A stretch of 43,086 nt of DNA, taken from contig NZ_JASDDG010000035.1 of the NCBI RefSeq assembly GCF_030407495.1, forward strand, positions 1 to 43,086, in the 5' to 3' direction. This DNA is from Arthrobacter sp. APC 3897 (GTDB lineage: Bacteria > Actinomycetota > Actinomycetes > Actinomycetales > Micrococcaceae). The position numbers and the translations under genes are program-made. The notes beneath the pieces were generated by a model. The model had not been told where the DNA came from and searched no databases. It was given only the letters and a program-made list of their open reading frames with translations. Shown here piece after piece: positions 1 to 43,086 of this stretch (within the stretch, counting starts at the first letter, position 1; each line of letters begins with the position of its first letter).

Positions 1-141
1 CGGAAACAACCAGTTCAACCAATTAAAATAATTGGTATCAATAAACTTGGCACACTATTGAGTTCTCAAACAACAGACTGCTTCCGGCACCAACAGGCTC
101 AGATCCAAGGGATCTTCCGCTCTGCATCGCTCCGGAGCAAC
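1..141 (-). other. rrn leader: Leader region of an rRNA operon lying beyond the left edge
   Basis: Read on the minus strand, this stretch contains GTTTGAGAACTCAATAG followed by GTGCC (within 49-75). This is the boxA-like antitermination and processing element typical of actinobacterial rRNA leaders and spacers. It is followed by AT-rich sequence running to the left edge. A strong promoter facing left sits just upstream at 148-176. The inference is that the 16S gene starts a short distance left of base 1; no mature rRNA sequence is inside the window. Confidence 0.75.
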
Positions 142-147
142 TTTTCA

Positions 148-176
148 ATCTTACCGCTCCGATCAGGGCCTGTCAA
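148..176 (-). promoter_or_regulatory. Near-consensus housekeeping-sigma promoter for the rRNA operon
   Basis: On the minus strand a perfect TTGACA (176-171) is separated by exactly 17 bases from TAAGAT (153-148). This is the closest match to the principal sigma factor consensus seen in the window. Transcription would start near 141 and run left through the boxA-like leader, so this is most likely an rRNA operon promoter. It faces away from the glg genes. A small hairpin with a UUCG-type loop (208-221) lies just upstream. Confidence 0.85.
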
Positions 177-295
177 AACGGCTGTTTGTCCTGCCGGCGA
201 ACCGGAGAGAGCCGAAGCTCTGTGACGCTCAGCTGTTCTCGTTTCCTCGATCAGCGCGGGTATTAACTCTAGCACGGTTTAACGGTCGTGGCGCA

Positions 296-327
296 CCAGG
301 CCCTGAGTTGCTGAGGCCAGGGCCTGG
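296..327 (-). terminator. GC-rich hairpin after the glg operon
   Basis: CCAGGCCCTG (296-305) pairs perfectly with CAGGGCCTGG (318-327) across a 12-base loop, 21 bases past the glgB stop codon. There is no clear U-tract on the minus strand, so it would be a U-less actinobacterial hairpin terminator. It would also insulate the rRNA promoter that follows in the same direction. Confidence 0.5.
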
Positions 328-347
328 CGCACCGCGAAGTGCCCGGG

Positions 348-3300
348 CTAAACGTCCTTAGGCTTCAGATACAGCACACCCAGCGGCGGCACCGTAAGTG
401 TCGCTGAAGCGGGCTGCCCGTTGCAGGCGCCCTCCTCTGCGATAACAACACCCATGTTGCCCACTCCTGAACCGCCAAACTCCGCCGCGTCGGTGTTGAG
501 CGCCTCCACCCATTCACCGGCCCACGGCAGGCCGAGCCGGAAGTTTTCATGGGGGGTTCCGGCAAAGTTGGCAATACACACCAGCGGGTTGCCCTGATGG
601 TCGTACCGGATGAAGGACAGTGCGTTGCGGGCGCCGTCGTTCTCGTTGATCCACTGGAAGCCGGCGGGCTCGTTGTCCCGGTCGAAGAGCGCCGGTGTAT
701 TCCGGTAGATCTCGTTGAGCTGGCGAACCAGCAGCTGCACGCCCTTATGCTGCGGGGTGTCAGTCAGGAACCAGTCCAAGCCGTATTGTTCCGACCATTC
801 AGCTTCCTGGGCGAATTCCGTACCCATGAAGATCAGCTGCTTACCCGGATGTGCCCACTGGAACGCCAGGTACGCACGCAGGTTGGCCAGCTGCTGCCAG
901 CGGTCACCGGGCATCTTCCGCAGCAGCGAACCCTTGCCGTGCACAACTTCGTCGTGGCTGATCGGCAGGAGGAAGTTCTCCGTATAGGCGTAAACCAGTG
1001 AGAACGTCAGCTTTGCGTGGTGGTACATCCGGTTAATGGGGTCCTCGGACATGTACTCCAAGGTGTCGTGCATCCACCCCATGTTCCATTTCAGGCCGAA
1101 TCCCAAACCGCCGCTGCTGGTGGGCTGGGTAACTCCCGGGAACGCGGTGGACTCTTCCGCAATCATCACGATGCCGGGAACCCTGCGGTACGCGGTGGCG
1201 TTGACTTCCTGCAGGAAGGAGATGGCCTCAAGGTTTTCCCTGCCGCCGAAGGCGTTGGGACGCCACTGATCCGCGGGGCGGGAGTAGTCCAGGTACAGCA
1301 TGGAGGCCACGGCATCTACGCGTAGTCCATCGATGTGGAACTCTTCAAGCCAATAGATCGCGTTCGCGACGAGGAAGTTGCGGACCTCACGGCGTCCGTA
1401 ATCGAAAATGAGCGTGCCCCAGTCGGGCTGTTCGCCGCGGAGCGGATCTCCGTGTTCGTACAGGGTCTGGCCGTCGAATTTGGCCAGTGCCCACTCGTCC
1501 TTGGGGAAGTGCCCCGGAACCCAGTCCAGGATGACGCCGATGCCTTCCTGGTGCAGCTTATCCACCAGGTACCGGAAGTCATCCGGATGCCCAAAACGCG
1601 CCGTGGGAGCGAAGTAGGAGGTGATTTGGTAACCCCACGAGCCGCCGAAGGGATGCTCGGCGACGGGCATGAACTCTACGTGGGTGAATCCCTGCCACTT
1701 CACGTATTCGGCCAACTGGTCCGCCAGCTGGCGGTAGTCCAGGCCCAGGCGCCACGATCCAAGATGGACTTCGTAGACGCTCATGGGTGCGTTGTGCGGG
1801 TCCCGGGCAGCCCGGGCTTCCATCCACTCTGCATCCTGGAACACGTAAGTGGACTCAACCACCCGGGACCCGGTCAGCGGCGGAACCTCAGTGGCCTGCG
1901 CCAGCGGGTCGGCCTTGTCACGCCACACTCCGTCGCTGCCGAGTATCTCGTACTTGTAGCGTGCGCCGGGCTCAACTCCGGGAATGAACAGCTCCCAGAC
2001 TCCTGAGCCGCCAAGGGAACGCATGGCGTGCATCCGGCCGTCCCAGGCGTTGAAGTCACCCTTCACGCGCACGGCCTGGGCGTTGGGTGCCCACACGGCA
2101 AAGCTCACGCCGTCAATGTCACCGAGAATCGACTTGTAATGGTGCAGGTTTGCGCCCAGCACAGTCCACAACTTTTCGTGCCGGCCTTCACCAATAAGGT
2201 GCAGGTCAATTTCTCCCAGCGACGGCAGGAACCGGTATGGATCGTCGAACAGCTGCGGCGCAAGGCCTTCGTAGGCCACTTCGAGGCGGTAATCAGGAAC
2301 CTGTCCGGGCCGCTCCGCGGGGAGCGTTCCCACCCAGATCCCGTTGTGCTCGTGCTGCAGATCAATCCGCCCGTCAGCGGTGACGGCCACCACTGCCTTG
2401 GCCAGCGGACGCAGGGTGCGGATGGTCACCAGCCCCCGGTCGTCCACATGGGCACCCAGCACCGCGTGCGGCTGGTGATAGCGGCCCTCGGACACGGCCT
2501 GCAGCACATCCGGGGATACCGGCAGCGGGTTGCGGTGCGCCGGCTTCACTGAAGCCTCGCCGGCGGCCGGTACGACGACGTCGTCCGCTTTGGCGGGAAG
2601 CGCAGGTTCCGAAGGACGGTTCCCCCTGGGAGCGGAGGCTGGGTTCTTAGTCACTGAATTCTCTTCCTGACTGCTGGTTCCGTGGACCTGCCTGCGTGCC
2701 TGCTCCAAAATCTGCCGAACGGCAGAAACAGGCACACGGACCCAGTCGGGACGGTTCCGAATTTCGTAGACAACTTCATAAAGGGCCTTGTCCAGCCACA
2801 GGGCCAGATACAGCGGATCACTTCGGTTGATCTGAGTGCCGGTTTCCTTCTCATAGCCGCGCAGGAACGCCTCAGACGCGTTGGCTGCCCAGCGTGCGGC
2901 ATCAAGACCGCGGCGCTGCTGTTCCTTTTGGCCTGCAGCGCCTGCCTCGGCGGCGCCTTCCACCAGGGCCACCCCGGCTGCGTAGTCAAGGGAGCGCAGC
3001 ATGCCCACAACGTCACGGAGCGGAACATCCGGAACGCTCCGTTCAGCGGCCGGCCGAAGCGGCTCGCCTTCAAAGTCCAGCACCATCCAGCCGTGGGTGC
3101 CTGATTTCAGTACCTGGCCCAAGTGATAGTCAGCGTGAATGCGCTGGAGGTTGGGGAGCTTTTCGAGATTGCTGATCTGGCGCAGCAGGTACTCCAGCGG
3201 TTCGTCGTACTCCCCCACGTAGCTCCGGGCTTCTTTCCAGGCCCAGCGGATCCGGTTTTCGAGGGACTCGAGGAAGGCGGAGCGTTCCGCCGCACTGGGA

Positions 3301-4121
3301 GGTTCGCTGCCGAAGGCCTGTGCCAGCTGCTGGTGGATGCGGCCGGTGACGGCACCCAGCTCTTCAGCCTCGGAGGTGAAATCTGAATTCTCCAGTGCGG
3401 CGTTCGACGCCGGACGCCAGGCGTCTTCGCTGTTGGGAATGAACTCGCGCAGGACGCTGAGGTCTCCGGTCACCCAGGCGCCGTTGTCATCCAGCGGATT
3501 CCGCCAGCTACCAGTTACCCACCCGAAGGTGGTCGGCACGTCGGCGGAGCCCATGGCCGTGAGCTTGGCGCTGACCTGTACGTCGGGGCTCTCTCCGGCG
3601 GCGAGCACCCGGTAGAACTTGATGATTAGCTGGTTGGGCCGGGCGGGCACCACCACGGAGGTGTTGGACTGCTCGCCCTTCATGAGCTTGGAATCCACAA
3701 CGCTGTCGAAGGGCGGCCAGTCCGCGAATCCGGCCAACGCGATGCCGTGCGTGTGTCCGTCCACGGACGAGGACCGGGAACGCATCAGTTCCAGCCACGC
3801 CGTAACGAAAACCGGATCAGCGGTGCCGTCATACAGCCAGCGCTCACCGAGCTCGGCGTGCCGGGCGCGGCCCAGCAGTGAGCCTGCGAGCTCAGGGGCC
3901 GGCTCGCTGCGATAGCTGACGGGCACATTAATGATGTCCGTCCGCTGACCCGAGCTCACGGCAATGAGGTGGACCTCGAGCTCCACCGCGCCGGTCGGGT
4001 CCTCCAAACGGACTCCGCCCACGCGCTCCAGGGAAATCTCACGCCCCTTCGCAGGGAACCATCGCTGCTGCGGCAGCCAGGCGGTCAGGAGTTCAGGCAG
4101 TGACGGAGTCAACTGGCTCAT
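348..4121 (-). CDS. glgB: Fused maltokinase / 1,4-alpha-glucan branching enzyme
   Basis: A bifunctional protein of 1257 aa. Residues 1 to about 475 are a maltokinase (Mak/Pep2): an N-terminal cap starting [16 protein letters not shown], then kinase-like motifs HADYHLGQ (about 330) and VLDFEGEP (about 350). It phosphorylates maltose to maltose-1-phosphate, the GlgE substrate. A linker rich in Pro, Ala and Ser (about 476-535) leads to a complete GH13 branching enzyme: an early-set domain ([13 protein letters not shown]), [10 protein letters not shown] with nucleophile Asp936, AEEST with the general acid near 989, and SHDEVVHGK with Asp near 1057. It introduces alpha-1,6 branches into glucan. 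The start codon overlaps the treS stop (ATGA), so the gene is translationally coupled as the last gene of glgE-treS-mak::glgB. At the junction an internal GTG (2654) preceded by GGAAGAG could also start a free 768-residue branching enzyme. Confidence 0.96.
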
Positions 4122-5887
4122 TTCTTCACGGCCTCCGAAATAGGAATGAGGGGAATCGCGTCGGTCAGGGGCGAGGAAGTGTTCGACTGCGGTGAGCGCA
4201 GGCGCAGCCAGTAGAAGTCGTGGCTGCCCAGGGTCAGGGTTACCGAGCCGTCCGGCCCGAACGCCGGGAACGGGGTACCGCCGAAGGCATCGCGCAGTCC
4301 GCGGCCGGCAAACTCCGGCAGACTCATCGTGGCCGAAACCGGGTGCTGGGAGAGGTTGAAAACACAGAACATTACTTCTCCCACCTCACCCTCGGGATTA
4401 TCCGCCGGCAGCTCACGCAGGAATGCCAGCACGGACTCAGCCTCGGTGGGTACATTCCGGTAGGAGCCGAGCCCGAACGCGGGGTGGGTCCTGCGGACCA
4501 TGATCATCTGGCGGATCCAGTGCAGCAGCGAGCTGGAGCTGGCCAGCTGGGCCTCCACGTTCACGTGGTTGTAGTGGTAGACCAAAGACTGCACCACGGG
4601 CAGGTAGAGCTTGCCCGGATCAGCGGTGGAGAAGCCTGCGTTCCGGTCCGGATTCCACTGCATGGGGGTACGGGAGGCGTCACGGTCCTCGAGCCAGATG
4701 TTGTCTCCCATGCCGATTTCGTCGCCGTAATAGAGGAACGGGCTGCCGGGAAGCGAAAGCAGCAGCGCATGGATCAGTTCCACTTCCGAACGGGAGTTGT
4801 CCAGAAGCGGTGAGAGCCGGCGTCGGATACCGACGTTGGCCCGCATGCGTGAATCCGGTGCGTACCAGCCGAGCATGGCCTGGCGCTCTTCGTTGGTGAC
4901 CATTTCCAGGGTCAACTCATCGTGGTTGCGGAGGAAAGTTCCCCACTGGGCTCCTGACGGAATGTCAGGGGTTTCCTCCATGGTCTGCACAATGGGGGCA
5001 GCCTTCTGGTCGCGCAGGGCGTAGAAGAGGCGCGGCATGATCGGGAAGTGGAATGCCATGTGGCACTCGGCTCCGGTCTCGTCACCGAAGTACTCCACCA
5101 CCTCGTGCGGCATCTGGTTGGCCTCCGCCACGATGACGCGTCCGGGGTAGTTTTCATCCACCATGGTGCGCAGGTCCTTGAGGAACCGGTGCGTCGCCGG
5201 AAGGTTCTCGCAGTTGGTGCCGTCCTCTTCGAACAGGTACGGAATGGCATCGGCGCGGAACCCGTCGATGCCCTGGTCCAGCCAGAACCGGACGACGTCG
5301 AAGATAGCCTCGACAACCTTGGGATTCTCGAAGTTGAGGTCCGGCTGGTGGCTGAAGAAACGGTGCCAGTAGAACTGCCGCCGCACAGGGTCAAAAGCCC
5401 AGTTGGACTCTTCGGTATCCACGAAGATGATTCGTGCGTCTTCATACTTCTGGTCCGTATCCGACCACACGTAGAAATCGCCGTAGGGTCCGTCCGGATC
5501 GCTGCGGGATTCTTCGAACCACGGATGCTTGTCCGAGGTGTGGTTCAGCGGCAGGTCGATGATCACGCGCACGCCGCGGGCGTGGGCTTCAGCGACCAGC
5601 CGCTTAAAGTCGCTGATGGTTCCGAACTCGTCCAGGACATCGTAGTAGTCAGAGATGTCGTATCCGCCGTCCCGGAGGGGTGACTTGAAGAACGGGGGAA
5701 GCCAGAGGCAGTCCACACCGAGCCACTGCAGATAGTCGAGTTTGTCGATCAGACCGGTGAAGTCCCCGGACCCGTCTCCGTTGGCATCAGCGAAGCCGCG
5801 CACGAGCACTTCATAGAAAACTGCTTTGCGGTACCAGTGCGGGTCATTGGTGAGACCGGGAGCGTGCAGCTGAAACGGGTTGGGCAC
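4118..5887 (-). CDS. treS: Maltose alpha-D-glucosyltransferase (trehalose synthase)
   Basis: A GH13 enzyme of 589 aa interconverting trehalose and maltose; in the GlgE pathway it supplies maltose to maltokinase. The N-terminus ([20 protein letters not shown]) and the motifs GFRADAIPY (nucleophile Asp213), VIVAEANQ (acid/base Glu255) and LRNHDEL (Asp323) are all intact. The length fits stand-alone TreS proteins, so the maltokinase is fused to GlgB here rather than to TreS. The start is GTG at 5887, sharing one base with the glgE TAG stop (TAGTG) and preceded by GGAGGAA. The stop overlaps the start of the fusion gene. It is the middle gene of a tightly coupled three-gene operon. Confidence 0.96.
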
Positions 5888-7938
5888 TAGGAGTTCCTCC
5901 GAACTGACAGGATGTGTGCGGGTTCAAAATGGGCGTCCAGCCGGACGTAATTGTGAGCTCCCCAGCGCCAGCTCTGGCCGCTGAGAAGATCATCCACCCA
6001 GAAGGTTCCGTCGTCGTTGAAGTCCTTCGGATCGAGGTGCAGTGCTTCCAGATTCAGCGATACGCCGCATTCGCGGGCGCTGTGCGGATCCGTGTTCACC
6101 ACGATGATCAGAGTGTCCCTGCTGGCGGGGTCCCCTGGCCGGACCTCCTTGTGCTTGGAGTACGCCACGATTGACTCGTCCGTGGTGGAATGCACTGTCA
6201 GGTTCTGCAGGTCCCCCAGCGCCGGGTGTGTGTGCCGGATTTCGTTCAGCCGGGTGATGTACGGGGCAAGGCTCCTGCCCTCCGCCTCCGCGGCAGCGAA
6301 GTCACGCTCCTTGTACTCGAACTTTTCGTTGTCGATGTACTCTTCGGCACCGGGACGGGCCACATGCTCAAACAGCTCGTAGCCGGCGTAAACACCCCAC
6401 AGCGGGCTGGCGGTGGAGGCCAGGACGGCGCGGATTTTGAAAGCCGCAGGACCGCCGTACTGCAGGAACTCGGTCAGGATGTCCGGAGTATTGACGAAGA
6501 AGTTCGGCCGGAAGAAGGCCGCAGTTTCGGATGAGACCTCGGTGAAGTATTCCTCCAGTTCCTTGCGGGTGTTCCGCCAGGTGAAGTAGGTGTAAGACTG
6601 CTGGAAGCCGGCCATGCCCAGGGCGTGCATCATGGGCGGGCGGGTGAACGCTTCGGCCAGGAAAATGACTTCCGGGTGCTTCTCATTGACCGTTTTGATC
6701 AGCCATTCCCAGAACATCAGGGGCTTGGTGTGCGGGTTGTCCACACGGAAAATCTTGACGCCGTGGCCAATCCACATCAGCACGATCCGCAGGATCTCCT
6801 CCGACAAACCCGTGAAGTCGTTGTCGAAGTTCAGGGGATAGATGTCCTGGTACTTCTTCGGCGGGTTTTCGGCGTAGGCGATCGAGCCGTCCACGCGTGT
6901 GGTGAACCATTCCGGATGACTCGTCACCCAGGGGTGGTCCGGGGACGCCTGCAGGGCCAGGTCGATGGCCACTTCCAGGCCCAGTTCCCGGGCCGTGTCC
7001 ACGAATGCATCGAAGTCCTCGAAGGTGCCCAAATCCGGATGAATGGCGTCATGGCCGCCCTCGGAGGATCCAATCGCCCAAGGGGAACCGGGATCCCCGG
7101 GGCCGGCAACCAGCGTGTTGTTCGGGCCCTTCCGGTGGGTCACGCCGATCGGATGAACCGGCGGAAGATAGATGACATCAAAGCGCATGTCCGCTACCCG
7201 CTGCAGGCTGCGCGCGGCGGTACGGAAGGTCCCCGAAGTCCACTCCCGGGTTGCGGGATCAAGTTTGGCACCCTCGGAGCGGGGAAAGAACTCATACCAG
7301 GCACCGCGGCCGGCCAGCTCACGCTCAACGTGGAGGGGGAACCGGGGGCTTCTGGTGACGAGGTCACGGATCGGGTCCCGGTCCAGGACAGCCAGAACGG
7401 CATCGGAACCTGCTGCGGCGAGCCGGTCATCCACGGGCAGGCCGGTGTCTGCGAGCGCTGCGGCCGCAGCCTCAAAGACCCTTGCATCGTCGCCGTTGCG
7501 CTCCTGTGCGGCAGCCCGGAACAGCGCAGCCCCCTCAGCGAGCATCAATTCCGTGTCCACGCCGGCTTTGATCTTCACCTCGGCGTTGTGATGCCAGGTG
7601 GAGTACACATCAGCCCAGCCCTCGACGGCGAAGCTCCAGGCGCCGGTGCCTTCGGGCCGGAGCAGCCCGCCCCAGCGGTCCAGACCGATTCCCACCGGGT
7701 GCATCCGCACCCGCTGTATCTCGGTGCCCTCAGGGTCATACAGGACTGCGCTGACACCCACAAGGTCGTGGCCTTCGCGGAAGACTGTGGCCCCGATGAC
7801 GAGGTCCTCACCCGGAATGGCTTTCGCCGGAATGCGTCCGCATTCGACCACCGGGGTCACATTGATGATGGGAATCCGGCCGAACCGGAGTTCCGCAGCG
7901 GGCAGGTCATTGGATGGCATCGCACTGGAACTGGTCAC
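5887..7938 (-). CDS. glgE: Alpha-1,4-glucan:maltose-1-phosphate maltosyltransferase
   Basis: A GH13 subfamily 3 enzyme (683 aa) that transfers maltosyl units from maltose-1-phosphate onto growing alpha-1,4-glucan in the cytoplasm. The N-terminal domain begins GRIPIINVTPVVECGRIPAK, typical of GlgE. The motifs KIFRVDNPHTKP (nucleophile Asp400) and VIFLAEAFTRPP (acid/base Glu429) lie close to the positions known for the Streptomyces enzyme. It is the first gene of the glgE-treS-mak::glgB operon, divergent from glgP as in Mycobacterium tuberculosis. The GTG start at 7938 has no ribosome binding site; TAACGT ends seven bases before it, suggesting a leaderless mRNA. An ATG at 7920 is the alternative start. 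Confidence 0.96.
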   Translation of the reverse strand: MTSSSAMPSNDLPAAELRFGRIPIINVTPVVECGRIPAKAIPGEDLVIGATVFREGHDLVGVSAVLYDPEGTEIQRVRMHPVGIGLDRWGGLLRPEGTGAWSFAVEGWADVYSTWHHNAEVKIKAGVDTELMLAEGAALFRAAAQERNGDDARVFEAAAAALADTGLPVDDRLAAAGSDAVLAVLDRDPIRDLVTRSPRFPLHVERELAGRGAWYEFFPRSEGAKLDPATREWTSGTFRTAARSLQRVADMRFDVIYLPPVHPIGVTHRKGPNNTLVAGPGDPGSPWAIGSSEGGHDAIHPDLGTFEDFDAFVDTARELGLEVAIDLALQASPDHPWVTSHPEWFTTRVDGSIAYAENPPKKYQDIYPLNFDNDFTGLSEEILRIVLMWIGHGVKIFRVDNPHTKPLMFWEWLIKTVNEKHPEVIFLAEAFTRPPMMHALGMAGFQQSYTYFTWRNTRKELEEYFTEVSSETAAFFRPNFFVNTPDILTEFLQYGGPAAFKIRAVLASTASPLWGVYAGYELFEHVARPGAEEYIDNEKFEYKERDFAAAEAEGRSLAPYITRLNEIRHTHPALGDLQNLTVHSTTDESIVAYSKHKEVRPGDPASRDTLIIVVNTDPHSARECGVSLNLEALHLDPKDFNDDGTFWVDDLLSGQSWRWGAHNYVRLDAHFEPAHILSVRRNS

Positions 7939-7945
7939 AGACTAG

Positions 7946-7951
7946 ACGTTA
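7946..7951 (-). promoter_or_regulatory. -10 box TAACGT for leaderless glgE
   Basis: TAACGT on the minus strand lies seven bases before the GTG start, with no Shine-Dalgarno sequence in between. This fits the TANNNT leaderless signature of actinobacteria. No convincing -35 is seen. Confidence 0.55.
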
Positions 7952-7956
7952 GCGAT

Positions 7957-7970
7957 ATTCTGAGCAGAAT
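7957..7970. promoter_or_regulatory. Palindrome ATTCTG-AG-CAGAAT between glgE and glgP
   Basis: A perfect 14-base inverted repeat in the 191-base divergent promoter region, just upstream of the glgE -10 box. Its position suggests an operator that could control the glgE operon and possibly glgP. The binding protein is unknown. Confidence 0.4.
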
Positions 7971-8116
7971 GCTAAGGCAACGTACTTTCCGGAGTTTCGC
8001 CGCAGGTGGGGCCCTGTATTGGGGCCTTTTTCCCCTAGCTCCGGGCCGGAGACGGATTTGACCGTAATCTGACAGATTACCCGCGCCACCCATCCCCCTC
8101 AGGGCACGGTTTGCGC

Positions 8117-8122
8117 TAGCGT
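8117..8122 (+). promoter_or_regulatory. -10 box TAGCGT for leaderless glgP
   Basis: TAGCGT lies seven bases before the GTG start at 8130, with no ribosome binding site. This mirrors the arrangement at divergent glgE. Confidence 0.5.
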
Positions 8123-8129
8123 AACTCGG

Positions 8130-10754
8130 GTGAAGGCAATTCGAAGGTTTACCGTCCGAACAGTCCTCCCCGACAGCATTGCTCCGCTGAGCAAGCTGGC
8201 TTCGAACCTGAGGTGGTCCTGGCATGAGCCCACCACCCGGCTCTTCGCTGACCTTGACCCGGCGGCGTGGCAGGCCAGCGGCCATGACCCGGTTAAGTTC
8301 CTCGGGTCCGTGAGCCGCGGCAGCCTCGAGCGGATGGCAGAGGATGCTGATCTGGTTCAGCGCATCCAGGAACTGGGTGCCGACCTTGATGAGTACCTGA
8401 CTGCGCCGCGCTGGTACCAAACGCTGGGTGAAGACGCGCCCCGTGCCGTGGCGTATTTCTCCCCCGAATACGGGATTAGCGCCGTCCTGCCGCAGTACTC
8501 GGGCGGACTGGGCATCCTTGCCGGGGACCACCTGAAATCGGCCTCGGACCTGGGTGTACCCCTCATCGCCGTCGGCCTCCTCTACCAGGCCGGGTACTTC
8601 AAGCAGGCGCTGTCCCGCGACGGCTGGCAGCTGGAAACGTATCCAGTGCTGGATCCCAACGGCTTGCCGCTGACGCTGCTGCGGGAGGAGGACGGCACGC
8701 CTGCCCGCGTTAATCTTCCGTTGCCCAACAACCGCCGGCTTTCGGCACAGATCTGGCGTGCCGACGTCGGCCGCGTTCCCCTGCTGCTGCTGGACTCGGA
8801 CGTTGTCGGCAACGACGACGCCGCCCGCGGCATTACGGACCGGTTGTACGGCGGCGGCGGGGACCACCGCCTGCAGCAGGAGCTTTTGCTGGGCATGGGC
8901 GGTGTCAAGGCCCTGCGGGTTTACGAACGCCTGTCCGGCACGGCAGCGCCCGAGGTGTTCCACACCAATGAGGGCCATGCCGGTTTCCTTGGCGTTGAAC
9001 GGATCCGCGAACTGATGGACAACGGGATGGGATGGGAAGAAGCCCTGACCGCCACCCGCGCCAACACTGTCTTCACCACCCACACTCCCGTCCCGGCGGG
9101 GATTGACCGTTTTGACCAGTCCCAGATCCGGCATTTCTTCAGTGCCGGCCTGGCGCAGTCCGTCCCCACGGACAAGGTCCTCGCCCTGGGTGCGGAAAGC
9201 TACGACGGCGGTGATCCCGGCAAGTTCAACATGGCGGTCATGGGTCTTCGCCTGGCCCAGCGCGCCAACGGCGTCGCCAAGCTGCACGGAAAGGTGTCGC
9301 GCGAAATGTTCTCGGGCCTGTGGCCCGGATTCGATGTTTCGGAAGTCCCCATTACCTCGGTGACCAACGGCGTGCATGTGCCCTCATGGATTGACCCGGA
9401 AGTGACTCAGCTGGCACGGGAGAAATTCGGGGTTGCCACTGTCCATGACCGTGATTGGAACCGGGCCTATGAAATCAGTGACAGGGATCTGTGGGACCTG
9501 CGGCGACGCCTGCGTTCCAACCTGATTGATGACGTGCGCCGGCGGGTGCGTGCCGCCTGGCGCAAACGCGGGGCCACGGATGCCGAGCTTGCCTGGACCG
9601 AAAACGTCCTGGACCCGGACATCCTTACCATCGGGTTTGCCCGCCGGGTCCCCACTTACAAGCGGCTGACCCTGATGCTGAGGGATCCTGCCCGGCTGAA
9701 GGCTCTCCTTCTGCATCCCACCCATCCGCTCCAGGTGGTGGTTGCCGGCAAGTCGCACCCCGCTGACGAGCAGGGCAAACGCATGATCCAGGACCTCGTC
9801 CGGTTTACCGATGATCCCGAGGTCAGACACCGCATTGTGTTCCTTCCCAACTACGACATCGCCATGGCGCGGACGCTGTTCCCCGGCTGCGATGTGTGGC
9901 TGAACAACCCGCTGCGGCCACTGGAGGCCTCCGGCACCTCGGGCATGAAGTCCGCGATCAACGGAGGCTTGAACCTCTCGATCCTGGACGGCTGGTGGGA
10001 CGAGATGTTCGACGGCGACAACGGATGGGCCATCCCCTCCGCCAACCCGACGCAGGGAGCGCACACGAGGGAGGTGTACGGACCGGACCAGCGCGATGAT
10101 CTGGAAGCGGCAGCGCTGTATGACCTGTTGGAAAACGCCGTGACCCCCATGTTCTACGGCAAGGAACCGCCCGCTGAGGCCGGTGCCGCCGGCCCGTCGG
10201 ATGCCCGGGAAGGGTCCCTGCCCAGCGAGTGGCTGGAAATGGTCAAGCACACCCTCGCTGACCTCGGTCCGGCGGTGTCAGCCAACCGCATGCTGCGTGA
10301 TTACGTGAACCAGCTGTACCGTCCCGCCGGGCAGTCCGGACGTGCTGCTTCAGCCAACGGGTATGCGGCAGCGAAGGAACTGGCGGAATGGATCACCCGG
10401 ATCCGTGACGGTTGGTCAGCCGTTTCGGTGGAACACGTGGATTCCATTGGCATTACCGATGATCCGCAGATTGGGGATCATCTGAACGTGCAGGCCTACG
10501 TTTCCCTTGGTTCCCTGCGGCCGGAGGACGTCAGCGTGGAAGTGGCGTACGGCAAGGCCCTGGAAAATGACCATCTGGAGGACCCTCGGACTGCGGAGCT
10601 GGTTCAGACGGAGGACCTGGGTTCCGGCAGGCACCTGTTCTCCGGCACGATCGGCATTGAGCAGGCCGGCCCCTTCGGTTACACCGTGCGGGTGCTTCCG
10701 GTGCATTCAGGACTGGCCTCGAAGGCGGAGCTGGGACTGGTGGCCAACGCCTAG
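8130..10754 (+). CDS. glgP: Alpha-glucan (glycogen) phosphorylase
   Basis: An 874-aa GT35 phosphorylase releasing glucose-1-phosphate from the non-reducing ends of alpha-glucan. The N-terminal part (APLSKLASNLRWSWHEPTTR) is the extension found in the actinobacterial short-form phosphorylases. The catalytic core contains EASGTSGMKSAINGG, with Lys607 as the expected PLP-binding lysine, followed by NLSILDGWWDE. It faces the opposite way from glgE and converges with glgX, so synthesis and breakdown genes share one locus. The GTG start has no Shine-Dalgarno but a TAGCGT box seven bases upstream, so the mRNA is probably leaderless. Confidence 0.95.
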   Translation: MKAIRRFTVRTVLPDSIAPLSKLASNLRWSWHEPTTRLFADLDPAAWQASGHDPVKFLGSVSRGSLERMAEDADLVQRIQELGADLDEYLTAPRWYQTLGEDAPRAVAYFSPEYGISAVLPQYSGGLGILAGDHLKSASDLGVPLIAVGLLYQAGYFKQALSRDGWQLETYPVLDPNGLPLTLLREEDGTPARVNLPLPNNRRLSAQIWRADVGRVPLLLLDSDVVGNDDAARGITDRLYGGGGDHRLQQELLLGMGGVKALRVYERLSGTAAPEVFHTNEGHAGFLGVERIRELMDNGMGWEEALTATRANTVFTTHTPVPAGIDRFDQSQIRHFFSAGLAQSVPTDKVLALGAESYDGGDPGKFNMAVMGLRLAQRANGVAKLHGKVSREMFSGLWPGFDVSEVPITSVTNGVHVPSWIDPEVTQLAREKFGVATVHDRDWNRAYEISDRDLWDLRRRLRSNLIDDVRRRVRAAWRKRGATDAELAWTENVLDPDILTIGFARRVPTYKRLTLMLRDPARLKALLLHPTHPLQVVVAGKSHPADEQGKRMIQDLVRFTDDPEVRHRIVFLPNYDIAMARTLFPGCDVWLNNPLRPLEASGTSGMKSAINGGLNLSILDGWWDEMFDGDNGWAIPSANPTQGAHTREVYGPDQRDDLEAAALYDLLENAVTPMFYGKEPPAEAGAAGPSDAREGSLPSEWLEMVKHTLADLGPAVSANRMLRDYVNQLYRPAGQSGRAASANGYAAAKELAEWITRIRDGWSAVSVEHVDSIGITDDPQIGDHLNVQAYVSLGSLRPEDVSVEVAYGKALENDHLEDPRTAELVQTEDLGSGRHLFSGTIGIEQAGPFGYTVRVLPVHSGLASKAELGLVANA

Positions 10755-10792
10755 GCCGCTCAACCGGACGGCCGGGGCGGCTTCCGGGCACC

Positions 10793-12904
<2,112 letters not shown>

Positions 12905-12932
12905 GCTGCCTCTCGGATTTCTCCGCCTTTGG

Positions 12933-13934
12933 TCAGGCGGAACGCTGCCGTGAAATTTCGTACAGGCTGATGCCCACTGCCATGGACGCGTTGAGCGATT
13001 CCATGGCCGAGTCAATGGGAATGGACACAATCTGGTCGCAGTTCTCGCGGACCAGGCGGGACAGTCCCTTGCCCTCGGAACCTACGACAATGCACACCGG
13101 ATCCTTGGCCAGGACGATTTCCGGCAGCGACACGTCGCCGTCGCCGTCCAGGCCGAGGACGAAGATCCCCATTTTCTTGAAGGTCTTCAACGTGTTGTTC
13201 AGGTTGCCTGCACGGGCCACCGGGACGCGGACAGCTGCACCGGCGCTGGTCTTCCACGCGGACGCTGTCATGCCCACCGCGCGGCGTTCCGGAACAACGA
13301 CGCCGTGGGCGCTGAAAGCGGAAGCGGAACGGATGATGGCGCCCAGGTTGCGGGGATCGGTAATACCGTCCAATGCCACAAACAGCGGCGCGTTGCGGAT
13401 GTGGCCCTTCTTCCAGGCCTCGATCGTTTCCGCCGCCAGATCCGTGGGATCAGCATATTCGTAAGGCGGTATCTGCAGCACGAGACCCTGGTGCACGGCG
13501 TCGTTGGTCATACGGTCCAGCTCAGGCTTGTGCGTTTCCATCACGGGCAGGCCGCGGTCGGCCGCCATCTTGAGGGATTCACGGACACGGTCATCCATGT
13601 CGATCCGGACGGCAACGTGCAGCGCCTTGGCCGGGATGCCTGCACGCAGGGCTTCTACAACCGAGTTGCGGCCGGTGACAACTTCTTCAGCCACCTTGCC
13701 GCGGATGTTGGTGCCGCTGCGGCCTCCTGCTGCACGGTTGTCGCGGGAATCCCCGCGCTTGGCAGCCGAACGCTCGGCGAGCTGCTTGTTCTTAAACGCC
13801 TTGTGATAGGGGCGGTCTTCTGCTTTGGGCGTGGGTCCCTTGCCCTCAAGGGCCTTGCGGCCCAATCCACCGGTGCCCCCGCTGGGGCCCTTTTTGGCTT
13901 TACGCATTGCGCCGGGACGTCCGTTGTTGGCCAT
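12933..13934 (-). CDS. rlmB: 23S rRNA (guanosine(2251)-2'-O)-methyltransferase RlmB
   Basis: A SPOUT (TrmH/SpoU) RNA methyltransferase of 333 aa that 2'-O-methylates a guanosine in the peptidyl-transferase region of 23S rRNA. Residues 1 to about 80 form a basic, low-complexity RNA-binding extension. The substrate-binding domain starts VVTGRNSVVEALRAG. The three SPOUT motifs are present: ALDGITDPRNLGAIIRSA, VVGSEGKGLS and PIDSAMESLNASMA. It follows cysS on the same strand, as in M. tuberculosis (Rv3579c-Rv3580c). AAGGTG precedes the ATG by seven bases. An inverted repeat (13951-13973) lies just upstream. Confidence 0.93.
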   Translation of the reverse strand: MANNGRPGAMRKAKKGPSGGTGGLGRKALEGKGPTPKAEDRPYHKAFKNKQLAERSAAKRGDSRDNRAAGGRSGTNIRGKVAEEVVTGRNSVVEALRAGIPAKALHVAVRIDMDDRVRESLKMAADRGLPVMETHKPELDRMTNDAVHQGLVLQIPPYEYADPTDLAAETIEAWKKGHIRNAPLFVALDGITDPRNLGAIIRSASAFSAHGVVVPERRAVGMTASAWKTSAGAAVRVPVARAGNLNNTLKTFKKMGIFVLGLDGDGDVSLPEIVLAKDPVCIVVGSEGKGLSRLVRENCDQIVSIPIDSAMESLNASMAVGISLYEISRQRSA

Positions 13935-13950
13935 CGATTACACCTTAAAC

Positions 13951-13973
13951 CTAGAAGAAAGCATTACTTCTAG
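13951..13973. repeat. Inverted repeat upstream of rlmB
   Basis: CTAGAAG (13951-13957) and CTTCTAG (13967-13973) flank nine bases in the short AT-richer gap between cysS and rlmB. It could be an operator or a leader hairpin for rlmB; nothing identifies a binding factor. Confidence 0.35.
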
Positions 13974-14057
13974 TTTACGCAGGCTCACGGGCATGCGTGT
14001 TCCATGACCCGGAGTGTACTCCGAAAGCACACATAACGGGCCGTCCTCTGGACTGGA

Positions 14058-15512
14058 TCAAGCCTGGGCTATGCTCCAGCTGGCTCCATCCGCGGTGTCT
14101 TCGACGGTGATACCGGCCGCTGCGAGCGAATCCCGGATGGCATCGGCACGTCCCCAGTCCTTGGCGGCACGGGCGGCACGGCGCTCCTCCAGCTGGGCCT
14201 GGACCAATGAGTCCAAGGCACGGTGTTCGGTGCTGTCTCCCGCCTCCCGTGTCTGCACCGAGTCCAGTCCAAGGACCATCGTCATGCTGAGCACTGCGTG
14301 CAGTGCGTTCCGGGCTGCCTCGGTGTCGCCCTCAGCGAGGGCAGTGTTTCCGGCGCGGACGGTGTCATGGAGCACGGCCAGGGCCTGGGGAACGTTGAGG
14401 TCATCATCCATGGCGGCGGCGAAGGCATCGGGAATGGCACGGCTGCTCAGGACCGACCCGTGGTCCCCGGCCCCGTAGACCTTGGCGCGGGCCTTGGCGA
14501 TGAAACCGTCGATACGTTCCACGGCGGCCGCGGCTTCCTGCAGGGAGGTGGGCCGGTAGTCCAGCACCGAGCGGTAGTGCGCCTGTCCCAGATAGTAGCG
14601 GACCACCCGGGGCGATGCTTCGGCCAGCATGTCCGCGGGGCTCACCGTGTTGCCGATGGACTTGGACATCTTTTCGCCTTCAAAGGTGACCATGCCGTTG
14701 TGCATCCAATAGTTGGCGAAGCCGTCCCCCGCGGCCTGCGACTGGGCCATTTCGTTCTCATGGTGCGGAAAGCGCAGGTCCAGTCCGCCGCCGTGGATGT
14801 CGAACTGCGGACCGAGGTACTTGGTGACCATAGCGGAGCATTCCAGATGCCAGCCGGGACGGCCCTTACCCCACGGGCTGTCCCAGGCAGCCGTCTCAGG
14901 CTCGCCCTCCTTATGCCCCTTCCACAGCGCGAAGTCGCGCGGATCGTGCTTGCCGCGGGGACCGGCGTCGGGCGCCGCCTGCATGTCGTCAATGTTCTGC
15001 CGGGTCAAAGACCCGTACCTGTCCCAGGAACGGACGTCGAAGTAGACGTCCCCGGAATCATCCAGGGCCGGGTAGGCGTGGCCGGCCTCGATCAGCCGTG
15101 CAATCAGGGCATGCATTTCCGGAATGTGGCCGGTGGCGCGGGGCTCATAGGTGGGCCGCTGGACGCCGAGTGTGTCATAGGCCTTGGCGAACTCCTGCTC
15201 AAACCGGTAGGCCAGTGCCCACCACGGCTCGTTGGGAACAACATCGGGTCCCGGCTCCGCACCCATGGACTCTGCGGATTTAGCCAGGATCTTGTCATCA
15301 ATGTCAGTAACGTTGCGGACCGTGGTGACGCGGAAGCCGCGGAACTGCAGCCAGCGGGTGAGCTGGTCAAAGGCGATCGCGGAGCGGATATGCCCCACGT
15401 GCGGCCGGCCCTGCACGGTGGCGCCGCAGTAGTACAGGCTGACCTCGCCCTCCTTCAGGGGAACAAAGTCGCGGACCTGCGCGGAAGCGGTGTCATAGAA
15501 TCTCAAGCTCAC
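14058..15512 (-). CDS. cysS: Cysteinyl-tRNA synthetase
   Basis: A class I aminoacyl-tRNA synthetase of 484 aa charging tRNA-Cys. The start [19 protein letters not shown], the zinc-ligand region [16 protein letters not shown] (HIGH motif variant, residues 38-41) and [10 protein letters not shown] (KMSKS at 281-285) are clear. The C-terminal helical anticodon domain is intact. The length and KMSKS loop favour CysS over the mycothiol ligase MshC, and the position between ispF and rlmB matches cysS1 of mycobacteria. The GTG start lacks a ribosome binding site and is preceded by TAGCCT at six bases, so it may have its own leaderless promoter. Confidence 0.95.
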
Positions 15513-15518
15513 CGCTCT

Positions 15519-15524
15519 AGGCTA
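15519..15524 (-). promoter_or_regulatory. -10 box TAGCCT for leaderless cysS
   Basis: TAGCCT on the minus strand, six bases before the GTG at 15512, with no Shine-Dalgarno between them. Confidence 0.5.
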
Positions 15525-15550
15525 TCGCGCCGGGGCGCCGCCGCGCCGAT

Positions 15551-16063
15551 CTATGTGTCGCGCAGGGACTCGTGCACCTTGACCACGACGGCGGTTGCCA
15601 CGGCTGCGATGCCTTCACCGCGGCCCGTGAACCCGAGAGCATCGGTGGTGGTTGCGGAGACACTGACCGGGGCACCGGCCGCACCGGAGAGCACTGCTTC
15701 AGCCTCTGCACGGCGGGGGGAAAACTTGGGCCGGTTGCCGATCAGCTGGACCGCCACGTTTCCGATCTCAAATCCGGCGTCGCGGACGATCCGGGCGGCC
15801 TCGCCCAGGAGGGTCAGGCCGGAGGCGCCGGCATATTCTGCCCGGTCCGTTCCGAAGTGGGTACCCAGGTCCCCAAGGCCTGCTGCGGAAAACAGGGCGT
15901 CCGCTGCCGCATGGGCCACCGGATCGCCGTCAGAGTGCCCGGCGAGTCCGCGTTCGCCGTCCCAAAGCAGCCCTGCCACCCAGAGGGGGCGCGGGGCGTC
16001 CGCTGGCGCGAAGGCATGGACGTCCACACCGATGCCGGTACGCGGAAGGTTCATTATGGGCAT
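15551..16063 (-). CDS. ispF: 2-C-methyl-D-erythritol 2,4-cyclodiphosphate synthase
   Basis: The MEP-pathway enzyme (170 aa) that cyclises CDP-methylerythritol 2-phosphate with release of CMP. The metal-binding motif [25 protein letters not shown] and the family C-terminal region are present. AGGAGG lies seven bases before the ATG at 16063, inside the 3' end of ispD, which supports this start over the ATG three codons later. The ispD stop is two bases before the ispF start, so the two consecutive pathway genes are co-transcribed and probably translationally coupled. Confidence 0.96.
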
Positions 16064-16065
16064 GC

Positions 16066-16830
16066 TTAATCCTCCTGACGATTCAGTTCCCGGGCCAGCA
16101 GCGCTTCGGCCAGAAGCAGGTCCAGTGGAGTGGTGATTTTAAGGGAAGTTTCCGAGCCGTCGACAACATAGACCTCTGTGCCCAGGGATTCGACGAGCAT
16201 GGCGTCGTCAGTGACTGCTGATGTCCGGGCGGCGTCGAAGGTTTCTGCGGCAGCGTGCGCACTGCGCAGCAGTGCGGCATCGAAGCCCTGCGGTGTCTGC
16301 ACGGCTCTGAGCGCGGACCGGTCCGGAGTGCCCGTCACCGTCCGTACAGCGGTCCCTGCCTGCCCGGGGGTTGCCGGCGCGGTTGACTTGATGGTGTCGG
16401 TGACGGGAACGGCAGGAATGACCGCTTTCGCGCCGGCGGCCAGTGCTGCCGCCACCCGATGGAACACCTCGGGAGGAGTAAGGGCCCTGGCGGCGTCATG
16501 GACCAGGACAAACTCAATGTCTCCGGGAAGGGCCTCCAGGGCAGCCCGGACAGAGTGGGCACGGGTTTCTCCCCCGTCGACTACGGCAAGCGGGACAGCC
16601 AGTCCGGCTTCAGCGCAGAGGGAACGCAAGACGGTGTCCCCGGCCGGAACCGCCACGCTGACAGCGGCAGCAATCCCTGATGCTTCCACTCCCCGCAGTG
16701 CGCGGATCAGCAGCGCGACACCGGACAGGGGAACCTGGGCTTTGGGGATGCCGTAGCCCAGTCTTTGGCCGGAACCTCCTGCCACCACAATGACGCCGAT
16801 GCGCGGACGGGATGAAGTGATTGTTGGCAC
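16066..16830 (-). CDS. ispD: 2-C-methyl-D-erythritol 4-phosphate cytidylyltransferase
   Basis: The MEP-pathway enzyme (254 aa) that couples CTP to methylerythritol 4-phosphate. The nucleotide-binding loop [20 protein letters not shown] and the [12 protein letters not shown] motif are typical. It sits between carD and ispF exactly as in M. tuberculosis, but a strong carD terminator lies between carD and this gene. The GTG start at 16830 is preceded by TAGGCT at six bases and has no ribosome binding site, so ispD-ispF seems to have its own leaderless promoter. Confidence 0.95.
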
Positions 16831-16836
16831 CCCTTT

Positions 16837-16842
16837 AGCCTA
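16837..16842 (-). promoter_or_regulatory. -10 box TAGGCT for leaderless ispD
   Basis: TAGGCT-AAAGGG-GTG on the minus strand: the hexamer is six bases before the start. The same TAGGCT-N6-start layout recurs at metB, DUF2516 and tmk. Confidence 0.6.
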
Positions 16843-16910
16843 GTGCCCCTGAAGCCGGCGGTGCACCGGGCGGCACTTTTGCCGATCAGGTCCGGAAACC
16901 GCCCCTTAAC

Positions 16911-16939
16911 GACAAAATGCCGGTCCCATGGGACCGGCA
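16911..16939 (-). terminator. Rho-independent terminator of carD
   Basis: A perfect 22-base palindrome (16918-16939, arms TGCCGGTCCCA) is followed on the minus strand by TTTTGT. It lies about 40 bases after the carD stop and separates carD from ispD-ispF. Confidence 0.85.
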
Positions 16940-16978
16940 GCGTGCCGTAGGTGCTGCGTTCTACCTGGATGCTGCTGC

Positions 16979-17461
16979 TTAGCTTGCCAGGACCTTGTCC
17001 AGAACAACTGCTGCTTGTTCTTCGTCCGTCTTTTCAGCCAGTGCCAGTTCTGAAATCAGGATCTGGCGGGCCTTTGCGAGCATTCGCTTTTCCCCGGCGG
17101 AGAGCCCACGGTCGTGGTCGCGGCGCCACAGGTCACGAACGACCTCAGCCACCTTCACCACGTCACCGGACGCCAACTTCTCCAGGTTCGCTTTGTACCG
17201 GCGCGACCAGTTGGTGGGTTCTTCAGTGAGCTCGGCCCGAAGCACGTCAAAAACATGCTCCAACCCTTCTTTGCCCACTACGTCCCGAACCCCAACGAGG
17301 TCGACGTTCTCAGCCGGTACTTCTATGGTCAGATCACCCTGTGCCACCTTAAGCTTGAGATACATTTTCTCTTCGCCCTTGATGGTCCGCATCTTGATCT
17401 CTTCAATCTTCGCGGCACCGTGGTGAGGGTAAACAACTGTTTCGCCAACCTCAAAAACCAT
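16979..17461 (-). CDS. carD: CarD-family RNA polymerase-binding transcription factor
   Basis: 160 aa, the usual length for actinobacterial CarD. The N-terminal RNA polymerase-interaction domain ([20 protein letters not shown]) is followed by the helical DNA-binding domain, which includes [20 protein letters not shown]. In mycobacteria CarD binds the RNA polymerase beta subunit, stabilises open complexes and governs rRNA transcription and stress responses. An in-frame codon seven residues upstream exists, but GGGGAAAG just before the ATG at 17461 and the family N-terminus fix the start. It is divergent from the LpqE-like gene, as in mycobacteria, and has its own terminator. Confidence 0.95.
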
Positions 17462-17637
17462 GTGGACTTTCCCCTTTCCCAACCGCTAGTTTACCATGCG
17501 TGCGATACGCCGAGTAGAGTTTCCGCAGGTCAGCTACTCGATCATCATCAGGCTGAGTATTATCGGGGCCCTTCTTCCCATCCCCACCTGCGGCGATGTG
17601 CCTTCTCACGCTCAGCAATACGTCGCCCGCAGCGGGC

Positions 17638-17672
17638 CAAAATCCAACATTTTGAGGGTTTGCCGATAGGCT
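17638..17672 (+). promoter_or_regulatory. Candidate promoter region of the LpqE-like gene
   Basis: The 266-base gap between carD and the lipoprotein gene holds a CAAAAT-N5-ATTTTG inverted repeat (17638-17654) and TAGGCT (17667-17672), the same hexamer used before several neighbours. Transcription from here would give a leader of about 50 bases before the GTG at 17728. There is no clear -35, so this is tentative. Nothing else identifiable was seen in the gap. Confidence 0.35.
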
Positions 17673-17727
17673 AGGCACAAAAGAAACGCCGCCGGTCAAG
17701 AGACCGCAATACCCCAGGAGTTCTGCT

Positions 17728-18321
17728 GTGAGATTCACACCCAAGAACCGGGCGCAGCGAGCAGCTGCCGCCGGTGTAATAGCGCTGGCCGTACTGGGAG
17801 TCTCCAGCTGCAGCGCCGTGAACGAGCAGGCAACGGTGCGCGAGTACTCCCCGTCTGACGGCATCGTCGAAAACGTCGGAGACGTGGAACTGCGCAATCT
17901 CCTCATGGTTAGCAACGGCGGCGGCGAAGAAGGCCGCCTGCTGGGCACCGTGGTGAACGCTTCCTCCGATGACGTCGAATTCTCGCTGGCTACCGGCGGC
18001 ACCACCCTCACCTGGAACATTGAAGCCGGAGACAAAGTGGTCTTCGAAGACGCAGCTGCCGCAGAGGTAACCGTGCCGAACGTCGATGTGCTGCCGGGAA
18101 CGGGCCTGCGCGGCGATGCCAGCAACGGCGCCGAGACCGTTGAGGTGAACATTCCGGTTGTTGACGGAACCCTGGTTGATTACCGCGAGTATCTGCCGAC
18201 GCCGTCGCCCGCAGCCACTGACGCTGCCACCGCCGTTCCCTCCGACGAGGCCGATGCAGATCAGGACACAGGGGCCGACACCGGAGTTGCGGAAACGCCC
18301 GCCCCGGAGCAGTCCAACTAG
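17728..18321 (+). CDS. LpqE-like exported lipoprotein
   Basis: A 197-aa protein with a basic N-terminus, a hydrophobic stretch (residues 13-24) and a lipobox VSSC with Cys28, so it should be lipid-anchored on the outer face of the membrane. The central part (about 30-155) looks like a beta-rich domain. The last 40 residues are an Ala/Thr/Asp-rich tail, probably disordered. Its place next to and divergent from carD corresponds to M. tuberculosis lpqE, which supports the name; the function is not established. The GTG start follows AGGAG by seven bases. A strong shared terminator separates it from convergent regX3. Confidence 0.8.
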   Translation: MRFTPKNRAQRAAAAGVIALAVLGVSSCSAVNEQATVREYSPSDGIVENVGDVELRNLLMVSNGGGEEGRLLGTVVNASSDDVEFSLATGGTTLTWNIEAGDKVVFEDAAAAEVTVPNVDVLPGTGLRGDASNGAETVEVNIPVVDGTLVDYREYLPTPSPAATDAATAVPSDEADADQDTGADTGVAETPAPEQSN

Positions 18322-18349
18322 TTCACGCGTGAGCCGGCGAAGGCCGGCA

Positions 18350-18389
18350 GGGAAAAGGGACCACGGCCTCAGGCCTGGTCCCTTTTCCC
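18350..18389. terminator. Bidirectional terminator between the LpqE-like gene and regX3
   Basis: A 14-base perfect stem (GGGAAAAGGGACCA with TGGTCCCTTTTCCC), with a further GGCCT/AGGCC pairing in its loop, sits between two convergent genes and can act in both directions. Confidence 0.85.
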
Positions 18390-18425
18390 GTTTCGGACGG
18401 CAGCGCCCCGGACCTGCCAGCGGGG

Positions 18426-19106
18426 TCAGGCTTCGAACTTGTAGCCCAGCCCCCGCACCGTCACCAGATGACGCGGAAGGGACGGTTCGGGTTCAATTTT
18501 TCCGCGCAGCCGTTTGACGTGGACGTCCAGTGTTTTCGTATCCCCCACGTAGTCTGCCCCCCAGACCCGTTCAATCAGCTGGCCGCGGGTCAGAACACGG
18601 CCGGCGTTGCGCAGGAGCAGTTCGAGCAGCTCAAACTCCTTGAGCGGCAGCGGCACGTGCTCCCCGTTGACGCTGACCACGTGACGGTCCAGGTCCATGC
18701 GCACAGGCCCTGCCTCAACGGAGGGCCCGGACAGTTCACCGCCGTCGCTACGGCGCCGCAGCACCGCCCTGACGCGGGCCAGCAGTTCCCGGGAGCTGTA
18801 GGGCTTGGTGACGTAGTCGTCCGCCCCCAGTTCCAGGCCGACAACTTTGTCGATCTCCCCGTCCAGCGCTGTCAGCATAATGATGGGGACATCGGAGCGC
18901 TGACGCAGCTGCCGGCAGACCTCCGTGCCGGACTGGCCCGGGAGCATCAAATCCAGCAGCACGAGGTCTGCGCCGCGCCGGTCGAACTCCGTGACGGCGT
19001 CGTGCCCGTTGTCCACCACCTGGACTTCGAAACCCTCCCGTTCCAGAAGATAGGACAGCGGGTCGCTGAAGGACTCTTCGTCTTCAACCATCAGGATCCT
19101 GCTCAA
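18426..19106 (-). CDS. regX3: Response regulator RegX3 (OmpR family)
   Basis: A 226-aa phosphate-responsive transcription factor. The receiver domain (1-120) has acidic residues ED at 9-10, phospho-acceptor Asp52 in LVLLDLMLPG and Lys101 in VTKPYS. The C-terminal winged helix contains RVWGADYVGDTKTLDVHVKRLR. The start is TTG at 19106, overlapping the senX3 stop (TTGA), so it is translationally coupled to its sensor. The adjacent phoU gene and a PHO-box-like repeat upstream of phoU support the SenX3-RegX3 assignment. Confidence 0.93.
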   Translation of the reverse strand: MSRILMVEDEESFSDPLSYLLEREGFEVQVVDNGHDAVTEFDRRGADLVLLDLMLPGQSGTEVCRQLRQRSDVPIIMLTALDGEIDKVVGLELGADDYVTKPYSSRELLARVRAVLRRRSDGGELSGPSVEAGPVRMDLDRHVVSVNGEHVPLPLKEFELLELLLRNAGRVLTRGQLIERVWGADYVGDTKTLDVHVKRLRGKIEPEPSLPRHLVTVRGLGYKFEA

Positions 19107-20332
19107 GCACTGACTCCTTGTTCGCGCGTTCCTCCGCCGGCCGGCGGAGTTGTCTTCCGTGCACGGGCAGCGGCATCCGGCTGCTGCAGCCCTTCCCCGG
19201 ACGAATCAGGGGACTCCATCTCCGGCAGCCGGACCGTGAAGGTGGACCCCTGGCCCGGCTGGGACCAGAGGTTAATCTCGCCGCCGTGGTTGGAGACAAC
19301 GTGCTTGACGATGCTCAGCCCCAGGCCGGTGCCGCCCGTGTGGCGTGACCGGGCGCTGTCGATGCGGTAGAAGCGCTCAAAAATCCGTTCCTGGTCCTCG
19401 GGATTGATCCCCGGCCCCTGATCGGTCACCGACACCTGCGCCATGCCGTCCCGGGAGCGCAGGCCGATGCCCACCCGGCTGCCTTCCGGGGAATAACGGA
19501 TGGCGTTATCGATCAGGTTGCGGAACGCCGTGGTCAGCATCTTCGCGTCGCCGTAGACAGCCCCGTCCACTGTCCCGCCGACGACGACGGTTGTCTTCCG
19601 GTTCTCGGCGGGCAGCCGGTTGGCCTCCACCGCCTCGGCAACGAGCTGGTTCAGGTTCACCTCGCGGGCACGGTCCACCATGTCGGTGCTTTGCAGGCGC
19701 GAGAGTTCAATAATGTCCTGGACCAGCAACGTGAGCCTTGCGGACTCCTTGCTCATCCTGGCGGCAAACCGCCGCACTGCTTCTTCGTCTCCTGCAGCGT
19801 CATCCAATGCTTCGGAAAGCAGCGAGATTGCTCCAACCGGAGTCTTCAGCTCATGGGACACATTGGCAACAAAGTCATTGCGCACTTCCTCTGTGCGGGC
19901 TATTTCGGTGTGGTCGTCCGCAAGGATCAGGATGTACTCCTCCCCCACGGTTGCCACCCGAACCTGCAATATGGTGCTCCCCTGACCCAGCGGTCCGCGC
20001 TCCAGCTCCAGCTGCCGTTCCTCGATGACGCCGTCGCGCCGAACCCGGGCGGTCATGGCCAGCAGCTCTGCAGGCACGAGGGTGTGCCCCCGGACCAGCC
20101 CCAAAGCGTAGGCGCCCGGGCTGGCCCTCACCACGCCGTCGACCGCGTCCACCACAATGTAAGCCCGGCCAATGGCGGCCAGCACTTCCGCCGCCCCGTT
20201 GGGGATAGCCGGATCATCATTTGCGGCAAGCTCCCGCCGCTGCCTCCGGCTGGCCATGTACGCAAGCACGCCGGATACGCCCACGGCAAGACCGAGGATC
20301 CCGGCAACCAGGCCCAGCAATACAGGATTCAC
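19103..20332 (-). CDS. senX3: Sensor histidine kinase SenX3
   Basis: 409 aa. One N-terminal membrane segment (about residues 4-26) is followed by a short PAS-like region. The dimerisation domain has the phospho-acceptor His160 in VANVSHELKTP. The ATPase domain has its N box (FRNLIDNAIRYS), G1 (DQGPGI), F (IFERFYR) and G2 (GGTGLGLSIVKH) boxes. It senses phosphate status, probably through PhoU and the Pst transporter, and phosphorylates RegX3. The start is GTG with TAAGCT six bases upstream; the AGGAGA in between is too close to act as a normal ribosome binding site, so the mRNA may be leaderless. Confidence 0.93.
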   Translation of the reverse strand: MNPVLLGLVAGILGLAVGVSGVLAYMASRRQRRELAANDDPAIPNGAAEVLAAIGRAYIVVDAVDGVVRASPGAYALGLVRGHTLVPAELLAMTARVRRDGVIEERQLELERGPLGQGSTILQVRVATVGEEYILILADDHTEIARTEEVRNDFVANVSHELKTPVGAISLLSEALDDAAGDEEAVRRFAARMSKESARLTLLVQDIIELSRLQSTDMVDRAREVNLNQLVAEAVEANRLPAENRKTTVVVGGTVDGAVYGDAKMLTTAFRNLIDNAIRYSPEGSRVGIGLRSRDGMAQVSVTDQGPGINPEDQERIFERFYRIDSARSRHTGGTGLGLSIVKHVVSNHGGEINLWSQPGQGSTFTVRLPEMESPDSSGEGLQQPDAAARARKTTPPAGGGTREQGVSA

Positions 20333-20338
20333 TCTCCT

Positions 20339-20344
20339 AGCTTA
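20339..20344 (-). promoter_or_regulatory. -10 box TAAGCT for leaderless senX3
   Basis: TAAGCT on the minus strand, six bases before the GTG at 20332. Confidence 0.5.
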
Positions 20345-20393
20345 GGCTGACCGCGGGAATGCGGCAGGCCTCTCCGGTGGCATAAGGTGATTC

Positions 20394-20415
20394 GTTAAAC
20401 TAACGTTCATCAGAA
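20394..20415 (+). promoter_or_regulatory. PHO-box-like direct repeat (RegX3/PhoP-type site)
   Basis: GTTAAAC (20394-20400) and GTTCATC (20405-20411) repeat with an 11-base period. This is the arrangement of PHO boxes bound by actinobacterial PhoP/RegX3 regulators. It lies in the divergent senX3-phoU gap, 108 bases before phoU, and would let RegX3 control phoU and its own operon. Confidence 0.55.
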
Positions 20416-20518
20416 GAAGCCCAACCGTTAACCGCTGACTGAAATCCTGACAGCATGGCTGTGATCCACAGCTGCGGACAACAAGGGCAGGATGCTGCAC
20501 AACCGAAAGGACGCCGAA

Positions 20519-21181
20519 GTGCGTAAGGTTTTTCAAGCCGAGCTTCATCAGATTGGCGAAGAGCTGACCCAGATTTCCGAGCTCGTCACCGAAGCGATGC
20601 AGAAAGCCACCGCAGCCTTCGAAGGCGCCGACACTGAGCTGGCCCAGGACGTCATCGCCGCCGACGCGCGCATCGATTTCCTTCAGAACGACCTCGACGA
20701 GCGGGCCATTGATGTCCTTGCACTTCAGGGCCCGGTGGCGAGCGACCTGCGGATGATCGTGGGTTCCCTGCGGATGAGTGCCTCGCTGGAACGGATGGGT
20801 GACCTGGCACGGCACATCGCCCAGCTGGCCCGCCTGCGTTACCCGGAGCATGTGGTGCCCGAGCCGATGGCGGAAACCTTCAGCGAGATGGCCCGGCTGG
20901 ACATCCGTATTTCCGAGCTGCTCACGGAGCTGCTGGAGACGCGGAACCTAGAGCTGAGCAATGACATCTACGCCTGCAACAACCGGATAAACGAGCTCCA
21001 CGCCGGCGTCTTCAAGGCCATTGCTTCGCCGGACTGGAACGTATCCGCTGTCAGCACTGTGGACCTTACCTTGGCCAGCCGCTACTTCGAGCGGTTCGCG
21101 GACCACGGCGTCTCGGTCACCCGGAAGGTCAACTACCTGGTGACCGGCGAATGGCAGCCGATGTCAGAGTCCAGCCGCTAA
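20519..21181 (+). CDS. phoU: Phosphate-signalling protein PhoU
   Basis: A 220-aa all-helical protein with two PhoU repeats. It starts MRKVFQAELHQIGEELTQ and carries typical metal-site stretches such as DLRMIVGSLRMSASLERMGD and SRYFERFADHGVSV. PhoU links Pst transporter activity to the SenX3 kinase and represses the Pho response. The frame extends to an ATG at 20492, but the GTG at 20519 with GAAAGGA seven bases upstream gives the standard N-terminus. It is divergent from senX3-regX3 and converges on gpmA with a strong terminator between. Confidence 0.93.
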   Translation: MRKVFQAELHQIGEELTQISELVTEAMQKATAAFEGADTELAQDVIAADARIDFLQNDLDERAIDVLALQGPVASDLRMIVGSLRMSASLERMGDLARHIAQLARLRYPEHVVPEPMAETFSEMARLDIRISELLTELLETRNLELSNDIYACNNRINELHAGVFKAIASPDWNVSAVSTVDLTLASRYFERFADHGVSVTRKVNYLVTGEWQPMSESSR

Positions 21182-21198
21182 ACAATCAGAAACAACAG

Positions 21199-21228
21199 TA
21201 AAGGGCGGCCCCGCGGGGCCGCCCTTTA
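21199..21228. terminator. Bidirectional terminator between phoU and gpmA
   Basis: A 30-base perfect palindrome (left arm TAAAGGGCGGCCCC, centre GC) between convergent genes; A and T runs at its ends serve as U-tracts in both directions. Confidence 0.88.
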
Positions 21229-21261
21229 GTGTTACTTCCGGCGCAGACGCCCGGACAATCC

Positions 21262-22014
21262 TTACTTCTTTTTGCCCTGGTTTGCCACGGCCTGGATGGA
21301 GGCCGCCGCGGCCTCGGGATCCAGGTAGGTGCCGCCTGCCTTGATCGGCTTCAGGTTTTCGTCCAGTTCGTAGACCAGCGGGATACCCGTGGGAATGTTG
21401 ACGGCTGCGATATCGGCGTCGCTAATGCCGTCCAGATGCTTGACCAATGCCCGCAGGGAGTTGCCGTGCGCGGCGATCATGACGGTTTTGCCGGCCTTGA
21501 TGTCCGCGGAAATGTCCGATTCCCAGTACGGCAGGAACCGCTCCAGGACATCCTTGAGGCACTCGGTGCGGGGCAGCTCGTCCTGTGACAGATCGGCGTA
21601 ACGCGGGTCGTGGGCCTGGGAAAAATCGCTGTCATCCGGCAGGGGCGGCGGCGGGGTGTCGTAGGACCGGCGCCAGAGCATGAACTGCTCCTCGCCGTAT
21701 TCGGCCAGCGTCTGGGCTTTGTCCTTGCCCTGAAGGGCGCCGTAGTGCCGCTCGTTCAGGCGCCAGCTGCGCTTGACATCGATCCAGATGCGGTCCGCCG
21801 CACCCAGGGCGATGTTGGCGGTGTTGATCGCACGCTGCAGACGCGAGGTGTAGAGGATGTCGGGGAGGATGTCCGCTTCCACGAGCAGCTCACCGCCGCG
21901 AAGGGCTTCGGCCCGTCCGAGGTCCGTCAGATCCACGTCCACCCAGCCTGTGAACAGGTTCTTTTCATTCCATTCGCTCTGGCCGTGGCGCAGAAGGATC
22001 AGTTTGTAAGTCAT
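21262..22014 (-). CDS. gpmA: 2,3-bisphosphoglycerate-dependent phosphoglycerate mutase
   Basis: A 250-aa glycolytic enzyme interconverting 3- and 2-phosphoglycerate. The phosphohistidine motif [18 protein letters not shown], the substrate motif [11 protein letters not shown] and [10 protein letters not shown] with the second catalytic His are intact. The frame can be extended to a GTG at 22038 or an ATG at 22023. The ATG at 22014 gives the conserved [11 protein letters not shown] start and has TACGAT seven bases upstream, so this start is preferred and the mRNA may be leaderless. Confidence 0.93.
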
Positions 22015-22021
22015 ATATGTC

Positions 22022-22027
22022 ATCGTA
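22022..22027 (-). promoter_or_regulatory. -10 box TACGAT for leaderless gpmA
   Basis: TACGAT on the minus strand, seven bases before the ATG at 22014. No Shine-Dalgarno sequence is visible for any of the candidate starts. Confidence 0.4.
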
Positions 22028-22111
22028 ACGGAGGACACCGCACCGGGGGCAGGGTTGCGTACAGGCGGCCAACATTACGGCTCATTTTGGGAACCTCCCC
22101 GTTACTGGCTC

Positions 22112-22127
22112 CCCGGGTGCACCCGGG
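22112..22127. repeat. Palindrome CCCGGGTGCACCCGGG between gpmA and the methyltransferase gene
   Basis: A perfect 16-base inverted repeat in the divergent gap. It could be an operator or a simple GC-rich hairpin; no regulator can be assigned. Confidence 0.35.
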
Positions 22128-22175
22128 CCCGACTGCGCTCTTAGCTGCGCTGTCCGGGGGCCGGCTGTGGCCAAG

Positions 22176-22181
22176 TAACAT
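22176..22181 (+). promoter_or_regulatory. -10 box TAACAT for the leaderless methyltransferase gene
   Basis: TAACAT lies six bases before the GTG at 22188, with no ribosome binding site. Confidence 0.5.
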
Positions 22182-22187
22182 TGTTTA

Positions 22188-22979
22188 GTGCAAAAACCGC
22201 AGAAACCCGTAGGAAATGTGACTAGGGGCACTACAAACCCCAACAGGCTGCGACGGGTGGACCGCTGGTTGGCCGGACCTCAGGGGTGGCGGCTGCGCAG
22301 AGCGGCAGACCCCTTGATTGTTGACCTTGGTTACGGGGCCGCTCCGACCACCGCCGTCGAGCTCCATGCCCGCCTGGGACGGGTCCGTGCCGACGTCGAG
22401 ATCATGGGGATTGAAATTGACGCGGCCCGGGTGCGCGCGGCCAAGCCGCTGGAACGGAGCGGCCTATCCTTCCGGCAGGGCGGCTTTGAGCTGCCGGCGG
22501 ATGGGCGGCGTCCGGTCATGGTCCGGGCGTTTAACGTTCTCCGGCAGTATTCCGAGGACGAGTACCGGCCGCATTGGGACATGGTTGTCTCGCGGCTCGC
22601 CCCCGGCGGCATCTTCGTGGACGGAACCTGTGACGAGATTGGCAGACGGTCCACCTGGGTGGAACTGGACGCCAGCGGACCCGTTTCCCTGAGCATCTCG
22701 CTGCGCTTTGGAGCGTTTACGCTCCCTTCGGACGTGGCCGAGAGATTGCCCAAAGCCCTGATCCACCGCAATGTTCCGGGCGAAAAAATCCATGCCCTGC
22801 TGCAGGCCATGGATCAGGCGTGGCTGGCGGCAGCCCCTCAGGCCTCCTACGGGAACCGGCAGCGCTGGCTGGCAATGTGCACTGACCTGCGTGCCTCCGG
22901 CTGGCCGCTGATGACCGGCCCGTCCCGCTGGCGGCTGGGGGAAATTACCGTTGCGTGGGACGCCGTCGCCCCGAGCTGA
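22188..22979 (+). CDS. Class I SAM-dependent methyltransferase-like protein
   Basis: 263 aa. A Rossmann-type SAM-binding loop is visible as LIVDLGYGAAPTTAVELHAR (residues about 44-63). An acidic strand end follows (EIMGIEIDAARVRAAK), then VRAFNVLRQY and a later WDMVVSRLAPGGIFVDGTCDE segment, all consistent with a class I methyltransferase fold. The substrate is unknown. The protein is conserved in Arthrobacter-like actinobacteria as far as I can judge, but I cannot name a specific family. The GTG start is preceded by TAACAT at six bases, suggesting leaderless translation. It converges on DUF2516 with a hairpin between. Confidence 0.75.
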   Translation: MQKPQKPVGNVTRGTTNPNRLRRVDRWLAGPQGWRLRRAADPLIVDLGYGAAPTTAVELHARLGRVRADVEIMGIEIDAARVRAAKPLERSGLSFRQGGFELPADGRRPVMVRAFNVLRQYSEDEYRPHWDMVVSRLAPGGIFVDGTCDEIGRRSTWVELDASGPVSLSISLRFGAFTLPSDVAERLPKALIHRNVPGEKIHALLQAMDQAWLAAAPQASYGNRQRWLAMCTDLRASGWPLMTGPSRWRLGEITVAWDAVAPS

Positions 22980-22988
22980 GCTGAGTTT

Positions 22989-23012
22989 CCGGCGGCCGAT
23001 GCGGGCCGCCGG
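22989..23012. terminator. Hairpin between the methyltransferase and DUF2516 genes
   Basis: CCGGCGGCC and GGCCGCCGG form a perfect nine-base stem with a six-base loop, located between two convergent genes. It lacks a U-tract. Confidence 0.6.
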
Positions 23013-23050
23013 GTACAGGCTAAACCCCGCACCTGAGTCTGTTGGGGCGG

Positions 23051-23371
23051 TTACCAGCGGCCGTAGGGGCCGGAGTTTCCACGGCCGGAACCCCTGACCG
23101 ACGGCTTAACGTCAGCCAGGTAGACACACGCGGCCACCAGTGCCGCCAGGGTGAAGGGCAGCAGCGCGCCGGGGGTGAGGGAGCTGAATATTCCGACAGC
23201 CGTAGCACCGCCGGTCATGCCCAGCCAAAAGCCCTTTGTTCGCTTGTCCGCAGCCTCGAACATTTGCGGCTTGCGGCGCAGAGCGTCCGAAAAGGCCCAC
23301 AGCGCAATGATCAGCGTAGCCAAGCCGAGGACTTGGTACAGGATGGGCTCAAGAAGCAGAACGGCAATCAC
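23051..23371 (-). CDS. DUF2516 family small membrane protein
   Basis: 106 aa with three or four hydrophobic segments (LLLEPILYQVLGLATLIIAL, FWLGMTGGATAVGIFSSL, LPFTLAALVAACVYLA) and the conserved FEAADKRTKGFWLG stretch between the first two. The C-terminal tail is Gly/Arg-rich. The match is to DUF2516, an actinobacterial family without known function. The GTG start lies nine bases after the metB stop. TAGGCT, built partly from that stop codon, lies six bases before the GTG, so the gene may be read both with metB and from its own leaderless promoter. Confidence 0.8.
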   Translation of the reverse strand: MIAVLLLEPILYQVLGLATLIIALWAFSDALRRKPQMFEAADKRTKGFWLGMTGGATAVGIFSSLTPGALLPFTLAALVAACVYLADVKPSVRGSGRGNSGPYGRW

Positions 23372-23377
23372 CGTTTC

Positions 23378-23383
23378 AGCCTA
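23378..23383 (-). promoter_or_regulatory. -10 box TAGGCT overlapping the metB stop, before DUF2516
   Basis: TAGGCT-GAAACG-GTG on the minus strand. The TAG is the metB stop codon, so one trinucleotide could serve both purposes. An AAGGTAGG stretch further upstream could instead act as a ribosome binding site. Confidence 0.4.
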
Positions 23384-24562
23384 CCTTGCCAGCGCCCGGG
23401 ACAGGTCAGACCAGAGGTCCTCGGCGTTCTCGATGCCCACTGAGAGCCGCAGCAGGTTCTCCGGTACCGAATGCGGCTCCCCCGGCTGGCGCCGCCGGCG
23501 CTCAATCAATGATTCCACGCCGCCGAGCGAAGTGGCCGGGAGCCACAGACGGACCCGGGCCGCCACGGCTTCCGCAGCCTCGGCCCCGCCGGCAACTTCG
23601 ATGCACAGGATGGAACCGAACCCGTCCATCTGCTTGACGGCGCGTTCATATCCGGCGTCTCCGGGCAGTCCGGGGTAGCGGACCGCTTCCACGGCCGGGT
23701 GACCCAGCAGCCTGTCCGCCAGCAGACCCGCAGTGGCCTGTGACCTTTCGATCCGCAGCGCCAGAGTCCGCAGGCCGCGCAGCGCCAGCCACACGTCAAA
23801 CGGGCCCGCGATGGCCCCGTGCAGGGAGCGGTAATTGTGCAGCCTGCTGCGGAGGTCCTCATCCGAAGTGGCCAGTGCTCCCAGGATGACGTCCGAGTGC
23901 CCGGCAAGGTATTTGGTGACCGAGTGGAGGACGACGTCGGCGCCCAGTTCCAGCGGGCGCGTCACCAAGGGGGTGGAGAAGGTGTTGTCCGCGACGACAA
24001 GCGCACCGGCGTCATGTGCGGCGCGTGCCAGCACGTCAATCTCGGCAACCTCAAGCATCGGATTGGTGGGGCTTTCGATCCACAGCATATCCGCCGGCCC
24101 GGAAGCTCCGGGCTCCCCTGCGGATCCCTGCAGGGCAGCCAGCACCTGCTCCGTGTCTGCAATGTCCACGCTTCGGACGGTGAAGCGGCCGTTGGCCGCC
24201 TCCTCCGCAGCGAGGAGCAGGGAACCCTGGTAGCTGTGCTGCGGCATCACCAGGACTCCGCCGGCGGGAACCAGTGACAGCGCGGCAGCCACGGCAGCCA
24301 GGCCCGACGAAAAGACCAGAGCCGGCAAAGCTGCTCCCTCAAGCTCGGACAGGGCCGTTTCGAACGGATCCCAGGTGGGGTTCGAAAACCGCCCGTACAC
24401 CCGGTCTCCCGGAGCCGGGGTACCCGTTCCGTGGAAAGTTGAGGAGAGGACGATGGGTGGATTCACCGGGGCATCCTGCTCACGCGGCGGGCGTCCTGCG
24501 GACACTACTACGGTGTCCGGGGACAGGTTCGCTGTGGAGTGGTGGTTCGGCGCTTGGCTCAT
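23381..24562 (-). CDS. metB: Cystathionine gamma-synthase / trans-sulfuration enzyme
   Basis: A 393-aa PLP enzyme of the Cys/Met metabolism family. The PLP lysine is Lys217 in LHSVTKYLAGHSD. The motifs YGRFSNPTWDPFE, SSGLAAVAAALS and IESPTNPMLEV are characteristic. MetB condenses an O-acyl-homoserine with cysteine to give cystathionine. Cystathionine gamma-lyase or homocysteine synthase activity cannot be excluded from sequence alone. The ATG at 24562 is preceded by TAGGCT at six bases and lacks a ribosome binding site. It is divergent from tmk and followed by DUF2516. Confidence 0.88.
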   Translation of the reverse strand: MSQAPNHHSTANLSPDTVVVSAGRPPREQDAPVNPPIVLSSTFHGTGTPAPGDRVYGRFSNPTWDPFETALSELEGAALPALVFSSGLAAVAAALSLVPAGGVLVMPQHSYQGSLLLAAEEAANGRFTVRSVDIADTEQVLAALQGSAGEPGASGPADMLWIESPTNPMLEVAEIDVLARAAHDAGALVVADNTFSTPLVTRPLELGADVVLHSVTKYLAGHSDVILGALATSDEDLRSRLHNYRSLHGAIAGPFDVWLALRGLRTLALRIERSQATAGLLADRLLGHPAVEAVRYPGLPGDAGYERAVKQMDGFGSILCIEVAGGAEAAEAVAARVRLWLPATSLGGVESLIERRRRQPGEPHSVPENLLRLSVGIENAEDLWSDLSRALAR

Positions 24563-24568
24563 GGGAAT

Positions 24569-24574
24569 AGCCTA
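24569..24574 (-). promoter_or_regulatory. -10 box TAGGCT for leaderless metB
   Basis: TAGGCT-ATTCCC-ATG on the minus strand, with no Shine-Dalgarno. Confidence 0.6.
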
Positions 24575-24655
24575 ATGCGCTGGTTCGGGGTTGGCCCGCG
24601 CTTTACGTTCATGAACAGACTCATTGACCGGCAGCGGCCTCCCAGCCGGACTGGG

Positions 24656-24661
24656 TAGGCT
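24656..24661 (+). promoter_or_regulatory. -10 box TAGGCT for leaderless tmk
   Basis: TAGGCT-AGGCAG-GTG; the divergent partner of the metB promoter, using the same hexamer and spacing. Confidence 0.6.
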
Positions 24662-24667
24662 AGGCAG

Positions 24668-25318
24668 GTGAGTATTTCTGATGTCCCAGCCAGTACGCCA
24701 GGCCTGTTCATAACCTTCGAAGGCGGCGACGGCGCCGGTAAGTCCACCCAGGCCGCCCAGCTCACTGCGGCCCTCAAATCTTCCGGGCGCACCGTTGTCC
24801 GCACGCGTGAACCCGGCGGAACCCCCGTGGGAGAGCAGCTGCGGTCCCTGGTGCTGGAGCACGGCAACGGAGAAATCGACGCCCGTACCGAGGCTCTGAT
24901 CTTTGCGGCCTCGCGGGCCGCGCACGTGGCACAGGTCATCCGCCCGGCGGTGGAACGCGGAGACGTGGTGGTCTGCGACCGGTTCATCGACAGCTCCGTG
25001 GCCTATCAGGGGTCCGGGCGTTCCCTGGGCACGGACGACGTACGGCGGCTGAACGTCTGGGCCACTGAAGGCTTTACCCCGGATCTCACCGTCCTGCTCG
25101 ACGTGGATCCCGAGCAGGGCCGGCTGCGGCGCACCGCCAACGAAGCGGCCGAGGACCGGCTGGAATCCGAGCCGGACACCTTCCACCTGCGCATCCGCAA
25201 CACCTTCCTGGAACAGGCCCGGACCGATCCTGACCGTTACCTGGTGCTCGACGCCGGCCGGCCGGTGGAAGATCTGGCAGCCGCCATCCTGGCCAGGGTG
25301 CAGGAGCTTCTGCCGTGA
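24668..25318 (+). CDS. tmk: Thymidylate kinase
   Basis: A 216-aa kinase phosphorylating dTMP to dTDP. The P-loop FEGGDGAGKSTQA (about residues 18-30), the REPGGTPVGE substrate motif, VVCDRFIDSSVAYQGSGR and the LID region QGRLRRTANEAAEDRLE are present. It overlaps holB by GTGA, a pairing common in bacteria. The GTG start at 24668 has no Shine-Dalgarno and follows TAGGCT by six bases, indicating a leaderless transcript that begins at the start codon. Confidence 0.95.
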   Translation: MSISDVPASTPGLFITFEGGDGAGKSTQAAQLTAALKSSGRTVVRTREPGGTPVGEQLRSLVLEHGNGEIDARTEALIFAASRAAHVAQVIRPAVERGDVVVCDRFIDSSVAYQGSGRSLGTDDVRRLNVWATEGFTPDLTVLLDVDPEQGRLRRTANEAAEDRLESEPDTFHLRIRNTFLEQARTDPDRYLVLDAGRPVEDLAAAILARVQELLP

Positions 25319-26457
25319 GCGTCTGGGACGATCTGCAGGGCCAGGAACCCGTAGTAGACCAGCTGCGCCGCGGAGCAGCCCAGGCAACCCCCAACCACGC
25401 CTGGCTGTTCACCGGACCGCCCGGGTCCGGGCGGTCAAACGCCGCCCGCGCCTTTGCCGCCGCCCTGCTGTGCGACCGGCAGGACCCGGCGCTGCGGGGC
25501 TGCGGAGAATGCAAGGCCTGCCGGACTGCACTGGCGGGCTCACACGCGGACGTCACCTCGGTCACCACGGAGAAGGTGACCATCAGCATCGACGAGGCAC
25601 GGGAACTGGTCCGCAAGGCCCAGGACAAGCCCTCCACGGGCCGCTGGCGCGTCATCATCGTCGAAGACGCCGACCGCATGCAGGAGCGCAGCACCAATGT
25701 GCTCCTCAAAGCCATCGAGGAACCGCCGCCCCGCACCATTTGGCTGCTCTGCACCCCCAGCCCCGGTGACGTCCTGGTGACCATCCGTTCCCGCTGCCGC
25801 GCCGTTAGCCTGCGCCTGCCGCCGGTCGAGGATGTTGCTGATCTCCTGATCCGCCGCGACGGCATAGATCCGGAGGTGGCCCGCGCGGCGGCGCGTGCCG
25901 CCCAGAGCCACATTGGCATTGCCAAGCGGCTGGCCACCGATGAAGGCGCACGCAGCCGCCGCGAGTCCATCGTTCGGCTGCCTCTGTCCCTGCGCAATGT
26001 CTCCGGCGCCATGAAAGCGGCCGCCGATTTGGTGGCCCTGGCCGAAGCTGAAGCCGCCAGTTCCTTTGAACAGCGCGACGCCGCCGAACGGCAGTCGCTG
26101 CTGGCCTCCCTGGGCGCGCCGGAAAGCGGAACGCTGCCGCCGTCCATCCGAAGCCAGGTCAAGCGGCTGGAGGAGGATCAGGTCCGCCGTGCCAAACGGT
26201 CCAAAAATGACTACTTTGACCGGGCCCTGACTGATTTGCTGTCCTTCTACCGGGACGTGCTCATGCTCCAGCTGGGCAGCAGCGACACCCTCGTAAATGA
26301 ATCCCTGCGTCGTGAACTGGCCGACTATGCCGCGCAGGGCTCCCCGGAGCAGACACTGCTGCGGATGGAAGAAATCAACCTGGTGCGCAAGCGCCTGGTA
26401 TCCACCAACGTGGCGCCGCTGCTGGCCATCGAAGCCATGGCGGTTAGCCTGTTATAA
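25315..26457 (+). CDS. holB: DNA polymerase III delta' subunit
   Basis: A 380-aa clamp-loader subunit. The N-terminal AAA+ domain has a degenerate Walker A, GPPGSGRS, with Arg in place of the catalytic Lys, as expected for delta', which does not hydrolyse ATP. A four-cysteine zinc module follows (C...CGECKAC, about residues 53-66), then VEDADRMQERSTNVLLKAIEEPP. The C-terminal part is the helical collar domain. The GTG start overlaps the tmk stop, so it is translationally coupled. It serves in loading the beta clamp at the replication fork. Confidence 0.94.
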   Translation: MSVWDDLQGQEPVVDQLRRGAAQATPNHAWLFTGPPGSGRSNAARAFAAALLCDRQDPALRGCGECKACRTALAGSHADVTSVTTEKVTISIDEARELVRKAQDKPSTGRWRVIIVEDADRMQERSTNVLLKAIEEPPPRTIWLLCTPSPGDVLVTIRSRCRAVSLRLPPVEDVADLLIRRDGIDPEVARAAARAAQSHIGIAKRLATDEGARSRRESIVRLPLSLRNVSGAMKAAADLVALAEAEAASSFEQRDAAERQSLLASLGAPESGTLPPSIRSQVKRLEEDQVRRAKRSKNDYFDRALTDLLSFYRDVLMLQLGSSDTLVNESLRRELADYAAQGSPEQTLLRMEEINLVRKRLVSTNVAPLLAIEAMAVSLL

Positions 26458-26530
26458 GCCCGCGCAGCCAGCACGGCCAGCATCAGTCCGCTGTCACCCA
26501 TCGCACCATCCACCGTTTACAGGAGCAACG

Positions 26531-28123
26531 ATGACCCCAGCCAGCCGCCGCTTTCCCCGACTCGCGCTGGCTGCAGCGTCCGCCGTCGTCCTGCTGACGG
26601 GCATCACTGCCTGTACCGGGGACACCGCACCGGATGAAACCGGTGCGGCCTCCCCGTCGTCGTCCGCTGCGGCGACCCCTACGTCAGCCCCGGCTGACGT
26701 TATCGGGGACGTTCCCGAGGACCTGCTGCCCTATTACAGCCAGGAAGTGACCTGGGAAGAATGCGAATCGGGTTTTAGAAGCAGCTTCCAGTGCGCCACG
26801 GTTGAGGTTCCGCTGGACTACGCGGATCCGGAGGGCGAAAGCATTGAGCTGGCGGCCATCCTGGCGCGGTCCGACGGCACGCCGCAGGGGACCATCCTGC
26901 TCAATCCGGGCGGTCCCGGCGGCTCCGGCTACGACATTGTGCGTGAGTCCGTGGACTATGTCACCACGGACCGGCTGCAGGAAAACTTCAATATCCTGGG
27001 CTTTGATCCCCGCGGCGTTGGACGGTCCACTCCGGTGGAATGCCTCACCGACAGCGAACTGGATGCGCTTCGCGAAGAATACTATGACCCGGCCGAGCCT
27101 GCAGGGCTGGAAGCCGCACGTGAGGATGCGCGGGAACTGGCGGCGAAATGCGAGGCCAACACCGGCGAACTGCTGGGCCACGTGGACACCGTCAGCGCAG
27201 CCCGCGACATGGACATTCTGCGGGCGGTGGCCGGTGACAAGCAGCTCAATTACCTTGGCTTCTCCTACGGCACCTTCCTGGGTGCCACCTACGCCGAACT
27301 GTTTCCGGACAGAGTGGGCCGGATGGTCCTTGACGGCGGCCTGGACCCTTCCGCCAGCAACGAAGAGATCACGCTGGGGCAGGCGGAAGGCTTCGAAAAT
27401 GCCATCCGCGCCTACGTAGAGGATTGCCTGACGTCCTCCGACTGTCCCCTGTCCGGAAGCACGGATGAAGCTGTACAGACGATCCGGGACTTGATTGCCT
27501 CGGTCGAGGCCAGCCCCATGACGGCCAAGGACGGCCGGACGGTCACTGTGGCCACGTTTGTCACCGGCCTCATCGTTCCGCTGTACAACTCGGACAACTG
27601 GCCGATCCTCACGCAGGCGCTTGATGAAGCGCTCCAGGGTGATCCGTCCACGATGCTGTACCTCGCCGACCTCAATGCCGACCGTCAGCCGGACGGCACC
27701 TACGGCTCCAACACCACCGTGGCGTTCAACGCCATCAACTGCCTGGATTACCCAATGACGGCCGACGACGAGCAGATGGCCCTGGACGCGAAAAGGCTGG
27801 AAGCGGCCTCCCCCACGATTGGAAAATATCTGGGGTACGGCGGGATCACGTGCGAGTCATGGCCCTACGAACCGGTCAACACGCCGCACGAGATTCAGGC
27901 TGAAGGCGCCGCAGACATGCTGGTCATCGGCACCACGGGGGACCCTGCTACCCCGTACCAGTGGTCCGTGGCTCTGGCAGAGCAGCTGGATTCCGCCACC
28001 CTGGTGACCTGGGAGGGTGAGGGACACACGGCCTACGGACGCGGCGACGAGTGCATTGCCGACACCGTGGATGACTACTTCATTGACGGCACCGTGCCCG
28101 GCGGGGACAAGGTCTGCTCCTGA
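26531..28123 (+). CDS. Secreted alpha/beta-hydrolase lipoprotein, tripeptidyl aminopeptidase (TAP) type
   Basis: 530 aa. A signal peptide (hydrophobic residues about 11-26) ends in the lipobox GITAC, so the mature protein should be anchored outside the membrane. A Ser/Thr/Pro-rich linker follows. The catalytic triad is visible: Ser245 in GFSYGTFLG, Asp471 in TTGDPATPY and His499 in GEGHTAYGR, with an oxyanion stretch LLNPGGPGGSG. The C-terminal part matches TAP-like domains of Streptomyces SlpD/SlpE and mycobacterial relatives, so it probably cleaves short peptides or esters. The frame is open further upstream into holB, but AGGAG six bases before the ATG at 26531 and the signal peptide fix the start. 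Confidence 0.9.
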   Translation: MTPASRRFPRLALAAASAVVLLTGITACTGDTAPDETGAASPSSSAAATPTSAPADVIGDVPEDLLPYYSQEVTWEECESGFRSSFQCATVEVPLDYADPEGESIELAAILARSDGTPQGTILLNPGGPGGSGYDIVRESVDYVTTDRLQENFNILGFDPRGVGRSTPVECLTDSELDALREEYYDPAEPAGLEAAREDARELAAKCEANTGELLGHVDTVSAARDMDILRAVAGDKQLNYLGFSYGTFLGATYAELFPDRVGRMVLDGGLDPSASNEEITLGQAEGFENAIRAYVEDCLTSSDCPLSGSTDEAVQTIRDLIASVEASPMTAKDGRTVTVATFVTGLIVPLYNSDNWPILTQALDEALQGDPSTMLYLADLNADRQPDGTYGSNTTVAFNAINCLDYPMTADDEQMALDAKRLEAASPTIGKYLGYGGITCESWPYEPVNTPHEIQAEGAADMLVIGTTGDPATPYQWSVALAEQLDSATLVTWEGEGHTAYGRGDECIADTVDDYFIDGTVPGGDKVCS

Positions 28124-28139
28124 CCCTCCCCGCCGAGCT

Positions 28140-28185
28140 GCCCGTCCGGCGTCTGGAATCAGGCGCCGGCGGGCGGTTCTTTTTT
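28140..28185 (+). terminator. Terminator after the hydrolase gene
   Basis: GCCCGTCCGGCGTCTG pairs with CAGGCGCCGGCGGGC (one bulge, one mismatch), followed by TTCTTTTTT. Confidence 0.8.
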
Positions 28186-28218
28186 GCGGAACCTCTGGTT
28201 CTCCTTACCTCGGCGGTG

Positions 28219-28224
28219 TAATTT
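28219..28224 (+). promoter_or_regulatory. -10 box TAATTT for the leaderless TetR gene
   Basis: TAATTT lies six bases before the ATG at 28231, with no ribosome binding site. Confidence 0.5.
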
Positions 28225-28242
28225 TTACTCATGCAGGTAAAA
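28223..28242 (+). promoter_or_regulatory. Candidate TetR operator over the gene's own start codon
   Basis: TTTTAC (28223-28228) and GTAAAA (28237-28242) form an inverted repeat with an eight-base spacer, centred on the ATG and the predicted transcription start. This position would allow autorepression. Confidence 0.45.
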
Positions 28243-28824
28243 CCGGTGACGGTCACCGGGGCCGCACGGCGGACCCAGATCATCGACGCCACCATTGCAG
28301 TCATTGCAGACCAGGGATACGACCGCGCGTCGTTTGCCCGGATAGCCGAGCGTGCCGGGATCTCCAGCACGCGCCTGATTTCCTATCATTTCGCCGGCAA
28401 GGCTGACCTCATGGCCGCCGCCGCTGCGGAGGTCATGACCGCAATCGGCAGCTGGACCGGCCGCCGGATGCAGGCCCATTCCGGCACTGCCGCCCAGCTG
28501 CGCGCCTACATCGAGGCGACCGTGCAGTTCATCGCAGAGAACCGGGCATCGATGAAGGCGCTGACGGAGATTCTTCTGGCCGGAGCGCTGGATTATTCAG
28601 CAGCCGATGATGCCGAGGCAGGCGCACCCCTGGAACAACTGCTGCGCCGGGGGCAGGCAGCGGGAGAATTCCGGGCCTTCGATCCGGTGGTGATGGCCGC
28701 AGCTATCCAGCGCTGCGTGGACGGGCTGCCGTTCCTGCTGGAGCGCGAGCCCCGGCTCGACTGCACGGCATACGCCCGCGAGCTGGCAATGCTCTTCGAG
28801 CTGGGCACCCGGCGCGACACGTAA
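28231..28824 (+). CDS. TetR/AcrR family transcriptional regulator
   Basis: 197 aa. The N-terminal helix-turn-helix is clear: TQIIDATIAVIADQGYDRASFARIAERAGIS (about residues 14-44) followed by LISYHFAGKADLMAAA, the canonical TetR pattern. The C-terminal ligand domain is diverged and its effector unknown. The stop is 11 bases before the start of the VC0807-family gene, so the two form an operon and the membrane protein is a likely target. The start is leaderless-type (TAATTT-N6-ATG) and overlapped by a possible self-operator. Confidence 0.9.
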   Translation: MQVKPVTVTGAARRTQIIDATIAVIADQGYDRASFARIAERAGISSTRLISYHFAGKADLMAAAAAEVMTAIGSWTGRRMQAHSGTAAQLRAYIEATVQFIAENRASMKALTEILLAGALDYSAADDAEAGAPLEQLLRRGQAAGEFRAFDPVVMAAAIQRCVDGLPFLLEREPRLDCTAYARELAMLFELGTRRDT

Positions 28825-28835
28825 GGAGGAGCGAG

Positions 28836-29528
28836 GTGGAACGTCCTGCAGCACAGCACGGTTCCGTTCTGAAGCTGCTGCCACGCGGCCTGCGGATGGC
28901 TGCGGCCCTGCTGTTGCCTTTGGCGCTGTTCTACGGTCTTCGTGCCATAGGCGTCAGTGCCTATCTTGCCCTGCTGGCCGGAACCGCTGGTTCCCTTGCC
29001 GGAACCGCCGTCGATATTGTCCGCCGGCGGACCCTCGGACCGGTGACCGCCTTCGTGATCACCCTGATGGTCTTCAGCACGGGAGTTTCACTGATCGCCG
29101 GCGACGTGCGTTTCCTGCTGGCCCGGGGTGCATGGGCCACCGGCCTCTCGGGAGCATGGTTCCTGGCGAGTGCCTTTACCCGGCGGCCGCTGGTCTATCT
29201 GTTCAGCCGTCCGCTGCTGGAGGGGCGCTTTGGCTGGCCCGGAGACTGGGATGCCCTGTGGGAGCGCGTACCTCGGTTCCGCCGTGTCTGGCGCGTCACC
29301 GGGGTGATGTGGGGGCTCGGGCTCATGGTGGACTGCGTGCTGCGCATCCTGTTCGCTTACACCCTTCCCGTTGACATGGTCCCGGCGGTGTCCACAGCCC
29401 TGTCCGCCGCCACCACAGCGGTACTCATTGCCGCAGCCAACGTCTACTATCAAATGACGGGTGCCGCCCGAAAATGGTCGCGGTTCTATGCAGCTCCGCA
29501 AAAGCACTGCCTGAGGGGCCCGTTTTGA
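28836..29528 (+). CDS. VC0807-family integral membrane protein
   Basis: 230 aa with about six hydrophobic helices (for example AAALLLPLALFYGL, VTAFVITLMVFSTGVSLIA, VMWGLGLMVDCVLRILFAY, ALSAATTAVLIAAANVYY). The PRFRRVWRVTGVMWGLG stretch is typical of VC0807-type proteins, whose function is not established. AAGGAGG, six bases before the GTG start, supports this start. It is encoded directly after a TetR regulator. Its stop codon lies within the -35 box of the tRNA-Thr promoter. Confidence 0.75.
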   Translation: MERPAAQHGSVLKLLPRGLRMAAALLLPLALFYGLRAIGVSAYLALLAGTAGSLAGTAVDIVRRRTLGPVTAFVITLMVFSTGVSLIAGDVRFLLARGAWATGLSGAWFLASAFTRRPLVYLFSRPLLEGRFGWPGDWDALWERVPRFRRVWRVTGVMWGLGLMVDCVLRILFAYTLPVDMVPAVSTALSAATTAVLIAAANVYYQMTGAARKWSRFYAAPQKHCLRGPF

Positions 29529-29553
29529 CCAGCCGCCCCATCGCATATAAAGT
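29525..29553 (+). promoter_or_regulatory. Promoter of tRNA-Thr
   Basis: TTGACC (29525-29530), 17 bases, TAAAGT (29548-29553). The start would fall near 29560, about 36 bases before the mature tRNA. Confidence 0.7.
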
Positions 29554-29595
29554 TGTTCCTTGTGGATTCTGGCCGTTAGCGGACAGGTGAAGCCG

Positions 29596-29671
29596 GCCTC
29601 CTTAGCTCAGTTGGTAGAGCGTCTCACTCGTAATGAGAAGGTCGCCAGTTCGATTCTGGCAGGAGGCTCCA
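29596..29671 (+). tRNA. tRNA-Thr (anticodon CGT)
   Basis: A 76-base tRNA. The acceptor arm GCCTCCT pairs with AGGAGGC. The anticodon stem TCTCA/TGAGA encloses CTCGTAA, giving anticodon CGT for ACG codons. The T arm GCCAG-TTCGATT-CTGGC is perfect and CCA is encoded. It is followed immediately by a strong terminator. Confidence 0.97.
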
Positions 29672-29673
29672 CA

Positions 29674-29714
29674 GCAAAAACCCCCGGGAAACTCAGTTTC
29701 CCGGGGGTTTTTGC
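29674..29714. terminator. Bidirectional terminator between tRNA-Thr and the aldo/keto reductase gene
   Basis: A perfect 19-base stem with a TCA loop; the arms carry AAAAACCCCCGGG and CCCGGGGGTTTTT, so both strands have a U-tract. Confidence 0.93.
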
Positions 29715-29756
29715 ATGTCGCCGCGGCGGCCTCCCCAGGAGGAGGCCGCCGGCAGC

Positions 29757-30593
29757 CTAGGCGAAGTCAGCCGTGGCCGGGTCCGCACCGTAACGGGTGC
29801 CGTTGTCCAGCGCGTTGATGGCGTCGATGTCCTCATCGGAGAGCTTGAGGTCCAGGGACTCCCAGTTTTCCTTGATCCGGGACTCGGTCACGGACTTCGG
29901 GATCACGATGCTGCCCAGCGCCAGGTGCCAGGCGATGACCACCTGGGCCGGAGTGGCGCCGTCGTACTTCGCGGCAATTTCCACCAGCTTGGGATCTTCC
30001 AGCAGACCCTTGCCGGAGCCCAGCGGGGACCAGGACTCATGCAGGATGTTGTGCTTGGCCTCGAAGGCACGCAGCTCGGACTGGTTCAGGTACGGGTGGG
30101 TCTCAACCTGGTTCAGGACGGGCACAACGCCGGTGGCGTCGATGATTTCCTGCAGCGCCTCCACGGTGAAGTTGCAGACACCGATCGACTTCACGCGGCC
30201 CTGCTTCTGCAGTTCCACGAGCGCCTTCCAAGTGTCCACGTACTTGTTCTGCTTCGGCTGCAGCCAGTGGATCAGATACAGGTCCAGGGTTTCCAGGCCG
30301 AGGCGTTCCATGGAAGCGTCAAAGGCCTTCAGGGTTTCTTCATAGCCCTGGTCCGCATTCCACACCTTGGTGGTGATGAACATGTCCTCGCGGGGAACGG
30401 AGGTGGCGGCAATGGCACGCCCGACGCCGGCCTCGTTGCCGTAGATCTTGGCGGTATCGATGTGGCGGTAGCCAACCTCGAAGGCCTGCCCCACTACCTT
30501 TTCAGCAACCTCGTCCTCAACCTGCCACACGCCGTAGCCGAGCTGGGGAATGGTGTTGCCGTCATTGAAAGTCAAAAGCGGTGATGTAGTCAT
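29757..30593 (-). CDS. Aldo/keto reductase (2,5-diketo-D-gluconate reductase type)
   Basis: A 278-aa NADPH-dependent TIM-barrel reductase. The tetrad is visible: Asp and Tyr in GYRHIDTAKIYGNE, Lys in FITTKVWNADQG and His in LYLIHWLQP. GVCNFTVEALQ and the cofactor motif GSIVIPKSVTESRIKEN match the AKR5 group, which reduces keto sugars and aldehydes. The physiological substrate is unknown. The frame is open ten codons further, but AAGGA seven bases before the ATG at 30593 and the start MTTSPLLTFNDG are preferred. Confidence 0.92.
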   Translation of the reverse strand: MTTSPLLTFNDGNTIPQLGYGVWQVEDEVAEKVVGQAFEVGYRHIDTAKIYGNEAGVGRAIAATSVPREDMFITTKVWNADQGYEETLKAFDASMERLGLETLDLYLIHWLQPKQNKYVDTWKALVELQKQGRVKSIGVCNFTVEALQEIIDATGVVPVLNQVETHPYLNQSELRAFEAKHNILHESWSPLGSGKGLLEDPKLVEIAAKYDGATPAQVVIAWHLALGSIVIPKSVTESRIKENWESLDLKLSDEDIDAINALDNGTRYGADPATADFA

Positions 30594-30680
30594 TCGCTTA
30601 TCCTTGCAAATAATCCGCGGCAAATGACGTCTCTATGCTGGACGCGAAAAAGGCGCCGGCCCTATTCCCGATTTGCCGGG

Positions 30681-31160
30681 TTATTTTCTGTTGCCGGCAG
30701 GTCCGGTGACAGCGGCCTTCAATGCCCGTTCAGCCTCCAGCACATCTTCGGCGACCAGCTGCGCGCGCCGGTGGACATTCTGCAGGCCGGCTGACGCATA
30801 TCCCCAGCGCTCGCCCTCGAGCCGGGACATGGCCGCGGCCTCCGCCGTGGCTGCAAGGGAGTTGCCGCTGCGGGACAGGGCACGGTGCACGGAGATGAGG
30901 GCTCCCGGAATGTCCTGTCCGTCACTGGGCAGCCTGGTCTGGGCGACCATGCACACCTCACGGACCCGGGGCAGCAGTTCGGACAAGCCGTTGGCCACCG
31001 TCACCAGCTCGTTGTACACGGCGTCGTCGTCCACGCCCTCCAGCATCTGGTGGTAGCGGTCCAGCCCGCGGGTAAAACGATCGTGGGCACGGCGCCACAC
31101 GCCTTTTCCGAGTTGGGTGTCATCCTTCCGCCCCTGGCGGGCGGCTGCAAAAAGTGCCAT
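30681..31160 (-). CDS. Conserved hypothetical protein encoded next to bpa
   Basis: 159 aa, predicted almost fully helical, soluble, no signal peptide or membrane segment. Recognisable stretches include GKGVWRRAHDRFTRGLDRYHQ and LSELLPRVREVCMVAQTRLP. I know no function for it. The start lies five bases after the bpa stop on the same strand, so it is co-transcribed with the proteasome activator and might work with it. Codon use looks like its neighbours. Confidence 0.75.
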   Translation of the reverse strand: MALFAAARQGRKDDTQLGKGVWRRAHDRFTRGLDRYHQMLEGVDDDAVYNELVTVANGLSELLPRVREVCMVAQTRLPSDGQDIPGALISVHRALSRSGNSLAATAEAAAMSRLEGERWGYASAGLQNVHRRAQLVAEDVLEAERALKAAVTGPAGNRK

Positions 31161-31165
31161 GGGTC

Positions 31166-31870
31166 CTACAGGTATTGCCCGGGACCGGAGTGCGGTTCGG
31201 GGTGGGTGGATCCGATACGGCTCTGGCTGGAGGAATCGGCACGGCGCGGCTCACCGTTCTCGCCGATAATCACGCCGGGGGCCAGGACGGTGCCGGGCGG
31301 GAGCTGGCGAAGCTGCAGTCGTGACGCCATCTGCTGGGTGGCGGCGGTCTGCTGTGCCGCGATGGCAGTTTGGATGCCCCGGAACAGCCCTTCCAGCCAG
31401 CCCACCAGCTGCGCCTGGGCGATCCGCAGCTCTGCGTCAGTGGGAACGGAATCATCTCCGAAAGGCAGGTTGATGCGGTGGAGCTCCTCCACCAGCTCCG
31501 GCGCGAGTCCGTCCTCGAGCTCATGGAGGGACCGCTCATGGATTTCCGCCAGGCGGTTGCGGGCCTGGTCATCCAGCGGCGCGTTCCGGACTTCCTCCAG
31601 AAGTTGTTTGACCATGGTTCCGATCCGCATGACCTTTGCAGGCTGGTCCACCAAATCGCGCAGCTTGGGCGGACCGGCCGGACTGTCACTGCCGGCGGCA
31701 GCACTATCCGCACCGTTGCCGGAGGCTCCGCCGCCGGGCGCGGGGACGCCCACGGGCGGGTTGCTGGACGGCACGTCAGCACCGCCGGGTTTGCCGGATT
31801 GTGATGAATCGTCGGATTCGGGCGCGTGCGCCGAGGTCCCGCGGCCGGCGGATCCGTTCTCTTCAGTCAT
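31166..31870 (-). CDS. bpa: Bacterial proteasome activator Bpa (PafE)
   Basis: 234 aa. The first 60 residues and the last 40 are low-complexity. The central helical domain (RDLVDQPAKVMRIGTMVKQL through IQTAIAAQQTAATQQM) matches the Bpa/PafE family (M. tuberculosis Rv3780, DUF2587). The C-terminus is GQYL, the motif that inserts into the 20S proteasome alpha ring. In mycobacteria Bpa forms a dodecameric ring that opens the proteasome gate without ATP and degrades some unfolded proteins, including the heat-shock repressor HspR. Its presence predicts proteasome genes elsewhere in this genome. It leads a two-gene unit with the hypothetical protein at 30681-31160. Confidence 0.93.
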   Translation of the reverse strand: MTEENGSAGRGTSAHAPESDDSSQSGKPGGADVPSSNPPVGVPAPGGGASGNGADSAAAGSDSPAGPPKLRDLVDQPAKVMRIGTMVKQLLEEVRNAPLDDQARNRLAEIHERSLHELEDGLAPELVEELHRINLPFGDDSVPTDAELRIAQAQLVGWLEGLFRGIQTAIAAQQTAATQQMASRLQLRQLPPGTVLAPGVIIGENGEPRRADSSSQSRIGSTHPEPHSGPGQYL

Positions 31871-31913
31871 GCGTTAATGCTCTCATGGTTGAGCTCGATT
31901 GCCTGGTGACGAA

Positions 31914-32171
31914 TTAGTTTTCGAGCTCTTCTTCCCGCATTTTCGCGTACTCGCCGTTCGGGCTCAGGCCGGCAACCTGCTGTCCGGCATTCAGCTGCCC
32001 GGCGGTGTAGTGCCGGTCATCGAATTCCGGCCCCACACCTTCTTCCGGGGGCCGGTTGATGTCCTCGGCCAGGTGCTCATCCTCATTGTCGTCATTTGCG
32101 ACGGGGAGGTTGATGTCTTCGCGCAGGTGCTCATCCTGCGGCAGGTCCTCGTTCTTCGCGTGATGTCCCAT
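31914..32171 (-). CDS. Small acidic hypothetical protein with internal repeat
   Basis: 85 aa, strongly acidic and probably disordered. It carries two copies of a DEHLxEDINxP unit 18 residues apart (DEHLREDINLP, DEHLAEDINRP), followed by GPEFDDRHYTAGQLNAGQQV and the acidic tail EEELEN. The repeat is also visible in the DNA. No ribosome binding site is seen; TACCGT lies five bases before the ATG. I do not recognise a family. Coding is supported by the frame, the repeat preserved at protein level and its fit between genes, but evidence is moderate. Confidence 0.6.
   Translation of the reverse strand: MGHHAKNEDLPQDEHLREDINLPVANDDNEDEHLAEDINRPPEEGVGPEFDDRHYTAGQLNAGQQVAGLSPNGEYAKMREEELEN
32056..32137. 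repeat. Imperfect direct repeat inside the small acidic gene
   Basis: Two 28-base copies (32056-32083 and 32110-32137, three mismatches) 54 bases apart, i.e. exactly 18 codons. This indicates an in-frame duplication. Confidence 0.85.
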
Positions 32172-32257
32172 GCTTCACGGTAGGCCTGTGCGGCCCGGCC
32201 GCTCAAGCCGGGCGACACAATAGGACCGCCCGGCTGAACCGCCGGCCGGCAGAAGGC

Positions 32258-32292
32258 AAAAAGGCGGCGGCACCCGCAAGGGTGCCGCCGCC
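32258..32292 (-). terminator. Terminator of the cstA-ybdD operon
   Basis: GGCGGCGGCACCC and GGGTGCCGCCGCC form a perfect 13-base stem with a four-base loop, followed on the minus strand by TTTTTGCC, 21 bases past the ybdD stop. Confidence 0.92.
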
Positions 32293-32313
32293 GTCGTCAT
32301 GAACCGGGTTACG

Positions 32314-32526
32314 TCAGCAGCAGCGGCCTCCGGGGTTGGCGTCCTGGCGGTCCATTTTGTCCTTCCAGAACTCCCGCTCGCTCAGCAGGGGTCCGCCGCA
32401 ACCGGAGCTTTGGTGGAAAGACACGTATTTCCGGTAGGCGTCTTCGCCCATCACGTCGCGGAAAAACCGGACAAAACCGCGAAGCCCGTCCAAGGCCCCC
32501 GCCCGGCGGAATCCGGCCGCCGTCAT
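32314..32526 (-). CDS. ybdD: YbdD/YjiX family protein (DUF466)
   Basis: 70 aa. The stretch FVRFFRDVMGEDAYRKYVSF and the Cys-rich end GGRCC match the YbdD/YjiX family, small cytoplasmic proteins encoded directly after CstA-type transporters (E. coli ybdD after cstA) and needed with them for pyruvate uptake. The ATG at 32526 overlaps the cstA stop (ATGA), so it is translationally coupled. The frame stays open 16 codons upstream inside cstA, but the overlap start gives the family length. Confidence 0.9.
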   Translation of the reverse strand: MTAAGFRRAGALDGLRGFVRFFRDVMGEDAYRKYVSFHQSSGCGGPLLSEREFWKDKMDRQDANPGGRCC

Positions 32527-34814
32527 GAGTGGGCCTTCCGAACAACCTTGCGGTCCTCGGGGAGGGCATCCCACTGGGCCTGGATCTCCTTCTCCGCCGG
32601 TGTGGCTAGGAATCCCGAGGGCGCGAACATCCGTGAGGGCACCGCGGGGTCCTCGGCACTGGGGGCACCGCCGGACCGGTACGAGCGGATGCTCGCGAGA
32701 ACGGCAGTGATAATGACGATGATGGCGAGCGTGACAAACACGATGGACAGCGTGCCCTGGATGAAGGTGTTCCGGACCACCGCTTCCATGGCTTCCACGG
32801 TCTTGGCCGTTCCGAAGCTGGTTTCACCGCGCTCAAGCGCTCCCTTGAAGGCGTTGTGCTGCGCCCAGTAACCCACGGCCGGAACGCTGGAGAAGATCTT
32901 GTACATGGACGCGGTGATGGTCACCACGGCGGCGAAGGCCAGCGGCAGCACGACAATCCAGATGTACTTGAACACGTTTTTCTTTGCCAGGATGGCCAGG
33001 CAGATCGCCAGGGCGATCGCCGCCAGCAGCTGGTTGGCGATGCCGAAGAGCGGGAACAGCGTGTTGATTCCGCCCAGCGGATCCGTGACCCCCATGATCA
33101 GGATCGAGCCCCAACCTCCCACCATGACGGCCGTGCAGATCCAGGCTCCGGTCCGCCAGGACGTGTCCCGGAACTTGGGAATGAAGTTGCCGATGGAGTC
33201 CTGCAGCATGAACCGGGCCACGCGGGTTCCGGCGTCAACTGCGGTGAGGATGAACAGGGCCTCGAACATGATGGCGAAGTGGTACCAGAACGCCATCATC
33301 GACGAGCCGCCGATCAGGCTCTGCATGATCTGGGCCAGGCCGACGGCGAGGGTTGGCGCACCGCCGGTGCGTGAAACTATCGATTCCTCACCCACGTTGG
33401 CCGCCATATTGGTGAGCATGTCCGGGGTGAGGTTCACTCCGGCCAGTCCCAGGCTGTTGACGAAGGCAACGGCGCCTTCCACGGTGCCGCCGGTGGCTGC
33501 TGCCGAGGAGTTCATGGCGAAGTAGATGCCGCGGTCAATGGAGATGGCCGCTACGAGCGCCATGATGGCTACGAAGGATTCCATCAGCATGCCGCCGTAA
33601 CCGATGAAGCGGGTCTGGCGTTCCTTCTCGATCATCTTCGGAGTGGTTCCGGAAGCGATCAGGGCGTGGAACCCGGACAGGGCGCCGCAGGCGATGGTGA
33701 CGAACAGGAACGGGAACAGAGGACCGGCTACTACCGGGCCGTTGTCCGCGGACGCAAATTCGCTGATGGCCGGAACCGTGATTTCCGGCCGGACGATGAT
33801 GATGGCGACCGCGAGCATCACAATGGTCCCCACCTTCATGAAGGTGGAGAGGTAGTCACGGGGTGCCAGCAGCAGCCAGACCGGCAGCACGGCTGCAATG
33901 AAGCCGTAGATGATGATGCCCCAGGCAATGACCGTCTTGTCCAGCGTCAGCGCGTCACCGAGGGCGGTATCCGCGATCATCCCGCCGCCGATGATGGCCA
34001 GCATCAGCAGGACGAACCCGATGATGGACACTTCGGTGACCTTGCCCGGACGCAGGAAGCGCAGGTACACGCCCATGAACAGGGCAATTGGAATGGTCAT
34101 GCCCACGGAGAAGACGCCCCACGGGCTCTCCGCCAGCGCATTGACGACCACCAGTGCCAGGATGGCCACAATGATGATCATGATGGCCAGGGTGGCGATC
34201 AGGGCCGCCGTGCCGCCCACGCGCCCCAGTTCCTCGCGGGCCATCTGGCCCAGCGAGCGTCCGCCGCGGCGCATGGAGAAGAACATGACCAGGTAATCCT
34301 GGACGGCACCGGCCAGCACCACGCCGATGATGATCCAGATGGTGCCGGGCAGGTACCCCATCTGTGCGGCCAGAACCGGCCCGACCAGGGGTCCGGCTCC
34401 GGCGATGGCGGCGAAGTGGTGTCCGTACAGTACGCGGCGGTCGGTGCCGGCGTAGTCCTTGCCGTCCGCCTTGTACTCGGCGGGGGTGGCGCGGAGGTCA
34501 TTGGGCTGCAGGAGCTTGCGCTCGATGAACTTGGAGTAGAAGCGGTACGCGATGAAGTACGTGCAGACAGCAGCGAAAACAAACCAGATGGCGTTGACGG
34601 TTTCACCGCGGACCAGTGCCAGCATGTACCAGCTGACGCCGCCCAGCAGGGCGATGCCGGCCCAGACGGCAATCTTCAGCGGAGTCCATTCCCGGTCCTG
34701 GGCATCAGCCGTTTCGGCGTCCAGGGCCACCGGCGGAAGGTCCGGATCCTGCACCAGGACGTCACTGTCCTCAGGTTTTCCGGGGGCGGCCCGGCGCCGG
34801 CGATTCTCACTCAT
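32523..34814 (-). CDS. cstA: Carbon starvation protein CstA (pyruvate/peptide transporter)
   Basis: A 763-aa membrane protein with about 16-18 hydrophobic helices. Family landmarks are DGKDYAGTDRRVLYGHHFAAIAGAGPLVGP (about residues 112-141), YLPGTIWIIIGVVLAGAVQD and SGFHALIASGTTPKM. CstA proteins take up pyruvate and have been linked to peptide use during carbon starvation. The N-terminal 45 residues are a charged cytoplasmic extension. It forms an operon with ybdD and ends in a strong terminator. The 177 bases upstream hold the qor terminator and no other gene. Confidence 0.95.
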   Translation of the reverse strand: MSENRRRRAAPGKPEDSDVLVQDPDLPPVALDAETADAQDREWTPLKIAVWAGIALLGGVSWYMLALVRGETVNAIWFVFAAVCTYFIAYRFYSKFIERKLLQPNDLRATPAEYKADGKDYAGTDRRVLYGHHFAAIAGAGPLVGPVLAAQMGYLPGTIWIIIGVVLAGAVQDYLVMFFSMRRGGRSLGQMAREELGRVGGTAALIATLAIMIIIVAILALVVVNALAESPWGVFSVGMTIPIALFMGVYLRFLRPGKVTEVSIIGFVLLMLAIIGGGMIADTALGDALTLDKTVIAWGIIIYGFIAAVLPVWLLLAPRDYLSTFMKVGTIVMLAVAIIIVRPEITVPAISEFASADNGPVVAGPLFPFLFVTIACGALSGFHALIASGTTPKMIEKERQTRFIGYGGMLMESFVAIMALVAAISIDRGIYFAMNSSAAATGGTVEGAVAFVNSLGLAGVNLTPDMLTNMAANVGEESIVSRTGGAPTLAVGLAQIMQSLIGGSSMMAFWYHFAIMFEALFILTAVDAGTRVARFMLQDSIGNFIPKFRDTSWRTGAWICTAVMVGGWGSILIMGVTDPLGGINTLFPLFGIANQLLAAIALAICLAILAKKNVFKYIWIVVLPLAFAAVVTITASMYKIFSSVPAVGYWAQHNAFKGALERGETSFGTAKTVEAMEAVVRNTFIQGTLSIVFVTLAIIVIITAVLASIRSYRSGGAPSAEDPAVPSRMFAPSGFLATPAEKEIQAQWDALPEDRKVVRKAHS

Positions 34815-34937
34815 GGAGGGGTCCCTTTGCTTGCGGTAATGAAGCGTTGAAGCCGGCAGTGGAACCGGCGGGAGCCGGAAGATTCCGGACTCTTGCCCCA
34901 GAGGTTATCAGCGCTCAGTGACGCCGGACACAAGACA

Positions 34938-34967
34938 GGCCGGTGACTGGCGTAACAGTCACCGGCC
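34938..34967 (-). terminator. Hairpin terminator after the quinone oxidoreductase gene
   Basis: GGCCGGTGACTG and CAGTCACCGGCC form a perfect 12-base stem with a six-base loop, 25 bases past the stop codon. The U-tract is weak. Confidence 0.75.
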
Positions 34968-34991
34968 CGCCTTCATGCAGGATTTGCCGTG

Positions 34992-35969
34992 TCAGGCAGT
35001 CAGCAGGATTTTGCCGGTATGGACGCCCGAATCGAAGTACTCGTGGGCTGCTGCGGCTTCGGACAGCGGAAAGGTCTTGTCCACCAGCGGGCGGATTTTT
35101 CCCGCCTCCACCAACGGCCAGACGTACTGCTTGACCGCCTGCATGATGGCGGCCTTTTCTTCATTCGGGCGGGAGCGCAGAGTGGTGCCAATGACGGCCA
35201 GCCGTTTGCGCATCACGAGGTTGAGGTCGATCTCGGCCTTGGTGCCGCCCTGCAGGCCGATAATCACCAGACGGCCGGAGACCGCCAGGGCTTCCAAGTT
35301 GCGCTGCAGGTACTTCGCCCCGATGACGTCCAGGATGACGTCGGCTCCGCGGCCGCCGGTTTCCTCCTTCACCCGCGCCACGAAGTCCTCGGTCTTATAG
35401 TTGATCAGCACCTTGGCCCCCAGGGACCGGGCCAGCTCCAGCTTCTCCTGCGATCCGGCGGTCACCATGGGGACCGCGCCGAACGCCGCGACCATTTGGA
35501 TGGCCATTGTTCCGATTCCACCCGCTCCACCGTGGATCAGGACATGGTCCCCTTCCGTGACCCCGGCGGCCATGAACAGGTTGGAGAAGACCGTTGCAGC
35601 GGTTTCGGGCAGGGAGGCTGCGGTGACAAGGTCCATGCCCGCCGGTACGGGAAGGACCTGTCCCGCCGGGACATTCACCTGGTCGGCGTAACCGCCGCCC
35701 GTCAGCAGGGCAACGACGTCGGCTCCCACGGAGAACCCTTCAACTCCGGTTCCCACAGCGGCGACCCGTCCGGACACTTCAAGTCCGGGATATTCGGAGG
35801 CTCCGGCCGGAACCGGGTAGTGCCCCTGGCGCTGCAGCACGTCAGCGCGGTTGAGGCCTGCTGCTGCCACGTCGATCAGGATTTCTCCGGGTCCGGGCAC
35901 CGGCGCGGGAACGTCCTGCACCTGCAGGGCTTCCGGGCCGCCGGGCGTATTAATGACAATCGCTCTCAT
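34992..35969 (-). CDS. NAD(P)H-quinone oxidoreductase (zinc-less MDR family)
   Basis: A 325-aa medium-chain dehydrogenase/reductase of the quinone oxidoreductase (PIG3-like) group. The start MRAIVINTPGGPEALQVQ, the NADPH-binding loop HGGAGGIGTMAIQMVAAFGA (about residues 147-166) and DVILDVIGAKYLQRN are typical. The catalytic zinc cysteines of alcohol dehydrogenases are absent. It probably reduces quinones or enones; the true substrate is unknown. The frame is open 14 codons upstream, but GGAGG just before the ATG at 35969 fixes the start. Confidence 0.9.
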   Translation of the reverse strand: MRAIVINTPGGPEALQVQDVPAPVPGPGEILIDVAAAGLNRADVLQRQGHYPVPAGASEYPGLEVSGRVAAVGTGVEGFSVGADVVALLTGGGYADQVNVPAGQVLPVPAGMDLVTAASLPETAATVFSNLFMAAGVTEGDHVLIHGGAGGIGTMAIQMVAAFGAVPMVTAGSQEKLELARSLGAKVLINYKTEDFVARVKEETGGRGADVILDVIGAKYLQRNLEALAVSGRLVIIGLQGGTKAEIDLNLVMRKRLAVIGTTLRSRPNEEKAAIMQAVKQYVWPLVEAGKIRPLVDKTFPLSEAAAAHEYFDSGVHTGKILLTA

Positions 35970-36032
35970 TTTGTCCTCCACGGAGATTGATCGAATTTTG
36001 GTGAAATGCACCTGTCTGCCAGACTACTAGGG

Positions 36033-36120
36033 GGAAGGTTGTCCGAGCGGCCGATGGAGCTGGTCTTGAAAACCAGTGTGCGGTAACCCCGTACCAAGGG
36101 TTCGAATCCCTTACCTTCCG
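36033..36120 (+). tRNA. tRNA-Ser (anticodon TGA)
   Basis: An 88-base class II tRNA with a long variable arm. The acceptor arm GGAAGGT pairs with ACCTTCC. The anticodon stem CTGGT/ACCAG encloses CTTGAAA, giving anticodon TGA for UCA codons. The T arm AAGGG-TTCGAAT-CCCTT is perfect. CCA is not encoded, unlike tRNA-Thr in this window. Confidence 0.97.
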
Positions 36121-36130
36121 CGCAGGAAAG

Positions 36131-36162
36131 AAAAAGCGGGCCCTTTACGGGCCCGCTTTTTT
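36131..36162. terminator. Bidirectional terminator between tRNA-Ser and galK
   Basis: AAAAAGCGGGCCC and GGGCCCGCTTTTT form a perfect 13-base stem with a TTTAC loop; both strands end in a U-tract. It also lies 24 bases past the original galK stop at 36186, which supports that stop as the ancestral gene end. Confidence 0.92.
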
Positions 36163-36185
36163 CTTTGGCGCCGCTGTCCTTGCGC

Positions 36186-37381
36186 CTACGCCCGGCCTGC
36201 TCCGGCAGCCGGAAGGACAGAAAATATTGACGGCGCCGAAATCCCTTGTCTCGGAAGGCCGCCAGCACCGCGGCACTGACGGATTGCTCCTTGTCTTGGC
36301 GAATCAGGGCAATGGCTGAACCGCCAAAGCCGCCACCGGTCATCCTGGCACCCAGCGCACCCGCAGCCAGCGCCGCTTCCACCTCCGTGTCCAGTTCCGG
36401 GCAGGACACCTCAAAATCGTCCCGGAGCGATACATGGGACGCCGTTAAGAGCTTGCCGATACTTTCAATGTTGTTGGCCCGCAGTTCCGCCGCCACATCC
36501 AGCACGCGCTGGTTCTCGCCCAGAATGTGCCGCACGCGCCGCAGGGTCACCGGATCCAGCACCGACAGGTCCGCATCCTCCGGAACCTCCCGCAGGGACT
36601 GAGCTGCCAGGGCCGCAGCGCCGCGGCGGCAGGACTCGCGGCGCGCGCCGTAGCCGCCGTCGGAATGGCTGTGGGCCACTCGGGTGTCCATTACGAGCAC
36701 CGCTAATCCGTGAGCGGCAAGGGGCAGCGGCACCGCCTCTGATTCCAGGCTGCGGCAATCAAGGAACAAGGCGCTGCCCTCCCGGCCAAGGAGCGAAGCC
36801 GATTGATCCATGATGCCTGTTGGCACACCAATAAATTCATTTTCTGCGGCCTGCGTGAGGCGGGCCATTTCCAGCCCGTCCAGCCCCAGCCCCAGCAGGT
36901 CATTGAGTGCCACGATGACGGCAACCTCCACGGCATGCGATGGGGACAGCCCGGCGCCCACCGGAACAGTGGAATCCAGCAGCAGGTCGAACCCGGGGAC
37001 ACTGGCACCGGCGTGACGTCCGAGGGCGTAGACAACACCGGCGGCAGAGGACGCCCAGCCGGAGACCGCGCCCGGTTCCAGTCCCCCGGTGGAGAACGCC
37101 GCGCGGGACAGGCCCTGTCCCGTCGGCGAGTAGGTGGAAGCGGCACGGACGGCGTCGGCGGCGCACTCCAGCCCCGGGCGGCGCAGCCGCACGGCCACCA
37201 GGGCACTCTGGTCGATGGCGAAGGGCAGCACAAAACCGTTGTTGTAGTCGGTGTGCTCCCCGATGAGGTTGACGCGGCCGGGGGCACGCCAGACGCCGTC
37301 CGGTTCCGCACCGAAGACGTCGGCAAAGTGCCGGGCCAGAGCTTCCGCCCGGCCCGAAACGGCGCTGTCCGCAGTACTCAT
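36186..37381 (-). pseudogene. galK: Galactokinase with a one-base frameshift near the 3' end
   Basis: A GHMP kinase phosphorylating galactose at C1. GRVNLIGEHTDYNNGFVLPF, GAGLSPSHAVEVAVIVAL, VPTGIMDQSASLLG and the ATP-site motif MTGGGFGGSAIAL are intact. The ATG at 37381 overlaps the galT stop (ATGA). After DKGF the open frame runs into RRRQYFLSF and continues about 90 codons through the terminator and antisense tRNA-Ser to 35966. Reading one base differently at 36236-36238 (CCC shortened to CC on the plus strand) restores APSIFSVLPAAGAGRA and a TAG at 36186, the usual galactokinase ending, giving 398 aa. The catalytic core would survive, but the tail is wrong. This is either real damage or a sequence error. 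Confidence 0.85.
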
Positions 37382-38534
37382 ATCTGCACTTCCCGGAGTT
37401 TCGCGGCAGTCTGTTCTGCCATGACGTCGTTGACGAAGGCACCCATGGCTGCTTCCGAGCCGGCCAGGAACTTCAGCCTGTCCGCAGCCCGGCGCGGGCT
37501 GGTGAGCTGCAGGTGCAACCACCCCGCGTCACGGTCAGCGGCCGTGACCGGTGTCTGGTGCCAGGCCGAAATGTACGGGGTGGGGGTTTCATAAAGTCCG
37601 TCCACCCGCTTCAGCAGCTGAAGGTAAACCTCTGCGAGCTCGTCCCGTTCCCCTCCGGTCAGTGCTGCCAGGTCCGGCACCTGCCGGTGCGGCACCAGAT
37701 GGATTTCCAGCGGCCAGCGCGCCGCGTAGGGCACGTAGGCGGAGAAATGCTCACCCTGCAGGACCATCCGGTCACCGGCGTCGGACTCGTCCCGGAGCAG
37801 TTCGCCCATCAGCGGCCGGCCATGCTCGGCCAGGTGGCGGCGGGAACGCTCCGCCAGCCGGGCGGCATGCGGAGCCGCATAGGGGTAGGCATAAATTTGT
37901 CCGTGCGGGTGGTGCAGCGTGACGCCCATGTCCTGGCCCCGGTTCTCAAAGGGAAACACGTGCCGGATACCTTTCAGTGCGGACAGCTCCTCGGTGCGCT
38001 GCGCCCAGGCCTCCACCACGGTCCGGGCCCGGGTGTACGGCAGCGAGCCAAACGAGCCGTTGTGCTCGGGGGTGAACACCACCACCTCGCACCGGCCGAA
38101 CGCAGGTTTCGGCAATCCCCACAGGTCTCGGTCGCTACCCTCCCCCGGCACCGGCAGGGTTCCCAGAGCCGGGCCAAGGGAAGGGAAACGATTTTCGAAG
38201 ACGACGACGTCGAAGTTGGCGGCGGGGATTTCCGACAGCCGGCCGGCGGTGCCCGGACACAGGGGCACTGGTCTGCCGGTGGCAAATAGGTCCGCGACTG
38301 CCGGTGAGCTGCCACCGCCACCCATTCCCCGCTCAGCCGGTCGAAGCGGACCTCACCGTTGCCCGAACGGCTTTCCAGCGGGCGCATGTCCTTTTCCAGT
38401 TCCACCGGCTGCCCTCCCCGGTCGGTGAAGGACAATGCTTCCCGCCCGTCGGCAAGGCGGTGCCGGCGGTGCAGGATGGGAAGCGTCGCTGCCCCCGACC
38501 GGGCCGCCGCCGGGAACAAAGAGCGGCCGGGCAT
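37378..38534 (-). pseudogene. galT: Galactose-1-phosphate uridylyltransferase split by a one-base frameshift
   Basis: Two overlapping frames together give a full GalT of 385 aa that exchanges UMP between UDP-glucose and galactose-1-phosphate. The first frame (from ATG 38534, GGGAGG seven bases upstream) carries RRHRLADGREALSFTDRGGQ and SGEWVAVAAHRQSRTYLPPA. The second carries FDVVVFENRFPS, the active-site HHPHGQIYAYPY and the C-terminal domain. They join at a CCCC run (38261-38264 on the plus strand as GGGG); one more C restores CPLCP, the zinc-ligand motif. As it stands translation stops after about 186 residues. The gene begins immediately after the permease stop and overlaps galK. Confidence 0.87.
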
Positions 38535-39497
38535 TTACTGGCCTCCCATTCCGGAGGTTGCGAAGCCCCGAATGATGTGCCGCTGGAAGAGCATGAAGAC
38601 AATCAGCAGCGGAAGCGCACCGATCATGGCACTGGCCATTTCCGATGCATACTGCACGCCGTAGGCATTCTTCACGGTTCCCAGTCCCACGGGAATGGTC
38701 ATGATTTCGGGTGAATTCGTGACGATGAACGGCCAGAGGAAGTTGTTCCAGGCGCTAATGAATACGAAGATCGAAACAGCCGTGAGGATGGAACGGGACA
38801 GGGGAAGGACCACGGCGTAGAAAACGCGGAAATCGCTGGCGCCGTCCAGCCTGGCTGCTTCTTCCAGTTCAACTGGGATTTGGTCAAAGAAGTTCTTCAT
38901 GACGATGACCATCAGGGGCATGACCACCTGGGGCAGGGCCACGCCCAGGAGCGTATCGGAAAGCCGCAGGGCGATCATTTGGTCAAAGAGCGGAACAATG
39001 AGGATCTGCGGCGGAACCATCAGAGCGGCCAGGGTGAGTCCAAACAGCCAGCGGCGTCCGCGGAACTTCTGCCGCGAGAATGCATAGGCTGCCAGCGCTG
39101 AAATGGTCACCGTGACAATGGTGACGATGGTTGAGACCAGGATCGAATTCCAGATCCACAGGGGAATGTCACCGGCAGCCAGGACGCCGCGGTAGGCGTC
39201 TGCGGTCCAGCCGCCCTCCGGCCAGAATTTCAGGGGTGCCGCCGAAGCGTCCGCCTCCGACTTGAAGGAGGACAGCACGGCCCATCCCAGGGGCAGCGCC
39301 CACAAGGCGGCAAGCACGGCAACTACGGAATAGGCGGCCACCCTGCCCCTGCGGCCCGGACCGAGGGTCAGGGTCCGCAGATGTTCGACTTCCCGCTTTT
39401 TCTGGGCCCGTGTGCGGGCCCGCTCGGACAGCCCTGGCTCTTGGGCCGGGGAAGCCGCAGACGCGGCTTTAACTGCCGATGTGGTTGTGCTGGCCAT
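38535..39497 (-). CDS. Carbohydrate ABC transporter permease (MalG/LacG type)
   Basis: 320 aa. A cytoplasmic N-terminus of about 50 residues is followed by six membrane helices and the ABC permease EAA motif EEAARLDGASDFRVFYAVVLPLS. With the partner permease it forms the channel of a CUT1-type sugar importer. The adjacent galT and galK suggest a galactoside such as lactose or melibiose. AAGGA eight bases before the ATG supports the start. It follows the other permease after one base and is abutted by galT. No ATPase gene is present, so a shared MsmK-like ATPase elsewhere is likely. Confidence 0.93.
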   Translation of the reverse strand: MASTTTSAVKAASAASPAQEPGLSERARTRAQKKREVEHLRTLTLGPGRRGRVAAYSVVAVLAALWALPLGWAVLSSFKSEADASAAPLKFWPEGGWTADAYRGVLAAGDIPLWIWNSILVSTIVTIVTVTISALAAYAFSRQKFRGRRWLFGLTLAALMVPPQILIVPLFDQMIALRLSDTLLGVALPQVVMPLMVIVMKNFFDQIPVELEEAARLDGASDFRVFYAVVLPLSRSILTAVSIFVFISAWNNFLWPFIVTNSPEIMTIPVGLGTVKNAYGVQYASEMASAMIGALPLLIVFMLFQRHIIRGFATSGMGGQ

Positions 39498-39498
39498 G

Positions 39499-40434
39499 TC
39501 AGGAATCCTTTCGCTTCGCGAGGCGCATCTGGACCAGGGAGACCAGGACGATCAGCGCGAAGAAAATGTAGGAGGTGGCCGAGGCATAGCCGAGCCGGTA
39601 CCCGGTGAACCCGGAATCATAGATGTACTGCAGGATGGAGCGCGTGGCCCCGTTGGGCCCGCCGGCGGTCAAGAGGAAGATCTGGTCGAAGACCTTCAGG
39701 GAAGCCAGTGCCTGAAGCAGGATGATCAGCCCCGTGGTGCTCTTCATCATGGGCAGGGTGATGGAGAACAGACGCCGCCAGGTTCCGGCCCCGTCCAGCT
39801 GCGCCGCCTCATAGAGGTGGTCCGGAATATTCTGCAGCGCCGAAAGATAGAGCAGGAAGTTGAAGCCGACGGTCCACCACAGTGTGACCAGCGCTATGGA
39901 CCACATGGCAATGCGCTCGTCGCTTAGCCAGCCCACCTGGCTCAGGCCGGCCTTGTCCAGCAGGCCGTTGACAAGGCCAAAGTCGTTGGTGAACAGGAAC
40001 GCCCAAATAGCCGTGACCACGGAAACCGGCAGCAGGAACGGTGCAAAGAAGGTTAGCCTCCAGAGCCATTGACCCTTGAGCCCGGTGTAGACGAGGTATG
40101 CCATGACAAAGGAGACCAGCACCAGCGGCACGGAGGAGATCACCGTGAAGAACAGGGTGTTGCCCAGTGAGGACCACATCTGCGGATCGGTCAGGGCCTC
40201 GCCGTAGTTGGAGAGTCCGGCAAATTCGGAATCCTCTGTGACCAGCGAGCGGTTGGTCAAGCTCATCCACAGGCCGTAAATGATGGGCCAAATGAGGAAG
40301 AGTGCAAAGAAGAACAGATAGGGCGCGAGGAACCAGTAGCCGGTCCGTGGAAGGGCGCGTTTCCGCGGTTCGGCCGCCGAGCTGATCGAGGCCGGAGGCC
40401 GCGGTGCTTGGGCGGGACTTGTGGTGGTGGTCAT
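39499..40434 (-). CDS. Carbohydrate ABC transporter permease (MalF/LacF type)
   Basis: 311 aa with six predicted membrane helices (first GYWFLAPYLFFFALFLIWPI) and the EAA motif YEAAQLDGAGTWRRLFSITLP. Partner of the permease at 38535-39497 in a CUT1 sugar importer. The frame is open 67 codons further upstream into the binding-protein gene, but GAGGAG six bases before the ATG at 40434 marks the true start. The stop of the binding-protein gene is ten bases upstream, so the transport genes form one operon. Confidence 0.93.
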   Translation of the reverse strand: MTTTTSPAQAPRPPASISSAAEPRKRALPRTGYWFLAPYLFFFALFLIWPIIYGLWMSLTNRSLVTEDSEFAGLSNYGEALTDPQMWSSLGNTLFFTVISSVPLVLVSFVMAYLVYTGLKGQWLWRLTFFAPFLLPVSVVTAIWAFLFTNDFGLVNGLLDKAGLSQVGWLSDERIAMWSIALVTLWWTVGFNFLLYLSALQNIPDHLYEAAQLDGAGTWRRLFSITLPMMKSTTGLIILLQALASLKVFDQIFLLTAGGPNGATRSILQYIYDSGFTGYRLGYASATSYIFFALIVLVSLVQMRLAKRKDS

Positions 40435-40444
40435 GGATGGCTCC

Positions 40445-41764
40445 TCACGCCGTCGGGTTCGGGGCAGCCAGGAACCGGTCCATGCCGGCAAGCATGCCGC
40501 CAACCGCGTCCATCGGCTTCGTTCGGCCCCGGAAGGCGTCTGAAAGGGATTGGGACATCTGGTTCTGGAATTCGGTGCCTGCACCGGCGAACCACGCGGG
40601 CGGGTCGAAGACCACTCTTGAGCCGGCGTCCGCATACTCCGCCTGCGGGCGCAGGCCGCGGTACTCGGAGGTCTCCTGCGCGGGAAGGAAGGCGGGAATG
40701 TGTCCGGCCGTACCCCATTGCGGTCCCCCTCCGCGGATCACTGACGTCACAAATTCGTACACGGAACGGCGGCGTTCGTCGGTCATGGACCGCTGGCGGG
40801 GCAGGACATAGCTGTGTGAATCGGCATAGGCGGCAGGAGTGCCGAACATGGTGGGCATCGGCATGGCACCGAGGTTGGGCTGGGAGGCCTGCAGGCCTGA
40901 AACTTCCCAGACACCGGAAAGGATCATTCCCACGCGGCCACCGTTGAAGGCGGCCAGCCCGCCCTCATAATCCAGGTTTCTGGTCATTGCAGTGCCGTCC
41001 GTCCAGGAGGCCACCGCCCCTATCACGTCTGCCGCCTTGGCCTCGTCCAGGGCTGCCTTCTGCCCCTGCTCAAGGCTCCAGCCGCCGCCGGTCTGGCGGT
41101 AGAGACCCCAGAAAAGCCGCCAGGCCTGGGCAGTGTCCATCACATAGCCAAAGCTGATGCCGGAGCCCCCGGTGACTTCCGCGAGCTTGGCACCCACTTC
41201 GCGCATCTGGTCCGGCGAGGAAATTTCAATGCTTCCATCGCTGGCCAGCACACCCGCGCGGTCGGCGAGGTCCTGGTTGAAGAAGGTAATAAACGGATGG
41301 GTATCCAGCGGGAGGGAGTACAGCTTCCCCTCGTATTGGCAAGATTTCCACACAGCCGGAGCAAAATCCGCTTCGGTGACGCCCATCTCAGCCAGCAGTT
41401 CAAGATCCCACGGTTCCAGCAGTCCGCCTGGAGCATAGCCCGGCATCCGGGAGAGGTGCATGATGGCGGTATCCGGTGGTTGCTGGGATGCCGAACTCAT
41501 GGCTAGCTTGGTGTAATACGGCGATCCCCAAGACAGGGTGGTCGGCTCAACGGAGAGTCCGGTCCTGGATTGAACATCCCTGATGATTCCGCGCATGTTG
41601 GCACCATCGGCTCCCTGGAACGGGTCCCAGACCGTGACCTTCCCACCGCCGCCCGACGCACCCGGACTGCCGCAGCCCGCCAGCGACCCCACAGCTCCTG
41701 CAGTGACGGCCGCAGCAAGCGCGCCCTGCAGGAACTGCCTGCGATTCGGATACTTCATGTTCAT
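40445..41764 (-). CDS. Extracellular sugar-binding lipoprotein of the galactoside ABC transporter
   Basis: 439 aa from the ATG at 41764 (or 437 from 41758). The N-terminus has a twin-arginine motif (NRRQFLQGA), a hydrophobic stretch and a lipobox LAGC, so it is probably a Tat-exported lipoprotein. The mature part is a family 1 solute-binding protein (KVTVWDPFQGADG, LYSLPLDTHPFITFFNQDL). It captures the sugar for the two downstream permeases. The much longer open frame to 42019 runs into the regulator gene on the other strand and is not credible. It is the first gene of the binding protein-permease-permease-galT-galK operon; a LacI-type operator overlaps its likely -10 box. Confidence 0.92.
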   Translation of the reverse strand: MNMKYPNRRQFLQGALAAAVTAGAVGSLAGCGSPGASGGGGKVTVWDPFQGADGANMRGIIRDVQSRTGLSVEPTTLSWGSPYYTKLAMSSASQQPPDTAIMHLSRMPGYAPGGLLEPWDLELLAEMGVTEADFAPAVWKSCQYEGKLYSLPLDTHPFITFFNQDLADRAGVLASDGSIEISSPDQMREVGAKLAEVTGGSGISFGYVMDTAQAWRLFWGLYRQTGGGWSLEQGQKAALDEAKAADVIGAVASWTDGTAMTRNLDYEGGLAAFNGGRVGMILSGVWEVSGLQASQPNLGAMPMPTMFGTPAAYADSHSYVLPRQRSMTDERRRSVYEFVTSVIRGGGPQWGTAGHIPAFLPAQETSEYRGLRPQAEYADAGSRVVFDPPAWFAGAGTEFQNQMSQSLSDAFRGRTKPMDAVGGMLAGMDRFLAAPNPTA

Positions 41765-41843
41765 CCTGCTCCATTTCCGGGCTCTGAACGCTGACTCATC
41801 TTTGAGGACAGACTGACTGGTGAGCTGAACCACATGAAAAGGG

Positions 41844-41862
41844 ATTCTAACGTTAGCAATTG
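41844..41862. promoter_or_regulatory. LacI-type operator and promoter in the divergent regulator/transporter gap
   Basis: The perfect palindrome CTAACGTTAG (41847-41856) lies in ATTCTAACGTTAGCAATTG. On the minus strand TAGAAT (41849-41844), part of the same sequence, could be the -10 box of the transport operon, so a repressor bound here would block it. A second, near-identical site is at 42989-43004. Confidence 0.7.
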
Positions 41863-41942
41863 CCCACCGTCTACTCTTGGGTTTGAAGTGAACATTCATG
41901 CGGCTTCCTGCCGCCCCGATGACAGGACAGACAGTGCAGCCA

Positions 41943-42947
41943 ATGAAGCGAGTGGGAATCAAGGAGGTTGCCGAACGTGCCGGAGTCTCATGGAAGACCG
42001 TTTCCAATGTGATGAACAACCGGCCCGTGGTGCATCCTGAGACCCGCGCCCGGGTGCTTCAGGCCGTGGAGGAACTTGGCTACACCCCCAATCTCATTGG
42101 CCGCCAGCTGCGCCAGGGCTCCACCCGCGCGATCGCCCTCGTAGTGCCTGACCTGCACAACCCCTACTTCGGTGTGCTCGCCCAAACCCTGGAAAGTGCG
42201 GCCAAGCGGCGCGGTTACACCATCTCCATCGAGATCTCCGGAGGCACTGTGGATGTTGAGCAGCACTATCTGCAGGGTTGGCATGGCCGGCTGTTTGACG
42301 GCCTGATTTTCTCGCCCTCGGCCGTCACGGCCGAAGCCATTGCCAAACGAACGGATCCTGCGCCCCTGGTGCTGCTGGGCGAGCGGATTATCAACACCGA
42401 TGTTCCCCACGTTGCCATCGACAACGTAGCCTCCAGCGTAGATCTGGTGCGGCACCTGGTGGAGGGAGGCAGGCGCCGGATCGCTTTCCTTGGCGCGGAC
42501 AGGACGGGCGGCATTTCCACCGGAAGCCAGCGGTTCGAAGGATACAAAGCTGCCCTGCGGTTCGCGAACCTGCCGTATGAAGAATCGCTGGTGGCGGCCA
42601 CCAGCTCCTGGTTCCGGCAGGACGGGTATGAGCTGACGCAGCAGATCCTCTCCGGCCACGGGGTAGACGCAATAGTGTGCGCCAATGACCTGCTTGCCGT
42701 CGGCGCCCTCGCGGCCGCCCGGGACCTGGGCCGCCGGGTTCCTGCGGACCTGGCATTGGTTGGCTGGGACAACATTGACGAGGTCCGCTATACCTCCCCG
42801 GGCATCACCTCCGTGGCGCCGGATCTGGAGGCGCTGGCCGAGGCAGCCCTGTCCTCAGTACTTGGGGAACTCGACGGCGAGGTCGTCATTCCCCACCGGG
42901 TGGTGGAGCGGGCATCGTCCGCACCTGCGGACCCGGCAACCGTCTGA
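41943..42947 (+). CDS. LacI family transcriptional repressor of the galactoside locus
   Basis: 334 aa. The DNA-binding helix-turn-helix and hinge (VGIKEVAERAGVSWKTVSNVMNN ... RARVLQAVEELGYTPN) occupy the first 50 residues. A periplasmic-binding-protein-like effector domain follows (ALVVPDLHNPYFGVLAQTLE, IVCANDLLAVGALAAARDLG, LVGWDNIDEVRYTSPGITSV). It probably releases DNA when the imported sugar or a derivative binds. Upstream in-frame ATGs at 41898 and 41919 exist; MKRVGIKEV at 41943 is the family-like start, though no clear ribosome binding site is seen for any. It is divergent from the transport operon and followed by a second operator. Confidence 0.9.
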   Translation: MKRVGIKEVAERAGVSWKTVSNVMNNRPVVHPETRARVLQAVEELGYTPNLIGRQLRQGSTRAIALVVPDLHNPYFGVLAQTLESAAKRRGYTISIEISGGTVDVEQHYLQGWHGRLFDGLIFSPSAVTAEAIAKRTDPAPLVLLGERIINTDVPHVAIDNVASSVDLVRHLVEGGRRRIAFLGADRTGGISTGSQRFEGYKAALRFANLPYEESLVAATSSWFRQDGYELTQQILSGHGVDAIVCANDLLAVGALAAARDLGRRVPADLALVGWDNIDEVRYTSPGITSVAPDLEALAEAALSSVLGELDGEVVIPHRVVERASSAPADPATV

Positions 42948-42988
42948 GGCAGATCCAGCTCGACGAGGAGATGGTCCAACTCCGCAAA

Positions 42989-43004
42989 ATTCTAACGTTG
43001 CAAT
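42989..43004 (+). promoter_or_regulatory. Second LacI-type operator before the next gene
   Basis: ATTCTAACGTT-GCAAT repeats the operator at 41844 with one base missing between the half-sites (ATTCTAACGTTAGCAAT). It lies about 60 bases before the start codon at 43062, so that gene should belong to the same regulon. Confidence 0.6.
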
Positions 43005-43061
43005 ATTTGCCGGGCTGAGGTTGACTGGGATCACAATTTGCTGCCGCTCGAAGGACTTTTC

Positions 43062-43086
43062 ATGACCCTCCCCGCGTTTGATCCCC
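43062..43086 (+). CDS. Start of a gene cut by the right edge
   Basis: ATG with AAGGA six bases upstream; only MTLPAFDP is visible. Its place in the galactoside locus behind a LacI-type operator suggests a galactoside-cleaving enzyme, but eight residues cannot identify it. Confidence 0.5.

Follow-up and report, generated by a model that had tools for sequence, protein, structure and literature searches.

Loss of sugar-use genes by frameshift or pseudogene formation is described in some strains of two bacteria, Propionibacterium freudenreichii, which has paralogous galK copies (PMC4437456), and Streptococcus thermophilus (PMC8925076). Unlike the account given below, the passages of these two papers on which we draw do not mention galT and galK frameshifted together where a second, intact pair is present. 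Galactokinase (GalK; TIGR00131) is the Leloir pathway member of the GHMP kinase superfamily, and its solved relatives include PDB 7rcl and 6tep. The window, i.e., the whole stretch of 43,086 nucleotides from Arthrobacter sp. APC 3897 that was analysed, encodes a GalK that resembles known galactokinases in its 381-codon conserved frame, its galactose-binding signature and both of its GHMP domains, but that differs from them in a C-terminal segment that lies out of frame and in a motif that reads GLSPS rather than GLSSS.

The conserved galK frame (codons 1-381) occupies positions 36239..37381 of the minus strand and was assigned from TIGR00131, three Pfam domains and identity to orthologues. The protein matches the curated model TIGR00131 with 281.2 bits (cut-off, 226.65), and four other NCBIfam galactokinase models also match, all below their cut-offs. 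PF10509, PF00288 and PF08544, which represent the galactose-binding signature and both GHMP domains, score above their cut-offs, and the protein is 67-80% identical to 12 orthologues. The last codon kept in the conserved frame is F381 (36241-36239), and it is followed by a two-base junction codon (36237..36238, minus strand), where a nucleotide alignment with the 12 orthologues places a one-base gap in the window gene. The expected end of the gene, APSIFSVLPAAGAGRA followed by TAG, lies in the other frame (36186..36236, minus strand), with APSIF beginning at 36236 and the closing TAG at 36188-36186, and it matches the ends of 29 relatives and of a second copy in the same genome. The original prediction, which held that galK is one base short near its 3' end and that one added base restores a normal end at 36186 just before a terminator, therefore agrees with the alignment, and the TAG indeed sits immediately 5' of a hairpin. 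Relative to its relatives the frame is broken, as in a frameshift pseudogene. Because the Pfam GHMP_kinases_C match stops at residue 376, ahead of the break, the lost segment falls outside that Pfam model.

As assembled, the frame instead runs on for 90 codons and a TGA (35966..36238, minus strand), and the TGA, which ends at 35966, forms an overlapping ATGA with the start codon of the next gene. The extension passes through a hairpin flanked by A and T runs (approximately 36131..36163; -30.5 kcal/mol and z -3.9 for a folded 59-nt stretch) and then reads a plus-strand tRNA-Ser (TGA; 36033..36121) in antisense. The hairpin is a probable terminator common to tRNA-Ser and galK; a scan for consensus terminators listed none in 35900-38700 and so does not include it. 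The route of the extension had been anticipated, as had its consequence, an over-long galactokinase call, which amounts to 471 aa from the ATG at 37381 or 518 aa from an upstream GTG. Its coding score is -0.09 over the whole length, the first 60 codons alone score 0.13, and long ORFs often arise by chance in the sequence of the window.

We compared this end with those of other galactokinases. A search of 59 genomes (its own and 58 others) found galactokinase in 55, and 29 loci from the 54 other genomes with the gene were read, which together with the window locus gave 30. In all 29 relatives' loci, 51-63 residues follow the motif TGGGFGG, and the second GalK of the same genome has 52, whereas the window GalK has 124. 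An F...P..GA segment is likewise present in the tails of 29/29 relatives' loci and of the second copy. The extended C-terminus, which the original prediction had expected to be missing from close relatives, occurs at 0 of the 29 loci. In the galK of one relative, G015 (locus L013), codon 23 is an in-frame TAG, where its close relative G028 has TAC; within this clade, the TAG represents either a base error or an independent lesion.

A second departure lies within the conserved frame, where codon 147 (36941..36943, minus strand) replaces the second Ser of GLSSS with Pro. The motif was found in 109 of 111 loci, among which some genomes are counted twice, and the triplet reads SSS in 107 of them, ASS in one and SPS in the window. 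A literature search for a galactokinase with A384P found none. In this clade (L004-L014 and the window, 36935-36937), the Ser triplet is followed by His, and many galactokinases have Ala there; PVGAGLSSSH occurs in 21 loci and PVGAGLSSSA in 29.

The gene next to galK is also broken. At the end of the window, a minus-strand sugar operon comprises genes for a binding protein and two permeases followed by galT and galK, with a LacI-like regulator (41898-42947) diverging from it; galT and galK were named by family models, and the transporter genes and regulator by reading of their sequences. The first part of galT (38262..38534, minus strand) contributes 91 codons in frame; reading then carries on in the wrong frame until 37974, where it stops after 186 codons in total. 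The second part (37378..38265, minus strand) lies in another frame, contains HPHGQ, and shares 84-87% identity with 11 orthologues and 79% with that of G010; its stop overlaps the galK ATG at 37381 as ATGA. Alignment with the 11 orthologues places a one-base gap near 38262-38265, which puts galT out of frame by one base within 38259-38265, and the break is also evident against the ORFs of six relatives (G002, G009, G013, G027, G015 and G014). The breaks in galT and galK are both one-base shortfalls in short G/C runs, approximately 2 kb apart, and the sugar-transport genes beside the pair remain open. The transporter and LacI-like genes (38535-42947) have matches in G009, G013 and G014, and none in the fetched flanks of G002, G027 and G015. 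By its neighbouring genes the window is closest to G014 (cstA, 97%), whereas for galT, galK and the transporter genes G014 is no nearer than other genomes are (galK, 73%), which suggests from sequence comparison that the operon (36186-42947) has a history distinct from that of its neighbours.

The same genome encodes a second galK on contig C59, whose product is 58% identical to the window GalK. It adjoins an intact 403-aa galT, and the pair, which is preceded by a regulator that reads as DeoR-like, matches the window pair in gene content and order. However, both C59 frames are intact, and no LacI or ABC-transporter genes were seen among the C59 neighbours. Among the genomes searched, G014 is the one other genome of the genus with two galactokinase matches.

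From these features, we favour recent inactivation of a redundant galT-galK pair over a local sequence error, with a probability of roughly 0.6. Each gene would recently have been put out of frame by the loss of one base in a short G/C run. GalT stops early and does not include HPHGQ; GalK lacks the final 16-17 native residues, has gained an unrelated tail of 90 residues and has Pro in its GLSSS nucleotide-binding loop. Because GalT is truncated and GalK combines a missing native end with the tail and the Pro, both window proteins are probably inactive, as judged from their sequences. The loss would be tolerated because an intact pair is present on C59, which may suffice to carry the pathway. 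Accumulation of galactose-1-phosphate is toxic. If galT was lost first, then loss of galK could have been favoured because it would avoid a build-up of this intermediate, a pressure that would be smaller while a second galT exists; the passages of PMC6329577 that were consulted contain nothing on galactose-1-phosphate toxicity.

The age of such a loss can be gauged from the rest of galK. Its private N/S ratio is 0.32, compared with 0.15-0.69 for six others, and its dN of 0.136 and dS of 0.916 against G002 are in line with other pairs; galT shows a similarly good conservation. Relaxed selection along the lineage, which would be expected under older decay, was therefore not found for galK by private N/S or by pairwise dN and dS, and because these values are ordinary, any loss must be recent and the gene at most a recent pseudogene. 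Of 219 columns that do not vary among 11 orthologues, 13 differ in the window GalK, the Pro in GLSSS among them, whereas ten orthologues depart at 0-5. Against inactivation, G014 exceeds the window on the same measure (17/223) even though its galK frame is intact. The orthologues in this comparison include the near-duplicates G009/G026, G027/G012 and G015/G028, which lowers the counts of those genomes; a seven-taxon count of private changes left the order unchanged (13/229 for the window, 20/236 for G014 and 3-7 for the others).

The main competing explanation is that both breaks are local errors of sequencing or assembly and that the organism itself has an intact galT and galK, which is possible and which we entertain as the second choice. 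One-base shortfalls in short G/C runs are the usual form of read error, and both genes are otherwise under ordinary purifying selection. The assembly of G014 illustrates that errors of this kind can be frequent in public assemblies. This single-contig genome has many one-base frame breaks (e.g., L155-L161), including one in an ATP synthase gene and an rplC-rplD fusion, and it looks like an error-rich assembly.

We evaluated this explanation by comparing the window and parts of contigs C13, C18, C31, C34 and C56 with the matching stretches of G014, which covered 271 genes and 238,731 bp (excluding the window, 245 genes and 215,016 bp). C59 was left out of these counts, as it is not syntenic with the fetched G014 stretch (10-13 genes with a median identity of 33-37%). 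A frame-break test reported galT alone inside the window and 35 candidates outside it. At the second-frame score threshold of 0.15, galT, the positive control, scored 0.04 and was not flagged; because the threshold rule missed it, candidates were judged by the gap between frames. Since G014 itself has many frame breaks, this judgement was based on coding scores, with the main candidates also inspected by eye. The clear candidates outside the window proved to be breaks in G014, shadow frames, sequence lying ahead of gene starts, or a gap of 10 N. For instance, the breaks behind the C18 rplC/rplD candidate and the stress-protein-like candidate on C13 (15267-15771) belong to G014, the C56 candidate is the 10-N gap in the assembly to which the window belongs, and the C13b candidate at 15938 reads as sequence upstream of a gene start. 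A few others (C18b 8054-8456 and C34 6932-7259) lack a clear coding signal whichever frame is read. Among the candidates with a coding signal in the 245 control genes, no credible further break in the assembly was found.

The frame-break control is weak for breaks close to the end of a gene, and galK escapes it because its tail is short. When gene ends were screened separately for excess length, 42 of the 271 genes were flagged, galK included. A coding match combined with a negative mean score over the whole extension was seen only in galK and in the N-gap case (-0.52), and the score over the first 60 codons does not single out galK. Because the control genes look clean while two breaks lie 2 kb apart, uniform sequencing error fits poorly. 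The clean appearance of the sampled assembly elsewhere argues against uniform error, and it is still compatible with a locally poor stretch. Two further observations weigh against a local error: the window contains no N bases, and the Pro in GLSSS results from a base substitution, which a homopolymer error would not produce and which would need one more error, a feature that speaks for inactivation.

Two other explanations keep the locus functional, and both are highly improbable. Programmed frameshifting would restore the normal end of GalK by joining APSIFSVLPAAGAGR to the upstream frame, and the correct end does lie directly after the break in the other frame; however, at the end of galK a shift is required in none of the 29 relatives' loci, the galT break would call for a second one, and no slippery motif was seen by eye. 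The idea that the extension is a genuine functional C-terminus, so that an extended GalK is made and active and its ATGA overlap couples translation to the downstream oxidoreductase gene, draws on a frame that stays open up to the next start codon, and it is scarcely credible given that ribosomes would have to pass the strong hairpin and antisense tRNA-Ser, that none of the 29 relatives read has such a tail, that the whole-length coding score is negative (though positive over the first 60 codons), and that long ORFs often arise by chance here.

Taken together, we regard the window galK as probably an ordinary frameshifted gene or, possibly, the product of a local sequence error, and in either case as nothing new in kind. 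A call of a 471-518 aa galactokinase at this locus would be wrong, and this copy of galK is unsuited to predicting galactose use. If the recent inactivation that we favour is correct and the breaks are real, then the locus would represent a small, clean case in which a redundant two-enzyme module was lost at one of two loci while the transport genes beside it stayed open.
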